Shown here: piece by piece, positions 1 to 64,000 of the stretch
Layout: each line of letters starts with the position of its first letter
Position numbering within the stretch: position 1 is the first letter of the stretch
Assembly (NCBI RefSeq): GCF_003003005.1
Contig: NZ_PVTR01000002.1
Location: forward strand, 396,831-460,830
From: Mongoliibacter ruber
GTDB taxonomy: Bacteria; Bacteroidota; Bacteroidia; Cytophagales; Cyclobacteriaceae
Direction of reading: 5' to 3'
DNA: 64,000 bases
Made by a program: the position numbers and the translations under genes
Notes under the pieces: model-generated
Seen by the model: the letters and a program-made list of their open reading frames with translations, nothing else
The model's database searches: none
Told to the model about the DNA's origin: nothing

Positions 1-543
1 TGATTTCCAAGCGTCATTGAATAGCCCCTGTTCCATAGCGAGGGAATTTTGTTTGATGGTGGTTTCCATTTGAACTATCAATTCTTCTATCTCTTGAATG
101 GAGGCAGCTTCTTGAAAAAATTTGTCTTTCATTTCTTCCGGAAGGGTAAAAATACCTGCCCCAAAATAGATCAAAGCTTCTGCTGTTGATTTGACGGAGA
201 TTTCAGTTCTGCCTTTACCAAGAACACCCATCAGCATGGCATTGTCTTCTTTGTCCAGTAGGTATGCCATCACATACTCTTCTGAAGGGATGTAAGATTT
301 GGATGCTCCTGAGGAATTCACCTCATATTCAAATAATCCTGAAAGAACTTTAGAATCGTCGAAATTGACTGCAGTACCTTCAGGAAAAGTGATGTTGATA
401 GGAGAAGTTGGAAGTTTCTCTGAACCAGGATCGTCTATTGGGTCCTCAGTAACAGGTGGGATATCAGGTTCTTCAATGTCTTTGCATGAATTGACTGCCA
501 AAAAAAACACGATCAGTAGGAGCAGGGTAGATTTTAATTTCAT
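1..543 (-). CDS. Lipoprotein of unknown function, cut by the window edge
   Basis: An open minus-strand frame of 181 codons starts at ATG 541-543 and runs without a stop to base 1, so the C-terminus is missing. The N-terminus is a lipoprotein signal: a charged MKLK, a hydrophobic stretch and a lipobox ending in Cys20 (AVNSC). An acidic, proline-rich linker of about 25 residues follows (EEPDIPPVTEDP). The rest is a soluble domain I do not recognise. It lies 65 bp downstream of the CHAT protease gene on the same strand, so it may be the fourth gene of that operon and would then be an envelope partner. Function is unknown; the reading frame and lipoprotein status are well supported. Confidence 0.75.
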   Translation of the reverse strand, partial: MKLKSTLLLLIVFFLAVNSCKDIEEPDIPPVTEDPIDDPGSEKLPTSPINITFPEGTAVNFDDSKVLSGLFEYEVNSSGASKSYIPSEEYVMAYLLDKEDNAMLMGVLGKGRTEISVKSTAEALIYFGAGIFTLPEEMKDKFFQEAASIQEIEELIVQMETTIKQNSLAMEQGLFNDAWKS

Positions 544-608
544 GATGATAAAAGGTTAGAATTATACCCTATCATCGAAGATGTTTCAAAATGTCATCAT
601 AAAAAGTT

Positions 609-3600
609 TCAGAACTGGCTTCTTTTCTTTCTAAGAAGAAAAGTGAAGGATAACAAAAGAAATAATCCTAAAATCCAGTATATCCAATTGTGGTTTTTTC
701 TTAAGTCCGGAATAGGCCCCACATCGCCGATCAGAACCAATCCTGCCCAGTATTGGGGAGAAAGTGTTCTTCCTTTGGCTGTGGAAAGGTATTTCAACTT
801 TGCTTCTTTGAGAGCTTTGTCTTTTGCCATTCCCTCAGACAAAAACTCCAAAAAATAATCTGTGATCTCCATGCTCGATTTTTCATCCACTTTCCAAAGA
901 CTTGTCAAGAGGCTTTCAGAACCGGCATATTGGAAAGCATGAGAAAGGGACACCATTCCTTCTCCTGGCTGAAATACTGGTTTCCCAGTTTCGCATGCTG
1001 TCAACAAAGTCAGGTTCGACTGCAAGTCGATATTGTAAATTTGATAGGCATATAGAGCGTTATCTTCTTCAAAAGGATCATCATTTTTAGCAAAAATAAG
1101 TTTGGAAAAAACTGGACTTAAATTGTTTGATTCAGCATGTGTACCAATATGGATAATTTTGTTTTTGGCTGCTTTTTCACGGAATGTTTTTGTTGTTGAT
1201 TTATGGTAAGCAAAGATGTTTCCACCAAAGGTTTTAGCTGCTTTGCTGGCAACGTTGATAGTAAAAGGCTGAGGCAAAAGTGAAAGGTATACTTTGTCCA
1301 GACTCAAAGTATCGTTCACTGATTTGAGGTAATTTTCCTTCATATTATCTAAAAAACCGGGGGTAAAAGCCACATAATTGGCTCGTATTTCTTTTGAACT
1401 TTTGGTAAAGCCCAGCCAAGAGCTAAACTGGTAAGAGATGTCATGTTTGACAATTAAGCTATGTAACAGCAATTCCTCATAGGTTTTTATTTCCCTGTCT
1501 GTCAACAGGTCGAAACTCAGGTTAAACAGAATCCCGTCAGGAATTATCAATACGCTGGGTTCATTCAGGTTTTTTGCAAAAGGTTGCCAAAGTTGTTGAT
1601 ATAGTTGATGAGTAACGGCTCCTAAAGCTTTTTGATCATGCCAGAGGGATGAAAGTTTTTTGACCAATTCAGGATTGAAATTCAATGAATAAAGCTTCAT
1701 TTTTCCATTCTTGATTACGATGGCCTTGAGATCCTCCCCCACAAAAAGGTACCTGACAACCTGTTTTTCTATAGGAAAATCCAATTCTCCTTCATCAATA
1801 TCTCCATATCTAGTTTGGTAATATGCGGGATATTTGGATTTGAGCAATTTCAGGTGCTCTTCCCATTTTGAAGAAATTTCTATAAAATCTTCCATATCTC
1901 CCCCTTCTGCCAAGATGTAACCTAATTCATCCCTGATCATGGAACCTTCTTCTATAATGGATTCAGGAACGCCACTAAACCTAACCTGTCTTTGTTGGTT
2001 GAGTTGAGCTCGGATTTTGGAATACACACTTGACTCGTGAATAGCGATCAGTTGGCTTAGGTATCTTTGATCTCCGGTTTTTTCATACAGTTCTAACTCG
2101 ATTCTTTTGACAAAATTGATGATTTCCTGATTTTGGGAAAGTAAGACACCTAAATCCCCACTGTCTGAAAGCATTGCCTTCCGTTTCTCCAAAAGCTGAA
2201 GCGCAAAGCGTAATTCGCTTAGCATTGATTCCAAATAATTGACAGAAGGTTCCGTATTGGTTTGATAATCCGACTTCCATTTAAGCAAAAAGGCCATTGG
2301 TTTTTCATATTCTATTCTCACCGAATCGGTAAGATTGTTGACGGATTCCAAAAGAGTTTCAAGAATTGCCATACCCTCCTCTGCTGTTGACTTGGCTAAG
2401 GAATACTTTTCCAGATTATAGTAGACACGGCTTCTGTTGATTACCTGTTGAAAACCAGGGAGAGATTTGATACCATTGATTTTCATAGTGTAGTCATATC
2501 CTATTTTTGATAATTTTTGTGCTATCTCTGGTTCTCCATGAAGTGAGAAAAAATCAGCAGCATGGCCTAAAAAATCTAAATAGACCAGATCCAAAGACTG
2601 ATTATTGGTCTGCTGAAAGTATTGCATAGACGTATAATAATACTCCTTTGCAGAATCAATTTCTTTTTCACTTTCTGCGATCAAGGCAAGTGTGTAGTAA
2701 ATATCCGCTAGGCGCAATGGAAATTTTTCATCTGTTGCGTTAAGATCATCAATGGCACGGTACAGGTATTTTTTGGCTTCGCCATAATTCATCAAATAAT
2801 TGTGAACTTGGCCAATCAAAATTAGGCTTTCTGTGATTTCAGGATGTCCTGCTGCGAAATATTTCTCTTTCTCCTTTAGTGTATGCTCGTGGATGTGAAG
2901 TGCTTGAAGATAGTTACCCATACTTTTATAGGTGATTCCTAAGTTCATCGAACTGTAAAAAATGGAAAACATCGCACGGTCACGTTTGGGGTCATCAATT
3001 GCCTGCTCTACAAACGCTTTACTGTTTATAATAGATGACTTGACCATTTTTACACTTTCATCAAGCTTGCCTTTAACCTCATAGACAGCTGCTAGATTCC
3101 CTTCTATCATAGCCCTTCGGTATAATCTGTTGGTGGGGTTATTTTCCAACAGTTCCAAATAAGCTATACCTTTTTTCCAATAATATTCCGCAGAATCCCA
3201 AATAGAAGCGTACCAATAAGAAACACCCAAATCATTGAGGATATTGAATCTGCTTTCGGAACTGGTATTGGGATCGTTATCAAATCCCTCCAAGGCCTTG
3301 AGGGTATGAGCACGGGCAAGATCAAAATTGTCAAGTCGCGTAGCAAGAACGCCTAAATTTCGCTCAATTATCGCCCATTCAGATGGGGTATGGTCTGGGA
3401 TTTGAAAGGTGAAATTCAATGCCATACTATTGGCGTCATAAGCTAATTTAATCTTGCCAACAAACAGGTAATACCGATGTGATTCAAGATGAGCTTGTCT
3501 TAAAACTCTTGGATCCTGACTTTTCTCAGAAACAAAATCCAACCAATAAGTCATCTTTTCCATCCCATATTGCATGTCTTTTTGTTTGTTACCTATAAAT

Positions 3601-3809
3601 CCTGCAAAGGGAACAAAATAGCTAAGATTCAAATAATCACTATTGTTGATATAATGGTTTGTATGGGTATCAAACAATTTAACGGCCCTATCAAGATTTT
3701 CCTCGTTGACCGCTTTTTGGACTTCAGCCAATCGCTCGTCGATAGTTTGCCCAAAGATATACAAGGGCAAAAAAATTGAAACGAAACCAATTATGGCTGA
3801 TTTTTTCAC
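609..3809 (-). CDS. Periplasmic TPR-CHAT (caspase-like) protease, membrane anchored
   Basis: This 1066-residue protein has a signal peptide (about residues 1-21, ending YIFGQ), a long run of TPR-type helical repeats (about 60-450), a helical linker and a C-terminal CHAT domain (about 720-1030). The CHAT catalytic pair is visible: His891 in HIGTHA and Cys939 in LLTACETG. A single membrane helix (about 1040-1060) and a basic tail RKKRSQF close the protein. The topology therefore puts TPRs and protease in the periplasm, tethered by the C-terminus to the inner membrane. CHAT is a clan CD peptidase fold related to caspases and separase. The start ATG overlaps the stop of the upstream anti-sigma-like gene by 4 bp, so the two are translationally coupled. 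The substrate is unknown; the upstream anti-sigma-like protein is an attractive candidate. Confidence 0.88.
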   Translation of the reverse strand: MKKSAIIGFVSIFLPLYIFGQTIDERLAEVQKAVNEENLDRAVKLFDTHTNHYINNSDYLNLSYFVPFAGFIGNKQKDMQYGMEKMTYWLDFVSEKSQDPRVLRQAHLESHRYYLFVGKIKLAYDANSMALNFTFQIPDHTPSEWAIIERNLGVLATRLDNFDLARAHTLKALEGFDNDPNTSSESRFNILNDLGVSYWYASIWDSAEYYWKKGIAYLELLENNPTNRLYRRAMIEGNLAAVYEVKGKLDESVKMVKSSIINSKAFVEQAIDDPKRDRAMFSIFYSSMNLGITYKSMGNYLQALHIHEHTLKEKEKYFAAGHPEITESLILIGQVHNYLMNYGEAKKYLYRAIDDLNATDEKFPLRLADIYYTLALIAESEKEIDSAKEYYYTSMQYFQQTNNQSLDLVYLDFLGHAADFFSLHGEPEIAQKLSKIGYDYTMKINGIKSLPGFQQVINRSRVYYNLEKYSLAKSTAEEGMAILETLLESVNNLTDSVRIEYEKPMAFLLKWKSDYQTNTEPSVNYLESMLSELRFALQLLEKRKAMLSDSGDLGVLLSQNQEIINFVKRIELELYEKTGDQRYLSQLIAIHESSVYSKIRAQLNQQRQVRFSGVPESIIEEGSMIRDELGYILAEGGDMEDFIEISSKWEEHLKLLKSKYPAYYQTRYGDIDEGELDFPIEKQVVRYLFVGEDLKAIVIKNGKMKLYSLNFNPELVKKLSSLWHDQKALGAVTHQLYQQLWQPFAKNLNEPSVLIIPDGILFNLSFDLLTDREIKTYEELLLHSLIVKHDISYQFSSWLGFTKSSKEIRANYVAFTPGFLDNMKENYLKSVNDTLSLDKVYLSLLPQPFTINVASKAAKTFGGNIFAYHKSTTKTFREKAAKNKIIHIGTHAESNNLSPVFSKLIFAKNDDPFEEDNALYAYQIYNIDLQSNLTLLTACETGKPVFQPGEGMVSLSHAFQYAGSESLLTSLWKVDEKSSMEITDYFLEFLSEGMAKDKALKEAKLKYLSTAKGRTLSPQYWAGLVLIGDVGPIPDLRKNHNWIYWILGLFLLLSFTFLLRKKRSQF

Positions 3810-4546
3810 AATTTCTCCAGTTCTTTTAACAATTTGGCTGTTTGGGGATTTTGGCTTTGATTAAGCATATTTATTGCCTCATCTACTTTTCCTCCAAGTA
3901 GGTATGCTAAGGCTAAATACCATGTTGCATCTTCATAAAAGGCCGATTCTTCTTTGGAAACAAAAGAGTTCAAGTAGAAGATAGCTGGATCAGCCTTTTT
4001 GAGAGCTAAATTGGAAGCCCCCAGGAAATATTGAAGCGTATCATTTTCGGGGTTATTTTGAATCAATTTTTCCCACCTGACAATAGCCTCTTCATATTTT
4101 CCTGATTTGTAATCCACCATGGCTCTGTCAAATTCATAATTGGATGCTGAACTCATGGCCGTAATCAATCCTGGATCTTCCTGATAAAATTGGGCGAAGA
4201 GTCTCTCATGGCTAGGAGTTGGTGGGTAGATGGTCCATACAGCGGCTACGATACATAGGAAAATGGCAGCGGCAGCAGCCCAGGGCCAATAGTTGATGCT
4301 TCGGTTGGTTGTTATTCTTTGGGTTGGGGCTTCCATTTCCTTATGGAAAATTTCCAAGTCCTCTCGTAGTGCAGCTTCTTCGAGGCCTGAAATGATTGTT
4401 TTTACTTCAAGGTATTTTTTCCTCAGGTCATTATCACTTTCCATCTCCAATTCAAAAGCGTCACTTTCCTCTGCGCTTATATTGCCAAAGATGTATTGCT
4501 CAATTCTTTCAAACTCTTCTTGCGGTATATGATTAGGGTTTTTCAA
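3806..4546 (-). CDS. Transmembrane TPR protein, probable anti-sigma factor
   Basis: This protein has 246 residues. Residues 1-85 are cytoplasmic, charged and helical, with the FERIEQYIFGNISAEESDAF type of start seen in Bacteroidota anti-sigma-like partners. One membrane helix lies at about 87-108. The periplasmic part (about 120-240) carries TPR-like repeats around VDYKSGKYEEAIVRWEKLIQ and YLGASNLALKKADPAIFYL. It lies between an ECF sigma gene (4-bp overlap at 4543-4546) and the CHAT protease gene (4-bp overlap at 3806-3809). Gene order and topology suggest that it holds the sigma factor at the membrane and senses a periplasmic signal. The anti-sigma role is inferred; no ZAS-type HxxxCxxC zinc motif is present. 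The alternative is a TPR scaffold for the CHAT protein. Confidence 0.75.
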   Translation of the reverse strand: MKNPNHIPQEEFERIEQYIFGNISAEESDAFELEMESDNDLRKKYLEVKTIISGLEEAALREDLEIFHKEMEAPTQRITTNRSINYWPWAAAAAIFLCIVAAVWTIYPPTPSHERLFAQFYQEDPGLITAMSSASNYEFDRAMVDYKSGKYEEAIVRWEKLIQNNPENDTLQYFLGASNLALKKADPAIFYLNSFVSKEESAFYEDATWYLALAYLLGGKVDEAINMLNQSQNPQTAKLLKELEKL

Positions 4547-5115
4547 AGTTCTTTGCTGGTTTTAGATTTCCATTTTTCTTTAAGGGCTTGGATGCACCTG
4601 TATTTGTTGTTTCGCGCAGTAGCAGTGGTCCAATTGAAATAGGTCGCAATTTCTTCCATGCTTTGTTTTAGATAGTAATAGCGCTTCAAAACCTCTTTGC
4701 AGCTGTCTCCTAAGTTTTGAAACTCCTTCACAACCCAGTCATGATCATCTTCTTTTGAAAGAAAATCCTCATCAGGTAAATCTTCATAGTTTTCTAAATT
4801 CACCATATTGACTTTGCTTTTTGAGGACCTTAACCTATCCAACCATTTATTTTTTGCTATCTGATAGATGTAGCCATTGATGGCTGTCCTATTATCTGGT
4901 TTAAACTTATCCGACCTTACATTCTTCCAGACAACGACAAAAGCTTCTTGATAAATGTCCTTTGCGTCTTCTCGGTCTCCATTATTTGTCAGAATAAACT
5001 GCTCTATTTTTTTAAATTCTGATTGGTAGAATTGCCGGATTATCTCGGAATTATTGGATTTAATTCCTTTTATTATTTCTTCTTGGGAGAATTTTCTAAA
5101 AGTGTATTCCTGCAT
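4543..5115 (-). CDS. ECF-type RNA polymerase sigma factor
   Basis: This 190-residue sigma-70 family protein has region 2 (about 20-100, with DIYQEAFVVVWKN and a YIYQIAKNKWLDRLR stretch) and region 4 (about 130-182, with LKQSMEEIATYFNWTTATAR as the helix-turn-helix). It lacks regions 1 and 3, as ECF factors do. It is the first gene of an operon with the anti-sigma-like TPR protein and the CHAT protease. A Bacteroidota-type promoter sits 17 bp upstream (5132-5162), giving a very short leader. ECF factors usually activate their own operon, so self-activation is likely, but I see no direct proof. The region 4 linker is acidic (NYEDLPDEDFLSKEDDHD). Confidence 0.9.
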   Translation of the reverse strand: MQEYTFRKFSQEEIIKGIKSNNSEIIRQFYQSEFKKIEQFILTNNGDREDAKDIYQEAFVVVWKNVRSDKFKPDNRTAINGYIYQIAKNKWLDRLRSSKSKVNMVNLENYEDLPDEDFLSKEDDHDWVVKEFQNLGDSCKEVLKRYYYLKQSMEEIATYFNWTTATARNNKYRCIQALKEKWKSKTSKEL

Positions 5116-5566
5116 GATTTAGACGCTTACAGAAATATACAATTAAATGCTTTTTATCCCAAAATTTCTTTTGTTATAATTTTAATTCTTTACCCTGATC
5201 TAGAAGTATTTATGATTTCCAATCATCTAATTTTTTTCTTGATGTTTCTAATTACCCTTACATCGGATATATGTATCAAATGTCATCTAGAAAATCACCC
5301 TAATTTTCTTTCTTGGAGGATTTCCTGACAAACAGCTACTGTTTAAGAAAAAGCTGAAAATGATAATTGTCAGGAAAGAATTAATTCTGTCATGTCGGTT
5401 GTTTTTAAAAAGTGGCTTGCTGTTTTGACATCGTCAAATAGTGGACATGTCATCAAACTAAAGGTATTATTGATTTTGTTTGCCAGAGCGAGTTGTTTAT
5501 GTGCTGAAAGGAACATTTTTTTTTCTTACTGATCTAAAATCTTTATTATCATGGAAAATTTCATTT
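5116..5566. other. Intergenic region with nested palindromes before the fucosidase gene
   Basis: No gene is supported here. Apart from the promoter at 5132-5162, the stretch holds a 10-bp perfect inverted repeat TTTCCTGACA (5321-5330) / TGTCAGGAAA (5368-5377). Next to its left arm is a 15-bp palindrome AAACAGctaCTGTTT (5330-5344). A second palindrome, TTTGACatcGTCAAA, lies at 5424-5438. They sit 130-250 bp upstream of the fucosidase start and look more like operator or RNA-structure elements than coding DNA. No clear TAnnTTTG promoter for the fucosidase gene was found. Confidence 0.4.
5132..5162 (-). promoter_or_regulatory. Promoter of the sigma/anti-sigma/CHAT operon
   Basis: On the minus strand, TTG (5160-5162) is followed by 20 bases and then TATATTTC (5132-5139). 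This matches the Bacteroidota consensus TTG-N19-21-TAnnTTTG with one mismatch in the -7 box. A start of transcription near 5126 would leave a leader of only about 10 bases before the ATG at 5115. Confidence 0.55.
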
Positions 5567-7624
5567 ATGAAAAGATTATTCCTTCCTCTCTTGATTGTAT
5601 TGGCCTGTCAAGGTCCTGAAGTCGCGCCTCCCGATCCAGTTTATCCTATCCCCTCTGAGCGCCAACTGGCCTGGCATGAATTGGAGTATTATGGGTTTAT
5701 CCATTTCAATATGAATACTTTTTCAGATATGGAATGGGGTATGGGGGATGAAGATCCTGCTGATTTTTATCCTTCAGCTTTGGATGCCAGGCAATGGGCA
5801 AAAGTGGCCAGGGATGCTGGTATGAAAGGCCTGATCATCACTGCCAAACATCATGATGGCTTTTGTCTGTGGCCTTCGGCATATACAGAACATTCTGTTA
5901 AAAACTCCCCTTGGAGAGAAGGAGAGGGAGATTTGATTCGAGAACTGAGAGAAGCCTGTGATGAATATGGTTTGAAAATGGGTATTTACTATTCTCCATG
6001 GGATAGAAATCATGCTGATTATGGGAAACCCGAATATATTACCTACATGAGGAATCAACTGACCGAGTTGTTGACCAATTACGGGGAAATTTTCGAGGTG
6101 TGGTTTGATGGTGCAAATGGAGGAACAGGCTATTATGGAGGTGCGAATGAGGATAGAAAAGTTGATAAGAAGTCTTATTATGAGTGGGAAAACACCATTG
6201 CTTTAGTCAGAGAACTTCAGCCCAATGCAGTCATTTTCGGAGATGCAGGACCTGATGTGCGCTGGGTTGGCAATGAACATGGCTTTGCGTATGAAACCAC
6301 CTGGTCAAACCTTCTTAGGGATTCTGTCTATGCAGGAATGCCTGAATACGCCGACCAATATGCCAAAGGTCAGGAAGACGGTTCGCATTGGGTTCCGGCC
6401 GAAGCAGATGTGTCCATCAGGCCCGGTTGGTATTACCATGAATACGAAGACCATAAGGTTAAAACTTTGCCTCAGCTTTTGGATATTTATTATAAAAGCA
6501 TAGGCCAGAATGCTTCTCTTTTGATCAATTTTCCTGTAGATAGGAGAGGCCTGATCCATGAAAAAGATGTGGAACAGATCCTGAAGCTCAAGGAAAAAAT
6601 AGACGAAGATTTTGCTGAAGATCTAAGCAGCACAGCAAAAGTGCGAGCCAGTAATGAAAGAGGAAATGGATATGAAGCCAATAATGTACTCGATGGACGC
6701 AAGGAAAGCTACTGGGCCACTGAGGATGGTATGATCCAAAGTCATCTGGCATTTACATTTGATGATCCCACTTGGGTCAACAGGTTTGTAGTGCAAGAAT
6801 ACATAGCTCTTGGGCAAAGGATAAAAAAATTCAGCCTCGAAGCAAAAACCGAAAATGGTTGGGAACTCATTGCAGAAGGAACGACAATTGGTACCAAGAG
6901 AATTTTACGTTTTGATGATATTGAAGTAAGGCAGATCCGTTTGAATATTTTGGACGCCAAAGCTGAACCTCTTTTGTCGTCAATAGGGATATTTTACGCA
7001 CCAAAATTGGTGACAGAACCTATTTTAAGAAGAGAAAAATCAGGTATTCTCACTCTTGAAGTTCCAGAAAGCGGGATAGAAATTTTTTACACGGTTGACG
7101 GTTCTACTCCTGATACCCAATCTCCAGTGTATGAAAGTCCTTTGATGGTAGACCAGCCAGTTACCTTAAAAACTATCGCTGTGGATAGGGGAACTGGAAG
7201 AAAAAGTGAAGTAATGACTTATGCCTTGGATATTCCAAAGGCACAATGGAAAGTTTTGAGTTCTGATATTGGTGCCGAAAAAGCGATTGATGAAGATCCA
7301 CAGACTTTTTGGAAGAGTGACAGTAATGAATTGGTGATTGACTTTGGGGAAGAACATAAAATAAGTGGCTTTACTTATTGGCCACCTCAAAACAGGTATA
7401 TGACTGGCATAATATCCCAGTTCGTATTTCAGGGGAGCAATGATGGGGAAAACTGGCGTGATTTGGCGGAAGGGGAGTTTTCTAACATCCACAATAATCC
7501 CATTGAGCAACAGGTCAGGTTTTCCGAAGCGACAGTAAGGTATGTCAAGTTAAGAGCCAAACAGACTACTGATGACCAAAACGCTGCGTTTGGGGAGGTA
7601 GGAGTGATAACTTTTGAACAGTAA
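5567..7624 (+). CDS. Alpha-L-fucosidase (GH29) lipoprotein with F5/8C and CHB_HEX_C domains
   Basis: I start this gene at ATG 5567, giving 685 residues, because this M begins a clean lipoprotein signal (MKRLFLPLLIVLAC, Cys14); the open frame extends upstream without signal-like sequence. Residues about 20-340 are a GH29 catalytic barrel. HHDGFCLWPS and a VWFDGANGG motif are visible, and Asp181 in the latter is the expected nucleophile. Residues about 345-485 and 560-685 look like F5/8 type C (galactose-binding-like) modules. Between them is a CHB_HEX_C-like segment with IFYTVDGSTPD. The enzyme should remove terminal alpha-L-fucose from glycans at the cell surface or in the periplasm. It is not inside a recognisable SusCD polysaccharide-utilisation locus. 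Fucose linkage specificity cannot be read from the sequence. Confidence 0.9.
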   Translation: MKRLFLPLLIVLACQGPEVAPPDPVYPIPSERQLAWHELEYYGFIHFNMNTFSDMEWGMGDEDPADFYPSALDARQWAKVARDAGMKGLIITAKHHDGFCLWPSAYTEHSVKNSPWREGEGDLIRELREACDEYGLKMGIYYSPWDRNHADYGKPEYITYMRNQLTELLTNYGEIFEVWFDGANGGTGYYGGANEDRKVDKKSYYEWENTIALVRELQPNAVIFGDAGPDVRWVGNEHGFAYETTWSNLLRDSVYAGMPEYADQYAKGQEDGSHWVPAEADVSIRPGWYYHEYEDHKVKTLPQLLDIYYKSIGQNASLLINFPVDRRGLIHEKDVEQILKLKEKIDEDFAEDLSSTAKVRASNERGNGYEANNVLDGRKESYWATEDGMIQSHLAFTFDDPTWVNRFVVQEYIALGQRIKKFSLEAKTENGWELIAEGTTIGTKRILRFDDIEVRQIRLNILDAKAEPLLSSIGIFYAPKLVTEPILRREKSGILTLEVPESGIEIFYTVDGSTPDTQSPVYESPLMVDQPVTLKTIAVDRGTGRKSEVMTYALDIPKAQWKVLSSDIGAEKAIDEDPQTFWKSDSNELVIDFGEEHKISGFTYWPPQNRYMTGIISQFVFQGSNDGENWRDLAEGEFSNIHNNPIEQQVRFSEATVRYVKLRAKQTTDDQNAAFGEVGVITFEQ

Positions 7625-7647
7625 CTTACAACCAAACCCCTATAAAC

Positions 7648-8112
7648 ATTTCACCACTGTTTAAAAAATTGAATTTTAAGGACCATCCACATATCATTGT
7701 GCTCTATAGTCCGGAATCATTTCAGGAAGAGTTGGAAAAAATGAAGGCAGAAACTGCCATTTTGCATGAGATCCAAGGTTTGGATAAAGCCCATTTTGTC
7801 ATCGTATTTGTGAAAACGATGGATGAGATTGAAAAATCAATAGCTGAAATATATCCAAAACTTGAGGGTGATGGTGTGCTTTGGTATTGTTATCCTAAAG
7901 CTTCTTCCAAGAAATATACCTGTGAATTCAACCGGGATACAGGTTGGGGGGCCTTAGGCAAGTACAACCTTGAAGGTGTCAGGCAAGTGGCTATAGATGA
8001 AGACTGGAGTGCATTAAGATTTAGGAAAGTGGAATATATCAAGACGTTAAAAAGAAGCAAGGATATGATTCTTTCTGAGGCGGGAAGCAAAAAGTCTGAT
8101 CCAGACAGGTAG
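7648..8112 (+). CDS. DUF3052-like small protein, start codon uncertain
   Basis: This small protein of about 147-154 residues has the pattern of DUF3052 proteins: a strand-helix start (HIIVLYSPESFQEELEKM), a VIVFVKTMDEIEKSI helix, GDGVLWYCYPKASSK and a terminal AIDEDWSALRFRKVEYI. The start is unclear. There is no ATG before 7741, which would remove the conserved-looking N-terminus. Reading back in frame gives ISPLFKKLNFKDH, so initiation at the ATT at 7648, or at CTG 7657 or TTG 7669, is possible; I use 7648 because it keeps the whole segment. The gene lies 23 bp after the fucosidase stop. Its function is unknown, and the family has no established biochemical role that I can name. Confidence 0.65.
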   Translation: MSPLFKKLNFKDHPHIIVLYSPESFQEELEKMKAETAILHEIQGLDKAHFVIVFVKTMDEIEKSIAEIYPKLEGDGVLWYCYPKASSKKYTCEFNRDTGWGALGKYNLEGVRQVAIDEDWSALRFRKVEYIKTLKRSKDMILSEAGSKKSDPDR

Positions 8113-8163
8113 GAAGTCAATAAAATTTGAGAATTCTGGAAGGATATTTCCAATTCCCATGTT

Positions 8164-8988
8164 TCAAATGATTTCATTTTTCTTTAGCTCACGCATGACA
8201 GCGCCTATCGCCTTGGATTTGACTTGGCGGTCGGGTTGACGACGGTTGTACGTATTGACCCAATAGGTAACGGAGATTTTAACATTGGTACCGACTACAT
8301 CACTGATGAAAGCCGTCGCTTTTCTTTTATCTTTCAAAACTCCTGGTACTTTTTCAATGGTTTGAAGGATAAGCTCGAGCGATTTATCCAAGTCTTTCTC
8401 TGAAGATACCTGAATGTCAAAAGTGTAAGCAAGAAATCCATCAATGGTGTAATTGATCAATGGAGACTTAATAATATTGGCATTTGGGATAAAGAGGTCT
8501 TTTCCATCTGATGTTTTCAGTTGGGTGTCCCTTAAATTGAGTACCAATACCCTTCCCCTGAGGTTGTTGATTTCTACAATATCTCCCACCCTAAATGGAC
8601 GTTTGAAGGCAAGCAATATACCTGCAAGGAAGTTTTCACCGATGTCTTTTAAGGCAAAACCAATCACAAAAGCTGTAATTCCTGCACCGGCAAGTATTCC
8701 TCCTACCACACCTGACAATCCCAGAAGACGGAAGATGATGGTAAATCCAAAAAGCATGATGATAATTCTGAGAATAGACCCGATAAAGTCAGCCAAGAGG
8801 GGATCATCGGTATTCTTTTTCACCCTTGAATTGGCCAGGTTTTTCAGCCAACGGGAAACAAAAAAGAAAATTAAAAAAATGAGGACGCCGAAAAAAATGG
8901 AAATAGCCAATTTTTCTATGCTTTCAATATCTCCTAAAACGATATTTTTGATGCGCTCCAAAGTAGACCTAAAATCCAAATCTTCCAT
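8164..8988 (-). CDS. Small-conductance mechanosensitive channel, MscS family
   Basis: The protein has 274 residues. Three membrane helices lie in the first 125 residues (about 20-45, 65-90 and 95-120). The last is the glycine/alanine-rich pore helix, with VGGILAGAGITAFVIGFALKD. The MscS beta domain follows (VGDIVEINNLRGRVLVLNLRDTQL) and then the alpha/beta C-terminal domain. MscS channels open under membrane tension and release solutes on osmotic downshift. The gene stands alone on the minus strand, convergent with the DUF3052-like gene. A second member of the family is encoded at 48085-48927; the two are clearly different in sequence, so this is not a recent duplication. Confidence 0.92.
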   Translation of the reverse strand: MEDLDFRSTLERIKNIVLGDIESIEKLAISIFFGVLIFLIFFFVSRWLKNLANSRVKKNTDDPLLADFIGSILRIIIMLFGFTIIFRLLGLSGVVGGILAGAGITAFVIGFALKDIGENFLAGILLAFKRPFRVGDIVEINNLRGRVLVLNLRDTQLKTSDGKDLFIPNANIIKSPLINYTIDGFLAYTFDIQVSSEKDLDKSLELILQTIEKVPGVLKDKRKATAFISDVVGTNVKISVTYWVNTYNRRQPDRQVKSKAIGAVMRELKKNEII

Positions 8989-9048
8989 ATTTCTTTAATT
9001 TGGGATCAGCGCTTCACGAAACTTTTTATTAAGTCAACTTTAATACTA

Positions 9049-9717
9049 TCAGAGATTATGTGCTGTAAAGGACTTTGTCATACCCAGCCATTTTTCTTTG
9101 TAAATATTTGCCTCAGGGAAAAGCTTTTCCATTTCACTTTCATTTATCAACCTGATTTCATCCAGGTATTGCTGTGCGTCTTTCTCTTTCCATTTTCTCA
9201 TTCGGCTGATTTTGGTTTTGGTAAGTACCATAAAAGCCAGTTTTTTTGGCGCATACTGAATCAATGGGATTGCATAATGTGCTTCGACTGGAAAGTGTTT
9301 GTTTGGGGTTTGGATGAAAAACCGCTTTCCTACCCTCATACACTCTCTGGCCATTTTTTTTTGGTTTTTCCAAGTGTAAAGATGTTCAATAACAGAGTTG
9401 GAAAAAACAAGGTCAAACTCATTGTCATCAAATTGAGATAGGTCTGTGGCATCTCCCGACATGCTGTCAATACCAAACGGTAAATTGTATTCTTGTTCGA
9501 GATTGAGTAATGTGACCTTTATTCGACCTTCCAAAACCATGTTTTTATCTTCCCAAAAGTAAGCAGTCCCACCTACATCAAGGATGTGAATAGTTTGATC
9601 TGCCGGGAAGTTTTTATTGATCAAGTCTTCGAAAACCTGGAATCTCTTGTTCCTCAAAGCATAACCCAATGATTCAGGTTGGTCAGACGAAGCCATCAAG
9701 GCTTTAAAATTATTCAT
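9049..9717 (-). CDS. Class I SAM-dependent methyltransferase
   Basis: This methyltransferase has 222 residues and a Rossmann-type SAM site. Motif I is IHILDVGGTAYFW, an acidic motif follows (GDATDLSQFDDNEFD), and LVFSNSVIEHLYTW lies at the motif IV position. It lies at the edge of the exopolysaccharide locus, divergent from the initiating transferase gene at 9914, with a 196-bp gap between them. Small methyltransferases of this type in such loci often O-methylate sugars, but the acceptor cannot be read here. No membrane segments or metal-binding cysteines are seen. Confidence 0.8.
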   Translation of the reverse strand: MNNFKALMASSDQPESLGYALRNKRFQVFEDLINKNFPADQTIHILDVGGTAYFWEDKNMVLEGRIKVTLLNLEQEYNLPFGIDSMSGDATDLSQFDDNEFDLVFSNSVIEHLYTWKNQKKMARECMRVGKRFFIQTPNKHFPVEAHYAIPLIQYAPKKLAFMVLTKTKISRMRKWKEKDAQQYLDEIRLINESEMEKLFPEANIYKEKWLGMTKSFTAHNL

Positions 9718-9913
9718 ATTTGGATTTAGGTATTTTTACCGTTTAACCTTATTTTTATTCACAAATTAATCTTACAAAAGTAATACCGCTATTGGATTCT
9801 TTTTTAATTTTACCATCAAATTGAAAAAAAATAAGCAAAATCCAGTTGGATTCGGGTAAAGTTATAAACCGCAGGAGTATTTGGTGCGTAAATCCGAAAA
9901 GAAAGAGATTTTT

Positions 9914-11284
9914 ATGAAAAAACGCTTCGATAGATTCTTTCCCTGGCTTTTTGTAATTGGAGATGTTGCAATTCTTACACTTTCCTTTTTTTTAGCCTCA
10001 TTCGTACTTCAGGATACCAGTCAGTTTTTTGGCCCGGAGTCTTCCATGTTGCTGATTTTTATTTTGGTATGGCTAGTCATTACACTTTTGAGAAAAGATT
10101 ACAAGTGGGGCAGGACGATCAAGCCTGATAAGATCATAGAAAAACAACTTGGTTCATTGGTTTGGTTTCTGGCAATAGTGGCAATTATATGGATGCCTGT
10201 AGCTTTAGATAATGTGAGGTTGACCTACTTTTTTGTACTCTCGTCTTTTCTGTTTTTTTTATTGGGCTTTTACAGGGTTTCGGTCCATATGGTTTTGAGA
10301 AAATACCGTTCCAAAGGTTTCAACTTTAGGAATGCTGTCATCTTGGGAAAAGGGAAAGAAAGTTCACAGCTGGAGCATATCATCAGGTTGCGAAAAGATT
10401 TCGGTATCCGGTTTATGGGTTATTATGACGATACGGTGGAGGGGCCTTTGGCAAAAGGGAATATTTCAAGATTCTTTGAAGAAGCGGTTGAGAACAAAAT
10501 TGATTTGATTTATATCAATGAATACTTGGATGAGAAGTTGATAAAAAAAGTTATCCACTTTGCCGATGAGCATTATATCAAGGTGAAAATTATCCCTGGA
10601 AACACCCTTCAGTTGGAGAAAAAGTTATCTTTTTCTAAATACGGAGACTTTTTTGTCATCAATGTCAATGAAATCCCATTGGACTTCATGTTCAACAGAT
10701 TTGTAAAAAGAAGCTTTGACCTGATTTTTTCTCTATTTGTTACTGTTTTCATTTTGAGTTGGCTGATACCTCTGGTTGGACTCTTGATTAAGCTGGAATC
10801 GAAAGGTCCAATATTTTTTATTCAGGAAAGGAACGGGGCAAATAATCATGTTTTCAAATGCCTGAAGTTCCGCTCAATGACTCCCAACGATTATTCAGAT
10901 ACGCATCAGGCGGTCAAAAATGATCCACGTGTTACAAGGATCGGAGCTTTTCTGAGACAGACTTCCCTTGACGAGATGCCTCAGTTTCTCAATGTTCTGA
11001 TAGGCGACATGTCTATTGTTGGTCCAAGACCACACACAGTTCCGATGAATAAGCTTTTCCAGACACAGATAGATAAATACAATTCCCGTCATAAAATCAA
11101 ACCTGGTATTACAGGCTTGGCTCAAGTCAAAGGATTTAGGGGTGAGATTGAAAATTCCTATCAAATTAGATCTAGGGTTAGACTTGACTTTTTTTATATC
11201 CAAAAATGGTCAATTTGGTTGGACTTAGGTATTTGTGTCAAAACAGTCTACGAACTTATACTCAACAGGGAGAATGCATACTAG
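9914..11284 (+). CDS. Undecaprenyl-phosphate sugar-1-phosphate transferase (WcaJ-like)
   Basis: I start at ATG 9914 (456 residues), which begins MKKRFDRFFPWL just before the first membrane helix; an in-frame GTG at 9884 is possible. Four N-terminal membrane helices (about 10-130) are followed by a cytoplasmic CoA-binding-like domain (AVILGKGKESSQL, about 140-250). Another membrane helix and the bacterial sugar transferase domain (about 270-456) complete the protein. That domain has KRSFDLIFS, the KCLKFRSM motif, TSLDEMPQFLNVL and GDMSIVGPRPH. This family transfers a hexose-1-phosphate from a nucleotide sugar to undecaprenyl phosphate and starts the repeat unit. It begins the plus-strand pair with the methyltransferase at 11274, which it overlaps by 11 bp. 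Confidence 0.92.
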   Translation: MKKRFDRFFPWLFVIGDVAILTLSFFLASFVLQDTSQFFGPESSMLLIFILVWLVITLLRKDYKWGRTIKPDKIIEKQLGSLVWFLAIVAIIWMPVALDNVRLTYFFVLSSFLFFLLGFYRVSVHMVLRKYRSKGFNFRNAVILGKGKESSQLEHIIRLRKDFGIRFMGYYDDTVEGPLAKGNISRFFEEAVENKIDLIYINEYLDEKLIKKVIHFADEHYIKVKIIPGNTLQLEKKLSFSKYGDFFVINVNEIPLDFMFNRFVKRSFDLIFSLFVTVFILSWLIPLVGLLIKLESKGPIFFIQERNGANNHVFKCLKFRSMTPNDYSDTHQAVKNDPRVTRIGAFLRQTSLDEMPQFLNVLIGDMSIVGPRPHTVPMNKLFQTQIDKYNSRHKIKPGITGLAQVKGFRGEIENSYQIRSRVRLDFFYIQKWSIWLDLGICVKTVYELILNRENAY

Positions 11285-12209
11285 TAACCGCTGTTCATAT
11301 TGCGGGCAAGATCAAAATTTTAAAATCCACCAAGTCAAGGAGATGATGTTTGGCACTGGAGAATCATTTCAGTATGCTGAATGTACAAATTGTGGGAGTC
11401 TTTCATTGATTGATACTCCGGAAGATTTATCAGCATATTATCCCAATGAATATTACTCATTTTTGCCATTGGTCAAGTCTTCCTTTGGTAAAAATCTTCT
11501 CAAAGCGTTAAGGTACAACTTATTTCAATTGACTGGTAAAAAGTCGCTAAGCCCGGTTTTTGGAAAGTGGTTTGAATACTTACAGCCATCCAAATCAAGC
11601 AGAATAGCAGACATTGGATGTGGCAATGGCCAATTACTGTATGAAATGTATGCTGCAGGTTTTAGTCACCTTAGGGGCTATGATCCATTTATAGACGAGG
11701 AGTTAGATTTGGGGAAAAAGCTAAGATTAGAGAGGAAATCTATTTTTGAAATAGAAGGGATCTTTGATGTAATCATGCTACATCATGCTTTAGAACATAT
11801 GGGAGAACCTGAAAAAGTCCTGAATCGCTGCTATGAGCTTTTAGAAACAAACGGACAGCTTCTCATCAGAATGCCAATATCTGACTCCAAGGTTTGGAAA
11901 GATGAAGGTGTGTCATGGGTCCAACTCGATGCGCCAAGACATTTGCATATTCCTTCGGTGGAAGGCTTGAAGGCCTTGGCCCGAGAATCAGGCCTGGAAT
12001 GTAGGGAAGTAGTTTTTGATAGCTCAGAATTCCAATTTTGGGGGACTGAGTTGGTAAAAATGAAAAAGCCTTTGAGTAAGGTAAAAGCTGATGAAACTTT
12101 CACTAGACAGGATTTGGCAAGATGGAGGAAGAAATCAAACCTTTACAATCAAAAAGCAGTTGGTGATCAAGCCTGTTTTTATTTTTTTAAGCCCTCGAGA
12201 CCAAAGTGA
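11274..12209 (+). CDS. SAM methyltransferase with N-terminal zinc-finger-like cysteines
   Basis: The start is placed at ATG 11274, inside the end of the preceding gene (11-bp overlap, translational coupling), giving 311 residues. Two CxxC pairs (CSYCGQD and CTNCGS) in the first 50 residues form a likely zinc ribbon. The SAM domain follows, with motif I IADIGCGNGQLLYEM, then FDVIMLHHALEHM and the PRHLHIPS segment seen in polysaccharide and O-antigen methyltransferases. It probably methylates a sugar of the exopolysaccharide made by this locus. A gene of similar design lies at 16092-16988, so the two may act on different positions. Specificity is unknown. Confidence 0.85.
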   Translation: MHTSNRCSYCGQDQNFKIHQVKEMMFGTGESFQYAECTNCGSLSLIDTPEDLSAYYPNEYYSFLPLVKSSFGKNLLKALRYNLFQLTGKKSLSPVFGKWFEYLQPSKSSRIADIGCGNGQLLYEMYAAGFSHLRGYDPFIDEELDLGKKLRLERKSIFEIEGIFDVIMLHHALEHMGEPEKVLNRCYELLETNGQLLIRMPISDSKVWKDEGVSWVQLDAPRHLHIPSVEGLKALARESGLECREVVFDSSEFQFWGTELVKMKKPLSKVKADETFTRQDLARWRKKSNLYNQKAVGDQACFYFFKPSRPK

Positions 12210-12220
12210 CCTCGAAGGCT
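12190..12220. terminator. Hairpin at the convergent end of the methyltransferase and stress-protein genes
   Basis: AGCCCTCGAG (12190-12199) and CTCGAAGGCT (12211-12220) pair with one mismatch across an 11-base loop that contains the TGA stop. No good U tract follows on either strand, so this is at best a weak terminator or an mRNA end-stabilising stem. Confidence 0.35.
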
Positions 12221-12227
12221 AAGAATT

Positions 12228-13139
12228 TTATAGCTTTTTCAGCGCTTCCATAAAGGTCATGGTCTCGCCCTTCTTCTTGAAAACAAGCATAGGTACAGAG
12301 TTGTTGATGTTGACGAGTTTTTCAGCAACACTTCCCAATAAAGCGGCTGCTGATGCAGTTCTTCCCCTACTTCCCATCAAGATCATGTCGGCTTTTTCTT
12401 CCAATGATACCCGGATGATAAATCGACCTTCGTTGCCATCGTCTTTACATTTAAACAGGCAGTCAATAGGAGTTAAATTATGCTTTTCTAAGAATTTCCT
12501 AAAATCGTCTTTGGCATGTCCTTCCATTATTTCAGCAAATTCCTCGTAAGATTTGCCGGTTTTGTAATAACCGGTGGGCACGGAATACACATGTAATCCC
12601 AGAAGTTTTGCGTTGGTTTTTTCTGCAAGGTTTTGGGCAAACTCCAAACTCATGCGAGAATAGTCAGAAAAATCCAATGGAATAAGTATTTTTTCAGGGA
12701 TTTTTGGAGAAGATTTCTCTGTCAGAAAAAGCACAGGACATGGAGCCCTATGGGCCATATTTTTTGCCAGAGATCCACTTCCTTCCAAGCTTTCCTTGCG
12801 ACCCATGATGATGAGGTCGACATCTTTGATTTTGGCCCAGCGCAAGACAGTGTCCATCGGTTTACCCTCTTCCACCACCACTTCAATTTCTACATCATCT
12901 GGAAAAGTATTTTCATTGATAGTGCCACGAACATCAGCTTTGATGCTTTCATCTGCCGGGGCGACTAGGTCAGGAAAATTCTTGGTGATCTCTTCAGGGA
13001 GAGAAAGGTCCTTAGCTACATGGATAAAATATAATTTTTCTATACCCAAAATTTTGGAGAGCAAGGCAGTTTTCTTCACCAAAATATCGTCCATCTTGGA
13101 AAGATCCAGACCAACCATTGCCTTTGTAAAATTCTTCAT
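12228..13139 (-). CDS. Tandem universal stress protein (UspA family)
   Basis: The 303 residues form two Usp domains, about 1-140 and 145-285. The first ends with DLIIMGRKESLEGSGSLA. The second has ILIPLDFSDYSRMSLEFA and a canonical ATP-binding G-2x-G-9x-G-like stretch (ILMGSRGRTASAAALLGSVAEKL cut short here). Such tandem proteins are cytoplasmic, often bind ATP and are induced by starvation or respiratory stress; the exact role here is unknown. The gene is transcribed convergently with the methyltransferase at 11274 and divergently from the 2H phosphoesterase at 13271. It interrupts the exopolysaccharide locus without an obvious link to it. Confidence 0.9.
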   Translation of the reverse strand: MKNFTKAMVGLDLSKMDDILVKKTALLSKILGIEKLYFIHVAKDLSLPEEITKNFPDLVAPADESIKADVRGTINENTFPDDVEIEVVVEEGKPMDTVLRWAKIKDVDLIIMGRKESLEGSGSLAKNMAHRAPCPVLFLTEKSSPKIPEKILIPLDFSDYSRMSLEFAQNLAEKTNAKLLGLHVYSVPTGYYKTGKSYEEFAEIMEGHAKDDFRKFLEKHNLTPIDCLFKCKDDGNEGRFIIRVSLEEKADMILMGSRGRTASAAALLGSVAEKLVNINNSVPMLVFKKKGETMTFMEALKKL

Positions 13140-13256
13140 ATGTTATTTCGCTCTTATGATGCTCAATTTACGCTTTAAATATTTTTTAAGGAAAAATACC
13201 TGATCTAATTTACGGCAAAGCTTTCTGAAAAAAAGGCCTTAGGCTCTTAAAACCAC

Positions 13257-13264
13257 TATATTTG
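13257..13264 (+). promoter_or_regulatory. TAnnTTTG promoter element, possibly leaderless transcript
   Basis: TATATTTG matches the Bacteroidota -7 consensus exactly and ends only 6 bases before the ATG at 13271. Transcription would begin at or next to the start codon, so the mRNA may be leaderless. No TTG is seen at the expected -33 spacing. Confidence 0.45.
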
Positions 13265-13270
13265 TGTTAA

Positions 13271-13825
13271 ATGGCAAAGAAGCTTGAAAAATACTTTATC
13301 GCATTGGTACCTGAGGGAGAAATCCAGCAAAAAGCTAGCGCAATCAAAGAGGATTTAAGAGGGAAATTTAACCTGAAGTATGCCCTGAAATCTCCAGCTC
13401 ACATTACTTTGAAAATGCCGTTTTTATGGAATGAACTGAAGGAGGAAGAACTGATCAAACCACTTTCAAGGTTTGCGAAATCTTATGGATCTTTTTCCCT
13501 TAAACTCAGTGGTTTTTGGCATTTTGGGAATAGGGTCATTTTTATCGATGTGGCCAGCAGTTCTGAGTTGAAGAAACTTCAGACCGACCTGATTAAATTC
13601 TCCAAACTTGACTTAAAGCTAGTACAGGAACTTAGCGATAGAAATTACAGCCCACATATGACTGTAGCTTTCAAAGACATCAAACCTAAGCTTTTTGATA
13701 CGTATTGGGATTATGTCAAAAATCTCAGATTTAAAGAAAAATTTGATGTAAGTCATCTTGCCATACTCAAGAAGGTTGAAGGAAGCTGGAAGGTTTTACA
13801 CCAGCTACCTCTTGGATCTGCCTAA
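13271..13825 (+). CDS. 2H phosphoesterase family protein (2'-5' RNA ligase-like)
   Basis: This protein has 184 residues. Two HxT/S-type motifs are spaced as in LigT-like proteins: HITLKMP near residue 43 and HMTVAFKD near residue 128. They supply the catalytic histidines of the 2H phosphoesterase fold. Family members hydrolyse or transfer 2',5'- or cyclic-phosphate bonds in RNA or nucleotides. The substrate of this Bacteroidota branch is not known. The last 21 bp overlap the 3' end of the convergent glycosyltransferase gene at 13805-14959, so the two messages are antisense to each other over their ends. Confidence 0.8.
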   Translation: MAKKLEKYFIALVPEGEIQQKASAIKEDLRGKFNLKYALKSPAHITLKMPFLWNELKEEELIKPLSRFAKSYGSFSLKLSGFWHFGNRVIFIDVASSSELKKLQTDLIKFSKLDLKLVQELSDRNYSPHMTVAFKDIKPKLFDTYWDYVKNLRFKEKFDVSHLAILKKVEGSWKVLHQLPLGSA

Positions 13826-14959
13826 CTTTTTGGAACCTTTCAATTCCAAAAATAACTTAAGATAATTTTCTGTGACATTATCCCAGTTGTATCTTGCAGT
13901 AAGTCCAGATCGCGCTGTTTTCCTCAAATCTTCCATTTTTTCGGGCATTTCCTCGACATGGTGGATGCACTCCGTGACAGCATCAAAGTCTTTTTGGAAA
14001 AACAATCCATGTTTGCCGTCCTGCAGCATTTCCCTGTTGAAGATTGTATCCAGTGCAAGAATAGCACAGCCATAGCCCAATGCTTTTAGCATTGCAGGGT
14101 TGGTTCCTCCATATTCGTGTCCATGGAAATATGCATAGCTGAGGTTGTAAAGCGACTTGAGTTCCTCAGAATCTGTAACATAACCTGTGAACAGAACCCT
14201 CTCATCTTTGATGTTTTTAAGCTTGTTGGCAAATTCATCTTCAAAAGGGACATCTCCCACTATTACCAGTTTCCTTTTGGTTTTAGACTTTAAAAATCCT
14301 CCCAAAATCAAGTCGGCATTGTTGTCAGGAATGAGCCTTCCAACTATCAGGAAATAGTCATGCGGAACCAAATTCCACTTTTCAAGCAAAACAGGGTTTG
14401 AGTGGTTTGCAGGATTAGCCCCATATGCGATGACTGTAGATTCTGCATTGAACATTTCGAGGTAAATCCGGTGCATTTCATCAGAATCAGTTACTACTTC
14501 ATCATAGAATTTTGTAGCGAGCCTGGATGCAAATCTAAAATACCTCGAACCTAAACCTCTCCATTTTGGCCTAAGCCACTCCAAACCATCCACATTGATT
14601 GCGGTAGGTTTTCTGAAAATTTTGGAAAGTATTCCAAATGGTCCGTTTCCGCTATTGACTACAAAGATCACGTCCACATCTGATAGGCAAGCGTGCATCA
14701 TGGATATAAACGAATGGGTCAATTGGGTAAGGCTTTTTGTTTCTATAGCCGGAATGTAATGTAACCTGATACCATTTACTACTTGAGGTTTTTCATCAAA
14801 AAGTGCCTTATGACAATAGACTCTGACTTCCACGCCTTTTTTGACCAGTCGCTCTCCGAGTTCTTTAACCAAGGTATCATATCCACCATATACATAGGGA
14901 TATCCTTTAGCACCTAAAATGGCTACCTTAATCGGGGTTTTTAAGGTAGTATTTGACAT
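13805..14959 (-). CDS. Glycosyltransferase with DUF1972-type acceptor domain (GT4-like)
   Basis: The 384-residue protein begins VAILGAKGYPYVYGGYDTLV, the characteristic opening of DUF1972/rhamnosyltransferase-type GT-B enzymes. The C-terminal GT1-type half contains YFLIVGRLIPDNNADLIL and GYVTDSEELKSLY, then a HGHEYGGTNPAMLKALGYG donor-binding stretch with the expected Glu-containing E-x7-E-like region weakly kept. It should transfer a nucleotide-activated sugar to the lipid-linked repeat unit on the cytoplasmic face of the membrane. It overlaps the upstream glycosyltransferase gene by 19 bp. Sugar specificity cannot be read. Confidence 0.87.
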   Translation of the reverse strand: MSNTTLKTPIKVAILGAKGYPYVYGGYDTLVKELGERLVKKGVEVRVYCHKALFDEKPQVVNGIRLHYIPAIETKSLTQLTHSFISMMHACLSDVDVIFVVNSGNGPFGILSKIFRKPTAINVDGLEWLRPKWRGLGSRYFRFASRLATKFYDEVVTDSDEMHRIYLEMFNAESTVIAYGANPANHSNPVLLEKWNLVPHDYFLIVGRLIPDNNADLILGGFLKSKTKRKLVIVGDVPFEDEFANKLKNIKDERVLFTGYVTDSEELKSLYNLSYAYFHGHEYGGTNPAMLKALGYGCAILALDTIFNREMLQDGKHGLFFQKDFDAVTECIHHVEEMPEKMEDLRKTARSGLTARYNWDNVTENYLKLFLELKGSKKLGRSKR

Positions 14960-16095
14960 ATATAATTCTTCATTTTTTCTGCAAAGTGCTCAAAACTGTA
15001 TTCTTCCAAAAGCCTTACTTTTCCCGCTTTTCCCATATCAGATGCAAGTCTTGGATCATTGCATAACTGTGTGATTCTGCTAGAAGCTTCGCTGGTATCT
15101 CCTATATTGACAAGATACCCGGTTTTTCCATCTACTACCATTTCGGAAGCTCCGCCTGATTTAGTCGCTATCACTGGCTTTGCGGAGGCCATAGCCTCCA
15201 ACACCACGGTAGGGAAAGAATCCGGCAAAATAGATGGGAGCACAAAAATATCAGTTGTTTTTAAAATTTGTGGAATATCTTCACGAAATCCTAGATTTAT
15301 TACGTGATTATCAAGATTTTCGGAGCTAATCTTATTATTTATTTCGTTTTCTATGTCTTCATACCCCGGATATGGGTCCCCCACCATTAAAAATACAGTG
15401 TCGGGGTTTATGGAAATAACTTTTTTTGCAATGTCTAAATAGAAAAGTTGGCCTTTACCGGGATTTATCCTTCCTATCATCGTCATGACCTTTTTGTGAG
15501 GTGCAATTCCTAACTGTTTGCGGATATCATGTGTACATTCTGAAAAAGACTGTACTTCAATTCCGTTGTGAATTACCACGGGCTTGGCTGTGTCAAGGTA
15601 CTTTTGCCAATGCTTAGAGACTGACTCAGAGACAACAATTGGTTTTGATGTGCTTCTGTCTACCTGAGATGCCAGAAATTTGACCAAAAACTTTGGAGAT
15701 TGTATGATCTCATGGATGTGCCATATATGTGGAAGTCCTCTTCTTCTTGCAAAAGTAGCCCCTACGATTACAGCAAGTGTATTGGAATAGATGAGGGAAA
15801 TGGGTTCTTTTTGGTAAATCTCATCTAGAAAACGGTACGCAGTGTAGAGTTTTTTGCCCCTGTCCAATATTCCTCTTGGGTGAAAGTGCTTTCGTCGGAG
15901 AATTCCAAGATTCATGATTTTGTACTCAAATCCCTGTCTTTCGATTTCGGGTCTAAGCGGACCATCTCCCGGGAGAATTATCAAAGTAGGATATCCCAAA
16001 TCCCTGAAAATGTTCATGACATACAGGAGAATTTTGGAAGCGCCATATAATTCTGATGAACTATGTAAAAAAATGACCTTGCCTTTTTGACTCAT
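14941..16095 (-). CDS. Glycosyltransferase family 4 (GT-B)
   Basis: The protein has 384 residues. Its N-terminal GT4 acceptor half (VIFLHSSSELYGASKILLYV) and C-terminal GT1 half carry the usual landmarks: MIGRINPGKGQLFYLDIA, DIFVLPSILPDSFPTVVLEAM with the E-x7-E donor-site pattern, and KPVIATKSGGASEMV. The enzyme uses a nucleotide sugar to extend the exopolysaccharide repeat unit. The gene is coupled on both sides: 4 bp overlap with the methyltransferase at 16092 and 19 bp with the DUF1972-type transferase. The three genes therefore form one translational unit. Confidence 0.88.
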   Translation of the reverse strand: MSQKGKVIFLHSSSELYGASKILLYVMNIFRDLGYPTLIILPGDGPLRPEIERQGFEYKIMNLGILRRKHFHPRGILDRGKKLYTAYRFLDEIYQKEPISLIYSNTLAVIVGATFARRRGLPHIWHIHEIIQSPKFLVKFLASQVDRSTSKPIVVSESVSKHWQKYLDTAKPVVIHNGIEVQSFSECTHDIRKQLGIAPHKKVMTMIGRINPGKGQLFYLDIAKKVISINPDTVFLMVGDPYPGYEDIENEINNKISSENLDNHVINLGFREDIPQILKTTDIFVLPSILPDSFPTVVLEAMASAKPVIATKSGGASEMVVDGKTGYLVNIGDTSEASSRITQLCNDPRLASDMGKAGKVRLLEEYSFEHFAEKMKNYICQILP

Positions 16096-16988
16096 ATTTT
16101 TTTGAAATAAACTCTAAAAACCCCTCCTTTTCGAAATACCACCGACAAACTTTCCAAAAAGAATGCAAAGGGTAAAATTAAAGCAATCCTTAAAAGTATG
16201 CTTAGTTTTTTCTTGTTTTTTAATTCCAAGATGATATTTCCGGTATAACCTGTCTTTCCCATCAAGGCTCTCAACATTCCCAGCACCCCTAGGTGGATTG
16301 AAAAGTATTGGGTTTTGAGATGCTTAAATCCTAAATTTTCTACCTGATTGAGGACCTGCTTCTCTCTCCAGTGACTGAGGTGCTTGGGGATATCCAAGTG
16401 CATCCATGATTTTCCAGCCAAGCCATATTGCCAACTCCCAAGATTGGGTACTTCAATGACCAGAATCCCGTTTTTCTTGAGGTTTTCTTGGCAAAGACCC
16501 TCCAATAGTGGCAAAGGGTTGGGGAGATGTTCTAATACGTGAAACAAGGTGATGACGTCATAATTGCCACCGGCTATTTTACCTCCCTGGTAAAATTCAC
16601 TCTGCACCTCTAGTCCGTATTTTTCTCTGGCAAAATTTGCCCTGGGAATTGATGTTTCCACTCCTACACCTTTCCAGCCTGATTTTTTTGCCTGAAGGAG
16701 AAATTGGCCTTTTCCAGATCCAAAATCAAGACATCTTTCTATAGGAGATGTACTGAGTTTTTGCAGCGTTTGGATCACTTTTTTTGCCTCTCTGAAAATA
16801 ATTTTTTCAAAAACTGACTTGCGGTTATCAACTACTTGATACACCTCATCCTGATACAGTGATTCCTGATCGACCTCTTGGTCGAGGTAAAGCCAAGTCA
16901 GCCTGCATTGTAGACAATTTACTAAATCTTGATCTTTAGTTTTTTTAGGTGCCGGAGTATGACAAAGGGGGCATACAAGTTGCCTCAT
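16092..16988 (-). CDS. SAM methyltransferase with N-terminal CxxC zinc motif
   Basis: The protein has 298 residues. CPLCHTP and CLQCRL supply four cysteines near the N-terminus. SAM motif I is CLDFGSGKGQFLLQA, followed by YDVITLFHVLEHLPNP and the IPKHLSHWR segment typical of sugar methyltransferases in polysaccharide loci. The C-terminal 40 residues contain a hydrophobic stretch (ILLRIALILPFAFFLESLSV) that may associate with the membrane. It is the first gene of a three-gene overlapping group with two glycosyltransferases, which supports a role in methylating the growing glycan. It is a structural relative of the gene at 11274, but the sequence is not close. Confidence 0.85.
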   Translation of the reverse strand: MRQLVCPLCHTPAPKKTKDQDLVNCLQCRLTWLYLDQEVDQESLYQDEVYQVVDNRKSVFEKIIFREAKKVIQTLQKLSTSPIERCLDFGSGKGQFLLQAKKSGWKGVGVETSIPRANFAREKYGLEVQSEFYQGGKIAGGNYDVITLFHVLEHLPNPLPLLEGLCQENLKKNGILVIEVPNLGSWQYGLAGKSWMHLDIPKHLSHWREKQVLNQVENLGFKHLKTQYFSIHLGVLGMLRALMGKTGYTGNIILELKNKKKLSILLRIALILPFAFFLESLSVVFRKGGVFRVYFKKI

Positions 16989-17047
16989 AAAATACTATCC
17001 TTTCAGGTTTAAAATCAGGAAATTTTACTTTCCAAAGCCCAAAGGTA

Positions 17048-20000
17048 TTAAAAACCTGACTTGATATACTTCAAAAGAGAATAATAGCATTTTTCTAGTT
17101 CAGGAAAAGCATCACGGATTTCAGATTTCCCATTCATACTCTCCATATTTTCAGCTCTTTTGGCCATTTTATGGAGTTTCAAGCTAAGTGCCATTCCTTT
17201 GATTTTGTGAAGGAGGGACACAATTTCCGCTTCATTGAATTTGGATATGGCCAGTTTGAGCTGATTTAGACTTTCACTCAATTCTTGGGCTCCTTCAGTT
17301 AAAATATCTTTAAACAAATCTTCATCTCCACCCAAAAGATTTAAAAGCCCTTCTTTGTCAAAAATGTCCTTGTTGATTTCCTCTCCCTTAGATTCTGGGT
17401 TGAGGATTAATTCTGTTACCTCTAGCAATTTTTGTTTTTCTATGGGTTTGGTAAGAAAATAATCCATACCGGCCTCCATGCAGTTTTCCCGCTCACTTTG
17501 TAAAGCACCGGCAGTAAGGGCTACTATAGGTACCCTGATTTTGCCTTTTGTTTCGAGTTCCCTTATTTCTCGGGTAGCTTCATAGCCGTCTTTGACAGGC
17601 ATTTGTACGTCCATAAAAATCAAATCCGGGCTTTCTTTTCTGTAAAGGCTTACTGCTTCTTGCCCATGCTGCGCTTCGATGATTTGTGCTTGAGGATAGT
17701 AATTACGGATGACGGTTTTGAGTAGCAGCATATTGAGTGAGACATCTTCTGCTATCAGAATCTTCAATTTATCTTTGCTTTTTCCTCCTATATTACTTCC
17801 ATTTCCGGATTCACTGTCAGGAGTAATTTTATCTGCAATCTGATTGTTGCTCAGTTTGTTGAGGCTGTAAAAAAGTTCGGATATTTTGGCAGGCTTGATG
17901 AGTTTGATGTCAATAGACAGTTCCTTAATATGTTGGTCAAGCTTCGCATCATCTGCAGAGCTGTAAAGTATAATCTTTGGTTGTTTCTCCGGATACTTGG
18001 TGGATAAGAGCTTTTTCATTTCTCTTATTGTACTGATGCCATCCATAAATGGCATATGATAATCCACGATGTATACGTCGAAGTCAGCCCCTTTTTCAAG
18101 AAGTGTCAAAGCTGAGATTCCGTTGTCAACCGACTCGGACTTTATACCCCAATGGGCTAGGATGTCTCTAAGTATAATCCTGTTATTCTTGTTGTCATCG
18201 ATTACCAGTACTTTTTTGATACTTGTTATCTCCCCGGTTTCAATTTCAGACTTTGAACTGTAAGGTTTTCTGATGGAAAAAGAGAATACAGAGCCTTTTC
18301 CTTCTTGAGATTCCAGTGTTATTTTGGAATCCATTTTTTCAGCAAGCATTTGGGAAATCACCAGTCCGAGTCCTGTACCTCCAAATTTCCTTGTGGTAGA
18401 AGAATCCGCCTGCGAAAAGGACTTAAATAGCTTGTTTTTTTGTTCCTCTGAAATTCCAATGCCGGTGTCTCTGATAGAAAAAGTGAAGATACCTTCCTCA
18501 CCGTCTGGCTCAAAATTGACACTTAATTCAACCTCTCCTTTTTCTGTAAACTTGATGGCATTACTTAGTAAGTTGACCAGAATTTGCTTCAGTCGGATTT
18601 GATCTACAATAATATAGCGAGGAATATCCACCTGAATATTGAGAAGGAATTCGATATTCTTCTTGGCTGTATTGTACTTTACAATATCAGCTGTTTGCTC
18701 TGCAAGCTCTACCAAGTCTGTTTCTACTTCTTCCAGATCCAGTTTGCCTGCCTCAATTTTTGAGAAATCAAGGATGTCATTGATTATTCCTAAAAGTGAG
18801 TGGGCGGAAATATTGGCACTTGTGACATATTGTAACTGCTCGTTATTGAGGTCTGTATTGATCAGGAGGTCTGTAAATCCAATTACCCCATTCAATGGTG
18901 TTCGGATTTCATGGCTCATATTCGCCAAAAACTCGGATTTGGATTTATTGGCGGCTTCAGCTTCTTCTTTTGCTTTTATAAGGCTTCGCTCCAAGGTTGC
19001 CCGCTTTTTGATATTGACGAGCATTTCTGCATAGACGAGTAGTAATTGTTGCTCAGTATCGGAGTAATGGTGCACCTCATTTACCCAATCAAATCCTACA
19101 AAACCCATGAGTTCGTTTCCATTGAGCATGGGAAAAGTAATAAGTGTCTTGATACCCTGTGGTTCTATGATTTCTCTGAGCGTATCATCATCGAGGGTTT
19201 CAATATCAGGGACGCCGAAAATTTCTTTTCGTTGGTGTTTTTCCACCCAGTGAGGCATATATTCCATTGGCAAACCTTGAAGATTTGCAATCTCTGGGGT
19301 GATTCCCTCAGCACACCATTCAAATGTGTTGTTGCCTATCTGGTTTTCAAGATCATAGTCAAAGATATAAGCCCTGTCAGCCTCTACAAATTGGGCAAGT
19401 TGCTCCAAAGAGTACTGAATGTTTTTTTCCAGGTCTTTGATGTCCATGTTGATATACGTGGAGGAAATATCAATCATGATCTGCTGAAGCTTCAACTGTT
19501 TGTTGATGGTCTTTTGGGACGCTTCATGCATGCTGATATCTTGAATCAGTCCTATCAAACGCACCGTTTCACCATTTTCGATGATAGGGTTGATAGAGAT
19601 TTTGACTGATTTTTCTTTACCTGCCGGAGTGATCAAGGTTGAAGAGATTTCATTTTTGTTTTGATTCTGAATGGAATCCTCTACAGCTTGTTTAAGTTTT
19701 TTCTGACCTTCTGGATCAAGGTATTCAAGGTTCTTATTGGGGTCTGGGTGGTAGCTTTTATCTAACTCATAGATTGAATAGACTTCATTTGTCCATTTAA
19801 AATCCTTCCTGACCAGATCCCACTCCCAGCCACCAAGATTGGCCATTTTTTGAGCATCATTCAGAAGTTGCCGATCTCTCAATTGCTGAAGGGCTAATTT
19901 TTTTCGCTCACTGATATCACGAGAACTGGCAATCACATATCCTTCACCATCCATTTGTAGGTATTTCACTGTGACTTCCACAGGTACGATAGCCCCCGTT

Positions 20001-20278
20001 ACAATATTTTTGTTCACGCTCTCAATGGTCAAAAAATCAACTTTTTTTAATTCTTCCAGGTGAGATTCCCAAGCTTTAGGATCTTCGAAAGTTTTTTCAA
20101 AATCTCCTACATGATATTGATCTGAGTCGCTCATTTGGATTCCAAGCCTATCACTTGATGTCTTATTGATATAAAAAAGCTGCCCATTTTCCGTGGCTAT
20201 CTGCACACCATCTGATGAGTTTTCTATAAGGCTTTGCATTAACCTTAATCTCTCTTCTACTGATTTCTGACTTGGCAT
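17048..20278 (-). CDS. Cytoplasmic hybrid sensor histidine kinase (PAS-PAS-GAF-HK-REC-REC-HPt)
   Basis: This 1076-residue protein has, in order: PAS (about 12-125), PAS (about 135-250), GAF (about 270-430), HisKA with the phospho-acceptor His in FLANMSHEIRTPLNG, and HATPase (NLLSNAIKFTEKG; DTGIGIS; GGTGLGL). Then come receiver 1 (VLVIDDN and VDYHMPFMDG, about 690-810), receiver 2 (ILIAEDV and MDVQMPVKDG, about 845-965) and an HPt domain (LLHKIKGMALSL). No membrane segment is predicted, so the signal is cytosolic or diffusible. The chain is a complete four-step phosphorelay in one protein and has no DNA-binding output; the response regulator must be elsewhere. Its place inside the exopolysaccharide locus suggests control of polymer production, which is inference. 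Confidence 0.92.
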   Translation of the reverse strand: MPSQKSVEERLRLMQSLIENSSDGVQIATENGQLFYINKTSSDRLGIQMSDSDQYHVGDFEKTFEDPKAWESHLEELKKVDFLTIESVNKNIVTGAIVPVEVTVKYLQMDGEGYVIASSRDISERKKLALQQLRDRQLLNDAQKMANLGGWEWDLVRKDFKWTNEVYSIYELDKSYHPDPNKNLEYLDPEGQKKLKQAVEDSIQNQNKNEISSTLITPAGKEKSVKISINPIIENGETVRLIGLIQDISMHEASQKTINKQLKLQQIMIDISSTYINMDIKDLEKNIQYSLEQLAQFVEADRAYIFDYDLENQIGNNTFEWCAEGITPEIANLQGLPMEYMPHWVEKHQRKEIFGVPDIETLDDDTLREIIEPQGIKTLITFPMLNGNELMGFVGFDWVNEVHHYSDTEQQLLLVYAEMLVNIKKRATLERSLIKAKEEAEAANKSKSEFLANMSHEIRTPLNGVIGFTDLLINTDLNNEQLQYVTSANISAHSLLGIINDILDFSKIEAGKLDLEEVETDLVELAEQTADIVKYNTAKKNIEFLLNIQVDIPRYIIVDQIRLKQILVNLLSNAIKFTEKGEVELSVNFEPDGEEGIFTFSIRDTGIGISEEQKNKLFKSFSQADSSTTRKFGGTGLGLVISQMLAEKMDSKITLESQEGKGSVFSFSIRKPYSSKSEIETGEITSIKKVLVIDDNKNNRIILRDILAHWGIKSESVDNGISALTLLEKGADFDVYIVDYHMPFMDGISTIREMKKLLSTKYPEKQPKIILYSSADDAKLDQHIKELSIDIKLIKPAKISELFYSLNKLSNNQIADKITPDSESGNGSNIGGKSKDKLKILIAEDVSLNMLLLKTVIRNYYPQAQIIEAQHGQEAVSLYRKESPDLIFMDVQMPVKDGYEATREIRELETKGKIRVPIVALTAGALQSERENCMEAGMDYFLTKPIEKQKLLEVTELILNPESKGEEINKDIFDKEGLLNLLGGDEDLFKDILTEGAQELSESLNQLKLAISKFNEAEIVSLLHKIKGMALSLKLHKMAKRAENMESMNGKSEIRDAFPELEKCYYSLLKYIKSGF

Positions 20279-20441
20279 ATTAAAACAAAAGATTTTGTGG
20301 GCTGAGGGAGTATAGGATTTTTAATTTCTAGCCAATTTCCACTTATATACAATATTCATATAAGTTTTTTCTATTCCAAAAACGATTTGAAATTAGGGAT
20401 GAAATGCTGTTTTTCATAGACAAATGGTCTATTAAATTTCC

Positions 20442-21566
20442 TTATTTGAGAATTTGAATGAATGAATCCATAAATGCTTCTCTCGAAAAGAATTTCCATC
20501 TCTCACTGCCTTTTTCCTCAAGCCTTTTTTTCAATAAGGGATCATCGACTACCAATCGTATTTTAGCAGCAAGATCGCTTACATTGCCTGTCTGATGTAT
20601 CACAGCGGCATCTCCTGCAATTTCTTGAAGAGCGGCCTGATCTGAAATGATCACAGGTATCCCCGCTCGCATAGCTTCTATCACGGGAATTCCAAACCCT
20701 TCATTAGAAGATGGAAAAACATAGGCAAAAGCATGGTCATAAAGGGTTTTGACTTCTTTATCAGGCAAAAATCCTGTCAACTTCACCCGCTGTTCCAGTT
20801 TTTTTTCATGTACTAGATCATATACCTTGTCATAATCGTCCAAGGCTTTGCTAAGTCCTCTTTCTCCAACCAAGACAAGCGCTATATCTTCAACTCCCTG
20901 AGACAGGACTTCTGCATAAGCTTCGACCAATACAGGAAGAAGCTTTCTCTTATCAAAACTTCCCACATGGAGGAGGTATTTGCCTGATTGAAGGCCAAAT
21001 GTCTTCAAAGCCTCATCAGAATCGGATTTGGGAAGTAACTTAGGGCATTGGTAAATGACCTCAATTGGATTTCCAATACCTGAATATTGAAGCAATGCTT
21101 TTTTTGAATACTCACTTGTTGTAATAACAATACTGTCTCCTTTGAGGCCTTTATGTATCATTTTGATGAAATATTCTCTCCAGCGAGCATTATAATTTTC
21201 GGGCATTTGCCAGAAAAAGGCATCATGTACAACAGTCAGTTTTTTACAGTGCAAGGGAGTGGCTGGAGCCACAAAGTCAAAACAAATCAAAGTATCAGCT
21301 TTTTCTGTTCTTACTTTTAATGGTAAAATAACCTGTTTCCAAAGGAAGTAATAAATGTGATACCAGAGTTTTCTCCACTTTGGAACATTGCCTCTGAAAA
21401 ATGTTTTCTCGGATTGTTTGGCAGGGTCATGTGTGAAAATCCAATCTATATGCGCTTGCGGATTTTCCTCAACAGCTTTGCTGAATTCAAGCATGTAGGT
21501 TTTGATTCCAGTCAGGGCCGTGTTCAGGTAAAAGAAGTCGACCAGTACGCGCTTTTTTTCTTTCAT
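20442..21566 (-). CDS. Glycosyltransferase family 4 (GT-B)
   Basis: I use ATG 21564-21566, giving 374 residues and a 4-bp ATGA overlap with the stop of the polymerase gene; the open frame extends 25 codons further, but without homologous-looking sequence. The C-terminal GT1 half shows LLHVGSFDKRKLLPVLVEAY, VKLTGFLPDKEVKTLYDHA and AYVFPSSNEGFGIPVIEAM with the E-x7-E pattern, then PVIISDQAALQEIAGDAA. This places it with mannosyltransferase-like GT4 enzymes of O-antigen and exopolysaccharide clusters. It is the last gene of the minus-strand unit that begins with the flippase and GT2 genes. Confidence 0.88.
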   Translation of the reverse strand: MKEKKRVLVDFFYLNTALTGIKTYMLEFSKAVEENPQAHIDWIFTHDPAKQSEKTFFRGNVPKWRKLWYHIYYFLWKQVILPLKVRTEKADTLICFDFVAPATPLHCKKLTVVHDAFFWQMPENYNARWREYFIKMIHKGLKGDSIVITTSEYSKKALLQYSGIGNPIEVIYQCPKLLPKSDSDEALKTFGLQSGKYLLHVGSFDKRKLLPVLVEAYAEVLSQGVEDIALVLVGERGLSKALDDYDKVYDLVHEKKLEQRVKLTGFLPDKEVKTLYDHAFAYVFPSSNEGFGIPVIEAMRAGIPVIISDQAALQEIAGDAAVIHQTGNVSDLAAKIRLVVDDPLLKKRLEEKGSERWKFFSREAFMDSFIQILK

Positions 21567-22960
21567 GCCAATACTGGTTTTTGGTAACGTATGGACTGAT
21601 AAGCATTGACACTGTATCCCAGCATCCACCAGGTAATCCAAGACACGTAAGTGTATACCTCGGCATTGGCGGTGAAGAGCGGCAGGAGTAAGCCTACTCT
21701 GACAGCAGCCGCTACAAAAGCAAGCCTTGCGGTCATGGTGTTATCAGTTTGGTTAAACACTTTGAGGGCTGTAACAATGGCATAGCCAAGGAGTAAGATG
21801 TACAGAAACATGCCCAGCCAACCCAATTGGACGCCATAGATTAAAAATTGGTTTTCACCGCCCACACGGAGTTCATCTTCCACAGAGCCAACATTGCCAC
21901 TCATGGCTAACCCTATTCCCATTGGATTGGCAATCATAGAATCCAGCGCCAAAAGCCATTCAACCAAATGACCAACGGACGAAGTATTCTCGAATGTGAT
22001 GGTATCCACTACGAAGAAATAGAAATCCTCTGAAGCGAAAAACAGCACATAAATCACAAAAAGGAGGACCAATCCAGCTCCTGAAAGTATAAGCTTATAC
22101 AACCTGAAAATAACTGCCACAAAGAAAATCATTACAAAGAAGGCTAGAAATGCTGCTCTTGACGCTGCAAAAAACAAACTTCCTAGCGAACACATCATCA
22201 CCACTGTAGGAATCAGCCAATTTTCCCGCTTGCTAGTCAAAAACCAAATCAGACCTGCAGCAAAGCCCATCAATACGGAACTGGCAAGTTCAAGAGGATC
22301 CGAAAAAAAGGAAGCCAATCTTTTGGTAACAGCTTGTGTTTCAAAAGTCCAAGTCAGGTCAAAATGTCCTGTTGGCTCAATGTCATTGATAGCCATATTG
22401 AATAAGGCATATCCTGTAAGTGATTGAAGATGCGTGTCTATAGTCTTTTCGAAAATATTGACCAAAAATGCCCCTACTGCAATAATGAATATCCCACGAA
22501 ATATCAGGCGTACTTCCTTATCCGAAAAACGGGTATTTCTTCCCATAAAATAGACCAAACCCGGAATAAGCATATTTTTGAAATACAAAGCTTTGTTGAC
22601 TGGACTGGCTGCACCTAGAGGTAAAATCATGTAGGCTAAGGCCAAACCCAGGAAAGCAAGGTAGAAGTAATCTACAGTATGTAGACGGAAGGGGTATTCG
22701 AATATGTTTTTTTGAAAGAATAAAAATCCTGCAAGGGAGGCTAGGACTACGATTTCTTTCAGGAACTGAAAGATATTCACGATCAATGGCGAGTTCGTCG
22801 CCAGGTATACAACACTGAGTGTAGTGATGTAAAATGGAAGAAAAAAGAGGAGAAAATATACCCCATATTCCCATTTGCTGTGCATCAACATTTGGTTGAG
22901 CACCCAAAAGAGCAATACCGTAGTCAAAAGCGATATCAATAAAAAGAATATCAAGGACAT
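21563..22960 (-). CDS. O-antigen/exopolysaccharide polymerase-like membrane protein (Wzy type)
   Basis: The start at ATG 22958-22960 (MSLIFFLLIS) gives 465 residues; a longer frame exists upstream but lies within the GT2 gene. About ten to twelve hydrophobic helices run through the protein. A large soluble loop lies near residues 330-380 before the last helices, as in O-antigen ligase/polymerase proteins (Wzy_C-like region with LDSMIANPMGIGLAMSG). It likely joins lipid-linked repeat units in the periplasm. It overlaps the GT2 gene by 10 bp and the GT4 gene by 4 bp. Wzy proteins have weak sequence conservation, so the call rests on topology and context. Confidence 0.82.
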   Translation of the reverse strand: MSLIFFLLISLLTTVLLFWVLNQMLMHSKWEYGVYFLLFFLPFYITTLSVVYLATNSPLIVNIFQFLKEIVVLASLAGFLFFQKNIFEYPFRLHTVDYFYLAFLGLALAYMILPLGAASPVNKALYFKNMLIPGLVYFMGRNTRFSDKEVRLIFRGIFIIAVGAFLVNIFEKTIDTHLQSLTGYALFNMAINDIEPTGHFDLTWTFETQAVTKRLASFFSDPLELASSVLMGFAAGLIWFLTSKRENWLIPTVVMMCSLGSLFFAASRAAFLAFFVMIFFVAVIFRLYKLILSGAGLVLLFVIYVLFFASEDFYFFVVDTITFENTSSVGHLVEWLLALDSMIANPMGIGLAMSGNVGSVEDELRVGGENQFLIYGVQLGWLGMFLYILLLGYAIVTALKVFNQTDNTMTARLAFVAAAVRVGLLLPLFTANAEVYTYVSWITWWMLGYSVNAYQSIRYQKPVLA

Positions 22961-23889
22961 AATGGGTCGGAGCTTTGATGGTCCATAAATAATCCGTCTC
23001 TGATGCCTTTGGCTACAGCTTTCATTTTTTTGAACCTTCCTCTGACACAAAAGTAAGACATCCAGCCAACATACTTCAATAGATGGTAAGGCCATGCTAA
23101 TACAGCATTTATTGAAGAATGATGCCTGCGAAGCTGAAAGAGTTGGTTTCTGGAATGTAAGTAAAAGACTGTAGGGCTTAGCACTCCTTCCTCGGAGTTG
23201 TTTTTGGAAGATGCATTCCCTTCATGATAAATGATGCTCTTTGGGGCAAGTTTGATCTTAAAACCTGCTTTTCGGATTCTCAGTGACCAGTCTACATCTT
23301 CGAAATAGGCAAAAAAGGCATTGGCCAATCCCCCTGTTTTGGTTAGAATTTCATCTGAGAACAGCAAACAACATCCAGTAGCCCATTCAAGGTCTACTTC
23401 TTCGATTTTATAATTTTTGAGCCTTTTTCTATCTCCTAGCGTTTTGGAAATGCCCAGCAAGTTATTGTATGCCCCTCCTGCACTCCATATGATTTCCGGT
23501 GAATCTTGAAAAAGTATCAAAGGTTGGACTAAGCCTATTTTTGGTTCAGACTCAAAACAGTCCATAAGTCTATCGAGAAAATCAGGGCTGACCTCTGTGT
23601 CATTGTTGAGGAGCATGAAATACCGGAATCCCAAATTCTTTGCATGCTGTATGCCGATGGTGTTTCCTCCAGTGAAGCCCAGATTTTTTTCATTGGGTAA
23701 AAAATGATGCTGCGGAAATTCAAGTTTTAATTTTTGGAGAGAATCATCTTCAGATCCATTGTCTACCACAAAGACAGCATATTCCGGATAGCTGATTTTC
23801 TCCAAAGAATGCAGACAGCTTCGGGTATGGGAATAGCCATTCCAATTAAGAATGATGATGGCTACCGAAGAGTGCTTTTTGGAATCCAT
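22951..23889 (-). CDS. Glycosyltransferase family 2 (GT-A)
   Basis: The 312 residues begin VAIIILNWNGYSHTRSCLHS, the standard GT2 strand. VVDNGSEDDS follows, and the DxD-type metal site appears as LLNNDTEVSP. ATGCCLLF and FFAYFEDVDWSLRIRKAGF are typical of rhamnosyltransferase-like GT2 enzymes. A basic C-terminal segment follows. It overlaps the flippase gene by 44 bp upstream and the polymerase gene by 10 bp downstream. It should add a sugar to the lipid-linked repeat unit on the cytoplasmic side. Confidence 0.9.
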   Translation of the reverse strand: MDSKKHSSVAIIILNWNGYSHTRSCLHSLEKISYPEYAVFVVDNGSEDDSLQKLKLEFPQHHFLPNEKNLGFTGGNTIGIQHAKNLGFRYFMLLNNDTEVSPDFLDRLMDCFESEPKIGLVQPLILFQDSPEIIWSAGGAYNNLLGISKTLGDRKRLKNYKIEEVDLEWATGCCLLFSDEILTKTGGLANAFFAYFEDVDWSLRIRKAGFKIKLAPKSIIYHEGNASSKNNSEEGVLSPTVFYLHSRNQLFQLRRHHSSINAVLAWPYHLLKYVGWMSYFCVRGRFKKMKAVAKGIRDGLFMDHQSSDPLCP

Positions 23890-25162
23890 AGAAAAGGTCT
23901 TTGTTGTTTTTGTAGATCAATATTGTACAAATCATGAAAATCACCACTTCGGTGGAAAGGAGGGCAATGCAAAGCCCTACACCTCCAAATTGGGAAGTAA
24001 GTCCGATAGAAGCAAATAACATGAAAACACACATTTGCCAAGAAGCTTTGAATAGTTGGTCTTTTTGGTCGGTCACAAGCAGCATAGTGACATTGATGAT
24101 ATTCAGACAAGCTAAAAATGGTACAAAGGCCAAAATTTTCAGAAATAAAATGGCTTCTTCCAAGGGCTCTTTCGCCAGCACTTCCACAATAAACGGGGCG
24201 GTAAAGAAGGTGAAAATCGATAGGCCAGTTCCCAGTGAAAGGGTTACGAGGTAGGTTTTTTTTAGAAAATTAAAAAAACCAGGCAAGTTGCTTTGGTACA
24301 GCTTGGAAGCATTTGGATAGATAGCCTGAATGATCAAAGCTGGCAGCATGCGCAATACCATAGTAATTCTTTCGGCCAAACTAAACATCCCCAAGGTAGC
24401 GGCTGCGGAAAAAAAGCTTAGCACAATCAATCCGCCATTGATGGAAATGTGAGAGGCCAAGTTGGAAAGAAAAAGCAACAGGTTTTCTTTCAAAGACAAG
24501 TAGATCTGTTTAAACCGAGGTTTGTAAAACCGGATTTCAAGAGCATAATGGATATAGAGCAACAGCAATAAATTGATGCCCAAAGCAGAACCTCCTAAGA
24601 GAAAATTCACCCATTTGGCTTGTTCTGGCCTGTGAATAAACAAGACAATTCCCATCAAAAACAACAATTTGCTGAAGACATTGGCGATGGAAATCAACTT
24701 CATTTTTTCCATCCCCTGGAAAAACCATAAGGGTAACGTGGCTTCAGAAAAAAGAAGCAATACTGAAAAGACCAATATAACCTGGTATTCTGTAAACAAT
24801 CCAAGTCCATAAACCCCTATCAAAATCAAAAGGGTAGCGAGTGTGGCAAGTAGAAATTTGCTTGAGATGATATTGGAAAAAACATGAGATAACTGTTCTC
24901 TATTTTCTTGGATAACAGCGACCTCTCTTGGGCCACTGAGGTTATACCCAAAACCTACCAAAATATTCATCAAGATGATGACAGAAAGGGCCAGGTTTAC
25001 CAGTCCAAACTGATCTACTCCGATTGATTGAATGAGCAATGGCATTGAAATCAATGATATCAGGATATTGGATGCTTGGATGATCACCAGAAAAATAAAG
25101 TTCTGAATGGATTTGTTCCTAATCAGGTGGCTAAATGGAAAAGAGGATATTTTTTCAAGCAT
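23846..25162 (-). CDS. Polysaccharide flippase (Wzx, MATE/MOP superfamily)
   Basis: The protein has 438 residues with about twelve membrane helices and the Polysacc_synt opening (QNFIFLVIIQASNILISLIS, then VDQFGLVNLALS). A PREVA segment follows the second helix (YNLSGPREVAV), a hallmark of O-antigen flippases. It should move the lipid-linked repeat unit from the cytoplasmic to the periplasmic face. Its end overlaps the GT2 gene by 44 bp, and it starts 10 bp downstream of the Wzz gene stop. The order Wza, Wzz, Wzx, GT2, Wzy, GT4 is therefore one compact minus-strand transcription unit. Confidence 0.92.
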   Translation of the reverse strand: MLEKISSFPFSHLIRNKSIQNFIFLVIIQASNILISLISMPLLIQSIGVDQFGLVNLALSVIILMNILVGFGYNLSGPREVAVIQENREQLSHVFSNIISSKFLLATLATLLILIGVYGLGLFTEYQVILVFSVLLLFSEATLPLWFFQGMEKMKLISIANVFSKLLFLMGIVLFIHRPEQAKWVNFLLGGSALGINLLLLLYIHYALEIRFYKPRFKQIYLSLKENLLLFLSNLASHISINGGLIVLSFFSAAATLGMFSLAERITMVLRMLPALIIQAIYPNASKLYQSNLPGFFNFLKKTYLVTLSLGTGLSIFTFFTAPFIVEVLAKEPLEEAILFLKILAFVPFLACLNIINVTMLLVTDQKDQLFKASWQMCVFMLFASIGLTSQFGGVGLCIALLSTEVVIFMICTILIYKNNKDLFYGFQKALFGSHHHS

Positions 25163-25172
25163 TTCAATTCTC

Positions 25173-26246
25173 CTATCCTTGTTTTTCTTCTATATGAAGT
25201 CGGTACAACTCACTGAAATAAAGGTAAAGCAAGGCAAATAGGCCTAAAATAACCGCGCCAAATACCATCCCTTTCAATAACTTGATTTCGGTTCTTTTGA
25301 GTGGAAATCTTGGAGTATCGATAATCTGAATCAAAGGAGAATTATTGCGGTGGTTGACTTTGGCAATTTCAAGGTTTTTGACGATTTCTGTGTACACAGC
25401 TGTAGAAGCCTGCACATCTACCTGTCGCTTTCTCGCGTCGACAGTGGCCGCCTGCAATAAGGGGTTTGGATTAGGTACCCTATCTGTGCTGCTGGCAAAA
25501 GCCAAGAGACTTTCGTCTAAAATTTTTCTGACGCTATCTGCCTGTGATTGTAAGATCAAAAGGTTCTCTGCAGTTTTTTTGGTTTTGGTCTCGAAGTAAA
25601 AACTGTTGACCTTCTCCACAAGTGTTTCATTCAATACCTTTGCGAAGGCCTCATCTTTAGAAGATACATTTACCTGAATGATGGTAAGTTTTCGGTTTGG
25701 CTTTTCTACTGATAATTGCTTTTCCCGAATCAGCTTTGCGATTTCTTTGACCACAGAGTCTTGAGAGACGGAGAAGTTTTCACGAGGGATAGAAAAATCC
25801 ATTCCACTGAGGTCCACTTTTCTTTTCCACTTACTCTCCAACTCATTGAAACTGATATAGCGGTCAATTAAAAGTTGGTTTTCATCAAAGTCGCTGAGCA
25901 AAGTTTTGCCGAGCATATTGTCAGAGCGGTAAAGCTCCATGATATTGTCACCTTGAAAAAGCCCACTGGAGGATCCCAGGGAGCCAATGTTGACACCCAC
26001 CAAAGAGGCAAGTCCTGACATTTGTCCCAAACCGGACATATCCGACTCTTCCAACACAAAAGTGGTTTCGGCATGATAAACAGGTTTTTTTAAAATAGAC
26101 GCTATGGCACCCAAAGCCAAACCTACCAAACCTACCAAGAGGAGTGTTTTCCATTTTCCCACAAAATAACCAGTCCAATACTTAAATCTTAGGACCACTT
26201 CCCTCAAGGTGATTTTATCATCTACGATATGTTTTTGATCAGCCAT
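25173..26246 (-). CDS. Chain-length determinant protein (Wzz family), no kinase domain
   Basis: The protein has 357 residues. A first membrane helix (about 30-50, LLLVGLVGLALGAIASIL) is followed by a Wzz-type periplasmic segment (VYHAETTFVLEESD) and a coiled-coil helical region (about 200-290). The second membrane helix is near 325-348, preceded by a PRFPLKRTEIK proline-rich motif. There is no fused or adjacent BY-kinase domain, so regulation of chain length must use either no kinase or one encoded elsewhere. The start lies 3 bp after the stop of the export protein gene, showing close coupling. Confidence 0.9.
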   Translation of the reverse strand: MADQKHIVDDKITLREVVLRFKYWTGYFVGKWKTLLLVGLVGLALGAIASILKKPVYHAETTFVLEESDMSGLGQMSGLASLVGVNIGSLGSSSGLFQGDNIMELYRSDNMLGKTLLSDFDENQLLIDRYISFNELESKWKRKVDLSGMDFSIPRENFSVSQDSVVKEIAKLIREKQLSVEKPNRKLTIIQVNVSSKDEAFAKVLNETLVEKVNSFYFETKTKKTAENLLILQSQADSVRKILDESLLAFASSTDRVPNPNPLLQAATVDARKRQVDVQASTAVYTEIVKNLEIAKVNHRNNSPLIQIIDTPRFPLKRTEIKLLKGMVFGAVILGLFALLYLYFSELYRLHIEEKQG

Positions 26247-26249
26247 TTT

Positions 26250-28901
26250 TTAAGGGTTGGATTGTGTAGGGGTGATTTGGGTGATGACAAGTACCAATGT
26301 GGCCAGTCCTGTGGCTATTCCCACAAATTCTCCTGGTCTTATTGGCAACCTTGGCCCTTTGGTTGGTACTATGATCTCAGATCCTGGAGTCACAGAAGGA
26401 TATGCTCTGATTCCCAAGAAACTTTTGGTTCTTCTGACTTCGCCATTGGCATAGACGATATAAGATCTTTTTCGATTGGCTCTATTGTCAAAACCTCCAG
26501 CCCGGTTGATGTAATATTTCATGCCCCTTTCTTTCTCAAACCTAACAGTAGCTGGATAAATTACATCCCCCCTTAGGCGAACAGTTTGGAGCTGTTTTGG
26601 AATTGAAATAATGTCTCCCTCTTCCAGAATCAAATCTACACTCGAACCTGGATTTCTTATAATAGCATCAAGATCTATTGCGACAGCTTCCGTTTGTTGG
26701 ATTTTGATCGGTGCCAAATCAGGTCTCTTTTCAGTAATCCCTGTGATCAAATCCTTTCTGGATTCGGCCACAGCTTCACCTTCTCTTCTTTCCTGTGGAA
26801 CATTATCCAGGTCTTTGAAAAGCCTTTCCAATAACAACTCCTGCGCTTCTGTATTATTTGGATCCATAAGCATCCTCTGTTGCAAGTCCATCAAGTTTCT
26901 TTGTCTACGGATCTGTTCGGATTCGGTATCATAAAACTCTGTTCTTCTGATCAGGGTCGCTCCTTTTGGAAAAGCAAATCTGGTAAGTCCTCCAGCCCTG
27001 TTGATCACATCTGAAATGCGCTCTTCCGCTGACCTGACAGAGAAAATACCGGGTGAATTTACCTGACCTTCTACCTGCACAAGTTTGTCTAGAATGAAAT
27101 TAGGTTTTCTCCTGATAATCACCATGTCATAAGGCTCAAGTGATGTGGGGTCTGCTTGGGGAATAAGGCTTTCATTTAGTTGAACTGTGATCAGGTCAGA
27201 AAATGCACCTGCATCAGCATCCTGAGATCTTCTTGCGATTTCTACATCTTTGACATTAGCAGCTTCTCTCAGACCACCTGCCAAAAGGACCAACTCCTCT
27301 ACTGACATATTTTTGGAATAAGGGTAAGTTCCTGGATTTCTTACCTCGCCGTTTATTTGTACATAAAACTCCTCTTTGAGATCGTATATGCTTGAAATGC
27401 GAACCACATCTTCACGGCTAAGTGGAATATCGGGTGTAGCGCCGCTGATGACATCCCTTAAGTTGATGGTGATGAGTTCTGTGCTGAGGTCATCATAAGT
27501 TCTCAGGATACTTGCCCGCTCAAGATAGGCATCACCACGTATGCCATCTGCATTTTTGATCAGCTGGCCAAGTGTAAGTCCGTCGGTAAGGGCAAAGTTG
27601 CCTTCACGGAAAACAGCACCTTTGATCTGTACCCTGTTGGCAAACCTGTCCAAAACTTTTCCTACATGATACTCATCGCCTCCTTTGACCAAAAAGAGAC
27701 CAAATTGGCTGTTGAAGATATCCGAAACAGCCCTTTCACTACCACTTATTCTGGTGACATTGATTCTGTCTTTGAATGCCTCATCAGTAAACCCACCTGC
27801 ATAGCGCAAAACATCTTCGAAGGTATTGCCTTCTTTGATTTCAAATATTCTAGGGCGCTTTACTTCTCCCTTGACAGTCGCTCTGGCAATGAAAGGGTCC
27901 ACCATTACGACATCCTGATCCTGTAACTGAAAGTCTAGGCTTGCTTTTCCGTTGACCAAAAAATCATAGATGTCGATACTAGCTACGGGATTGCCACCTC
28001 TTATAATTCTTATGCTTCTCATGGAGCCATTATCATTGGGTCCACCTGCTGCATAGAGGGCATTGAAAACTGTGCTGAATGCACTGAGGGTGAAAGTACC
28101 CGGTAATCTTACCTCACCTACCAAATGAACTTGTATGCTTCTAATATTCCCCAAAGTGACCTGGACAAAAGTGCTAGGATTCGCCCCACGAAGGCCTGTA
28201 TAGTAGTTTGACAGTCTATTTCTGATAATCCCGGTAGCTTCTTCTATTGTTTTGCCGGACACAGATATAGGGCCGATATTATCCAATATCATGAAACCGT
28301 CAGGGTTGACTGTGGCTTCATAGTATTGCTCAGATTCGCCATAGATATCCACATATACCATATCTCCGGATCCGAGGATATAGTTTTTTGGAGTGGCAAT
28401 ATTGAGATTGGGCTCGAAGCTTAACTTCCTGTTTTGGTTGTAAAAAAGCTCGGCTCCAAATATATTCGATGGTTTATCTTCCAATGACTGTATACCATCT
28501 CTCTTGTATTGGAAGATGTTTTGGGTAATTTCTGAAAGGTCAGTTTGCCTTCTTGGATCCCTTTTGGATGCTGTGGTTCTAGAGCGTGATGCAGCTCCTG
28601 TCAGTTCCAAGTCTTTGATCCTTCTTTCAAGTTTTTCAGCTTCTGCCTCAGGAAGGCCTCTAAGCTTTGCCATCTGAACCAATTCTATCTCAGAAATGCC
28701 AGCTTCTTCAGCCCTTTTGACCAATTCACGGATTTGGGCATCGCTGAGCTCATCCACTTGAATGTTGGCTATATCTGCCATGGACTGTGAATAGGATGCT
28801 GTGGGAAGCATGATAAAAAGACTACATGCAAAAAGGCAAAAGAAGAAATTTAAAATAAATTTTCGGGCCAATTTGGGTGCAAATGATGAGTGCTCTGTCA
28901 T
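26250..28901 (-). CDS. Large polysaccharide export protein with SLBB repeats (Wza-like)
   Basis: The 883-residue protein has a signal peptide (about 1-39, hydrophobic FFFCLFACSLFIML, then TASYSQ), a helical N-terminal segment (about 40-125), and the Poly_export domain (LGSGDMVYVDIYGESE, about 170-260). Several SLBB/Wza ring repeats follow (VHLVGEVRLPGTFTLSAF, VYVQINGEVRNPGTYPY-type, VQVEGQVNSPGIFSV, VRLRGDVIYPATV). A C-terminal membrane helix lies at about 855-875. It is more than twice the length of E. coli Wza, as is usual in this phylum. It should form the outer-membrane or trans-envelope channel for the polymer. It heads the wza-wzz-wzx group. Confidence 0.9.
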   Translation of the reverse strand: MTEHSSFAPKLARKFILNFFFCLFACSLFIMLPTASYSQSMADIANIQVDELSDAQIRELVKRAEEAGISEIELVQMAKLRGLPEAEAEKLERRIKDLELTGAASRSRTTASKRDPRRQTDLSEITQNIFQYKRDGIQSLEDKPSNIFGAELFYNQNRKLSFEPNLNIATPKNYILGSGDMVYVDIYGESEQYYEATVNPDGFMILDNIGPISVSGKTIEEATGIIRNRLSNYYTGLRGANPSTFVQVTLGNIRSIQVHLVGEVRLPGTFTLSAFSTVFNALYAAGGPNDNGSMRSIRIIRGGNPVASIDIYDFLVNGKASLDFQLQDQDVVMVDPFIARATVKGEVKRPRIFEIKEGNTFEDVLRYAGGFTDEAFKDRINVTRISGSERAVSDIFNSQFGLFLVKGGDEYHVGKVLDRFANRVQIKGAVFREGNFALTDGLTLGQLIKNADGIRGDAYLERASILRTYDDLSTELITINLRDVISGATPDIPLSREDVVRISSIYDLKEEFYVQINGEVRNPGTYPYSKNMSVEELVLLAGGLREAANVKDVEIARRSQDADAGAFSDLITVQLNESLIPQADPTSLEPYDMVIIRRKPNFILDKLVQVEGQVNSPGIFSVRSAEERISDVINRAGGLTRFAFPKGATLIRRTEFYDTESEQIRRQRNLMDLQQRMLMDPNNTEAQELLLERLFKDLDNVPQERREGEAVAESRKDLITGITEKRPDLAPIKIQQTEAVAIDLDAIIRNPGSSVDLILEEGDIISIPKQLQTVRLRGDVIYPATVRFEKERGMKYYINRAGGFDNRANRKRSYIVYANGEVRRTKSFLGIRAYPSVTPGSEIIVPTKGPRLPIRPGEFVGIATGLATLVLVITQITPTQSNP

Positions 28902-28919
28902 ATTGATATTGCCTGTTTC

Positions 28920-29045
28920 TTAATCATCAGGAAGGATATCCTGATGCGTCAAATGGCATTTTTTCCAATTAAAATAGAAGAAAATCAGCGTAAAGATAAG
29001 TATTCCCAGTTGTAAAGAAATATTAGCCCAAAAAATCTCAGACAA
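28920..29045 (-). CDS. Possible 41-residue single-helix membrane protein, TTG start
   Basis: The gap between the radical SAM gene and the Wza-like gene contains an open frame that reads MSEIFWANISLQLGILIF and then an FTLIFFYFNW hydrophobic stretch, a KKCHLTH turn and an acidic end (DILPDD). The only plausible in-frame start is TTG at 29043-29045, 5 bp after the radical SAM stop. The stop is at 28920-28922, 18 bp before the Wza start. Its composition is that of a single-pass membrane peptide and it fits the operon spacing. No family is recognised and the start codon is weak, so it may be fortuitous. Confidence 0.4.
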   Translation of the reverse strand: MSEIFWANISLQLGILIFTLIFFYFNWKKCHLTHQDILPDD

Positions 29046-29050
29046 GGCGA

Positions 29051-30055
29051 TTATTCGGTGCAGTTTTTACAAATGTCGATTTGGGTCCTGTCTCTTAGCA
29101 GCTGCTGTCTGAATTTATCGTAATGGACATTTTTCCAGATTTCTTCAATGGGTTTTTCCTGGATGTTGCCCATGACGTGAGATGCATCTTTGTCAAAGCA
29201 GCAAGGGACCATTTTGCCATCCCATGTGATCACTGCTCCTTGCCACATGCGCCAACATTTGTTTTCTATTTTCTTTTTCAATTGCCATTTGCCATTTTTA
29301 GCCTTTACATACCTGGAGTATTTTTCAGCTTTGGGGATTAGGGGAGAACCATTTTCAAAATTATAAACCTGTGTGGTCTTCAGTTGTAGCTCATCCACCC
29401 CCACATTATATGCCCAATTTTGAAGGGCTGGAATTTGGTGTTCGTTTTTTCCTGTAACCAAAAATTGAAGGACGATTCTTGGGAAATTTTGTCCGGAATC
29501 TCTTCTTTTTTCAACAAGAAGAGATAGACCTTCTTGGACTTTGGCAAGCTTGCCGCCTATCCTGTAGTCCTGATACACTTCTTGGGTAATACCATCCATG
29601 GATACGATCAACTGTTTGAGACCGGAAGCGATGGTTTTGTTGACATTTTCCTCGCTCAGGTAATGGGCATTGGTGGAGGTAGCGGTGAATATTCCTGCCT
29701 TATGGGCATAGGAAATCAGTTCTGTGAATTCCGGGTGTAAAAAGGGTTCTCCCTGAAAGTAGAGATGCAAGTAGGTGAGGTGAGATTTGGATTGGTCAAT
29801 GGCTTTTTTAAAAAGCGCAACATCAAGCATACCGGTTGGGCGGGTGAAGCTCCTCAGTCCGCTTGGACACTCAGGACAGCGTAGGTTACAACTCGTAGTA
29901 GGTTCGATGGAGAGTGTTGTTGGCATGCCCCATAGCATCGGCTTTTTCAACAACCTACTCCAATGAAAGGAAAGGTAAAGCCTCAGGTAGTTGGACATTT
30001 TGGCCCAGTTGAGGTAGTTAACAAAAGCCTTAGCTGTGATCCATTGGTTATTCAC
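29051..30055 (-). CDS. Radical SAM protein with SPASM-type C-terminus
   Basis: The protein has 334 residues if the GTG at 30055 is used. ATG 29998 would give 315, but the residues before it look conserved. The CNLRCPEC motif binds the radical SAM [4Fe-4S] cluster. A second set of cysteines at the end (CWRMWQGAVITW, VPCCFDKD, ICKNC) is the SPASM pattern for auxiliary clusters. GEPFLHPEF is the usual GGEP-like SAM element. Proteins of this type modify peptides or sugars by radical chemistry. Here the gene lies directly upstream of the export genes, so a sugar or polymer modification is possible but unproven; a peptide substrate is the main alternative. Confidence 0.85.
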   Translation of the reverse strand: MNNQWITAKAFVNYLNWAKMSNYLRLYLSFHWSRLLKKPMLWGMPTTLSIEPTTSCNLRCPECPSGLRSFTRPTGMLDVALFKKAIDQSKSHLTYLHLYFQGEPFLHPEFTELISYAHKAGIFTATSTNAHYLSEENVNKTIASGLKQLIVSMDGITQEVYQDYRIGGKLAKVQEGLSLLVEKRRDSGQNFPRIVLQFLVTGKNEHQIPALQNWAYNVGVDELQLKTTQVYNFENGSPLIPKAEKYSRYVKAKNGKWQLKKKIENKCWRMWQGAVITWDGKMVPCCFDKDASHVMGNIQEKPIEEIWKNVHYDKFRQQLLRDRTQIDICKNCTE

Positions 30056-30099
30056 ACTTTCAAATTTGTCAAAATTTATAAGAAACCAAAAGTAGGAGA

Positions 30100-31455
30100 T
30101 TATTCCGGAATCAAGACTGCATCAATGCCGTGAATGACGCCATTCAAAGTCAATGTATTGATAAAATCTGGGATTAGCCGGCTCTCATTGATCAATTGAT
30201 CTCCTATATTGACTGTCAGGGGGCTACCCTCAAGTAGGGATTCCAAAGGTTCCTCGTCTCTCAAATCTTGAGAAAACAATCGGGAAGCAACAACATGATT
30301 CAATAATATATCCCTTAAAGTATTGATAGGCACTTCGTCCAGACCATTGATTCCCAAATCATCGAATAAAGATTCAAATGCCGCATCAGTTGGTGCAAAT
30401 AGGGTCAAATTGTCTTCAATACCACCTGAAAACTCTTCCTCCAAACCCGTAAGTTGAATCGCTTCGATCAATAGTCTGAATTCAGGTTCTGAGTTGGTTG
30501 CGGCATTGCCCAAAAACTGCAGGATATTTTCACTAGGAGGTGTAATGACAAAATCTATCACGTGAATGATCCCATTGTCCGCATTGATATTGGTACTGGT
30601 GAAACCAGCAATACCGTTGAGCCATAAGTTGCCATTGACGGCTTCAGAAAAATAGAAAGGTACAGATAAGATTGATTCTCTTGGTCCCAAGTTGAAATTC
30701 TGTGAAGGGAGAAGGCCTTCAATGACGTGGTAACTCAAAAGAGTTTGTAAAAAAGGGGATTCCAATAGCTCTGTGCCAGTGATGAGGTTGGCTTCCAAAT
30801 ACCTATTAAATGCTGCATTGCTAGGAGCAAAAATGGTGAATGGACCTCCGGAGGCGAGGGTTTCTGCCATTCCAGCGGCGATCAAAGCCTGCACTAAAAT
30901 GGTGTTGTCATTATTTTCCAAAGCTTCCATGATGTTGTTGCTAGGTGGAAAAATGACCGCATCAACCATATGGATCATGCCATTTGTGGCCTCAATGTCC
31001 CTTCTGATAATTGATACCTCTTCATTGAGACGGATATTGCTTCCTGTTCCTGTGATGGTCAAAGAAGCTTCAGGCAGAAAGGTCTGAAAACTTCCTGCAC
31101 TGATATTTCTCGAAAGTAGCCTGCCATTTACTATATGATAAAGTAAAAGGCCTTGTAATACATCTGCGGGTATTTGACGGATGTTGGTGACGCCAACTTC
31201 TCTGAATAAATCTTCAAAGGCCTCATTGCTCGGGGCAAAAATAGTGAAAGGCCCTAGATCGGATAATGGTTCTGATAGCAAGGCCAATTGCACCGCTTCA
31301 GTAAAAATGGATAGTTCAGTGATTTCCTCAACCGTACCAAATAGGTCAAACTCATTTTCCGGAGGCAAATCGCCCTCAATATTGCAAGCCTGCATAGAAG
31401 AGAGGAATGCTACAATACCTAAGAGAAGGAGAAGTTTACGCAATATCAAGGTCAT
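30100..31455 (-). CDS. Fasciclin (FAS1) repeat lipoprotein
   Basis: The protein has 451 residues. A lipoprotein signal ends at AFLSSMQAC. Three FAS1 domains follow (about 40-170, 175-310 and 315-448). Each carries the FTIFAPSNEAF / LTLFAPTDAAF motif and a terminal NGVIHGIDAVLIPE-like segment. FAS1 proteins mediate adhesion to surfaces or matrix polymers. A surface or periplasmic adhesin near an exopolysaccharide locus is a sensible role, but it is inferred. The gene is 44 bp upstream of the radical SAM gene on the same strand and could be co-transcribed. Confidence 0.92.
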   Translation of the reverse strand: MTLILRKLLLLLGIVAFLSSMQACNIEGDLPPENEFDLFGTVEEITELSIFTEAVQLALLSEPLSDLGPFTIFAPSNEAFEDLFREVGVTNIRQIPADVLQGLLLYHIVNGRLLSRNISAGSFQTFLPEASLTITGTGSNIRLNEEVSIIRRDIEATNGMIHMVDAVIFPPSNNIMEALENNDNTILVQALIAAGMAETLASGGPFTIFAPSNAAFNRYLEANLITGTELLESPFLQTLLSYHVIEGLLPSQNFNLGPRESILSVPFYFSEAVNGNLWLNGIAGFTSTNINADNGIIHVIDFVITPPSENILQFLGNAATNSEPEFRLLIEAIQLTGLEEEFSGGIEDNLTLFAPTDAAFESLFDDLGINGLDEVPINTLRDILLNHVVASRLFSQDLRDEEPLESLLEGSPLTVNIGDQLINESRLIPDFINTLTLNGVIHGIDAVLIPE

Positions 31456-31801
31456 TTATTTTTCCCGAATGTGAATATAAGTCTAATACAGCAAAACTAA
31501 GGATAAGTTTTGTTTTTGGTCTTGGCTTCTAACAAATAGCTTATGAGAGGTTAAAAATCCTGAAAAATGCACGATCCTGAAAAGACTTCAATAATTTTGT
31601 GGAAGAGAGATTTAGAATTGTCATTTTTGACTCTCCTAGAAGTAGTCCTGATTAATTATACATTTCACAAAAAGCTGATATTCATATACCCTCAGTTGAT
31701 ACTAGGATGTTTACTAATAAGTATTTGGCTGGATGATTCTCATGAAGTGTAGTTAGGAGAATCTCAGAAGTAAATCAAATAGTAGTTTATAAAAATAAAG
31801 T
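31456..31801. other. Intergenic region between fasciclin and GldB-like genes
   Basis: No supported gene; a 61-codon plus-strand frame at 31567-31752 has no signal or family likeness. TAATTTTG at 31592-31599 matches the -7 promoter consensus. It lies in a 15-mer, TTCAATAATTTTGTG (31587-31601), that recurs exactly at 41616-41630 before the DinB-like gene. A promoter here would give the GldB-like gene a leader of about 200 bases. Confidence 0.4.
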
Positions 31802-32803
31802 ATGCGAAAAAGTTTGTTGATCACCTTGTTGTTGACATTGGCTCTTTTTTCCTGTAAAAAATCCACAGAGGATTGTCAATTGGATGAGGATATTCTATCC
31901 GTTGACCTTAGCGTGGAAATCGAAAGGTTGGAAGATGCTTTTTTCCAAGCCAAGGATCAGGAAAGTATTTTACGCCTTTTTGAGGCTCATCCTTTGTTTG
32001 CCGAAAGAATGCTGTTTCTGGACAGTTATTCCTCACCTGAAGAGTTGGCTGATGAAATATTAATGGCCAATCAGGATACGCTGATGCTTGAATTGTACGA
32101 TGAAGTGAAAGCACATTATCCGGATATAGTAGAATTGGAGAAGGATTTGGAAAATGCCTTCAAGTACATACAGTATTATTTTCCTGAATTTAAAGTCCCG
32201 ACGGTGTACACTTTTGTCAGCGGTTTTAGTTCGGATATATACTTGGACGAAGAAATTTTAGTGATTGGTTTAGATTATTTTCTGCCTTTTGAGCACCGTT
32301 TTCAGCCACCTGATATTCCTCAATACATCAGCAAGAGGTACCAAAAGGAATATATTGTTCCAACAGTAGTCACGGCTATTTCTTCAGTTTTCAACAAAAC
32401 AAACCTTAGAGAAAGCACTTTGTTGGCAGAAATGATTTTTTATGGGAAGGCCTACCATTTCACCAAGAGCATTTTGCCTTGCACCTCAGATCAGTATATT
32501 ATTGGATACACGGAGGATGAAATTGTTGCCTGCTTTGCCAATGAGGATTTTATATGGGCACACTTTGTAGAAGAAGACCTCTTTTTTGAAACCAATCCTT
32601 TTGAGATCAGAAAATATACAGGAGAAGCTCCGTCAACAGATGAAATCAGTCCTGATGCACCGGGGAGAATAGGAAGATGGTTGGGCTGGAATATTGTTGA
32701 TGATTACCGTTTCAACAATAGCTTTAGCCTTCCAGAATTGATGATGGAAACCAATACGGATAAGATTTTCAGGCAGTCAGGATATAAACCCCGTCCTCAG
32801 TAA
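31802..32803 (+). CDS. gldB: GldB-like gliding motility lipoprotein
   Basis: The protein has 333 residues. A lipoprotein signal ends at LALFSC (Cys near residue 18). The mid-region has the features expected of GldB: IQYYFPEFKVPTVYTFVSGF, then IGLDYFLP, then a YISKRYQKEYIVPTVVTA stretch and a C-terminal APGRIGRWLGW segment. In gliding Bacteroidota GldB is an essential motility lipoprotein, but close relatives also occur in non-gliding species, so motility cannot be concluded from this gene alone. The last 35 bp overlap the 3' end of the convergent glycosyltransferase gene. The symbol is based on motif recognition without a search. Confidence 0.78.
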   Translation: MRKSLLITLLLTLALFSCKKSTEDCQLDEDILSVDLSVEIERLEDAFFQAKDQESILRLFEAHPLFAERMLFLDSYSSPEELADEILMANQDTLMLELYDEVKAHYPDIVELEKDLENAFKYIQYYFPEFKVPTVYTFVSGFSSDIYLDEEILVIGLDYFLPFEHRFQPPDIPQYISKRYQKEYIVPTVVTAISSVFNKTNLRESTLLAEMIFYGKAYHFTKSILPCTSDQYIIGYTEDEIVACFANEDFIWAHFVEEDLFFETNPFEIRKYTGEAPSTDEISPDAPGRIGRWLGWNIVDDYRFNNSFSLPELMMETNTDKIFRQSGYKPRPQ

Positions 32804-33992
32804 GTTTGCCGAATTGCTTATCGTCAATCACTGAAAGCAGCCTGCTTACAGCTGTTTCTTTGGAAAAATACCTGTCGGCCAGTCTTCGGGATCGGCGCTG
32901 CATGTTTCTAAGTTCTTCAGTGTTTTGAGCCAATTTATCTATTTTCTTAAGAGCAATTCCCGTTTTGTTGGGAGGGTAAAAAACTCCCAGTTTCTCAGTT
33001 TTGACCAAATCATGCACCCAGCCTTTGTGGTTGACCACAATGGCTTTTCCAGCGGCCAAGGCATCAAAAAACTTATTGGGGCTGTTCGTTTCCAAGACAG
33101 GATGTTGACTGAAAGAAATAAATGCCAGGTCGGCACAAGCCATCAAGTCATTTACCCTTTCTTTAGAACCAAAAGGGATGTAAATGAAATTCCCTAACTT
33201 CATTTGTTTGGCTCTTTGAAGCAGTTCGGCTGTATTTGATCCCTTTCCCATGACTACAAACTGGTACTCTTTTCCATGTTTTTGAGATATTTTGGCAATC
33301 TCCAACAGCTCCGAGACAGCATTGACCTGACCTATTGCACCTGCATAGGCTATGGTAAATTGATTTTTTAGTCCAAATTCATTCAGCAGTTTTTCATCTT
33401 TTCCTCTGGGAAAAAATGTTTCCAAATCAGCAAAATTTGGAATGATATGAATCGCTGTATCAGGAGTTTTTTTCCTGATATTTTCAGCTATTCCTGGCGA
33501 AAGAGCAATTATTTTCAAAGCATGTCGATAAATCCTGCTTTCCATGCTGAAAAGGAATTTTTTCAAGAAAACCGACTTGATTGCTCCCACTTGAATAGGT
33601 GCTTCGGGCCATAGGTCTCTTACTTCAAAGATAAAAGGAATGGCAAACTTTCTTTTGGCCCAAAGACCGATCAGCCCAGTGGTCAAAGGGGTGGATGAAA
33701 TATAGAGTAAATCCGGTCTAGGCAATTTCCGGATGCAGGATTTAGCCGCGTTTACAAATCTCAAAAAGGCCCAAGTCCGCTTGAGAAAACCAAATTCCTG
33801 CCTGTAGGAGACTGGAAGGTAATGCACCTTGATACCATCAATGATGCGTAGGTCATAATAGTCCTTGTTGTGTGAGCTGATCATTTCCACTTCAATCCCT
33901 TTTTCGACCATACCTTTGGCAAGGTGGTAAGACCGTGTAGCCCCTCCTTCCTGAGGGGTGACAAAATATTGATGGATATAAATAATTCTCAT
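32769..33992 (-). CDS. Glycosyltransferase family 4 (WbuB-like)
   Basis: The protein has 407 residues. It opens with IIYIHQYFVTPQEGGATRSY, the signature of WbuB/fucosaminyl-type GT4 enzymes. The donor half includes FTIAYAGAIGQVNAVSELLE, IPFGSKERVNDLMACADLA and HPVLETNSPNKFFDALAAGK. The gene overlaps the asparagine-synthase gene by 4 bp, so the two are coupled, and overlaps gldB convergently by 35 bp. It belongs functionally to the exopolysaccharide locus, though it is separated from the core by the fasciclin and GldB genes. Relatives often transfer N-acetylated deoxyhexoses, but the sugar is not determined here. Confidence 0.88.
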   Translation of the reverse strand: MRIIYIHQYFVTPQEGGATRSYHLAKGMVEKGIEVEMISSHNKDYYDLRIIDGIKVHYLPVSYRQEFGFLKRTWAFLRFVNAAKSCIRKLPRPDLLYISSTPLTTGLIGLWAKRKFAIPFIFEVRDLWPEAPIQVGAIKSVFLKKFLFSMESRIYRHALKIIALSPGIAENIRKKTPDTAIHIIPNFADLETFFPRGKDEKLLNEFGLKNQFTIAYAGAIGQVNAVSELLEIAKISQKHGKEYQFVVMGKGSNTAELLQRAKQMKLGNFIYIPFGSKERVNDLMACADLAFISFSQHPVLETNSPNKFFDALAAGKAIVVNHKGWVHDLVKTEKLGVFYPPNKTGIALKKIDKLAQNTEELRNMQRRSRRLADRYFSKETAVSRLLSVIDDKQFGKLTEDGVYILTA

Positions 33993-35773
33993 ATTGAATT
34001 TTGCTCAAGCCACGAAGCCAAGACAAATAGGTTCCAGACTTGTAAATACTGACGTCCTTTCGCCCGCTTGGGGTTTTTGGACAAAATACGCATTTCTTCA
34101 GAGAAATGACTTCCCCATTGTGATTCCATTTTTTGGATTATAGGACTTACCCAATTTATGTATTCGGGGTCATTGGACCATTCTTGCAGCGGTAAGCCAA
34201 AGCCCAGTTTTTTCCTTTTGGCAATAAAACCCAAGCCTCTTTTTTTCAGGGCTTCTTTGATCCATACTTTCCCCAACTGTTGATGATGTTGCTCTTCACT
34301 CATTGTTTGGCTCAACGTGATCAATTCAAAATCCAAATATGGGGCCCTGCCTTCTACACCATGCGCCATGCAGGCATTGTCGTGAATTTTGAGGATGTCA
34401 TTTATCAAATAAAAGCTTCTATCCCATTCTAAGGCATTTTTTAGAGGACTATCTCCTTTTGGGTACCATTTTCGAATCAAAGGTATGTACTCGGCTGGTA
34501 TATGTTGCAAAGCGGACATTTGGATAAAAGTATCCACTTGGCTCTCCTCGATGCTGTTGACCATCTTTTGCAAACCTGAAGGAAGAACTTTTTCTAGTCC
34601 TGTTTTTTTCAGAAAGAGCCAAATAGAAGGGTTTTTCAAATACTGCGCATATGCTTTATGCCGATTATACCCCCCAAACAACTCGTCCGCTCCAGCACCG
34701 GAAAGTAATACCTGAACATCAGTGGAGGCCTCTTTGGCAGTAATCCAAGTCAAGTAGGAAGCGGAATCTGCTATAGGTTGGTCTAAGGAGGAGATATAAG
34801 CCTGCCAATGTTGTTTTACCTTATTCAAATCTACAAATATCTCTTTGGCCAAAGACGGATATTTACGGCCTAATTTTTTGCTGTAGGTGGGGTCTGAATA
34901 TTTTGCCTTTTTCTTCTCATCGAAACTTACAGTGAAAGTTGGTGTAGGTTCACCTGTTTCCTCATACCAAAGGGCGTAGATCAAACTGCTGTCTGCACCC
35001 CCTGAAAGGACCGTACCTACCCGGCGTTCTGTGTGGAAGTTTTTCAATACTGCATCTTTGAGCAATTCCTCAAAAGAATTTTGAGACAGAGAATGAGATG
35101 TTTGTTTTGGGTATTTCCAGGAAAATCTGTTCAGTAACTTTCCTTCAAAATCAAAAGTCAAACCTGTACCTGGCAATACCTGTTGGACTCCACAGAAAAG
35201 GCTTCTATCAGGAAGGCTGTGTCTTTGAAAGAAGTAAGGTACAAATTGCTGTACGTCTATTTTCTTGTCTTTACCCAAAGTCAAAGGTTTTGCCTCAGAC
35301 GAAAAAAGCCAGGTACTATCAGATTGGGAGAAATAGAGGGGTTTTTCGCCGGATGGATCCCTAAGGATCAGTACAGTTTTTTGTCTTAGGTCTGCAAAGG
35401 CTATTGAAAACATACCTTTGAGTTGTCCAATGCCCTTTTCTCCAAAATGTCTGAGCCAATAAAGTAAAACCTCTGAATCGGAATTTGTCTGAAAGTGGTA
35501 GCCTAGGTCCAGGAGATTGTTTCGTAAGTCCTGATAATTGTAGAGGGCACCGTTCCAAGCCAAAACGGCGTCTTCTTCCTTGTTCCACATCGGCTGATTA
35601 CTGCTGTCAGTGAGGTCCAGGATTTTGAGTCTGTTTGCTGCAAAGTATACCTTCTGGCTCACTTGCGTAAAAGAAGAGAAATCAGGCCCCCGATGTGCAG
35701 TGGCCCGCATCATTTGCTCAGCTAGTTTTTCTGCATTTGGATGTTGACCCAAGATGACATTGATTCCGCACAT
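33989..35773 (-). CDS. asnB: Asparagine synthase, glutamine-hydrolysing (AsnB type)
   Basis: The protein has 594 residues. Cys2 after the initiator Met (MCGINVILG) is the N-terminal nucleophile of the glutaminase domain, with AHRGPD and an RLKILDLT segment following. The synthetase domain starts near residue 220 and has the PP-loop SGGADSSLIYALW. LLSGAGADELFGGY follows. AsnB-type proteins in glycan loci often amidate uronic acids rather than make free asparagine. The tight coupling to a WbuB-like glycosyltransferase favours that role here, but ordinary asparagine synthesis cannot be excluded. Confidence 0.9.
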   Translation of the reverse strand: MCGINVILGQHPNAEKLAEQMMRATAHRGPDFSSFTQVSQKVYFAANRLKILDLTDSSNQPMWNKEEDAVLAWNGALYNYQDLRNNLLDLGYHFQTNSDSEVLLYWLRHFGEKGIGQLKGMFSIAFADLRQKTVLILRDPSGEKPLYFSQSDSTWLFSSEAKPLTLGKDKKIDVQQFVPYFFQRHSLPDRSLFCGVQQVLPGTGLTFDFEGKLLNRFSWKYPKQTSHSLSQNSFEELLKDAVLKNFHTERRVGTVLSGGADSSLIYALWYEETGEPTPTFTVSFDEKKKAKYSDPTYSKKLGRKYPSLAKEIFVDLNKVKQHWQAYISSLDQPIADSASYLTWITAKEASTDVQVLLSGAGADELFGGYNRHKAYAQYLKNPSIWLFLKKTGLEKVLPSGLQKMVNSIEESQVDTFIQMSALQHIPAEYIPLIRKWYPKGDSPLKNALEWDRSFYLINDILKIHDNACMAHGVEGRAPYLDFELITLSQTMSEEQHHQQLGKVWIKEALKKRGLGFIAKRKKLGFGLPLQEWSNDPEYINWVSPIIQKMESQWGSHFSEEMRILSKNPKRAKGRQYLQVWNLFVLASWLEQNSI

Positions 35774-35775
35774 GG

Positions 35776-36474
35776 TTATTTTTTTGGAGAGAAGCCCGCA
35801 TTTTGCTCATCAAGAATTTTCTCTTTGTTTTTTTCGAAGTATCGACAAAAATGAGTGATGCTGCATTCCATACATTTTGGCTTACGCGCCAGACAGGTAT
35901 ACCTGCCGTGCAAAATCAACCAATGATGGGCTTTGTGTACATGCTCTTTTGGGATATGGCGTATCAATTGTTTTTCCACTTCCAAAGGCGTTTTGGCAGT
36001 CATTGTAACGAGGCCGAGTCTTCGGGAAACCCTGAAAACATGCGTATCCACTGCCATGTTGGGTTGGTTCCAGACCACAGAAGTGATGACATTGGCAGTT
36101 TTGCGGCCGACTCCCGGAAGTTTGACCAATTCATCCACTGTCGAGGGTACTTCTGCATTGAAGTCCTCCACCAGCATTTTGGCCATGCCGATGAGGTGTT
36201 TGGTTTTGTTGTTGGGATATGAAATGGACTTGATGTAGGGAAAAAGCTCATCGAAATTGGTAGCAGCAAGATGGTACGGCGTAGGGAAATCCCTGAAAAT
36301 TGCAGGAGTTGTTAGGTTGACACGCTTGTCTGTACATTGAGCAGAGAGGGCTACAGCAACCAACAACTGATAGGGATTTTCATATACCAATTCAGTTTCT
36401 GCCACCGGCATGTTTTCGGAAAAATGGTTGATAAATGCGGTATACCTTTCTTTTTTAAGCATATTTTTAAGCAT
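35776..36474 (-). CDS. nth: Endonuclease III (DNA glycosylase/AP lyase)
   Basis: The protein has 232 residues (or 228 from the second in-frame ATG at 36462). The catalytic Lys lies in LSAQCTDKRVN, the helix-hairpin-helix is VKLPGVGRKTANVI, and the catalytic Asp is in VDTHVFRVSRRLG. The [4Fe-4S] ligands are four cysteines in the CX6CX2CX5C pattern (YTCLARKPKCMECSITHFC). The enzyme removes oxidised pyrimidines in base excision repair. The stop lies 2 bp before the asnB start codon; the shared transcript is probably incidental. The region before the start has a short direct repeat (TTAAGCATATT). Confidence 0.95.
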   Translation of the reverse strand: MLKNMLKKERYTAFINHFSENMPVAETELVYENPYQLLVAVALSAQCTDKRVNLTTPAIFRDFPTPYHLAATNFDELFPYIKSISYPNNKTKHLIGMAKMLVEDFNAEVPSTVDELVKLPGVGRKTANVITSVVWNQPNMAVDTHVFRVSRRLGLVTMTAKTPLEVEKQLIRHIPKEHVHKAHHWLILHGRYTCLARKPKCMECSITHFCRYFEKNKEKILDEQNAGFSPKK

Positions 36475-36674
36475 ATTATTTTATTAGATGATCAAAAATA
36501 TATCTGGATACTGATTGATACTTTGATATTCATGGATATTATCCATCTATACTTTGCAGATCTCCCTTGTCTTTTTGATTTTAGTTTTTGGGAAGAAGAC
36601 TTCAGTATTCCTCATACATTAAAACAAGAATACCAAACTTTCGTTTTTCTTCCAGTTAACAATCTCCTTTAATT

Positions 36675-37532
36675 ATGAAAAATCTCAAAATTTTTGGGAT
36701 CTTATTACTGATTTCAATTTTTTTTCAATCCTGCCAAAGGGATGCTGAATCACCATTAGACGCCAATCAGGCTTTGGAAATTTTTGACCTGAGTTATGGT
36801 GATGATCCAAGGCAAAAAATGGATGTTTTCCTCCCTGCAGGTAGGTCTCAGACTTCCACAAGGGTCTTGGTATGGGTACATGGGGGTTCGTGGATGGATG
36901 GTGACAAATCTGAATTTGTGAGTTTCAAGCCATGGTTTGAAAATGCCCAAGAGAATTATGCTTATGTGTCTTTGAACTATAGGCTTTTTGATCTGGGAAC
37001 CGGATCCAACAGGTTTCCTAGTCAGGAAGAAGATATGATTGCAGCCATGGATTTGATTCAATCCAAGCTTTCAGATTGGAATGTTTCTGAGGAATTGGTA
37101 ATGGCGGGAGCATCCGCAGGAGGGCATTTGACCTTGTTGCACAGTTACAAAAACAACTCAGACGGGCTGGTCAAAACAGCCGTGGCTTTATTTCCGCCGA
37201 CCGATCTTATAGGAATGTTGACCGTAAATAATTTGGCTCCTTTTCTTTTCCAAGCCTTGATTGGAAATCCGGAGCAGGACAAACAGAAGTTTTTGGATTC
37301 CTCACCGCTGACTTTCGTGGAATCGGGGTCTGTTCCCACTGCATTTTTTCATGGGACTGCGGATACTGTTGTACCGGTTCAGCAGAGTTATGATCTGGAA
37401 ACAGCGCTTGAAAAAGAGGGAGTACCCTTTTTAAGTAGGTATTATGCAGGTCAGGGTCATGGATTTACGGAGCAGACCTATAGAGACTTGATTTTCGAGG
37501 TGGAGGACTTTATTCAAGAAAACAGGCCATAA
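36675..37532 (+). CDS. Secreted alpha/beta hydrolase lipoprotein (carboxylesterase-like)
   Basis: The protein has 285 residues. A lipoprotein signal ends at ISIFFQSC. The alpha/beta hydrolase fold shows the oxyanion stretch VLVWVHGGSWMDGDK, the nucleophile elbow MAGASAGGH (G-x-S-x-G), and late catalytic residues in FFHGTADTVVPVQQ (Asp) and GQGHGF (His). It resembles the BD-FAE/esterase branch that acts on short-chain or acyl esters of sugars. It sits divergently from nth and convergently with the sigma-factor operon. A hairpin at its 3' end has its U tract on the minus strand. Confidence 0.88.
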   Translation: MKNLKIFGILLLISIFFQSCQRDAESPLDANQALEIFDLSYGDDPRQKMDVFLPAGRSQTSTRVLVWVHGGSWMDGDKSEFVSFKPWFENAQENYAYVSLNYRLFDLGTGSNRFPSQEEDMIAAMDLIQSKLSDWNVSEELVMAGASAGGHLTLLHSYKNNSDGLVKTAVALFPPTDLIGMLTVNNLAPFLFQALIGNPEQDKQKFLDSSPLTFVESGSVPTAFFHGTADTVVPVQQSYDLETALEKEGVPFLSRYYAGQGHGFTEQTYRDLIFEVEDFIQENRP

Positions 37533-37536
37533 AAAA

Positions 37537-37564
37537 GACCTGAAAGCTTTAAGGCTTTCAGGTC
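37537..37564 (-). terminator. Rho-independent terminator of the 38.4-37.6 kb sigma operon
   Basis: GACCTGAAAGC (37537-37547) pairs perfectly with GCTTTCAGGTC (37554-37564). A run of six A on the plus strand (37531-37536) gives a six-U tract on the minus transcript, so it terminates the minus-strand operon. It lies just past the alpha/beta hydrolase stop and may also end that message weakly. Confidence 0.75.
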
Positions 37565-37573
37565 ACCGTCAAT

Positions 37574-37816
37574 CTAAAACGATTTTATTTTTTCGAGTCC
37601 GGTAGACTTAGCATTCTTGAGAATGCTCTTTACTACTTTTTCAGAAGGGTGTAAAACGAGTTCGTCCAGTTGTTCGATGGTGCTCAGCAGATCAAGGTAT
37701 TCTTGCATCAAAGTACCATCTTCGCGCAAGGCCTGCACCAATTGCTCATTTTCTTCCTCACTCATTTCCTGGTACACATATCTTACCAGGTCATTTGGGG
37801 TAAAAGGTTTTGTCAT
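37574..37816 (-). CDS. Small sigma-associated protein, possible anti-sigma factor
   Basis: This 80-residue acidic, helical protein starts at ATG 37814-37816, inside the 3' end of the sigma-factor gene (26-bp overlap). The N-terminal FTPNDLVRYVYQEMSEEENE stretch resembles the short anti-sigma-like partners of Bacteroidota ECF factors. No transmembrane helix and no zinc-binding cysteines are present, so any control must be cytoplasmic. Function is inferred from position only. A strong terminator lies immediately after the stop. Confidence 0.65.
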   Translation of the reverse strand: MTKPFTPNDLVRYVYQEMSEEENEQLVQALREDGTLMQEYLDLLSTIEQLDELVLHPSEKVVKSILKNAKSTGLEKIKSF

Positions 37817-38393
37817 AGGCAACGTTTAATTGTTTCATTTTTTTTCTCATGTTGATCAGTGCATAACGCATTCTTCCAAGGGCAGTATTGATGCTTACAC
37901 CGGTTTGTTCGGCAATTTCCTGAAAACTCAAATCCATGTAGTGCCTCATGATCAGCACTTGTTTTTGAGTCTCTGGGAGTTCGTCAATAAGTTTTCTCAC
38001 AAGTTCCAAGGTATCTTCCTTGATTTTGTGATCCTCTATTGTTTCTTCAGCAAACCTCAGCGTGTTGAAGATACTTTCACCATCCTCCATGACAATGGTG
38101 GGATAGCGTTTACGTTTTCTGAAATAATCTATGGCCAAGTTGTGCGCAATACGCATCAACCATGGTTGGAATTTTCCTTCTTCGTTATATTTATCGGAAT
38201 TCAAGGTGTGGACTACTTTTACAAATACATCCTGAAGTAAATCTTCTGCAACGCCTTGGTCTTTCACGATAAGGTAGATGGTGGTATACACCCTTGATTT
38301 ATACTTTTCTACCAGTTGTTCAAATGCGATTTCATTTCCGCTTCTGTACTGCTTGATCAGTTCAGAGTCCTTAGGACCAATCCTTTTACTCAT
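37791..38393 (-). CDS. ECF-type RNA polymerase sigma factor
   Basis: The protein has 200 residues. Region 2 is AEDLLQDVFVKVVHTLN with a WLMRIAHNLAIDYFRKRKR stretch. Region 4 is DLSFQEIAEQTGVSINTALGRM (helix-turn-helix). It differs from the sigma factor at 4543 in both linker and length and is not part of a CHAT operon. The small acidic gene downstream overlaps it by 26 bp and is its likely regulator. The 532-bp intergenic region upstream is AT-rich; the promoter was not pinned down. Confidence 0.92.
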   Translation of the reverse strand: MSKRIGPKDSELIKQYRSGNEIAFEQLVEKYKSRVYTTIYLIVKDQGVAEDLLQDVFVKVVHTLNSDKYNEEGKFQPWLMRIAHNLAIDYFRKRKRYPTIVMEDGESIFNTLRFAEETIEDHKIKEDTLELVRKLIDELPETQKQVLIMRHYMDLSFQEIAEQTGVSINTALGRMRYALINMRKKMKQLNVAYDKTFYPK

Positions 38394-38925
38394 ACAAATT
38401 TGAATTTAAATAACGTAGAGGTTTATGCCATAGTATAAGATTAGTAGTGAAACATTTAAAAGATGCAAACCAAATGTATTGATTCAGATAGAATGATGCA
38501 ATAGAATGATGTGTTTTTTTAAAACTCTCTATTACTAAAAAAAGATGCACTGTTAATTCTTGTACTATTCCCGAAAATAAAAAAATAAAATTTTGAATAT
38601 TTGTCGATTTTCGAAACACTAATATGTGAAAATTGAAGCTTATTTTTTATTGATATGGGAAATTATTTTTTTCGGAAAAATTTTAAATCCAATCCAAAAA
38701 TCAAATTGTAGCCGTTGATTGGAATTATCCGATTAAGGTGGAGTACTTTTTTATGAATTTCTTACCTTCGTTTTTCAGATGTAATTCTTGGTAAGAATTG
38801 ATCTTTAGCAACCCTTAGTTTAGTTGGGTTAAGTGTCATTTAGATTCTCAGTGGGTTGAGGTACGGGGTGCAATAATTATAGAAAACAGCTAAATCAGAC
38901 AAGGAAAATAATAAATAGAAAGTAT
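38394..38925. other. AT-rich divergent intergenic region
   Basis: A 532-bp stretch between the minus-strand sigma gene and the plus-strand DUF3127 gene. It contains no supported coding frame. A TACCTTCG box, close to TAnnTTTG, lies around 38764 and could serve the DUF3127 gene with a leader of about 150 bases, but no matching TTG was seen. I see no tRNA and no convincing riboswitch. Confidence 0.4.
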
Positions 38926-39291
38926 ATGGAACTAAGTGGAAAAGTATTTCAGGTAAACGCTGAGATAAATGGAACAGGAAGAAATGGACAGTGGAGGAAA
39001 CAAGAGGTTATCTTGGAAACTCAAGGCAATTATCCAAAAAAAGTCTGCGTGACTATTTGGGGAGATAGCATTGACCAGTTCAAATTGAAAGCCGGTGAAG
39101 AAGTCAATGCCAGCATAGACATCGAAAGCCGTGAATACAACGGTAAGTGGTACACTGATGTGAAAGCATGGAAAATAGAAAAGCAAGGGGGGGCAAGCAA
39201 TGCTCCATCGGCAGCTACTTCTCAAAAGGGCGGTACCCCTGATGTTACCACCTTTGGTGACGACAGTTCAGAAGATATTTTGCCTTTCTAA
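38926..39291 (+). CDS. DUF3127 (OB-fold-like) protein with acidic C-terminal tip
   Basis: The protein has 121 residues and a beta-rich core (ELSGKVFQVNAEINGTGRNG, then KKVCVTIWGDSIDQF and WYTDVKAWKIE), matching DUF3127, a Bacteroidota family with an OB-like fold. The C-terminus is an Ala/Ser/Gly linker ending DDSSEDILPF, an acidic tip much like the protein-binding tail of single-stranded DNA-binding proteins. It may therefore bind nucleic acid and recruit partners, but this is inference. The gene is monocistronic and ends in a strong terminator. Confidence 0.85.
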   Translation: MELSGKVFQVNAEINGTGRNGQWRKQEVILETQGNYPKKVCVTIWGDSIDQFKLKAGEEVNASIDIESREYNGKWYTDVKAWKIEKQGGASNAPSAATSQKGGTPDVTTFGDDSSEDILPF

Positions 39292-39312
39292 GTCATTTTA
39301 GCTTTTAGGAGT

Positions 39313-39351
39313 AAAAAAGAGATGCTGATTGTGAATTAGCATCTCTTTTTT
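39313..39351 (+). terminator. Strong, near-symmetric Rho-independent terminator
   Basis: AAAAAAGAGATGCT (39313-39326) and AGCATCTCTTTTTT (39338-39351) form a perfect 14-bp stem that can extend by three pairs into the loop. The long U tract follows on the plus strand, and the A run gives a U tract on the minus strand. It ends the DUF3127 message. Confidence 0.85.
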
Positions 39352-39517
39352 TTGCGAATTACGGAGAGGTTTGAAATTTTTGATGGTTTAAAAAAAAAGA
39401 TTAGTTTTAGATGAGAAAAAGCTGGACCAATCTGCAATGTGAATATCAATTGGGCCAACTCGGCTGGTGGAATGACAGGGAAATGTAGTTGTACATGATT
39501 TAGTAAGGGAAAATTTT

Positions 39518-41587
39518 ATGGCAATAAAAGAAATCAAAGTTTCACCTGAGTTTAAAACTCAAACCACAAAGGCAGTTTTTGCTATTATTTTCTTTTTTTT
39601 CATCTATATATTGATGTTGTCGATGGCTATAGGTCTGACAGTATTATGTGTATTTGGTGGGTTAAAATTGATTTCTATAAAAATCTCATTATTGACAATA
39701 GTCTTGGGATTGGGATTGGCAAGTTTGGGAATTCTTGTACTCTTCTTTTTATTGAAATTTATTTTCAAGTCTCACAAACCCGATCGGTCTCATCTTTTGG
39801 AAGTAAGCAAAAAAAATGAACCAGAGTTATTTAGTCAGATTGAGGATATAGTAAAAAAAGTTGGGACGAAGTTTCCAAAAAAAATCTATTTATCCTCGGA
39901 TGTTAATGCTGCAGTTTTTTACGACTCTAGTTTTTGGAGTATGTTTTTACCTGTTGAAAAAAACCTTCAAATAGGGATGGGACTTGTAAATACCGTTTCC
40001 AAATCGGAGCTTATTGCCATTTTGAGCCATGAGTTTGGCCATTTTTCTCAAAAAACCATGAAAGTAGGGAGTTATGTATACAATGTAAACCAAGTAATAT
40101 TCAACCTTCTTTTTGAAAATGAATCTTATGATCAATTGATCCAAAAGTGGGCAAATTTGAGTGGCTATTTTTCAATTTTTGTTGTGATTGCTGTAAAAAT
40201 AATTGATGGTGTAAAATGGGTATTGAAAAGAATGTATGGACTCATAAACATGAGTTACATGGGACTATCAAGAGAAATGGAATTTCATGCAGACGAAATA
40301 GCAGCGCATGTGACTGGATATAATCCTTTGCAAAGTTCTTTGTTGAGAATGTCTTTAGCAGATCTTTCCTTTAATCAAGTATTGTCATTTTATGATAATA
40401 AAATAACAACCAATAAGAAAAGTGAAAACTTATATAAGAACCACTTATTTGTCATGCATCTTCTTGCGAAGGAGAACAATATTAAAATCAAAGAGGGTTT
40501 TCCAGCAGTGTCTTTTGAGGAATTAAACAAATTCAATAAGTCTAAATTGGTAGTTAAAGATCAATGGGCCTCGCATCCAAGTATTGAAGACAGAATAGAG
40601 ATGCTGGAAAAAACGGGATTGAATTCAAACATTATAGACCATACACCAGCAAACCAATTGTTTCGCAACATTGATAAAGTTCAAAAAGATTTAACCAATA
40701 AGATTTTTAAACAAGTTCAATACCAAGAACAACCATCCGATATGTCTTTTAATGAGTTTCAGATAGAATTCGAAAAAGAATTTTTGGAAAACAAATTTGA
40801 TGACATTTATAATGGATACTATGATAATAAAGACCCTATGGAATTTGATTTGAATGCTGTAGGAAACAATGTATTAAAAATTGATTTAGAGGAATTATAC
40901 TCAGATCAAAATATTGATTTGGTGTATTCTGCGATTGCTTTACAAAATGACATTGAAACATTAAAGCTAATTTCAATTAAAGCCATTGATGTTAAAACTT
41001 TTGATTATGATGGAGAAAAGTATGATCAAAAAGACAGTAACAACCTACTTAGACAACTTGAATCAGATCTTGCAGGGTTACATGAAAAGGTTAGGCAAAA
41101 TGACATCAAAATTTTTCAATTTTTTCATAACTGCGAACGTCAAATCAACCAGACAAATTCTTTGCAATTCTTGTATGAAGAGTATTTCAAAATTTCCAGC
41201 GAATTTGGAGCCAAATATCTAATCTGCGAGAAGCTGTCAAATGAATTACAATTTGTAAATGAAATTACACCTTTTGAACAGATTCGATCAAATTTCCAGC
41301 GGATTGAAGCTATAGAGGAAGATCTTAAAAGTGGGATAAGGGAAATACTTTCTAACAATATTTTCCAGTCTGAAATTAGCCAAAAAATTAAAGAAAACTT
41401 TGATTTATATATTTCCAAGAATTGGAAGTATTTTTTAAATGAAAAATACTTAGATAGTAATTTGGAAATTTTGTTTAATGCAATGAATGACTATACATTT
41501 CTTTTATCAAAATCGTCTTTTTTATTAAAAAAGAATTTGTTGAATTATCAGGTGGAGCTGACTAGAACAACGCATAATTTGGTTTAA
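39518..41587 (+). CDS. Membrane M48-family zinc metallopeptidase with long C-terminal helical region
   Basis: The protein has 689 residues. Two membrane helices lie at about 18-48 and 56-84. The zinc motif HEFGH is at residues 171-175, in AILSHEFGHFSQ, and a further Glu ligand lies in REMEFHADEIAA. A third hydrophobic segment is near 212-235. The last 290 residues are charged and helical, with no domain I recognise. M48 peptidases such as HtpX act on membrane proteins at the cytoplasmic face. The gene stands alone between a strong terminator and the DinB-like gene. Its DNA is visibly more AT-rich than its neighbours, which suggests recent acquisition or relaxed codon use. Confidence 0.85.
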   Translation: MAIKEIKVSPEFKTQTTKAVFAIIFFFFIYILMLSMAIGLTVLCVFGGLKLISIKISLLTIVLGLGLASLGILVLFFLLKFIFKSHKPDRSHLLEVSKKNEPELFSQIEDIVKKVGTKFPKKIYLSSDVNAAVFYDSSFWSMFLPVEKNLQIGMGLVNTVSKSELIAILSHEFGHFSQKTMKVGSYVYNVNQVIFNLLFENESYDQLIQKWANLSGYFSIFVVIAVKIIDGVKWVLKRMYGLINMSYMGLSREMEFHADEIAAHVTGYNPLQSSLLRMSLADLSFNQVLSFYDNKITTNKKSENLYKNHLFVMHLLAKENNIKIKEGFPAVSFEELNKFNKSKLVVKDQWASHPSIEDRIEMLEKTGLNSNIIDHTPANQLFRNIDKVQKDLTNKIFKQVQYQEQPSDMSFNEFQIEFEKEFLENKFDDIYNGYYDNKDPMEFDLNAVGNNVLKIDLEELYSDQNIDLVYSAIALQNDIETLKLISIKAIDVKTFDYDGEKYDQKDSNNLLRQLESDLAGLHEKVRQNDIKIFQFFHNCERQINQTNSLQFLYEEYFKISSEFGAKYLICEKLSNELQFVNEITPFEQIRSNFQRIEAIEEDLKSGIREILSNNIFQSEISQKIKENFDLYISKNWKYFLNEKYLDSNLEILFNAMNDYTFLLSKSSFLLKKNLLNYQVELTRTTHNLV

Positions 41588-41620
41588 CATTTACGAAGCT
41601 ATGCGGAAAAATAATTTCAA

Positions 41621-41628
41621 TAATTTTG
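41621..41628 (+). promoter_or_regulatory. TAnnTTTG promoter element before the DinB-like gene
   Basis: TAATTTTG matches the Bacteroidota -7 consensus and lies 16 bases before the ATG at 41645, giving a leader of about 10 bases. It is part of the 15-mer also found at 31587-31601. No TTG is present at the -33 spacing. Confidence 0.45.
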
Positions 41629-41644
41629 TGAAGCCATAATTTGA

Positions 41645-42124
41645 ATGGAAAGAAATAAGGAACTTGCAAATAGGTTAAACGAAGTCCTACTGAATGGGGC
41701 ATGGATAGCGAATACCAATTTCAAAATGGAAATTGAAAGCCTCACTTGGCTGCAAGCGACTAAGAAAATGGGAAATTTGAACTCAATTGCTGCCTTGACT
41801 TTTCATGTTAACTATTATTTAGGTGGAATTGTAAATGTTTTTAAAGGTGGTGCCTTAGACATTCGGGATAAATACAGTTTTGAACTGCCACCGATTGAAT
41901 CAGCATCCGACTGGAATAAATTGATCAAGGATTTTCTGGTCAATTCAGAAAAATTTGTTGAGGAAGTTGCCAAGCTACCAGATAGCAAATTGGACGAAGC
42001 CTTTGTGGATGAAAAATACGGAAGCTACCTGCGAAATATTGAAGGGGTTATTGAACACTGTTATTATCATCTTGGGCAAATTGTTTTGATTAAAAAGATG
42101 ATTCCACCAATGACAGATTTGTAG
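41645..42124 (+). CDS. DinB/DUF1572-like four-helix protein
   Basis: The protein has 159 residues. The helical bundle carries His residues at the positions used for metal binding in the DinB superfamily (TFHVNYYLGG and IEHCYYHLGQIVLIKK). Family members may act as metal-dependent thiol transferases or have no known activity; none is proven here. Unusually, the last codons and stop (ATGACAGATTTGTAG) are part of the repeat element that begins at 42109, so the natural C-terminus may have been a little different. It is convergent with the purK-purE operon. Confidence 0.82.
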   Translation: MERNKELANRLNEVLLNGAWIANTNFKMEIESLTWLQATKKMGNLNSIAALTFHVNYYLGGIVNVFKGGALDIRDKYSFELPPIESASDWNKLIKDFLVNSEKFVEEVAKLPDSKLDEAFVDEKYGSYLRNIEGVIEHCYYHLGQIVLIKKMIPPMTDL

Positions 42125-42441
42125 GGATCTTCACCCTGAGCGAAACGAAGAGTCTCATTCCTTGAGAGTAGGAGATCCCCCACAATACTGCGGGACAGGC
42201 TTTCACTACGTTCAGGATGACGTACACCAACTGTCATTTCCTTTCTGTAAATAATCATTAAGCTTCCCGCCATCCCAACGTTCTCTTCACCCGGAAACTG
42301 TCTTTCTCCAAACTTAAATCCCATATAGGCTCCGCCAATCATCAGGAGCAGGGTGATGGCCAGTAAGAGAAGCAAAGTTCCTAAAGGGATTTCCCAGTCT
42401 TCAGAACCTATGCGGAATTTGATGATTTTGTGAAAATCCAT
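42067..42441 (-). CDS. Small membrane protein with a repeat-derived C-terminus
   Basis: The frame is 124 residues. The first 60 look native: a short cytoplasmic start (MDFHKIIKFRIGSEDWEIP), one membrane helix (about 21-40, LGTLLLLLAITLLLMIGGAY) and a short charged segment. From about residue 64 the reading frame enters the repeat at 42109-42252 and reads IYRKEMTVGVRHPERSESLS. It then runs antisense into the DinB-like gene until a stop at 42067. The start lies 1 bp after the purE stop, so it probably belongs to the purK-purE operon. The native product was probably shorter; the tail is likely a product of repeat insertion. Function unknown. Confidence 0.5.
   Translation of the reverse strand: MDFHKIIKFRIGSEDWEIPLGTLLLLLAITLLLMIGGAYMGFKFGERQFPGEENVGMAGSLMIIYRKEMTVGVRHPERSESLSRSIVGDLLLSRNETLRFAQGEDPYKSVIGGIIFLIKTICPR
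42109..42252. repeat. Foldable interspersed repeat, copy 1 (144 bp)
   Basis: The element begins AATGACAGATTTGTAGGG and ends CTGTCATTTCCTTTCTGTAA plus AT; AATGACAG/CTGTCATT form 8-bp inverted ends. The inner part is nearly identical to copy 2 at 51760-51952 over the right-hand 95 bases (from about GTAGGAGATCCCCC), but lacks about 49 bases in the left half. Translated on the minus strand it gives the HPERSE peptide seen in many repeat-derived spurious frames. No transposase is encoded, so it is a MITE- or REP-like element. Confidence 0.8.
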
Positions 42442-42442
42442 A

Positions 42443-42958
42443 TTATTCGGAAAGGAATCTTTTCCAACCTTTAGCCTCTAGTTCTTCTGCTGATTCTATG
42501 ACTTTTTTCTTTAGACCTTCTTTAAATTGATCCAGGTTTTTACCCACTTGTGCATCAAAAGCTCCAATGATGGAAGCAGCCAATATACCTGCATTTTTGG
42601 CGCCGTTCAAAGCTACTGTGGCCACAGGAATACCACCAGGCATTTGTAATATCGAAAGAACACTGTCCCATCCATCGATGGAATTGGACGATTTGATGGG
42701 AACGCCTATGACGGGAAGTGAAGTCATGGAAGCAACCATTCCTGGCAAGTGGGCCGCACCGCCAGCACCTGCTATGATGACTTTAATCCCCCTTTCTCTT
42801 GCTGAGGTTGCATACTCTACCATTCTTTCCGGAGTTCTGTGGGCGGATACTACAGTAAGTTCGTACCCGACGCCCAATTCTTCCAAAGCTTGAGCCGCTT
42901 CTGCCATGATGGGTAAGTCAGATTTGCTACCCATGATGATTCCAACCTGTATGTCCAT
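42443..42958 (-). CDS. purE: 5-(carboxyamino)imidazole ribonucleotide mutase
   Basis: The protein has 171 residues. Class I PurE motifs are clear: IIMGSKSDLPIM, VSAHRTPERM, AGAGGAAHLPGMVA and LPVIGVPI. It converts N5-CAIR to CAIR in purine synthesis, using the product of PurK. It lies 1 bp after the purK stop and 1 bp before the small membrane gene start. The length is normal and all expected motifs are kept. Confidence 0.97.
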   Translation of the reverse strand: MDIQVGIIMGSKSDLPIMAEAAQALEELGVGYELTVVSAHRTPERMVEYATSARERGIKVIIAGAGGAAHLPGMVASMTSLPVIGVPIKSSNSIDGWDSVLSILQMPGGIPVATVALNGAKNAGILAASIIGAFDAQVGKNLDQFKEGLKKKVIESAEELEAKGWKRFLSE

Positions 42959-42959
42959 A

Positions 42960-44120
42960 TTATGCTTTTATTTTGATCAGAGATTTGATTTTATGAGCCC
43001 TTTCTTTGAGCTTTTCCGGATTGTCATCCAAGATGGTTACATGGCCCATCTTTCGAAATGGCTTGGTAAGTTTTTTGCCGTAAAGGTGCACATAGACACC
43101 TTTTTCGGACATGGCTTCGTCCAGACCTTCTACATAGGCCTCACCGGTAAAGCCATCTTCTCCCAATAGGTTTACCATGGCAGCAGGAGATCTCAGGCTT
43201 GTATCTCCCAAAGGCATTCCCATTACTGCCCTGAGGTGTTGTTCAAATTGTGAAGTAATATTGGCTTCTATCGTGTGGTGCCCGCTATTGTGGGGTCTCG
43301 GAGCGATTTCATTGACAAGTATCTCTCCGGTTTTGGTGACAAACATTTCCACTGCCAAAATTCCCACCATATCCAATTCTTGGATTACCTGAAGTGCTAC
43401 TTCTTTGGCTTTGTTTTCTATATCTTCGGATATTTCTGCAGGAGCAAATAAAAATTCCACCAGATTTGCAGTTGGATGAAAAGCACATTCTACAGCTGGG
43501 AATGCTTTTACCTCTCCATGTTGATTTTTAGAAACAATCACAGCGATTTCTTTATCGAAATCAATTAGTTTTTCTAACAATCCAGGTGCCTCAAAGGCCT
43601 TATCTAAGTCGGCCTCTGAACGAAGGACTTGTACCCCTCTGCCATCATAACCCTCTTTTCCAAGTTTGTTGACTGCAGGCAGAAAATTTTTATTGGCAAT
43701 TACCGCATTTTTATTGTCTGTCAGGATAAATTCTGCTGTAGGAATTCCTTTGTTTTGATAAAATTCCTTTTGCGTCCTTTTGTCCTGAATCAGCTTGATA
43801 ATATGAGGTTGAGGAAATACTTCTTTTCCTTCTTTAGCCAGTGCATCCAGCGCGTCTGTGTTGACATTTTCTATTTCGATGGTGATGACATCACAATTTT
43901 TCCCGAAATTATAAACTGTGTCATAATCTGTTAGGCTACCTTGTGTAAATTCCTGGCAGATGGATTTACAGGGTGCATTGAAATCTGGATCAAGGATGTG
44001 GATGTCAATATTATAATTGATGGCAGATTGTATAAACATGCGGCCCAATTGACCACCTCCAAGGATGCCTAAAGTTTTTTGTTGGTAATTCTTTTGCACA
44101 GGGAAAAGATTTGGTTGCAC
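42960..44120 (-). CDS. purK: 5-(carboxyamino)imidazole ribonucleotide synthase
   Basis: The protein has 386 residues with an ATP-grasp fold. The N-terminal Rossmann part has TLGILGGGQLGRMFIQSA. GKEGYDGRGVQVLR is the central ATP loop, and VNEIAPRPHNSGHHTIEA is the C-terminal catalytic segment. It makes N5-CAIR from AIR, bicarbonate and ATP. The start is GTG at 44120. No ATG is available upstream of the GGGQ motif, and a TAnnTTTG-like box on the minus strand (TATTTTTG) overlaps this GTG. The true start may therefore be the next GTG at 44099. Confidence 0.95.
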   Translation of the reverse strand: MQPNLFPVQKNYQQKTLGILGGGQLGRMFIQSAINYNIDIHILDPDFNAPCKSICQEFTQGSLTDYDTVYNFGKNCDVITIEIENVNTDALDALAKEGKEVFPQPHIIKLIQDKRTQKEFYQNKGIPTAEFILTDNKNAVIANKNFLPAVNKLGKEGYDGRGVQVLRSEADLDKAFEAPGLLEKLIDFDKEIAVIVSKNQHGEVKAFPAVECAFHPTANLVEFLFAPAEISEDIENKAKEVALQVIQELDMVGILAVEMFVTKTGEILVNEIAPRPHNSGHHTIEANITSQFEQHLRAVMGMPLGDTSLRSPAAMVNLLGEDGFTGEAYVEGLDEAMSEKGVYVHLYGKKLTKPFRKMGHVTILDDNPEKLKERAHKIKSLIKIKA

Positions 44121-44164
44121 AAAAATAAAGGAAAATGTATGGTATGTAAGGGCTACATCATAAA

Positions 44165-44186
44165 AAAACCCGCCGGAGCGGGTTTT
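44165..44186 (-). terminator. Rho-independent terminator of the small membrane gene at 44207
   Basis: AAAACCCGC (44165-44173), loop CGGA, GCGGGTTTT (44178-44186). On the minus strand the stem is followed by a run of U from the A tract at 44162-44168. It separates the small membrane gene from purK. Confidence 0.8.
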
Positions 44187-44206
44187 GGAATATGAAATTG
44201 ATGATG

Positions 44207-44359
44207 TTATACTGTCCGTCCACCGATTAATCTCAGAAGTACGGAAATAACTGCCAATACCAAGAGGATATGAATCAATCCACCCACACTATACACAAAG
44301 AAGCCGAAGATCCAGCCAATGACTAATATCACGGCGATCAAATAAAATAATGAGCTCAT
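44207..44359 (-). CDS. Small lmo0937-type membrane protein
   Basis: This 50-residue protein starts at ATG 44357-44359 (MSSLFYLIAVILVIGWIFGF); the frame can be extended upstream by 12 codons, but the extension is polar and unlike the family. Two membrane helices with a short turn are seen (about 3-22 and 25-42), ending RLIGGRTV. This is the lmo0937/YtxH-neighbour type of small membrane protein, common in Bacteroidota and often stress-induced. No catalytic role is known. It is a single-gene unit with its own terminator. Confidence 0.82.
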   Translation of the reverse strand: MSSLFYLIAVILVIGWIFGFFVYSVGGLIHILLVLAVISVLLRLIGGRTV

Positions 44360-44430
44360 AATTGTTTTGGTTAAAGTTAAATAATTGATTTTCAACCTTA
44401 ATTAAACAAGCACTGTGCCAAAACAAGTTT

Positions 44431-46188
44431 TTAGTTGAATCTGATCCCCATCAATTCCATGAGTTTATGTGCATTGAAACTTGGACATGGACCCTTTTTG
44501 AGCGTATAATCAAAATGGATTTCATTGTCTGATATTTCACTGTGGAAGCTATAATTTTTCAGGTAGTCCAATTGATTTTCCAGACCACTCAATTCTATGT
44601 CATGGGTGCTGATTATACCTTTAGCGCCACTTTCGGCCAATTGTTTGATTAAGGCTTCGCTTCCCTGAATCCGGTCTATTGTGTTGGTTCCTTTTAGGAT
44701 TTCATCCATTAAGAAAAAAACTTTCTCCCCCTTTTCGGCGGCAGATAGTACTTGTTTGATACGGGCGAGTTCTGCATAAAAAGAGCTGACACTTTCACCA
44801 AGGTTGTCCATATTCCGCATGCTTGTATAGAGTTTGAATGGGCCTATAAGTAAATTTTCAGCAAAAGGGCGAAGTCCGAGGTTCGCCAATACCATGTTAA
44901 CGCCTATGGTGCGCATAAAAGTTGTTTTGCCTGACATGTTTGAGCCGGTCAATAAGACGGTTTGTTCCTGAACCGAAAGCTCTAATGAATTGGGAACTGC
45001 AATGTCAGCCCTTAAAAGAGGGTGCTTGAGTCTGCTAAATGCAATTAATTCCTCTTCAGACCATGAAATCTCTCCTGTAAGCTTTTCTTCAGCCGAAAAG
45101 CTGCCCAAAGAAACCAATGCCTGCCACTCATCGAATATCTGATCCAATTCCCTCAATTGATTTTGATAGGATGATTTCCATTTTTTCAATTTCCAAAATA
45201 GTCCGAAGTCAAGCCAAAAGAGGAGGTTGAAAATCAAGTACACCATGTTGATCCTGTTATCCACTAAATATGAAACTTGTTCTAAGGTTTTGAGGCCATC
45301 TGGAATATTGTTTTTGTCCTTGAAAATGGTGTTGTGCTCCTGCAGATAAGAATTTGAAAAATCTTTTTCTGCGAGCATATCAGACCAAATTCTGTATGTT
45401 TTGATATCACCCTGACTAGGGAAGACCTTACTTGCATCAGCTAGAGGTTTGAAAACAAAACCTAAAAAAACCAATCCCAATAGGATCCAAAAACTCAGAT
45501 ATGCAATGGGTAATAGGCCCGCCGCTACCCCAAATACCAGGACCAATCCAAGGATTGGCCCCATGAACATGGGCAGGAAGTAGAAGGATTTCCATTTGAG
45601 GGGCTCTTTTAACCAAGAATAGAATTTATCCTTGGATTTCTCTTCTTTTATGAATGCCCTTCCTGTTGCTTCAAAACTTCTGAGGAACTTTTTATCTTTT
45701 GCCAATTCGTCGATAGCCGGTTTGACAACTTGCGCATTATCAGCATCAATGTTTTTCTTCATTTGCTCAGCCAATTGTTTTTTGCCGCTGTTGTTACAGG
45801 TGTGGTTGATCAGTTGGAAAATGGAGTGCTCCCCAAATAAATCGAGGTCTATTGCAAATGGATGGGATTTGGATTGAAACTCATTACCAGGATCAAATGA
45901 ATGGAGCTTTCTTTCCGCTCTTAAGGTTCTTTCCGAATCCATTTTAATTAACTCAAGGAGAAAAATCTCTGCATCTTTGAAGTGATTGAAGCGGACAATC
46001 AGGTATACAAAGAGCATCAACTGTAATAAGAGTATTAAAAATAAAACTGGATAGTCAGTGAGACTGAGCACTAAAATCGGAATGAGAGAGAAAAAAACCA
46101 GAAGACGTACCAATGTGATATTCAGGGTTTTCTTCTTTGTTTTTGCGAGGGTTTTTGCAAGATCCTCTTCTTTGAAGTCTATTTTCAT
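44431..46188 (-). CDS. Membrane-anchored MutS-family ATPase
   Basis: The protein has 585 residues. Two pairs of membrane helices (about 25-70 and 200-250) precede a MutS-type ATPase (about 390-585). The Walker A is LLTGSNMSGKTTFMRTIG, the MutS signature LGESVSSFYAELARIKQVL, Walker B VFFLMDEILKGTN, and ISTHDIELSG supplies the switch His. The mismatch-recognition and clamp domains of MutS are missing, as is the Smr nuclease of MutS2. Proteins of this form occur through Bacteroidota but have no established role. DNA repair at the membrane is possible but not shown. Confidence 0.87.
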   Translation of the reverse strand: MKIDFKEEDLAKTLAKTKKKTLNITLVRLLVFFSLIPILVLSLTDYPVLFLILLLQLMLFVYLIVRFNHFKDAEIFLLELIKMDSERTLRAERKLHSFDPGNEFQSKSHPFAIDLDLFGEHSIFQLINHTCNNSGKKQLAEQMKKNIDADNAQVVKPAIDELAKDKKFLRSFEATGRAFIKEEKSKDKFYSWLKEPLKWKSFYFLPMFMGPILGLVLVFGVAAGLLPIAYLSFWILLGLVFLGFVFKPLADASKVFPSQGDIKTYRIWSDMLAEKDFSNSYLQEHNTIFKDKNNIPDGLKTLEQVSYLVDNRINMVYLIFNLLFWLDFGLFWKLKKWKSSYQNQLRELDQIFDEWQALVSLGSFSAEEKLTGEISWSEEELIAFSRLKHPLLRADIAVPNSLELSVQEQTVLLTGSNMSGKTTFMRTIGVNMVLANLGLRPFAENLLIGPFKLYTSMRNMDNLGESVSSFYAELARIKQVLSAAEKGEKVFFLMDEILKGTNTIDRIQGSEALIKQLAESGAKGIISTHDIELSGLENQLDYLKNYSFHSEISDNEIHFDYTLKKGPCPSFNAHKLMELMGIRFN

Positions 46189-46234
46189 ATCGTAAAGATA
46201 AAAAATGTGAAATTCTTATTAATTTTTAATTTAA

Positions 46235-46249
46235 TGCAACTATGTTGCA
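46235..46249. promoter_or_regulatory. 15-bp palindromic operator TGCAAC-N3-GTTGCA
   Basis: A perfect palindrome TGCAACtatGTTGCA. It covers the TTG of the -33 promoter box (46245-46247), so a bound protein would block transcription of the downstream gene. Size and symmetry fit a Fur/Zur-type or similar dimeric repressor. The regulator is not proven; a Fur-family gene lies at 55922 in this window. Confidence 0.55.
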
Positions 46250-46277
46250 GTTAGATTATAAGAATTTATTATCTTTG
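46245..46277 (+). promoter_or_regulatory. Promoter for the DUF3299-like gene
   Basis: TTG (46245-46247), a 22-base spacer, then TATCTTTG (46270-46277), an exact TAnnTTTG box. Transcription would start near 46284, giving a leader of about 90 bases that contains two inverted repeats. Confidence 0.6.
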
Positions 46278-46283
46278 GTTATT

Positions 46284-46352
46284 ATCATTCATGTAGTGTT
46301 CTCTTCATTTGAATGATGGTGGTTGACAATAGACTCCGGCCTCGCCGGAGTC
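46284..46352 (+). promoter_or_regulatory. Structured 5' leader with terminator-like hairpin
   Basis: The leader contains ATCATTCA (46284-46291) paired with TGAATGAT (46310-46317), and then a GC-rich hairpin GACTCCGGC (46332-46340) / GCCGGAGTC (46344-46352) followed by TTCTTTG. No gene lies upstream on this strand, so the hairpin either ends a short RNA of about 70 bases or acts as an attenuator before the coding region at 46375. Confidence 0.5.
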
Positions 46353-46374
46353 TTCTTTGCTTAAAGTAAATCTT

Positions 46375-46818
46375 ATGAAAAAATTACTTCCAATATTTTT
46401 GATTATAGTAATTGCAGGTTCAGCTATGAGTTTGCCTGAAAAAGATATGTGGGCCTTGTTTGGCAAAACAAGGTTTGTAGAAAAACTGAACCGAGAATTC
46501 GGGATGTATTTTTTATATCCGAAATTTCCCGATGAGCTAAAGGCGTTGGATGGCAAGGAAGTATCGGTGACAGGTTTTTACATTCCCTTGGAAATGAACA
46601 CTTCCAATATTGCAGTGATATCGAAATTCCCGAATGCCGAATGTTTTTTTTGTGGGGGTGCCGGACCTGAAAGTGTAGTGGTAGGTTATCTCAAAAAACG
46701 TCCAAGTAAAAGGATTAAAACAGATGAAATTGTCACCATCAAGGGTAAGCTTAAGCTAAATGACAGTGATTTGGAAGAGTTGAATTTCATTATCCAAGAT
46801 GCTGAATTGACTTATTGA
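46375..46818 (+). CDS. Secreted DUF3299-like protein with CFFCGGAGPES motif
   Basis: This 147-residue protein starts at ATG 46375 (MKKLLPIFLIIVIAGSAMS, a Sec signal peptide). The mature part has EVSVTGFYIPLEMN and the key AECFFCGGAGPESVVVGYL, two cysteines spaced CxxC in a Gly-rich context. An OB-like tail follows (TIKGKLKLNDSDLEELNF). This resembles DUF3299-type proteins, some of which sit in zinc-responsive loci of other bacteria. A periplasmic metal- or redox-related role is therefore possible. It is preceded by a palindromic operator and structured leader and followed 2 bp later by a 49-codon gene. The family call is from memory of the motif. Confidence 0.7.
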   Translation: MKKLLPIFLIIVIAGSAMSLPEKDMWALFGKTRFVEKLNREFGMYFLYPKFPDELKALDGKEVSVTGFYIPLEMNTSNIAVISKFPNAECFFCGGAGPESVVVGYLKKRPSKRIKTDEIVTIKGKLKLNDSDLEELNFIIQDAELTY

Positions 46819-46820
46819 TA

Positions 46821-46970
46821 ATGGCTAAAAAAAAGAGAATAAAAGAACTTGCTGAGGAGTTTGATTTTGTAGAAGGATATGGGGGAATATCTGAAGATAT
46901 AGTGTTTGGAACTAACATCGGCTGCGGTGGAGGTAATAAGAAAAAGGAAAAAAAATCGGAAGCAAAATAA
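46821..46970 (+). CDS. 49-residue lysine- and glycine-rich small protein
   Basis: The ATG at 46821 lies 2 bp after the stop of the DUF3299-like gene. The frame reads MAKKKRIKELAEEFDFVEGY, then GGISEDIVFGTNIGCGGGNK and a lysine-rich tail ending EAK, with TAA at 46968-46970. There is no signal peptide or membrane helix. The single Cys sits in an IGCGGG context. Codon use and coupling fit a real gene, but no family is recognised. It could be a metal-handling or regulatory partner of the upstream protein; this is inference from position. Confidence 0.65.
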   Translation: MAKKKRIKELAEEFDFVEGYGGISEDIVFGTNIGCGGGNKKKEKKSEAK

Positions 46971-47038
46971 CATTATTAAACTTCAATATTTTTTGTATTT
47001 ATTTGCGGTTCATTTTTCAATAAAATAAACCGATCATT

Positions 47039-47869
47039 ATGATTCTCAAAAGGTTGACCTTGCTAGTAGCCATAGGTAGTATTCTGCTAATGTCTTGTAG
47101 TGAAAATGACCCCCTTCCAGACCCAGGGCCAAATCTTAATGCGACCATTGTTGTAGAGGATGCAGAAATTAACGCTGCTTTTACCGATACTGATAATGTT
47201 GTCCTTATTGCTTTACAAGCCAACAGGCTTGGTTTCAGTACAGAGGGTAATTTTTTTGGAGATTTATGTGATGATGCTAAAGTGACACATTTCCCAGAAA
47301 ACAAACGCATTATAGTTGATTTTGGTGAAGGCTGCACGAGTGCAAATGGAATCACAAGGAAGGGCAGATTATTCATTAATTATACCGGCATGATATTCTT
47401 TCCTACCGCTTCTGTAACGGTCAACTTTCAAGAATACTTTGTAAATGGAGTAAAAATTGAGGGTACACGGGTTACCACGAATAAAGGTATTGACCTCAAT
47501 TATATGACAATGTCTTTTGAAATAAAAATGGATAATGGCAAACTGACTTGGCCTGATGGGAGTCAGTCAAGTGTTACAATAAGTCATAACAGAAAATTTT
47601 TCTTGCAAGACCAAGACATGCGTGCCGAAGTTACTGGTTCTTCATCAATTAAAAGCAGAATAGGAGTTGATGTTAATTCAGAAATTTATTATCCTTTGGT
47701 ATTTGTTCAGACTTGCACCAACTCAGGAAATTGGATTCCCAGTGAGGGGATAAGCGTTATAAGTTTGTCTCAATCTTTTGTGTTTCAAGTAGATTATGGT
47801 CAGGGCATATGTGATAGGGAAATCCAAGTAAGACTAGAAGGGGAAACCATCACATTGACCTTGGATTGA
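47039..47869 (+). CDS. Lipoprotein of unknown function
   Basis: The protein has 276 residues. A lipoprotein signal ends at ILLMSC (Cys20), followed by a short proline-rich linker (PLPDPGPN). The remainder is beta-rich with four cysteines that could form two disulphides (LCDDAKV, EGCTSANG, QTCTNSGN, GICDREIQ). I recognise no family. The gene is 68 bp downstream of the 49-codon gene on the same strand and may share its transcript. A surface or periplasmic binding role is possible but not supported by motifs. Confidence 0.75.
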   Translation: MILKRLTLLVAIGSILLMSCSENDPLPDPGPNLNATIVVEDAEINAAFTDTDNVVLIALQANRLGFSTEGNFFGDLCDDAKVTHFPENKRIIVDFGEGCTSANGITRKGRLFINYTGMIFFPTASVTVNFQEYFVNGVKIEGTRVTTNKGIDLNYMTMSFEIKMDNGKLTWPDGSQSSVTISHNRKFFLQDQDMRAEVTGSSSIKSRIGVDVNSEIYYPLVFVQTCTNSGNWIPSEGISVISLSQSFVFQVDYGQGICDREIQVRLEGETITLTLD

Positions 47870-47997
47870 GGATTCTTTATTTTGAAAAGGATGCCTTATT
47901 TGAAAACTTCTAAAAGTTTTATGGATCAATAAAGCAACCGAGAAATTCATATTGCCTTTTATTGTATCAGATTTCCAGTATTAAAAAAATTAAAAAA

Positions 47998-48057
47998 GCC
48001 ACGAAGTACGAAGATCCTAGGAGGTGCTTTTTCCCAGTATTCTTTTTACCTCGTGGC
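47998..48057 (-). terminator. Long-loop terminator of the MscS gene
   Basis: On the minus strand GCCACGAGGTA (complement of 48047-48057) pairs with TACTTCGTGGC (complement of 47998-48008) over 11 bp with one G-U pair, followed by TTTTTTAATTTTTT. The loop is about 38 bases, which is long for a simple terminator. Confidence 0.65.
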
Positions 48058-48084
48058 ATAAAATTACCTTTGCAATTTTAAGAT

Positions 48085-48927
48085 TTACTCTTTTTTCCCC
48101 TCAGGATAATAATGATTGACATCTCTCTGTGGGAATGGGATTTCAATATCATTCGCTTCAAAAGCCTCTTTCAGAGTTTCCATATTATCCCAATAGACTG
48201 GCCATAGGTCAGCTGCGTCTGTCCAGCATCTGATGGTCAAGTCCAAAGAACTATCTCCAAAGCCGATAAATTTCATCACCGGTTCTGGTTCTGCGTGAAT
48301 CCTCTCGTCTTTTTTAAGTGTTTCCAATACGACTTTTCGTGTTTTTTTCAAATCAGTCCCATAAGCTACTCCTACAGAAATATCCACCCTTCTTGTTGGT
48401 TTCTGGGATAGGTTTATAATTGAATTGTTGGCTAAGGCTCCATTTGGAATGGTTACAACTCTATTGTCAAAGTTTCTGACTTTGGTATACAGTATGTCTA
48501 TGCTTTCTACTGAACCAAGTGTTCCTTGGGCTTCAATTGTTTCTCCTACTCGGAAAGGCTTAAAAATCAAAATCAATACCCCACCGGCGAAATTGGCCAA
48601 TGAACCTTGTAATGCCAAGCCAATCGCCAGACCTGCGGCACCAATTATGGCGACAAATGAAGTCATTTCCATTCCTAGGGTTGTTGCCACGGATATGAGT
48701 AACATTACCCAGAGGATTGCATTCAAAAAGCTTGTGAAAAAGGTAGCCAATGATTGGTCAATCTCATATCTGAGGAGGGCCTTGTTGAGCATGCGCAACA
48801 AAAACTTGATAACCCATCGGCCTACCAAGAGTAAAATGATGGCTTTCAATAATACTGGTCCTACTTCAAATACCATTTCTACAGCTTTGCCCTGAATGGT
48901 CTGAATAGTCTCGTAACTTAATTCCAT
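48085..48927 (-). CDS. Small-conductance mechanosensitive channel, MscS family
   Basis: The protein has 280 residues. Three membrane helices lie at about 20-40, 60-80 and 85-115. The last contains the pore pattern AIIGAAGLAIGLALQGSLAN, closer to E. coli MscS than the paralogue at 8164. The beta domain has FRVGETIEAQGTLGSVESID, and the C-terminal domain ends with a QRDVNHYYPEGKKE tail. It should act in osmotic downshift. It is 57 bp downstream of the methyltransferase of the polyketide cluster but is probably unrelated to it. Confidence 0.94.
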   Translation of the reverse strand: MELSYETIQTIQGKAVEMVFEVGPVLLKAIILLLVGRWVIKFLLRMLNKALLRYEIDQSLATFFTSFLNAILWVMLLISVATTLGMEMTSFVAIIGAAGLAIGLALQGSLANFAGGVLILIFKPFRVGETIEAQGTLGSVESIDILYTKVRNFDNRVVTIPNGALANNSIINLSQKPTRRVDISVGVAYGTDLKKTRKVVLETLKKDERIHAEPEPVMKFIGFGDSSLDLTIRCWTDAADLWPVYWDNMETLKEAFEANDIEIPFPQRDVNHYYPEGKKE

Positions 48928-48983
48928 ATTGTAATTAAAATTTGGTTTGAAAATTTGCTGTAATTATTGAGATAAAAATTATC

Positions 48984-49685
48984 TCAGTAAGCCAAAATTT
49001 TCCAACGAAAGGCCCAGTTCCATGAAATTTCAACATGATCAAACCCAGCTTTGCTTAGGATTTCATGCCATTCATTTTTTTTGAAACTCCTCAATACGGA
49101 GAGAGGACCGTCGTTTTTCACCATGGCGGATTGTGAAAAAAACCTGGTCAAAAGCTTGATGCTATGATAGGCCAATGGATGTCGGTGAAGATCATTGATG
49201 ACTACACCCAAATTTGACTTATTCTTAAAAGTGGAAATAAGCTGTATTAGTTCCTGATCTGTAAAATGATGTGTAAAAAGTGTACATGTAATGATGTCTA
49301 CAGGCTGCAAAAGAAAACTTTCCGAAAAAACATTTGCCTGATCAAATTCGATATTTTTATAGGCTGATAGATTATTTTGGGCAAGAGTGATGATATTGGG
49401 ATTGGCATCTACGCCTAAGAATTTGCAGGGGATCTTTTTTTTATTTGCCCAGTCTGCCATCACCTTGAGCATATCACCACCACCGCAGCCAATATCAGCT
49501 ATGCTATATTCTTCTTTTGGGAATTTTTTGCAAAACGCCTGAATGCCGGATGTGGTAACGTGGTTGCCTCCTAAGAGTTTGTTGATAGTTCGTAGTTCTT
49601 TCAGTGTTTGGTTCAGTTCCTCACCACCCACCTCAAGGTCGTCCATGATTTCTTTTTGGGTGCTTCTATGAGTAAACCTTCCCAT
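48984..49685 (-). CDS. SAM-dependent methyltransferase of the type III PKS cluster
   Basis: The protein has 233 residues. SAM motif I is SIADIGCGGGDMLKVMADWA, then FLGVDANPNII, and an ITCTLFTHHFTDQEL segment at the motif IV position. The start codon overlaps the stop of the type III polyketide synthase gene by 1 bp, so the two are tightly coupled. In known phenolic-lipid clusters (for example the srs genes of Streptomyces) a methyltransferase O-methylates the PKS product; that is the likely role. The exact acceptor hydroxyl is unknown. Confidence 0.85.
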   Translation of the reverse strand: MGRFTHRSTQKEIMDDLEVGGEELNQTLKELRTINKLLGGNHVTTSGIQAFCKKFPKEEYSIADIGCGGGDMLKVMADWANKKKIPCKFLGVDANPNIITLAQNNLSAYKNIEFDQANVFSESFLLQPVDIITCTLFTHHFTDQELIQLISTFKNKSNLGVVINDLHRHPLAYHSIKLLTRFFSQSAMVKNDGPLSVLRSFKKNEWHEILSKAGFDHVEISWNWAFRWKILAY

Positions 49686-50761
49686 TATTTTTCCAACAAT
49701 AGTGTTTCTAATGTAAGTCCAGGGCCAAATCCAAGGGCGAGTATCCCTCCATCAAGAACTTCTTCCTCGAGCCAATGTTGTAGCACAAACAGAATAGTCG
49801 CTGAAGACATATTCCCAAATTGATTGAGTACTTTGTGGGAAGGCTGGTTCTGTGATTCATTGATGCCAAATGCTGATTCTACTTTTTGAAGTATTTGTTT
49901 TCCCCCTGGGTGAACTGCAAAGTTTTTAATCTTTGAAATACCGTACAAGCTTTCTAAGTGATCAGTAATTTTTTCTAACCCCTTTTGTAGTAGGTCAGGC
50001 ACGTATTTACTCAGTTTCATCTCAAAACCAAAATCACCAATGGTCCATGCCATATCGTTTTCACCTTCTTTGAAAACCTGCGAATCATATTTTTTGATTT
50101 TAAGCCCTTTCGCATCTTTACAGACCAAGGCTGCTGCAGCTCCGTCCCCAAAAATGGCATTGGCCAGTAGATTATCTTCGTTGTAATCTTTCTGGAAATG
50201 AAGGGTGCACAATTCCACTGAGACGATCAAGACTTTTGCCTTAGGCGATGAATCACATATCCTGTCAGCCAATTTGAGTGCGTTGAATGATGCATAACAA
50301 CCCATAAAATGAATGCTGTAGCGCTCTACATTTGAGTTGAAGCCCATTTTATCCATGATCTCTAATTCCAATCCTGGAGCAAACATACCTGTACAAGAGA
50401 CCAAGACTAAATGGGTGATTTCAACGGGGTAAGTCATTGCGTTTTGAAGGCATTGGGATATGGCCTTTTTGGCCAAAGGAAAAGCCTGTTTCCTAAATTC
50501 CTGCATCCTTTGCTTGGTACTTGGAAAAGGGGCGAGGTCTTTATTTTTGGGGAAAAAATCAAAACTCTTGGGATCGGCGTGATTGAAGTCCTGTAAGACG
50601 CTATGTCGGCTAGAAATACCTGAGTGTTTGTAGACAAAATTGAGCTTTCTGGAATCTATTTTATCCAATCCATGTGCAATTTTCATAAATTCGCTTATCT
50701 GCAACTGCGGGATCGCCTCCCCTGGGCTCGCAGTACCGATACTAACAATATGGTTGTTCAT
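49685..50761 (-). CDS. Type III polyketide synthase (chalcone/stilbene synthase superfamily)
   Basis: This 358-residue protein starts at ATG 50759-50761 (MNNHIVSIGTASPG). The catalytic triad is complete: Cys in HFMGCYASFNALKLA, His in FAVHPGGKQI and Asn in FGNMSSATILFV. VSCTGMFAPGLELEIM and GFGPGLTLETLLLE are the other family landmarks. Type III PKSs extend an acyl-CoA with malonyl-CoA and cyclise the product, often to alkylpyrones or alkylresorcinols. The partner genes are a coupled methyltransferase, a divergent UbiA prenyltransferase 90 bp away and an FAD oxidoreductase. This makes a tailored phenolic lipid likely; starter and product are not known. Confidence 0.92.
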   Translation of the reverse strand: MNNHIVSIGTASPGEAIPQLQISEFMKIAHGLDKIDSRKLNFVYKHSGISSRHSVLQDFNHADPKSFDFFPKNKDLAPFPSTKQRMQEFRKQAFPLAKKAISQCLQNAMTYPVEITHLVLVSCTGMFAPGLELEIMDKMGFNSNVERYSIHFMGCYASFNALKLADRICDSSPKAKVLIVSVELCTLHFQKDYNEDNLLANAIFGDGAAAALVCKDAKGLKIKKYDSQVFKEGENDMAWTIGDFGFEMKLSKYVPDLLQKGLEKITDHLESLYGISKIKNFAVHPGGKQILQKVESAFGINESQNQPSHKVLNQFGNMSSATILFVLQHWLEEEVLDGGILALGFGPGLTLETLLLEK

Positions 50762-50851
50762 CAACTTAAGTTAAACTATTTTTTTTTATCAAAAATGGAT
50801 ATTGTTGTTTAAACATCTGCAATCTGTAAAAGTTAACAACTAAATTGAAAT

Positions 50852-51742
50852 ATGTTTAAGATATCAAGCTGGAAACACCTCAGAATTCCTTTTTCTTTCT
50901 ATTTAATGCCAGTTTATTTCTTTGCATTGGCATTGACTCCAAATCACAATCCAGAGCGGATTCTCTTGGTTTTCGTGGCTCTTCACCTCTTTTTGTACCC
51001 TTCAAGTAATGGATATAATAGCTACTTTGATAAAGATGAAAAAAGTATTGGTGGGCTCCGCAATCCACCAAAAGTAAGTAAGGGATTGTATTACTTGTCA
51101 ATGATCTTTCTTGGGATAGCATTAGGTCTTGGGCTACAGATTAATGTGGCGTTTGCATCAATGCTCTTGGTCTATGGGCTTGTCTCTATGGCATATAGCC
51201 ATCCATTGGTAAGGCTAAAGAAATATGCATATGTAAGTTGGCTGATTGCAGGATTTTTTCAAGGTGCATTTACATTTTGTATGGCATATGCAGGATTGAG
51301 TGATTTTGGCTGGGAGGTCTTTGGGATGACACATGTGCTTGTACCGGGGCTATTGACTTCTGTGATGCTATGGGGTTCCTATCCGTTGACTCAAGTCTAT
51401 CAGCACGAAGAAGACAGCAAACGTGGAGATTTTACCCTCAGCATAAAGCTGGGCGTTCAGGGAACATTCCTGTTTTCCTCAGTTTGGTTTTTGTTGACAG
51501 GAGTACTTTTTGCCTGGTATTTTCTAAGCCGAAATCAAGAAAATGCATTTTTGGGGTTTTTAATGGCAATGTTACCTGTAGTCCTGTATTTCTTGGTGTG
51601 GTTTTATTTTGTCAAAAAAGATCCTCAAAAGCATGTTACATATGATTGGGTCATGTGGATGAACAGGGTCTCGGGATTGGCTTTGAATATCTTTTTCATT
51701 TGGTATTTTCTTGAAAATACACAGATCCTACAGGTGATGTAA
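50852..51742 (+). CDS. UbiA-family prenyltransferase
   Basis: The protein has 296 residues and about eight to nine membrane helices. The two Asp-rich metal/prenyl-diphosphate sites are present in modified form: NGYNSYFDKDEKSIGG near residue 53 (in place of NDxxDxxxD) and YQHEEDSKRGDFTLSIKLG near residue 180. UbiA enzymes attach isoprenyl chains to aromatic rings. It is divergent from the type III PKS gene, sharing a 90-bp control region, and likely prenylates the PKS product. A role in an ordinary quinone pathway is less likely given this context. A repeat element begins 17 bp after the stop. Confidence 0.85.
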   Translation: MFKISSWKHLRIPFSFYLMPVYFFALALTPNHNPERILLVFVALHLFLYPSSNGYNSYFDKDEKSIGGLRNPPKVSKGLYYLSMIFLGIALGLGLQINVAFASMLLVYGLVSMAYSHPLVRLKKYAYVSWLIAGFFQGAFTFCMAYAGLSDFGWEVFGMTHVLVPGLLTSVMLWGSYPLTQVYQHEEDSKRGDFTLSIKLGVQGTFLFSSVWFLLTGVLFAWYFLSRNQENAFLGFLMAMLPVVLYFLVWFYFVKKDPQKHVTYDWVMWMNRVSGLALNIFFIWYFLENTQILQVM

Positions 51743-51759
51743 ACTTGGTAAAAACTATC

Positions 51760-51952
51760 AATGACAGATTTGTAGGGTTCGTCACACTGAGTGAAGCGAA
51801 AGCCTGCCCCGTCCCGTCCCGATAAATATCGGGATATCGGGATTCGGGGGGTCTCTATCCTTTGAAAGTAGGAGATCCCCCGCAATACTGCGGGACAGGC
51901 TTTCACTACGTTCAGGATGACGTACACCAGCTGTCATTTCCTTTCTGTAAAT
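51760..51952. repeat. Foldable interspersed repeat, copy 2 (193 bp)
   Basis: This is a fuller copy of the element at 42109-42252, with the same ends (AATGACAG at 51760-51767 and CTGTCATT at 51931-51938). GAAAGCCTGCCCCG (51798-51811) pairs with CGGGACAGGCTTTC (51891-51904) at 13 of 14 positions, and CCCGATAaaTATCGGG lies at 51818-51833. The whole element can therefore fold as a long imperfect hairpin. It lies in the convergent gap between the UbiA and FAD genes. No protein is encoded. Confidence 0.82.
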
Positions 51953-51968
51953 GCTAAATTTTAAATAC

Positions 51969-53087
51969 TCAGGGTGAAATTTTTTCACCATGTGTCCTTT
52001 TCATTATTTGGTTAGCTAGGAATTTGCTGTTTTTGATTAATGAGACGGTCATTTCAGAAAAAGCATTGGAACCAAAAAGCCACTGGACTTTTCTGCCTAC
52101 CCAAAGTCTGCTTTTGAAATTTCTATTCCACTCAGAAAGGTACTGTGACTCGATTTCTTTTCTTTCAGAAAATGTCAAAATACATTCTGACAGGATTTTC
52201 CCAGAGTGAATAGCCATGGCCATACCATTACCACAGAGAGGTGTAATGAGACCTGCTGCATCACCAATCATCATAATGTGATTTTCAATCAGGGGTTTTG
52301 GTTCAAAACTGATTTCATTGATCACTTCAGGTTTTTCAAACAAAAAATCCGAGTTTTTGAAAAGTGAATTGAGTTGAGGGTTTTTACAAAGAATGTTTTC
52401 TTCCAAAGAAGATATACTTCCGTACTTTTTAAGCTGTTTGGAATTTCCCAGATAGCAAAGGTTGAATTTACCCTCTTCAATCTGATTGATCCCACAATAC
52501 CCGCCTTCAAAGTTGTAGAGGGCAACCTTATCTGCATCAAATTCTGTCTTGATATGGTACTTGACTCCTATGAATGGACTTCTTTGTTGCATAAAATCCC
52601 TTTCAAGATGTTTGTCAATTTTAGACCTTTTGCCGAATGCTCCGATCAAGAATTTACAGCTTAGTTTTTTTCCATCACTTAACAACACTTCAAAGCGGTC
52701 TGCTTCTTTGTGGTACTGAACCTCTTCTACTTGAACTTGCAACATAAATTCAGCTCCTACTTTTTGACATTTGGTGTAGATGAACTCATCTAAAGTATAA
52801 CGGCTGATTCCAAAACCACCCAGGTCTAAAGGCATTTTAGCCAAGTTTCCCTTGATAGAGCCCAGTTCGAATTGGGTAATTGCGGTTGGATTTAGGTGAT
52901 CTGGAAACAAACCTTCTAATTTCAAAAAATCCTGAACCTCATTGGATATATATTCACCACAAACCCGATGAAAGGGATAAGCCTTTTTTTCTATCACAAG
53001 TACTTCTCTGCCCGCCTTTGCCAGTTGATGGGCTGCTGTCAAGCCTCCTAATCCACCACCAATCACGATAATTTCATAATTTTTCAT
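51969..53087 (-). CDS. FAD-dependent oxidoreductase (geranylgeranyl reductase/hydroxylase type)
   Basis: This 372-residue protein starts at ATG 53085-53087; a GTG three codons upstream is possible. The FAD-binding Rossmann motif is IIVIGGGLGGLTAAHQLA, and the second FAD motif is MIGDAAGLITPLCGNGMAMA, as in the geranylgeranyl reductase/halogenase-like flavoproteins. FHRVCGEYISNE fits the same group. In the type III PKS cluster it could oxidise the aromatic ring or reduce a prenyl chain added by the UbiA enzyme. Which of these it does cannot be decided from sequence. Confidence 0.87.
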   Translation of the reverse strand: MKNYEIIVIGGGLGGLTAAHQLAKAGREVLVIEKKAYPFHRVCGEYISNEVQDFLKLEGLFPDHLNPTAITQFELGSIKGNLAKMPLDLGGFGISRYTLDEFIYTKCQKVGAEFMLQVQVEEVQYHKEADRFEVLLSDGKKLSCKFLIGAFGKRSKIDKHLERDFMQQRSPFIGVKYHIKTEFDADKVALYNFEGGYCGINQIEEGKFNLCYLGNSKQLKKYGSISSLEENILCKNPQLNSLFKNSDFLFEKPEVINEISFEPKPLIENHIMMIGDAAGLITPLCGNGMAMAIHSGKILSECILTFSERKEIESQYLSEWNRNFKSRLWVGRKVQWLFGSNAFSEMTVSLIKNSKFLANQIMKRTHGEKISP

Positions 53088-53207
53088 AAAAATCACCCCT
53101 TTTGCTCTAATAAATCACCGTTTATAAAAATTCATCCTATTTGGAGAATTTATACCCTGAAATATGGTTTAGATTTGAAATCTAACAAAAATTCAACTGA
53201 ATTAAGT

Positions 53208-55742
53208 ATGAAGAAGTTTACCCAAATAAATTTACGGCAGGGATTAATGGTTCTGCTCATGTTTGGGGCAATATGTATCGGAGAAGATGCTTTTGCCCAA
53301 AAAAAGAAGAAAAATGATTCTAAAAACACCCCCACCCAATCGACAACTGCAGCTGAATCAAAAGCTGCCAGCCCCAAATCTGGTCCAAAGGCCTACAGTG
53401 AAGTAATTACAGACAAGGCTAAAACAACAGAAGGCCTTTTTCATGTTCACGAAATTGGAGGGAAATATTTTTATGAGATTCCCGACACCTTGATCGGAAG
53501 AGAAATGCTTATTGTCACCACAATCGCCAAAACTGCGGATGGTTTGGGATATGGCGGCGAAAGGACAAATACGCTCTTGGTCAAATGGGATAGAAACGGA
53601 GATAATATCTTACTAAAAGTAGTATCGTATAGCAATACAGCTGCAGATTCTTTGCCTATTTTTCAGGCAGTTAGAAATTCAAATCTGGAACCTATTCTCC
53701 AGAAATTTGATGTAAAAGCCAAATCAAAGGACGAAAAAGGAGTAGTCATTGAAGTCACTGATCTATTTGCAAAGGATGTACAGGCCATTGGATTGCCAAA
53801 AAACAGGCGAACTCAATTTAAGGTGACCCGACTGGATACAGATCGTTCGTATATAGAAAGGATAAGTCCATATCCCATCAATATAGAAGCAAGGTATGTG
53901 ATGACTTATGCAGCTACAGAGCCTCCATCAAATAGCAGTACGGGATTGATTACAGTGGAAATGAACTCTTCCATGGTCTTACTTCCAGAGGAACCTATGA
54001 TGCAAAGGCTTTCAGACCGCCGTGTAGGTTGGTTTAGCAGGTCAGTGGTAGATTATGGTCTTGATGAACAAAGGGCTACCAGAAGGACGTTTTTGGACAG
54101 GTGGAGACTGGAAGTTAAAGAAGAAGATTACGAGAAATTCAACAGAGGAGAATTGGTTGAGCCAGTGAAGCCAATTGTGTTTTATATAGACCCTGCGACA
54201 CCCGAAAGGTGGAGGCCTTATCTCAAGCAAGGAGTTCTCGACTGGCAAGTAGCCTTCGAAGAGGCTGGTTTTAAAAATGCCATTTTGGTTAAAGACGCAC
54301 CTACACCTGAAGAAGACCCGACTTGGAGTGCAGAAGATGCTAGGTATTCTGTCATCAGGTATTTCGCTTCTGATATACAAAACGCCTATGGTCCACACGT
54401 ATCTGATCCAAGATCAGGAGAAATAATAGAATCAGATATTGGCTGGTACCACAATGTGATGAACTTGTTGAGAAACTGGTTTTTTATACAAACTGCTGCT
54501 GTCAATCCAGAAGCCAGAGGCGTCAATTTTAGGGAAGAAGTAATGGGAAGACTGATCAGGTTTGTTTCTTCTCATGAAGTAGGTCATACCTTAGGTCTGC
54601 CTCACAACTTTGCCTCTTCGCATGCATATCCTGTGGATTCACTAAGGTCAGCTACCTTCACTAAAGAATTTGGAACGGCTCCATCCATCATGGATTATGC
54701 GAGATTTAATTATATCGCGCAGCCAGAAGATAAAGGCGTAAGCCTAATGCCGGATGTAGGGCCTTATGATAAATATTCAATCATGTGGGGTTATCGCCCG
54801 ATTTTGGAGGCAAAAACCCCAGAAGAGGAACAGCCAATTTTGGATGAATGGATATTGGCAAGGCAGGGTGATCCTGTTTATAGGTTTGGACGTCAAGGCA
54901 ACAGCTACGATCCCAGCACTCAAAGTGAGGACTTGGGAGATGATGCCATGAAAGCTTCAGATTATGGAATCCAAAACCTGAAAAGAATATTGCCCAATCT
55001 AGGTGAATGGACAGCTCAAGAAGATAAACCTTTCAAAGATTACAGTGATTTGGCAGAAATGTATGGTCAGGTAATTGGGCAATACAATCGCTACATGGGT
55101 CATGTAAGGACCAATATCGGTGGCGTCTATGAGGTGTACAAATCCGCCGGACAAGATGAGGCAGTATACTCTCATACTGCAAAATCTACTCAAAAAAGCG
55201 CTGTCCAATTCTTGAATAATGAATTGTTTGCCACTCCTAAGTGGATAATGGACGAAGAAATAATTGCCCGAATTGGAGATTTTGGAGCTTTGGAAAGAAT
55301 CCGTACAGTGCAGGTTACTTCCTTAAACGGAATATTGGAGTGGGGAAGACTGGGCAGAGTCATTGAAAATGAAGCCCTGAATGGAAGTAATGCTTATACC
55401 ATGATTGAACTATTTGATGACTTGAGATCAGGTATTTGGACAGAGCTGCCTGCTGGAAAAACAATAGACGTGCACAGAAGAAGTCTGCAAAGAGCCCATA
55501 TCGAGAGGTTAGCGTTATTGATGACAGGTGATGAACCAAGATCAGCCGCCCAATCCTGGAGAAATGTAGGCCCTCAGATCAATGCTTCGCAATCAGACAT
55601 TAGACCTATGGCAAGAGGAGAACTGAAAACCTTACAGAGACAGATTTCCGCAGCGATTCCAAAAACATCGGACAGGTTAACTAAATTACATTTGGAAGAT
55701 AGCCTAGAAAATATCAAGGCTATTTTGGATCCGAAATCATAA
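53208..55742 (+). CDS. Secreted zinc-dependent metalloprotease (DUF5117/5118 type)
   Basis: This 844-residue protein starts at ATG 53208, which begins MKKFTQINLRQGL before a signal peptide ending DAFA-Q; the frame extends 11 codons upstream without signal-like features. A lysine-rich linker and the DUF5118/DUF5117 region precede a metzincin-type active site, HEVGHTLGLPHNF, three His ligands and one Glu. The DUF4953-like C-terminal region follows. SIMDYARFNYIAQPED is the Met-turn-like segment. The protein should act in the periplasm or outside; no T9SS C-terminal domain is seen. It ends in a clear terminator. Confidence 0.88.
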   Translation: MKKFTQINLRQGLMVLLMFGAICIGEDAFAQKKKKNDSKNTPTQSTTAAESKAASPKSGPKAYSEVITDKAKTTEGLFHVHEIGGKYFYEIPDTLIGREMLIVTTIAKTADGLGYGGERTNTLLVKWDRNGDNILLKVVSYSNTAADSLPIFQAVRNSNLEPILQKFDVKAKSKDEKGVVIEVTDLFAKDVQAIGLPKNRRTQFKVTRLDTDRSYIERISPYPINIEARYVMTYAATEPPSNSSTGLITVEMNSSMVLLPEEPMMQRLSDRRVGWFSRSVVDYGLDEQRATRRTFLDRWRLEVKEEDYEKFNRGELVEPVKPIVFYIDPATPERWRPYLKQGVLDWQVAFEEAGFKNAILVKDAPTPEEDPTWSAEDARYSVIRYFASDIQNAYGPHVSDPRSGEIIESDIGWYHNVMNLLRNWFFIQTAAVNPEARGVNFREEVMGRLIRFVSSHEVGHTLGLPHNFASSHAYPVDSLRSATFTKEFGTAPSIMDYARFNYIAQPEDKGVSLMPDVGPYDKYSIMWGYRPILEAKTPEEEQPILDEWILARQGDPVYRFGRQGNSYDPSTQSEDLGDDAMKASDYGIQNLKRILPNLGEWTAQEDKPFKDYSDLAEMYGQVIGQYNRYMGHVRTNIGGVYEVYKSAGQDEAVYSHTAKSTQKSAVQFLNNELFATPKWIMDEEIIARIGDFGALERIRTVQVTSLNGILEWGRLGRVIENEALNGSNAYTMIELFDDLRSGIWTELPAGKTIDVHRRSLQRAHIERLALLMTGDEPRSAAQSWRNVGPQINASQSDIRPMARGELKTLQRQISAAIPKTSDRLTKLHLEDSLENIKAILDPKS

Positions 55743-55819
55743 TTAGAAAAACGGTGTATTCAATTCCTGAAAAATGAGTATTGAAGAATGCCGATTTTTC
55801 TTTGATTAAAACAATTTCA

Positions 55820-55853
55820 ATGGGGCAGGTAAGTTCGACCTGTCCCATTTTTT
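55820..55853 (+). terminator. Rho-independent terminator of the metalloprotease gene
   Basis: ATGGGGCAGGT (55820-55830), a 7-base loop, and ACCTGTCCCAT (55838-55848) form an 11-bp stem with one G-U pair, followed by TTTTTTG. Confidence 0.85.
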
Positions 55854-55889
55854 GTTTTGAGATCATCTTTTAGTGAAAATAATCTCTAT

Positions 55890-55907
55890 TTTTACTCTTG
55901 AGTAAAA
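55890..55907. promoter_or_regulatory. 18-bp inverted repeat just before the Fur-family gene
   Basis: TTTTACTC-TT-GAGTAAAA is a perfect 8-bp inverted repeat with a 2-base centre, 14 bp before the ATG at 55922. A TACTCTTG box inside it is close to the TAnnTTTG promoter consensus, so it may be an autoregulatory operator. Confidence 0.5.
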
Positions 55908-55921
55908 TAAGCAAATGCAAG

Positions 55922-56341
55922 ATGTCTCTAAATCCGATTACCATCCTCAAAGATCATAAGCTCAGAATCACCAATTGCCGCAAAGCGGTATTACATACTT
56001 TTTCTGTTAAGCAAAGTGCCCTTTCGCATGCAGACTTGGAAGATATCCTAAAGCAAGACTTCGATCGTGTGACGATTTACAGGACCTTGAAGACTTTTTT
56101 GGAGAGTGATCTGATTCACAAAGTATTAGATGACAGTGGTGCAACCAAGTATGCTTTGTGTTCACACAATCATGAGGGAACGCACCATCATGACCATGAA
56201 CATGTTCATTTTAAATGTGAAATATGTGGGAAGACGAAATGTATTGAGGAGGCTACACTTCCAAAAGTCAGCTTGCCTAAGGGTTTTGTAAATAAAGAAA
56301 TGAGCCTCTTGGTGACAGGTGTTTGTGATGAATGCAATTAA
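55922..56341 (+). CDS. Fur-family metal-dependent transcriptional regulator
   Basis: This 139-residue protein starts at ATG 55922; an in-frame TTG at 55898 lies within the inverted repeat and is less likely. The winged-helix domain is about 1-80 (LRITNCRKAVLHTF; DFDRVTIYRTLKTFLESDLI). A His-rich loop follows (NHEGTHHHDHEHVHF), then the CEICGKTKC and CDEC zinc-binding cysteines. The spacing fits Fur/Zur/PerR proteins; the His-rich segment favours zinc sensing (Zur), but this is not conclusive. It could act on the palindrome at 46235 and on its own operator at 55890; both are inferences. Confidence 0.88.
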   Translation: MSLNPITILKDHKLRITNCRKAVLHTFSVKQSALSHADLEDILKQDFDRVTIYRTLKTFLESDLIHKVLDDSGATKYALCSHNHEGTHHHDHEHVHFKCEICGKTKCIEEATLPKVSLPKGFVNKEMSLLVTGVCDECN

Positions 56342-56568
56342 ACTTCCAGAGGTTCGGTAGGGTTTTTTGTTTTGGGACCGTCGGTGGGCCAAATAATTCC
56401 TGGGGGTAAGTCTATTTTTGGAGGAGTAAAATCTTCAATACCTCCATCACCATCATCATTGTTATCTCCCCTTCTTGAAATTTTAGGTTTCGTCAAGGTA
56501 GCAACAAAATAAATCAACACCACATAGGCGAATCCGCACAATACCAAATCTACTACCAAGCTACTCAT
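56338..56568 (-). CDS. Small single-pass membrane protein with acidic, proline-rich tail
   Basis: The protein has 76 residues. One membrane helix (about 4-25, VVDLVLCGFAYVVLIYFVAT) is followed by a short basic stretch, an Asp/Gly-rich segment (RRGDNNDDGDGG) and a proline-rich end (PPKIDLPPGIIWPTDGP). The frame overlaps the Fur gene by 4 bp, tail to tail. Similar short proteins are common in Bacteroidota but have no known role. Support is moderate: the reading frame is clean and its composition protein-like. Confidence 0.6.
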   Translation of the reverse strand: MSSLVVDLVLCGFAYVVLIYFVATLTKPKISRRGDNNDDGDGGIEDFTPPKIDLPPGIIWPTDGPKTKNPTEPLEV

Positions 56569-56589
56569 ATCACTAAAATTTCCTTTAAA

Positions 56590-56623
56590 TTAATACATTT
56601 CATTGTAGAAGTCAATGTATTAA
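56590..56623. promoter_or_regulatory. 9-bp inverted repeat upstream of the small membrane gene
   Basis: TTAATACAT (56590-56598) and ATGTATTAA (56615-56623) are perfect inverted repeats with a 16-base gap, in the divergent region between the two small genes. It may be an operator; no regulator is known. Confidence 0.35.
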
Positions 56624-56684
56624 CCTTTTACATCGTAGAATGATTTTAGATTTTGATAAAATTTTTGAAGCATTTGGGATTGAT

Positions 56685-56715
56685 TTGTGAAATAGGGGAG
56701 ATAATAGGATATTTG
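56685..56715 (+). promoter_or_regulatory. Promoter for the YcxB-like gene
   Basis: TTG (56685-56687), a 20-base spacer, then GATATTTG (56708-56715), which matches TAnnTTTG except at the first base. The gene starts at 56736, so the leader is about 14 bases. Confidence 0.55.
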
Positions 56716-56735
56716 CGCTCTGAAAAAATAAGTCA

Positions 56736-57209
56736 ATGATTGTAAAAACAAAAAAATATCAACTCGATACTGGAACCTATATTAAAATAGGCTTGAGTAA
56801 TATCTTAAAAGAGCAATGGTGGGTAGTCCTGATTGCCCTAGCAATAGCATGTGGTTATTTTTGGATTGCCTCGTGGTGGTGGATTAGCATGGCAATTCTA
56901 GCCTATGCGATATACTGGCTATTTTGGGTTATCCAATTTGCAGGTGTGACTCAAATGGAACAGAATAAAGTTATTTTTGAAAAAATGGCTTATGAGATTG
57001 ACAGCAGGCAGATTCTGATGAAAATAAATGCCAAACAAGGCATGCCGGTGAAGTGGGATATGGTCAAGAAAGCCGAAATTAAAAAAGATGCATTTATCCT
57101 GACGATGTCTAAAGCTCAATTCATACATCTTCCTTTCAGAATTTTCAATTCTGAAAATGAGAAAAAGTTTATGGAAACCATCCTCAAGCGCAAAGGATTC
57201 ACTGCATAA
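56736..57209 (+). CDS. YcxB-like membrane protein
   Basis: The protein has 157 residues. Two membrane helices (about 29-48 and 50-72, with IACGYFWIASWWWISMAILA) are followed by a soluble beta-rich domain ending KWDMVKKAEIKKDAFILTM and FIHLPFRIFNS. This is the YcxB-type layout: two helices and a PH-like cytoplasmic domain. Function is unknown in the family. The gene is monocistronic with its own promoter and a clear terminator. Confidence 0.75.
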   Translation: MIVKTKKYQLDTGTYIKIGLSNILKEQWWVVLIALAIACGYFWIASWWWISMAILAYAIYWLFWVIQFAGVTQMEQNKVIFEKMAYEIDSRQILMKINAKQGMPVKWDMVKKAEIKKDAFILTMSKAQFIHLPFRIFNSENEKKFMETILKRKGFTA

Positions 57210-57249
57210 ATTATCTGCAAAAAGGCGATCAGTTGTTTTAAAAAATAAG

Positions 57250-57282
57250 ACCAACCAAGTATGGAACTTGGTTGGTTTTTTG
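57250..57282 (+). terminator. Rho-independent terminator of the YcxB-like gene
   Basis: ACCAACCAAG (57250-57259), a 7-base loop, and CTTGGTTGGT (57267-57276) form a perfect 10-bp stem followed by TTTTTTG. A U-rich tract also follows on the minus strand, so it may serve the convergent nuclease gene too. Confidence 0.85.
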
Positions 57283-57350
57283 TGCCCGAAAATGATTCAA
57301 AAAGGTAAGATTGCTAATCTAAAGTACTTCGAAACAATTGTAAAATAAGT

Positions 57351-58127
57351 TTACCCGTAGATTTCTTCCAAAACATCAGCTAGTCTGATACCCGCTGCTG
57401 TCAGTCTCTCTTCGGTATGATGGTAATGTTTGTAAATGTAATCATATCCGATCCTGTTATTTTCAGGGATATCATACATCGCCGGTCTTATGGCTGCAGC
57501 CTCTCGTAACCAATCTGCCGGTGTTTTGCTGGTGTATTCTTCTTTGACTTTCGGGGTGATTTTTTTATTGAGTTCGTGCGCAATTTCAGAATAACTCATC
57601 TTCTTGTTTTCGATCATATCCGAATCCCAAATGGCGTGTATGTTGGTTTCTTTGTTGAAGAAGCTCACTTTGACATCATTGCCCCCCCTGTCACCAGGTT
57701 TACCTACGTGAAAAGGTTGGTGCAAATCCCCTACGATATGTATTAATAATCTCAGCTGATCTCTTTCTTCCTCAGGGCTAAGACCACCTTTTTTAAGGTT
57801 CTCCTTGATTGTTAAAAAAGCAGAATAAGCATCTCCAGCTTCTTCCTGAATGTTGGGATCATATTCGCCGTCAACCGTAGTTACCCAATGCCAAGTATTT
57901 GTGTAATCGTATTTTTTGTCCGCTCTGATATTATCCATCCAGATGCCTACACCGGAAATAGATTGATTTTGAAGAATGGATTCTACTTTTTCTACAGTTT
58001 CAGGTTTCATATGCCACTCAGCTAGTTTGCCGATGACATAATGACCGATTGCCCCCCAAGCGAATGAGTTTGTTTGTAAACCGACGACCATTAAAAAGGC
58101 CAATGCAAGGTGTTTGATAGTTTTCAT
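57351..58127 (-). CDS. Secreted S1/P1-type nuclease
   Basis: The protein has 258 residues. The signal peptide ends at about NSFA, leaving Trp at the mature N-terminus (WGAIGH), which is the first zinc ligand of this family. The other ligands are present: WMDNIRADKKY (Asp), TWHWVT (His), LIHIVGDLHQPFHVG (His, Asp, His) and HAIWDSDMI (His, Asp). The enzyme cleaves single-stranded DNA and RNA with three zinc ions and probably supplies phosphate or nucleosides in the periplasm or outside. The length is normal for bacterial forms. Confidence 0.93.
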   Translation of the reverse strand: MKTIKHLALAFLMVVGLQTNSFAWGAIGHYVIGKLAEWHMKPETVEKVESILQNQSISGVGIWMDNIRADKKYDYTNTWHWVTTVDGEYDPNIQEEAGDAYSAFLTIKENLKKGGLSPEEERDQLRLLIHIVGDLHQPFHVGKPGDRGGNDVKVSFFNKETNIHAIWDSDMIENKKMSYSEIAHELNKKITPKVKEEYTSKTPADWLREAAAIRPAMYDIPENNRIGYDYIYKHYHHTEERLTAAGIRLADVLEEIYG

Positions 58128-58360
58128 TTTTTATGATAAGGTAACTTGGATATTATTTAATACTCGAAATATGGTTGGAATACATAGAAATACGATTGAA
58201 AAATTTATCCTGGATTAAGCTTTTATTCTTTGATGTTGAACGCAGTATATACCTACCATATTTCACAAAGTATATTTCAACTGTATTTCTAACCTATCTC
58301 TTGTAGCATATTTCCACAATAATTCACTAAGATTAAATCAAGTAGTAAAGTAGTATAAAT

Positions 58361-59560
58361 CTACTTTGTATCATTGTTTTTTAATTCATTGACAGCCAGG
58401 TAGGCCATCAAGCCAGAGCCTATTTCCAAGGCATCTTCATCAATGTCAAATGTTGGTGTATGAACCCCTGAGGTGATTCCTTTTGATTCATTTCTTGTAC
58501 CAAGCCTGTAGAAGCAGCCATCGATTTCTTGTGTGTAATAAGAAAAATCTTCTGCTGCCATCCATATATCCAAGTCTTCTACATTTTCTTCTCCTAGGTA
58601 CTCTTTTGCTGCATTTTTTGCTTTTTCTGTAAGCTCTTCTGCATTTTTGAGAAATGGATATCCTTTTCTGACTTCAAAGTCAATCTCACCGCCCATACCT
58701 TCTACAATACCCTTGGCAATTTTGACCATTGCTATATGGGCTTTTGCTCTCCATTCTTCATTCAATGTACGGAAGGTGCCTTGAATCTTTACTTCATTAG
58801 GGATAATATTGGTGGCACCTAAGGCTTCTACTCTACCGAATGAGAGTACAGAGGGGATTTTTGGGGAGGCATTTCTACTGACCACTTGTTGTAATGCTAC
58901 AATCATGTGTGATGCCATCAAAACGGGATCAGCCAAGGTTTCGGGCATTGCGCCATGACCGCCTTTACCCTTGATGGTAATGTAGAGTTCATCTGCACTT
59001 GCCATATACATGCCCGACCTGAAGCCGACTTTCCCTACAGGTATCAAAGACATCACATGTTGACCTATAATACCTGAAGGTCTAGGGTTTTCAAGCACGT
59101 TTTCTTTGATCAGGAGTGATGCACCACCGGGAATTAGTTCTTCACCAGGCTGAAAAATCAGCTTGATGGTTCCTTCAAAATGATCTTTGACTTCATTTAG
59201 GATTTTTGCAGCGCCTAATAGAGATGATGTATGCACATCATGCCCGCAGGCATGCATGACACCTGGATTAAGGGACTTATAAGAGACATCGTTTTGCTCC
59301 ATGATGGGAAGTGCATCAATATCGCCTCTTAGTGCGATGGTTTTCTTACCTGGATTTTTACCTTCAATTAATGCTACTATCCCTGTGTTTGCTTTTCTTT
59401 CTTGTTTTTCAATCCCGAAAGACTTAAGTTTTTCCTCGATAAATTCGGCAGTCTTGTATTCCTGAAAAGAAAGTTCAGGATTACTATGCAGGTGCCTTCT
59501 AAGCGCAATAGTTTCTGATTTGTATGCTTTTGCTAATGTTTTAATCTGGTCTTTCAACAT
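58361..59560 (-). CDS. M20 family amidohydrolase (hippurate/IAA-amino acid hydrolase type)
   Basis: The protein has 399 residues. Metal ligands are seen in ALRGDIDALPI (Asp), MHACGHDVHTSS (His) and FQPGEELIPGG (Glu pair), with further ligands in the last third (AAEDFSYY). The dimerisation domain is about 180-295. Enzymes of this group remove an acyl or amino-acid group from amides, such as N-acyl amino acids. Here the substrate is unknown. The gene overlaps the SPOR-like lipoprotein gene by 20 bp, and a 233-bp non-coding gap follows before the nuclease gene. Confidence 0.93.
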   Translation of the reverse strand: MLKDQIKTLAKAYKSETIALRRHLHSNPELSFQEYKTAEFIEEKLKSFGIEKQERKANTGIVALIEGKNPGKKTIALRGDIDALPIMEQNDVSYKSLNPGVMHACGHDVHTSSLLGAAKILNEVKDHFEGTIKLIFQPGEELIPGGASLLIKENVLENPRPSGIIGQHVMSLIPVGKVGFRSGMYMASADELYITIKGKGGHGAMPETLADPVLMASHMIVALQQVVSRNASPKIPSVLSFGRVEALGATNIIPNEVKIQGTFRTLNEEWRAKAHIAMVKIAKGIVEGMGGEIDFEVRKGYPFLKNAEELTEKAKNAAKEYLGEENVEDLDIWMAAEDFSYYTQEIDGCFYRLGTRNESKGITSGVHTPTFDIDEDALEIGSGLMAYLAVNELKNNDTK

Positions 59561-60086
59561 CCTCTACTGGTTCTGGATTTACGTATCCTTCCCTTTGAAA
59601 CCTATCTTGAATGATACGAACAGTTGGGAATTTTTCTTTTAATGTATGGTAATCGGGTTGGGCCTCTACTCGATTTATGAATTTACCAACTTTTACCAAG
59701 TATCTGGGCTGTTGGTATTGCATCTCAGGCTTGATATCTGTGAACTTCTCATGCAGTTCATCTCTGGTTTTAAATGCTTGATCCCGATCTACCCCACTGT
59801 ATACCAATACGGTAAACCCATTCCAGTACCTTTCACTTTTATTTTTATCTTTAAAGGTTCTCAATGCATATTCCAAATCCTCATCTACAGCACCTTCGCC
59901 AGGTTTTGGAGCTTCCTCATTTACTTTTTTAGCTTGCTCGCTGAGATCTGGGAACGTTATTCTTTCTCCGCTGATATCCTCTGAGTATCCGGCAAATTCA
60001 TCGGCCTTGGCTCCTGATTTTTTAAAAAGCGCACAAGAACTCATTAAAGTTACAAGAAGTAAAATAGCAACTAGAGACCTTTTCAT
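59541..60086 (-). CDS. SPOR-like domain lipoprotein
   Basis: The protein has 181 residues. A lipoprotein signal ends at TLMSSC (Cys18), then a disordered acidic linker. The C-terminal 85 residues (about 87-165) have the SPOR-type two-repeat layout: GFTVLVYSGVDRDQAF and RYLVKVGKFINRVEAQPDY, then FPTVRIIQDRF. SPOR domains bind denuded glycan strands of peptidoglycan at division sites. It lies 18 bp downstream of secA and overlaps the M20 gene, so the three form one transcript. A division or envelope role is inferred from the domain. Confidence 0.8.
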   Translation of the reverse strand: MKRSLVAILLLVTLMSSCALFKKSGAKADEFAGYSEDISGERITFPDLSEQAKKVNEEAPKPGEGAVDEDLEYALRTFKDKNKSERYWNGFTVLVYSGVDRDQAFKTRDELHEKFTDIKPEMQYQQPRYLVKVGKFINRVEAQPDYHTLKEKFPTVRIIQDRFQREGYVNPEPVEDVERPD

Positions 60087-60104
60087 GATGTTTTTGTTAA
60101 ATGT

Positions 60105-63100
60105 TTAATCAATGATGACACACTTGCCACTTTCCACGTCCTGTTCGACGCTCTTGTATTTTACATCTGACACTTTTTTTCCATCTGCATATTGAACAGT
60201 CACACGATCATTTCTACCATATGCCTTATCAGATTTTCTTGGCGCGACTACCTGTGGTGCAGCAGTCCTGTTAGCTACTGCTGCTGCAGCTTGTCTATTG
60301 GCTCCTGGATTGAGTGTACTGCCCACCTCCTCCTTGGAAGCTGTTACTTTTGTGTCATCTCTCCTAGGTGCTTGCGCAGCTTTTACCTGATTTGGATCCT
60401 GCGTAGGCAACTCTGCTTTTGCCAAGAAAGAGATGGTGTCTTCGTTAAGTTTTCCCACAAAGCGCTTGAACATCTCAAAAGCTTCAAACTTATAGATCAA
60501 CAAGGGGTCTTTTTGCTCATAAACTGCATTTTGGACTGACTGCTTCAAGTCATCCATATCACGTAAGTGTTCTTTCCAGTTTTGGTCAATGATGGCAAGT
60601 GTCACATTCTTTTCAATGGCACGGATAAGTTCTCTTCCCTCATTGTTGACTGTTGATTCGAGGTTGATTACTACTCCGATTTGCTTTAACCCATCGGTAA
60701 TTGGTACCATGATTTCTTTGACAGTAGCACCCCTATTCGCGTATACATCCTGAAGTATCGGCATGGCTTTCGCCAAAATCTGGTCACTTTTGCCTGTATA
60801 ATGCTTGTATGCCGCATCAAAGAGTTCCTGAGTCAATACATTAACGTCCTTTGATTTGATATCGTCTCCGGAAAATTGATGGTCAATACCAAGTGAACTG
60901 TATATATTCATCCTGAGGTTTTCGACATCCTCTGTGGTTTTAGCCATTTGTATGATATCAAAAGCGACATCGTACATGATGTTCAAAATATCCAACTCTA
61001 GTCGTTCTCCCATCAAGGCATTTTTCCTCCTTTTGTAAACAACCTCCCTTTGGGAATTCATGACATCATCATATTCCAAAAGCCTTTTCCTTACACCAAA
61101 GTTATTCTCTTCTACTTTTCTCTGAGCCCTTTCTATCGATTTGGTGATCATGCTGTGTTGGATGACTTCACCTTCTTCCAATCCCATTCTGTCCATAAGT
61201 TTGGCGATCCTGTCGGAACCAAACATACGCATCAGGTTATCTTCTAAGGAAACAAAAAACTGAGAAGAACCTACATCACCCTGACGACCAGAACGGCCCC
61301 TAAGCTGCCTGTCGACCCTTCTTGATTCGTGTCTTTCTGTACCGATGATGGCAAGCCCACCTGCACCTCTTGACTCGGGAGTAAGCTTGATATCTGTACC
61401 ACGACCAGCCATGTTGGTGGCAATGGTCACAGTGCCAGGTTTACCTGCCTCTGCTACTACATCAGCTTCACGGGCATGTTGCTTCGCATTTAACACCTGA
61501 TGGTTGATTTTTCTAATTGTCAGCATACGAGACAGGACCTCAGAAATCTCTACTGAAGTAGTACCGACCAAAACAGGTCTTTTTGCATTGGTTAATTCTA
61601 CTATTTCATCCGCTACGGCGTTGAATTTTTCTCTTACTGTTTTGTAAACTTTGTCTTCTCGATCGTCACGGATAATTGGCTTGTTGGTAGGGATTACGAC
61701 CACATCCAATTTGTAAATGGTCCAAAACTCCCCTGCTTCTGTCTCAGCTGTACCTGTCATACCCGCAAGTTTGTGGTACATCCTGAAATAGTTTTGAAGC
61801 GTAATGGTTGCGTACGTTTGTGTAGCATCTTCTACCTTCACACTTTCTTTGGCTTCAATTGCCTGGTGAAGTCCGTCAGAATACCTTCTTCCTTCCATCA
61901 CACGGCCTGTCTGCTCATCTACAATTTTGACTTTTCCGTCTACGATGATGTATTCAGTGTCTTTTTCAAACATGCAGTATGCTTTCAGCAACTGATTGAC
62001 TGTGTGTATCCTCTGGGCTTTTATGCCATAATCTTTAATGATTTCTTCCTTACGTATAAGTTTCTCTTTATCGTCGATGTCAGGATTTTTTTCCATTTCG
62101 GCGATTTCCACACCTATATCAGGAAGAATAAAGAAAGTAGGGTCTTCATTTTTTGAAGTGATTACCTCAATTCCGTTATCTGTAAGCTCAATACCATTGG
62201 TTTTTTCTTCTATGGTAAACAAAAGAGGTTCATCCGCTTCAGGCATGTGTCTCTTGTTGTCCTGAAGGTAAAAGTTCTCAGTTTTTTGAAGGATGACCCT
62301 TATTCCTGGTTCAGAAAGGTATTTTATCAATGGTTTGTATTTTGGCATTCCTCGAAATGCCCTAAAAAGTGCCAAACCCCCGTCTTTTTCATTTTTCTCA
62401 GCTATCAATTTTTTTGCTGCGGTAAGGAAGCCCTGAACAAGTTTCCTTTGCTCATCTACCAAAGTAGATACCCGAGGCTTCATGTCAGCAAATTCATGGA
62501 CATCTCCCCTAGGAACCGGGCCCGAAATGATCAAAGGTGTCCTTGCATCATCAATCAATACGGAGTCGACCTCATCAATCATTGCGAAGTGATGCTTGCC
62601 TTGTACCAAATCATCGGAATTTCTGGCCATATTGTCCCTGAGGTAGTCAAAACCGAATTCGTTGTTGGTTCCATAGACGATATCGGCGCCGTAAGCTTTT
62701 CTTCTGGCGTCGGAGTTTGGTGGATATTTGTCTATACAATCTACATTCAAGCCATGGAATTCAAAAAGAGGAGCATTCCATTCGGAGTCCCTTTTTGCCA
62801 GATAATCGTTGACAGTTACCAAATGAACACCTCTGCCAGCTAATGCATTGAGGTAGGCAGGAAGTGTGGAAACCAATGTTTTACCTTCACCTGTTGCCAT
62901 CTCTGCTATTTTGCCTTTGTGTAAGACCATACCCCCCACGAGCTGTACATCATAGTGGACCATGTCCCAGACTACCTCTGTGCCGGCGGCCATCCATTTG
63001 TTGTGCCAAATTGCTTCGTCTCCTTGGATTTCAACATTCGGTTTTTTGGCAGCAATTTCTTTGTCTTTTGGGTTTGCTGTGACTACTAGTTTACCGTTTT

Positions 63101-63482
63101 CCTTAAATCTTCTGGCAGTCTCCTTCATTACAGCGAAGGCATCCATCATGACTTTGTCCAATACCACCTCAAGTTCTTCGTCTCTTGCAGCTTCGGTTTT
63201 TTCGATTTCGGTAAAAAGGGCATCTTTTTCATGCACTTTATCTGGCGCCAAAGCATCTATTTGAGCTTTGAATTCAGCGATTTTATCATCAAAAGATTTC
63301 AAGTCAGCATTGATGATAGACTTTATTTCTGCGGTCTTGCCCCTAAGTTGATCGTCTGACAATGATTGCAACTTTTGAAAGGCTTCATTGATGAGCGCTA
63401 CTTTCGGTGTAAATTCTTTTATATCTCTATCAGACTTTGTTCCGAATACTTTTGCCAATCCTTTGGCTAGAAAATCTAACAT
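60105..63482 (-). CDS. secA: Preprotein translocase ATPase SecA
   Basis: The protein has 1125 residues. The Walker A is EMATGEGKTLVSTL (near residue 200), then DYLAKRDSEW, DEVDSVLIDDARTPLI for the DEAD box and the cross-linking domain. NBD2 has TNMAGRGTDIKL and QLRGRSGRQGD. It is longer than E. coli SecA (901) because of inserts in NBD1 and the C-terminal half, which is normal for Bacteroidota. The C-terminus ends SGKCVIID and lacks the usual Cys-rich zinc-binding tail, so SecB-type binding through that tail is unlikely. It drives Sec export of all signal-peptide proteins noted in this window. Confidence 0.97.
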   Translation of the reverse strand: MLDFLAKGLAKVFGTKSDRDIKEFTPKVALINEAFQKLQSLSDDQLRGKTAEIKSIINADLKSFDDKIAEFKAQIDALAPDKVHEKDALFTEIEKTEAARDEELEVVLDKVMMDAFAVMKETARRFKENGKLVVTANPKDKEIAAKKPNVEIQGDEAIWHNKWMAAGTEVVWDMVHYDVQLVGGMVLHKGKIAEMATGEGKTLVSTLPAYLNALAGRGVHLVTVNDYLAKRDSEWNAPLFEFHGLNVDCIDKYPPNSDARRKAYGADIVYGTNNEFGFDYLRDNMARNSDDLVQGKHHFAMIDEVDSVLIDDARTPLIISGPVPRGDVHEFADMKPRVSTLVDEQRKLVQGFLTAAKKLIAEKNEKDGGLALFRAFRGMPKYKPLIKYLSEPGIRVILQKTENFYLQDNKRHMPEADEPLLFTIEEKTNGIELTDNGIEVITSKNEDPTFFILPDIGVEIAEMEKNPDIDDKEKLIRKEEIIKDYGIKAQRIHTVNQLLKAYCMFEKDTEYIIVDGKVKIVDEQTGRVMEGRRYSDGLHQAIEAKESVKVEDATQTYATITLQNYFRMYHKLAGMTGTAETEAGEFWTIYKLDVVVIPTNKPIIRDDREDKVYKTVREKFNAVADEIVELTNAKRPVLVGTTSVEISEVLSRMLTIRKINHQVLNAKQHAREADVVAEAGKPGTVTIATNMAGRGTDIKLTPESRGAGGLAIIGTERHESRRVDRQLRGRSGRQGDVGSSQFFVSLEDNLMRMFGSDRIAKLMDRMGLEEGEVIQHSMITKSIERAQRKVEENNFGVRKRLLEYDDVMNSQREVVYKRRKNALMGERLELDILNIMYDVAFDIIQMAKTTEDVENLRMNIYSSLGIDHQFSGDDIKSKDVNVLTQELFDAAYKHYTGKSDQILAKAMPILQDVYANRGATVKEIMVPITDGLKQIGVVINLESTVNNEGRELIRAIEKNVTLAIIDQNWKEHLRDMDDLKQSVQNAVYEQKDPLLIYKFEAFEMFKRFVGKLNEDTISFLAKAELPTQDPNQVKAAQAPRRDDTKVTASKEEVGSTLNPGANRQAAAAVANRTAAPQVVAPRKSDKAYGRNDRVTVQYADGKKVSDVKYKSVEQDVESGKCVIID

Positions 63483-63582
63483 AATTCAGTTTATATAATT
63501 GGGCCTTAAAATTACGGCGTTTTATTTAATAATAGTAATCCATTACCTGTTAATGGAAGTCGTTATTGATTTAAGATTGTGT

Positions 63583-64000
63583 TTAATTCAGGTTTTCTGA
63601 ATTCAGTATTTCAATCTTTCCTTCAAACACCTGTTGAGCCGGGCCAATTAGGAAAATATTTTGAAAGCTTCCATCAGCATTTTCAGAAAACCTTACTTTT
63701 AGATTCCCGCCCGGAGTTTGGATTTTCACTTCTCTTAATTCATTTCTGGAGCCATACACCAGTGCACAGGCAGTGACTCCGGTGCCACAGGATAAAGTTT
63801 CATTTTCTACACCCCGCTCATAAGTACGGACATGAATCTCGTCTTCTGCAATAGCGGAAACAAAATTAACATTGGTGCCGGATGGTTTGTATGTATCAGC
63901 ATACCTTACCTTGGCACCTTCTGCCACTACAGGATATTGATCAAGATTGTCCACGAATCTTACGTGATGAGGAGATCCGGTATTGACAAAATAATCTTGG
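63583..64000 (-). CDS. dapF: Diaminopimelate epimerase, N-terminus beyond the window
   Basis: The open frame continues past base 64000. Visible parts begin [15 protein letters not shown], the NTGSPHH substrate-binding loop. The catalytic Cys lies in [13 protein letters not shown], and [10 protein letters not shown]-like ([13 protein letters not shown]) is near the end. The first catalytic Cys lies outside the window. The enzyme converts LL- to meso-diaminopimelate for lysine and peptidoglycan synthesis. It ends 100 bp upstream of the secA start. The product length is not known from this window. Confidence 0.93.

Follow-up and report, generated by a model that had tools for sequence, protein, structure and literature searches.

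A CHAT protease encoded with an ECF sigma factor in Bacteroidia is the probable site-1 protease of its membrane-spanning anti-sigma factor

Introduction

How is an ECF sigma factor switched on when its gene overlaps that of a one-pass membrane protein, which in turn overlaps the gene of an exported caspase-like enzyme? The question is raised by a locus of Mongoliibacter ruber contained in a 64,000-nucleotide stretch of DNA, referred to here as the window. According to the available part of one survey, a class I anti-sigma factor has been recognised near only 6% of Bacteroidota ECF sigma factors, compared with 32% overall (PMC7406223), and the switching of these sigma factors is therefore largely open. 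A first-pass annotation of the window had proposed that the CHAT protease cleaves the putative anti-sigma factor and thereby frees the sigma factor. The idea of sigma release through a CHAT protein has precedents, namely Craspase (accessible portion of PMC10028731) and DdvA (PDB 8rot).

Results

The three genes lie on the minus strand exactly where the first-pass annotation had placed them, with overlaps of 4 bp at both the sigma/anti-sigma junction (4543-4546) and the anti-sigma/CHAT junction (3806-3809). A fourth gene, which had been missed, starts 66 bp past the CHAT gene, encodes an 836-aa lipoprotein and continues beyond the left window edge. Further neighbours of the locus are an unassigned 858-aa protein and an alanine racemase. 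No Rfam match was obtained at gathering scores in window positions 1-9000, and no known defence protein was matched with PADLOC at E 0.01. The features are as follows.

4543..5115, minus strand: ECF sigma factor, 190 aa
3806..4546, minus strand: one-pass TPR anti-sigma factor, 246 aa, start TTG
4331..4522, minus strand: cytoplasmic anti-sigma domain, residues 9-72 (model helices; profile match to 3hug_B)
4229..4288, minus strand: anti-sigma membrane helix, residues 87-106 (hydropathy and model)
4139..4186, minus strand: conserved coil between membrane helix and TPR domain, residues 121-136 (alignment and model)
4151..4156, minus strand: candidate scissile bond between M131 and S132, inferred (Met/Arg conservation, small next residue)
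3812..4138, minus strand: periplasmic TPR domain of the anti-sigma factor, residues 137-245 (Pfam TPR matches and model)
609..3809, minus strand: exported TPR-CHAT protease, 1066 aa, start GTG (Pfam CHAT, 116 bits)
3747..3809, minus strand: signal peptide, residues 1-21 (read by eye, and hydropathy)
1809..3743, minus strand: TPR solenoid, residues 23-667 (Pfam TPR and model)
723..1616, minus strand: CHAT domain, residues 732-1029 (Pfam)
1251..1253, minus strand: position 853, first suspected S1-pocket residue (Val in the window, where Arg-type pairs have Glu)
1137..1139, minus strand: catalytic His891 (invariant)
993..995, minus strand: catalytic Cys939 (invariant in linked CHATs)
882..884, minus strand: position 976, second suspected S1-pocket residue (Glu in the window, where Arg-type pairs have Asp)
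615..686, minus strand: C-terminal membrane anchor, residues 1042-1065 (AlphaFold2 helix)
1..543, minus strand: N-terminal part of the 836-aa lipoprotein, a lineage-specific fourth gene (no Pfam match)

The product of 4543-5115 is an ECF sigma factor, as first annotated. It scores 72.8 bits against TIGR02937 (sigma70-ECF; cut-off 42.9) and 39.7 bits against Sigma70_r2 (cut-off 24); region 4, at 17.4, falls under its cut-off of 24.1.

The second product had been described as a single-pass TPR protein and putative anti-sigma factor. A structure model built with 57 sequences (mean pLDDT 89.5, pTM 0.60) agrees with the first part of this description, showing N-terminal helices at residues 9-19, 25-37 and 39-72, the membrane helix at 87-106 and TPR helices at 137-245. 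The second part gains support from the N-terminal domain, which by profile comparison resembles class I anti-sigma domains, while sigma binding itself is inferred in the absence of binding data. The best PDB match of the domain's family profile is 3hug_B (E 9e-4), and among 47 anti-sigmas zf-HC2 matched 7 and NF052375 matched 13. The window protein taken alone remained under the curated cut-offs (27.2 of 100). RsrA (E 0.95) and DdvA (E 1.1) are among the profile matches of the domain without being significant, and the same profile also matches G-protein constructs (E 0.0055-0.0058). The zinc motif Hx3Cx2C, which is optional in class I, is absent from the window anti-sigma, and this absence does not exclude the class; the motif is found in the anti-sigma of locus L070. 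A fold search with the anti-sigma model gave a list filled by TPR proteins and does not speak for or against an anti-sigma fold.

By its domain (Pfam CHAT, E 2.7e-33) and its catalytic dyad the third product is a CHAT peptidase, whose proteolytic activity is inferred. The His891/Cys939 pair, read as intact in the first-pass annotation, is invariant in the 29 rows of alignment A1, is present in all 86 CHATs of the named loci and is intact in 32/32 linked CHATs. The signal peptide and C-terminal anchor proposed there were likewise recovered, the former from the N-terminus read by eye and from hydropathy, the latter as an AlphaFold2 helix; all 136 CHATs from linked loci have such an anchor, vs 52 of 68 at other loci. 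These sequence features indicate a periplasmic location for the CHAT domain, as had been predicted.

The gene order, for which a search across Bacteroidota had been suggested, is kept, and this speaks strongly for the first-pass interpretation. Sigma, anti-sigma and CHAT genes are adjacent at 61 of 80 named loci; tandem CHATs occur at 3 more, the CHAT gene lies ahead of the sigma/anti-sigma pair at 8, and the remaining 8 have no nearby sigma gene. Convergent or divergent layouts of the same genes were seen in other Bacteroidia. Among 60 regions around matches to the window CHAT, 30 contained a sigma/anti-sigma pair, as did 36 of 60 regions selected across the class for their likeness to linked CHATs. 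The M. ruber genome has 16 ECF matches above cut-off in 5.0 Mb, so that a sigma gene would be met by chance in an 11-kb region in ~3-4% of cases, and the linkage of CHAT and sigma genes is far above chance. The genome contains three CHAT genes, of which only that of the window has a sigma gene beside it, and an orphan sigma/anti-sigma pair of the same clade that carries the linker motif described below without an adjoining CHAT.

This motif is an Arg (44 proteins) or Met (85 proteins) located 20-30 residues outside the membrane helix in 129 of 130 CHAT-paired anti-sigmas. In the Arg-type proteins it is the sole column of 86-150 that is identical in 44/44, and the following residue is G in 21, S in 16, N in 3, A in 2, D in 1 and E in 1; the Met is followed by S in 63 and G in 22. 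The result does not depend on the alignment, since 43 of 44 Arg-type proteins have R[GSNA] 19-33 residues past the membrane helix (7.4 expected by shuffling), and 85 of 85 Met-type proteins have M[GSNA] there (15.1 expected). Where the first-pass annotation had suggested pairing of the two TPR regions, the conserved candidate contact is the linker ahead of the TPR domain.

The motif residue tracks two positions of the partner protease, a relation that is new here and rests on sequence comparison. Arg is paired with E853/D976 in 44/44 CHATs, and Met with E976 in 85/85 and a non-acidic residue at 853 in 84/85. Both positions are suspected S1-pocket residues because of their placement relative to the P1 regions of clan CD and the secondary structure of the model. 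As given in the available part of PMC4626109, one such region lies at the start of helix alpha1 (gingipain-R D163, MALT-1 D365, modelled separase E917), and a second comprises caspase-3 R207, MALT-1 E500 and modelled separase D1082. The combination of Arg, E853 and D976 is retained at five loci with sigmas of two other sigma lineages (L061, L070; L181, L206, L217). The change from Arg to Met was mainly one event, with 40 of the 41 Met rows of the tree in a single clade (SH-aLRT 99), and many additional CHAT columns differ between the Arg and Met groups. At L079 a Met occurs with E853 and E976, the CHAT gene being divergent and 2.3 kb off, and at L096 a His (or a Met one residue later) occurs with S853/D976. 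Of 72 CHATs from loci not on the pair list, 53 also have E853/D976, so that these residues are widespread among CHATs in general and not diagnostic of this partnership. Eight pairs fell outside the thresholds, and in two of these (L214, L221) the candidate anti-sigma lacks the motif. Cleavage of the anti-sigma factor by CHAT, although inferred, gains support from this conserved candidate site together with the matching protease positions.

A docking site would likewise be conserved and could likewise track partner positions, and CHAT might bind the linker as a sensor or co-repressor without cutting it, as the CHAT of DdvA, joined to its anti-sigma in one chain, might do. We consider this unlikely, because no linked CHAT examined has lost the dyad, which binding alone would not need, and because the residue after R/M is small and the tracking positions sit at the expected S1 pocket. 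Still less probable, in our judgement, is that another protease cuts the linker and that CHAT is an output of the sigma factor, such as an enzyme of envelope processing or cell death. The orphan pair has the same motif without a neighbouring CHAT, and in the opposed layouts the CHAT gene must have its own promoter; tracking of the CHAT pocket by the motif residue speaks against this explanation. Nor was a promoter motif common to sigma and CHAT genes seen in the opposed layouts, with a likeness of ≥11/12 letters in 16 of 34 own pairs vs 49 of 120 crossed pairs, a weak test.

The lipoprotein gene takes fourth place in the window, as it does in no fewer than five relatives (L037, L039, L041, L097, L101; that of L097 is interrupted by the contig end), and was rejected as a core member, as other loci have a different gene or none at this place. 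That this lipoprotein, encoded directly after CHAT, or some other envelope protein is the CHAT substrate and the sigma link only regulatory is highly improbable, since at most loci the lipoprotein differs or is absent and the sigma and anti-sigma genes remain.

Discussion

We regard it as probable that the locus forms an envelope-to-transcription unit in which CHAT acts on the anti-sigma factor as its dedicated site-1 protease, with cleavage, sigma binding and the signal being inferred. The one-pass anti-sigma would use its N-terminal domain to keep the ECF sigma factor at the inner membrane. CHAT, which is exported and has its anchor in this membrane too, would detect a periplasmic cue via its TPR solenoid or a partner, and the active enzyme would cut the coil between membrane helix and TPR domain, presumably between M131 and S132 here and after Arg in most other lineages. 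After loss of the periplasmic TPR domain, an RseP-like protease may cut the membrane helix, which would set the sigma factor free. This second step is also inferred; the genome has a Peptidase_M50 gene of the RseP type (240 bits). The description of the module as self-contained in the first-pass annotation is probably too strong, because a site-2 protease would also be required. Many Bacteroidia carry this set, whose periplasmic caspase-like enzyme probably cleaves the anti-sigma, so that an envelope signal would lead to gene expression. The module is a class-wide candidate switch with a named protease, bond and pocket.

The proposed pathway is similar to DegS/RseP/RseA in its one-pass anti-sigma, its candidate cleavage site 20-30 residues beyond the membrane helix and its RseP-type gene. 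DegS is a serine PDZ protease, whereas the proposed site-1 protease here is a cysteine CHAT encoded with the sigma factor.

In the DdvS/DdvA system of Myxococcus xanthus (PDB 8rot, 8rw5, 8rlz), DdvA is a transmembrane anti-sigma that bears a CHAT domain, and the accessible part of PMC4374960 reports that DdvS is active once an unknown signal has inactivated DdvA. The best PDB sequence match of the CHAT profile is 8rot (E 3.2e-9), with the aligned His and Cys kept, and this structure also matches the CHAT by fold (Z 19.9, rmsd 5.2 over 597). DdvA is a single chain, whereas the window has two ORFs overlapping by 4 bp and a CHAT with its own signal peptide and anchor.

Craspase (Csx29/Csx30/CASP-sigma, type III-E CRISPR) is a cytoplasmic RNA-guided CHAT system linked to sigma release, and it too has a TPR-CHAT that cuts an ECF-sigma inhibitor in a loop. 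As far as the available part of PMC10028731 goes, Csx30 inhibits a sigma factor and is cleaved by Csx29 between residues 427 and 429, and deletion of M427 blocks cleavage; the Met-type motif recalls this region. Csx29 is a fold match to the window CHAT (7y9x_B, Z 27.5, rmsd 11.1 over 513), outranked in that search by the TPR proteins 8jal and 8jaq. It differs in its RNA trigger and in its binding to Cas7-11. Against the Csx29 model the window CHAT scored only 17.7 bits (cut-off 300), and Csx30 was not among the PDB sequence matches of the anti-sigma or its N-terminal domain.

A broader and more doubtful reading, which we offer only tentatively, is that sigma release is an old and widespread role of CHAT proteins, exerted by dedicated site-1 CHATs, periplasmic and membrane-anchored, in Bacteroidia, within one chain in the DdvA of myxobacteria, and in Craspase by a CHAT taken from such a unit. 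In Bacteroidia the CHAT specificity and the anti-sigma linker would then have shifted jointly from Arg to Met, and type III-E CRISPR would have co-opted a sigma/inhibitor/CHAT unit to give Craspase, for which the module suggests a possible origin.

In the ECF54 group, CHAT proteins are found near the ECF gene and proteolytic control has been proposed; in contrast to the present locus, this group is described as acting without an anti-sigma factor, at least in the available part of PMC8999054. If the proposed mechanism is true, a separase-like protease is a signalling enzyme in the bacterial envelope. Separase (C50) is eukaryotic and cleaves cohesin, and it cuts after Arg according to the accessible part of PMC4626109. 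It was not reached by the CHAT sequence profile and was reached by fold only, through its caspase-like domain (5fby, Z 24.5, rmsd 3.1 over 300).

Conservation of the sigma/anti-sigma/CHAT gene order

The three genes that the first-pass annotation had placed at 609-5115 were recovered as ORFs at those coordinates, followed by a fourth gene.

609-5115, minus strand: genes for the ECF sigma factor, the one-pass TPR anti-sigma protein and the exported TPR-CHAT protease, in this order, with 4-bp overlaps between the three
1-543 (L034:9864-12374 in the locus numbering), minus strand: fourth gene, encoding an 836-aa lipoprotein, beginning 66 bp after CHAT and crossing the window edge

Pfam and NCBIfam searches recognised the sigma factor by TIGR02937 (72.8 bits) and the CHAT domain (116 bits), and found TPR repeats in the middle protein together with a weak match to the NCBIfam 'antisigma' family NF052375 (27.2 bits against a cut-off of 100). 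The lipoprotein had no Pfam match; it also lies behind CHAT in at least five relatives and is a possible lineage-specific sensor.

Conservation of the gene order, which the first-pass annotation had proposed as a check, was borne out by a scan of contigs from named genomes, in which 471 stretches encoded relatives. Among the best 80 of these 471, the three genes are adjacent in the window's order in 61, two CHATs stand in tandem behind the anti-sigma gene in three, CHAT precedes the sigma/anti-sigma pair in eight, and the sigma gene is absent from the locus in eight; by record name the loci include Algoriphagus, Cyclobacterium, Aquiflexum, Psychroserpens, Winogradskyella, Terrimonas and others. 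The window CHAT was matched in 64 of 98 related genomes. We surveyed 60 regions around such matches, mostly the best of ~150 matches listed and with two overlapping pairs of regions; 30 encode both a sigma factor and a one-pass anti-sigma protein, two more an anti-sigma without sigma and two a sigma without anti-sigma. With 16 above-cut-off ECF matches in the 5.0 Mb of the window's own genome, an ECF gene would fall by chance in 3-4% of 11-kb regions, a figure taken from this genome alone, as ECF numbers may be higher in others. The same genome carries three CHAT genes, and a sigma gene adjoins only the window's.

Of 295 genomes sampled from the class Bacteroidia, 94 matched a profile built from the linked CHAT domains. 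Among 60 regions taken from the highest-ranking matches (a few entries, including the window's own, were omitted), 36 contain sigma and anti-sigma matches, some of them weak (L206, L214, L221, L236), and two an anti-sigma match without sigma. This draw is biased towards linked CHATs because the search profile was built from them. Layouts across the class differ, with genes on the same strand, tail to tail or divergent. The ordinary-looking operon of the window is one copy of a module found widely in the class, with a specific, testable proposed proteolytic mechanism.

Several variants were observed. Two tandem CHAT genes follow one sigma/anti-sigma pair at L107, L114, L135, L164, L067 and L068. 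At L136, L143 and L167, the gene directly after CHAT encodes an exported protein that, by eye, contains the subtilase-like stretch DRGIDYR. At L112, L113, L116 and L121, a lipoprotein resembling a serine hydrolase by eye comes directly after CHAT and separates it from the sigma/anti-sigma pair.

A quick tree combined 57 CHAT-linked sigmas (Met-type thinned) with 15 other ECFs of the window's genome. A branch with SH-aLRT 99 sets apart 52 of the 57, along with a single ECF from outside the linked set, that of locus L250. Because the remaining five belong to two other lineages (L061 and L070; L181, L206 and L217), the module seems, on this sequence evidence, to have swapped its sigma factor at least twice.

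Architecture of the anti-sigma protein and the protease

The AlphaFold2 model of the anti-sigma protein (pLDDT 89.5 from 57 sequences) comprises an N-terminal helical domain, a membrane helix at 87-106, a short helix at 112-120, coil at 121-136 and TPR helices. A profile of the N-terminal domain, built from 47 members, had as its top PDB match 3hug_B (E 9e-4), which we take to be the anti-sigma factor RslA. The next matches, G-protein constructs (E 0.0055-0.0058), were read as chance, and those to RsrA (E 0.95) and the DdvA anti-sigma domain (E 1.1) were not significant. Seven of the 47 members matched zf-HC2 and 13 matched NF052375. One member, at L070, keeps the zinc motif Hx3Cx2C, the signature used for zinc-binding class I domains in PMC7406223. 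That locus (7804-8580, minus strand) combines the Hx3Cx2C anti-sigma protein with an other-lineage sigma factor, and still has an Arg linker and an E853/D976 CHAT.

The catalytic His and Cys were present in 32/32 linked CHATs; in unlinked ones His was found in 35/35 and Cys in 33/35, one of the two exceptions being incomplete there. Both residues occur in 86/86 CHATs of the named loci, and a C-terminal membrane segment in 136/136 complete CHATs at linked loci, compared to 52/68 at other loci. The dyad and the topology predicted in the first-pass annotation hold. In a fold search, the CHAT model (pLDDT 84.3) matched Csx29 (Z 27.5, rmsd 11.1 over 513), separase 5fby (Z 24.5, rmsd 3.1 over 300) and DdvA 8rot (Z 19.9, rmsd 5.2 over 597), with two TPR proteins scoring above all three.

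A conserved linker residue and matching protease positions

Within the window's clade, no stretch of the anti-sigma protein is better conserved than the linker joining membrane helix and TPRs, which reads approximately DPGL-x-T-x-M-[SG] and holds a candidate cleavage site; other lineages have Arg followed by a small residue at the equivalent position. Over 130 unique pairs of anti-sigma and CHAT (135 with duplicates; anti-sigma score >80, gap <2,600 bases, four loci excluded beforehand), the linker residue is Arg in 44, Met in 85 and His in one. Without alignment, R[GSNA] was found 19-33 residues past the membrane helix in 43/44 against 7.4 expected from shuffling, and M[GSNA] in 85/85 against 15.1. 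As a control, 8 of the 15 other ECFs in the window's genome have a neighbour bearing a membrane segment beyond its N-terminus; read by eye, the motif occurs only in that of L250, also a TPR anti-sigma. Eight pairs outside the thresholds were examined afterwards: L121 has the Met motif and a CHAT with E976; L186, L211, L232 and L233 have the Arg motif with E853/D976; L236 has the Arg motif and E853 with a gap at 976; and the motif was not found in the low-scoring anti-sigma candidates of L214 and L221.

Two protease positions, suspected to belong to the S1 pocket, track this residue. An initial set of 33 pairs had E853 and D976 in 23/23 Arg pairs, and E976 in 7/7 Met pairs of the window's clade. 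Among the 130 pairs, 44 combine Arg with E853/D976 and 84 combine Met with E976 and a residue other than Glu at 853 (L 65, T 10, V 4, I 2, F 1, A 1, Y 1); the two others are M/E/E (L079) and H/S/D (L096). Many further CHAT columns also distinguish the Arg from the Met group, as expected of a clade difference. Positions 853 and 976 are set apart from these by their location in the modelled fold, early in the helix following the first caspase-fold strand and at the beginning of the helix following W972, respectively. Residues contacting P1 are D163 in gingipain-R, D365 and E500 in MALT-1, R207 in caspase-3 and, in a model, E917 and D1082 of separase (PMC4626109). Judged by secondary structure, without distances, 853 and 976 occupy those places in our model.

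When 86 of the 130 pairs were placed in a tree, those with Met formed essentially a single clade (SH-aLRT 99), L079 being a second case, and the comparison accordingly gives one clear joint switch between Arg and Met, inferred from sequence, and two unclear ones. All three residues, R, E853 and D976, are unchanged across the 44 much-diverged Arg pairs. The E853/D976 combination is not confined to the pair list: 53 of 72 CHATs from other loci carry it, so that specificity for Arg may be the default state of these proteases. Met-clade CHATs without sigma in the locus (L154, L158, L162, L168, L172, L173, L175 and L176), mostly from Aequorivita, are perhaps paralogues, because L171 holds one CHAT with the pair and another without it.

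Proposed mechanism and precedents

We propose that CHAT would cut the anti-sigma protein 20-30 residues outside the membrane, where a site-1 protease would be expected to act, and that the remaining stub would become the substrate of an RseP-type protease; one is encoded in the window's genome (240 bits). PMC10028731 draws the DegS/RseA parallel, and reports that Csx29 cuts Csx30 between residues 427 and 429, that deletion of M427 abolishes cleavage, and that Csx30 inhibits CASP-sigma. By analogy, Craspase is a biochemical precedent for the proposed mechanism, and DdvA, in which anti-sigma and CHAT share a single chain, is a structural one. Among the papers listed by our literature search, none concerns a periplasmic CHAT protease that acts on an anti-sigma factor in Bacteroidota, although an earlier mention is possible in the papers on ECF reclassification and DdvA structure. 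CHAT genes near ECF54 sigmas are described in PMC8999054, and caspase-bearing conflict systems with a nearby ECF sigma and TPR protein in PMC8195603.

Elsewhere in the window's genome, L250:1020-2382 (contig C7) encodes a sigma factor from the CHAT-linked clade with its anti-sigma, without a CHAT neighbour, the 261-aa TPR anti-sigma protein carrying LSQTMGNSEEL past the membrane helix, and L035:4991-7771 (contig C14) encodes a lone exported CHAT with an anchor and S853/S976. These may be partners in trans.
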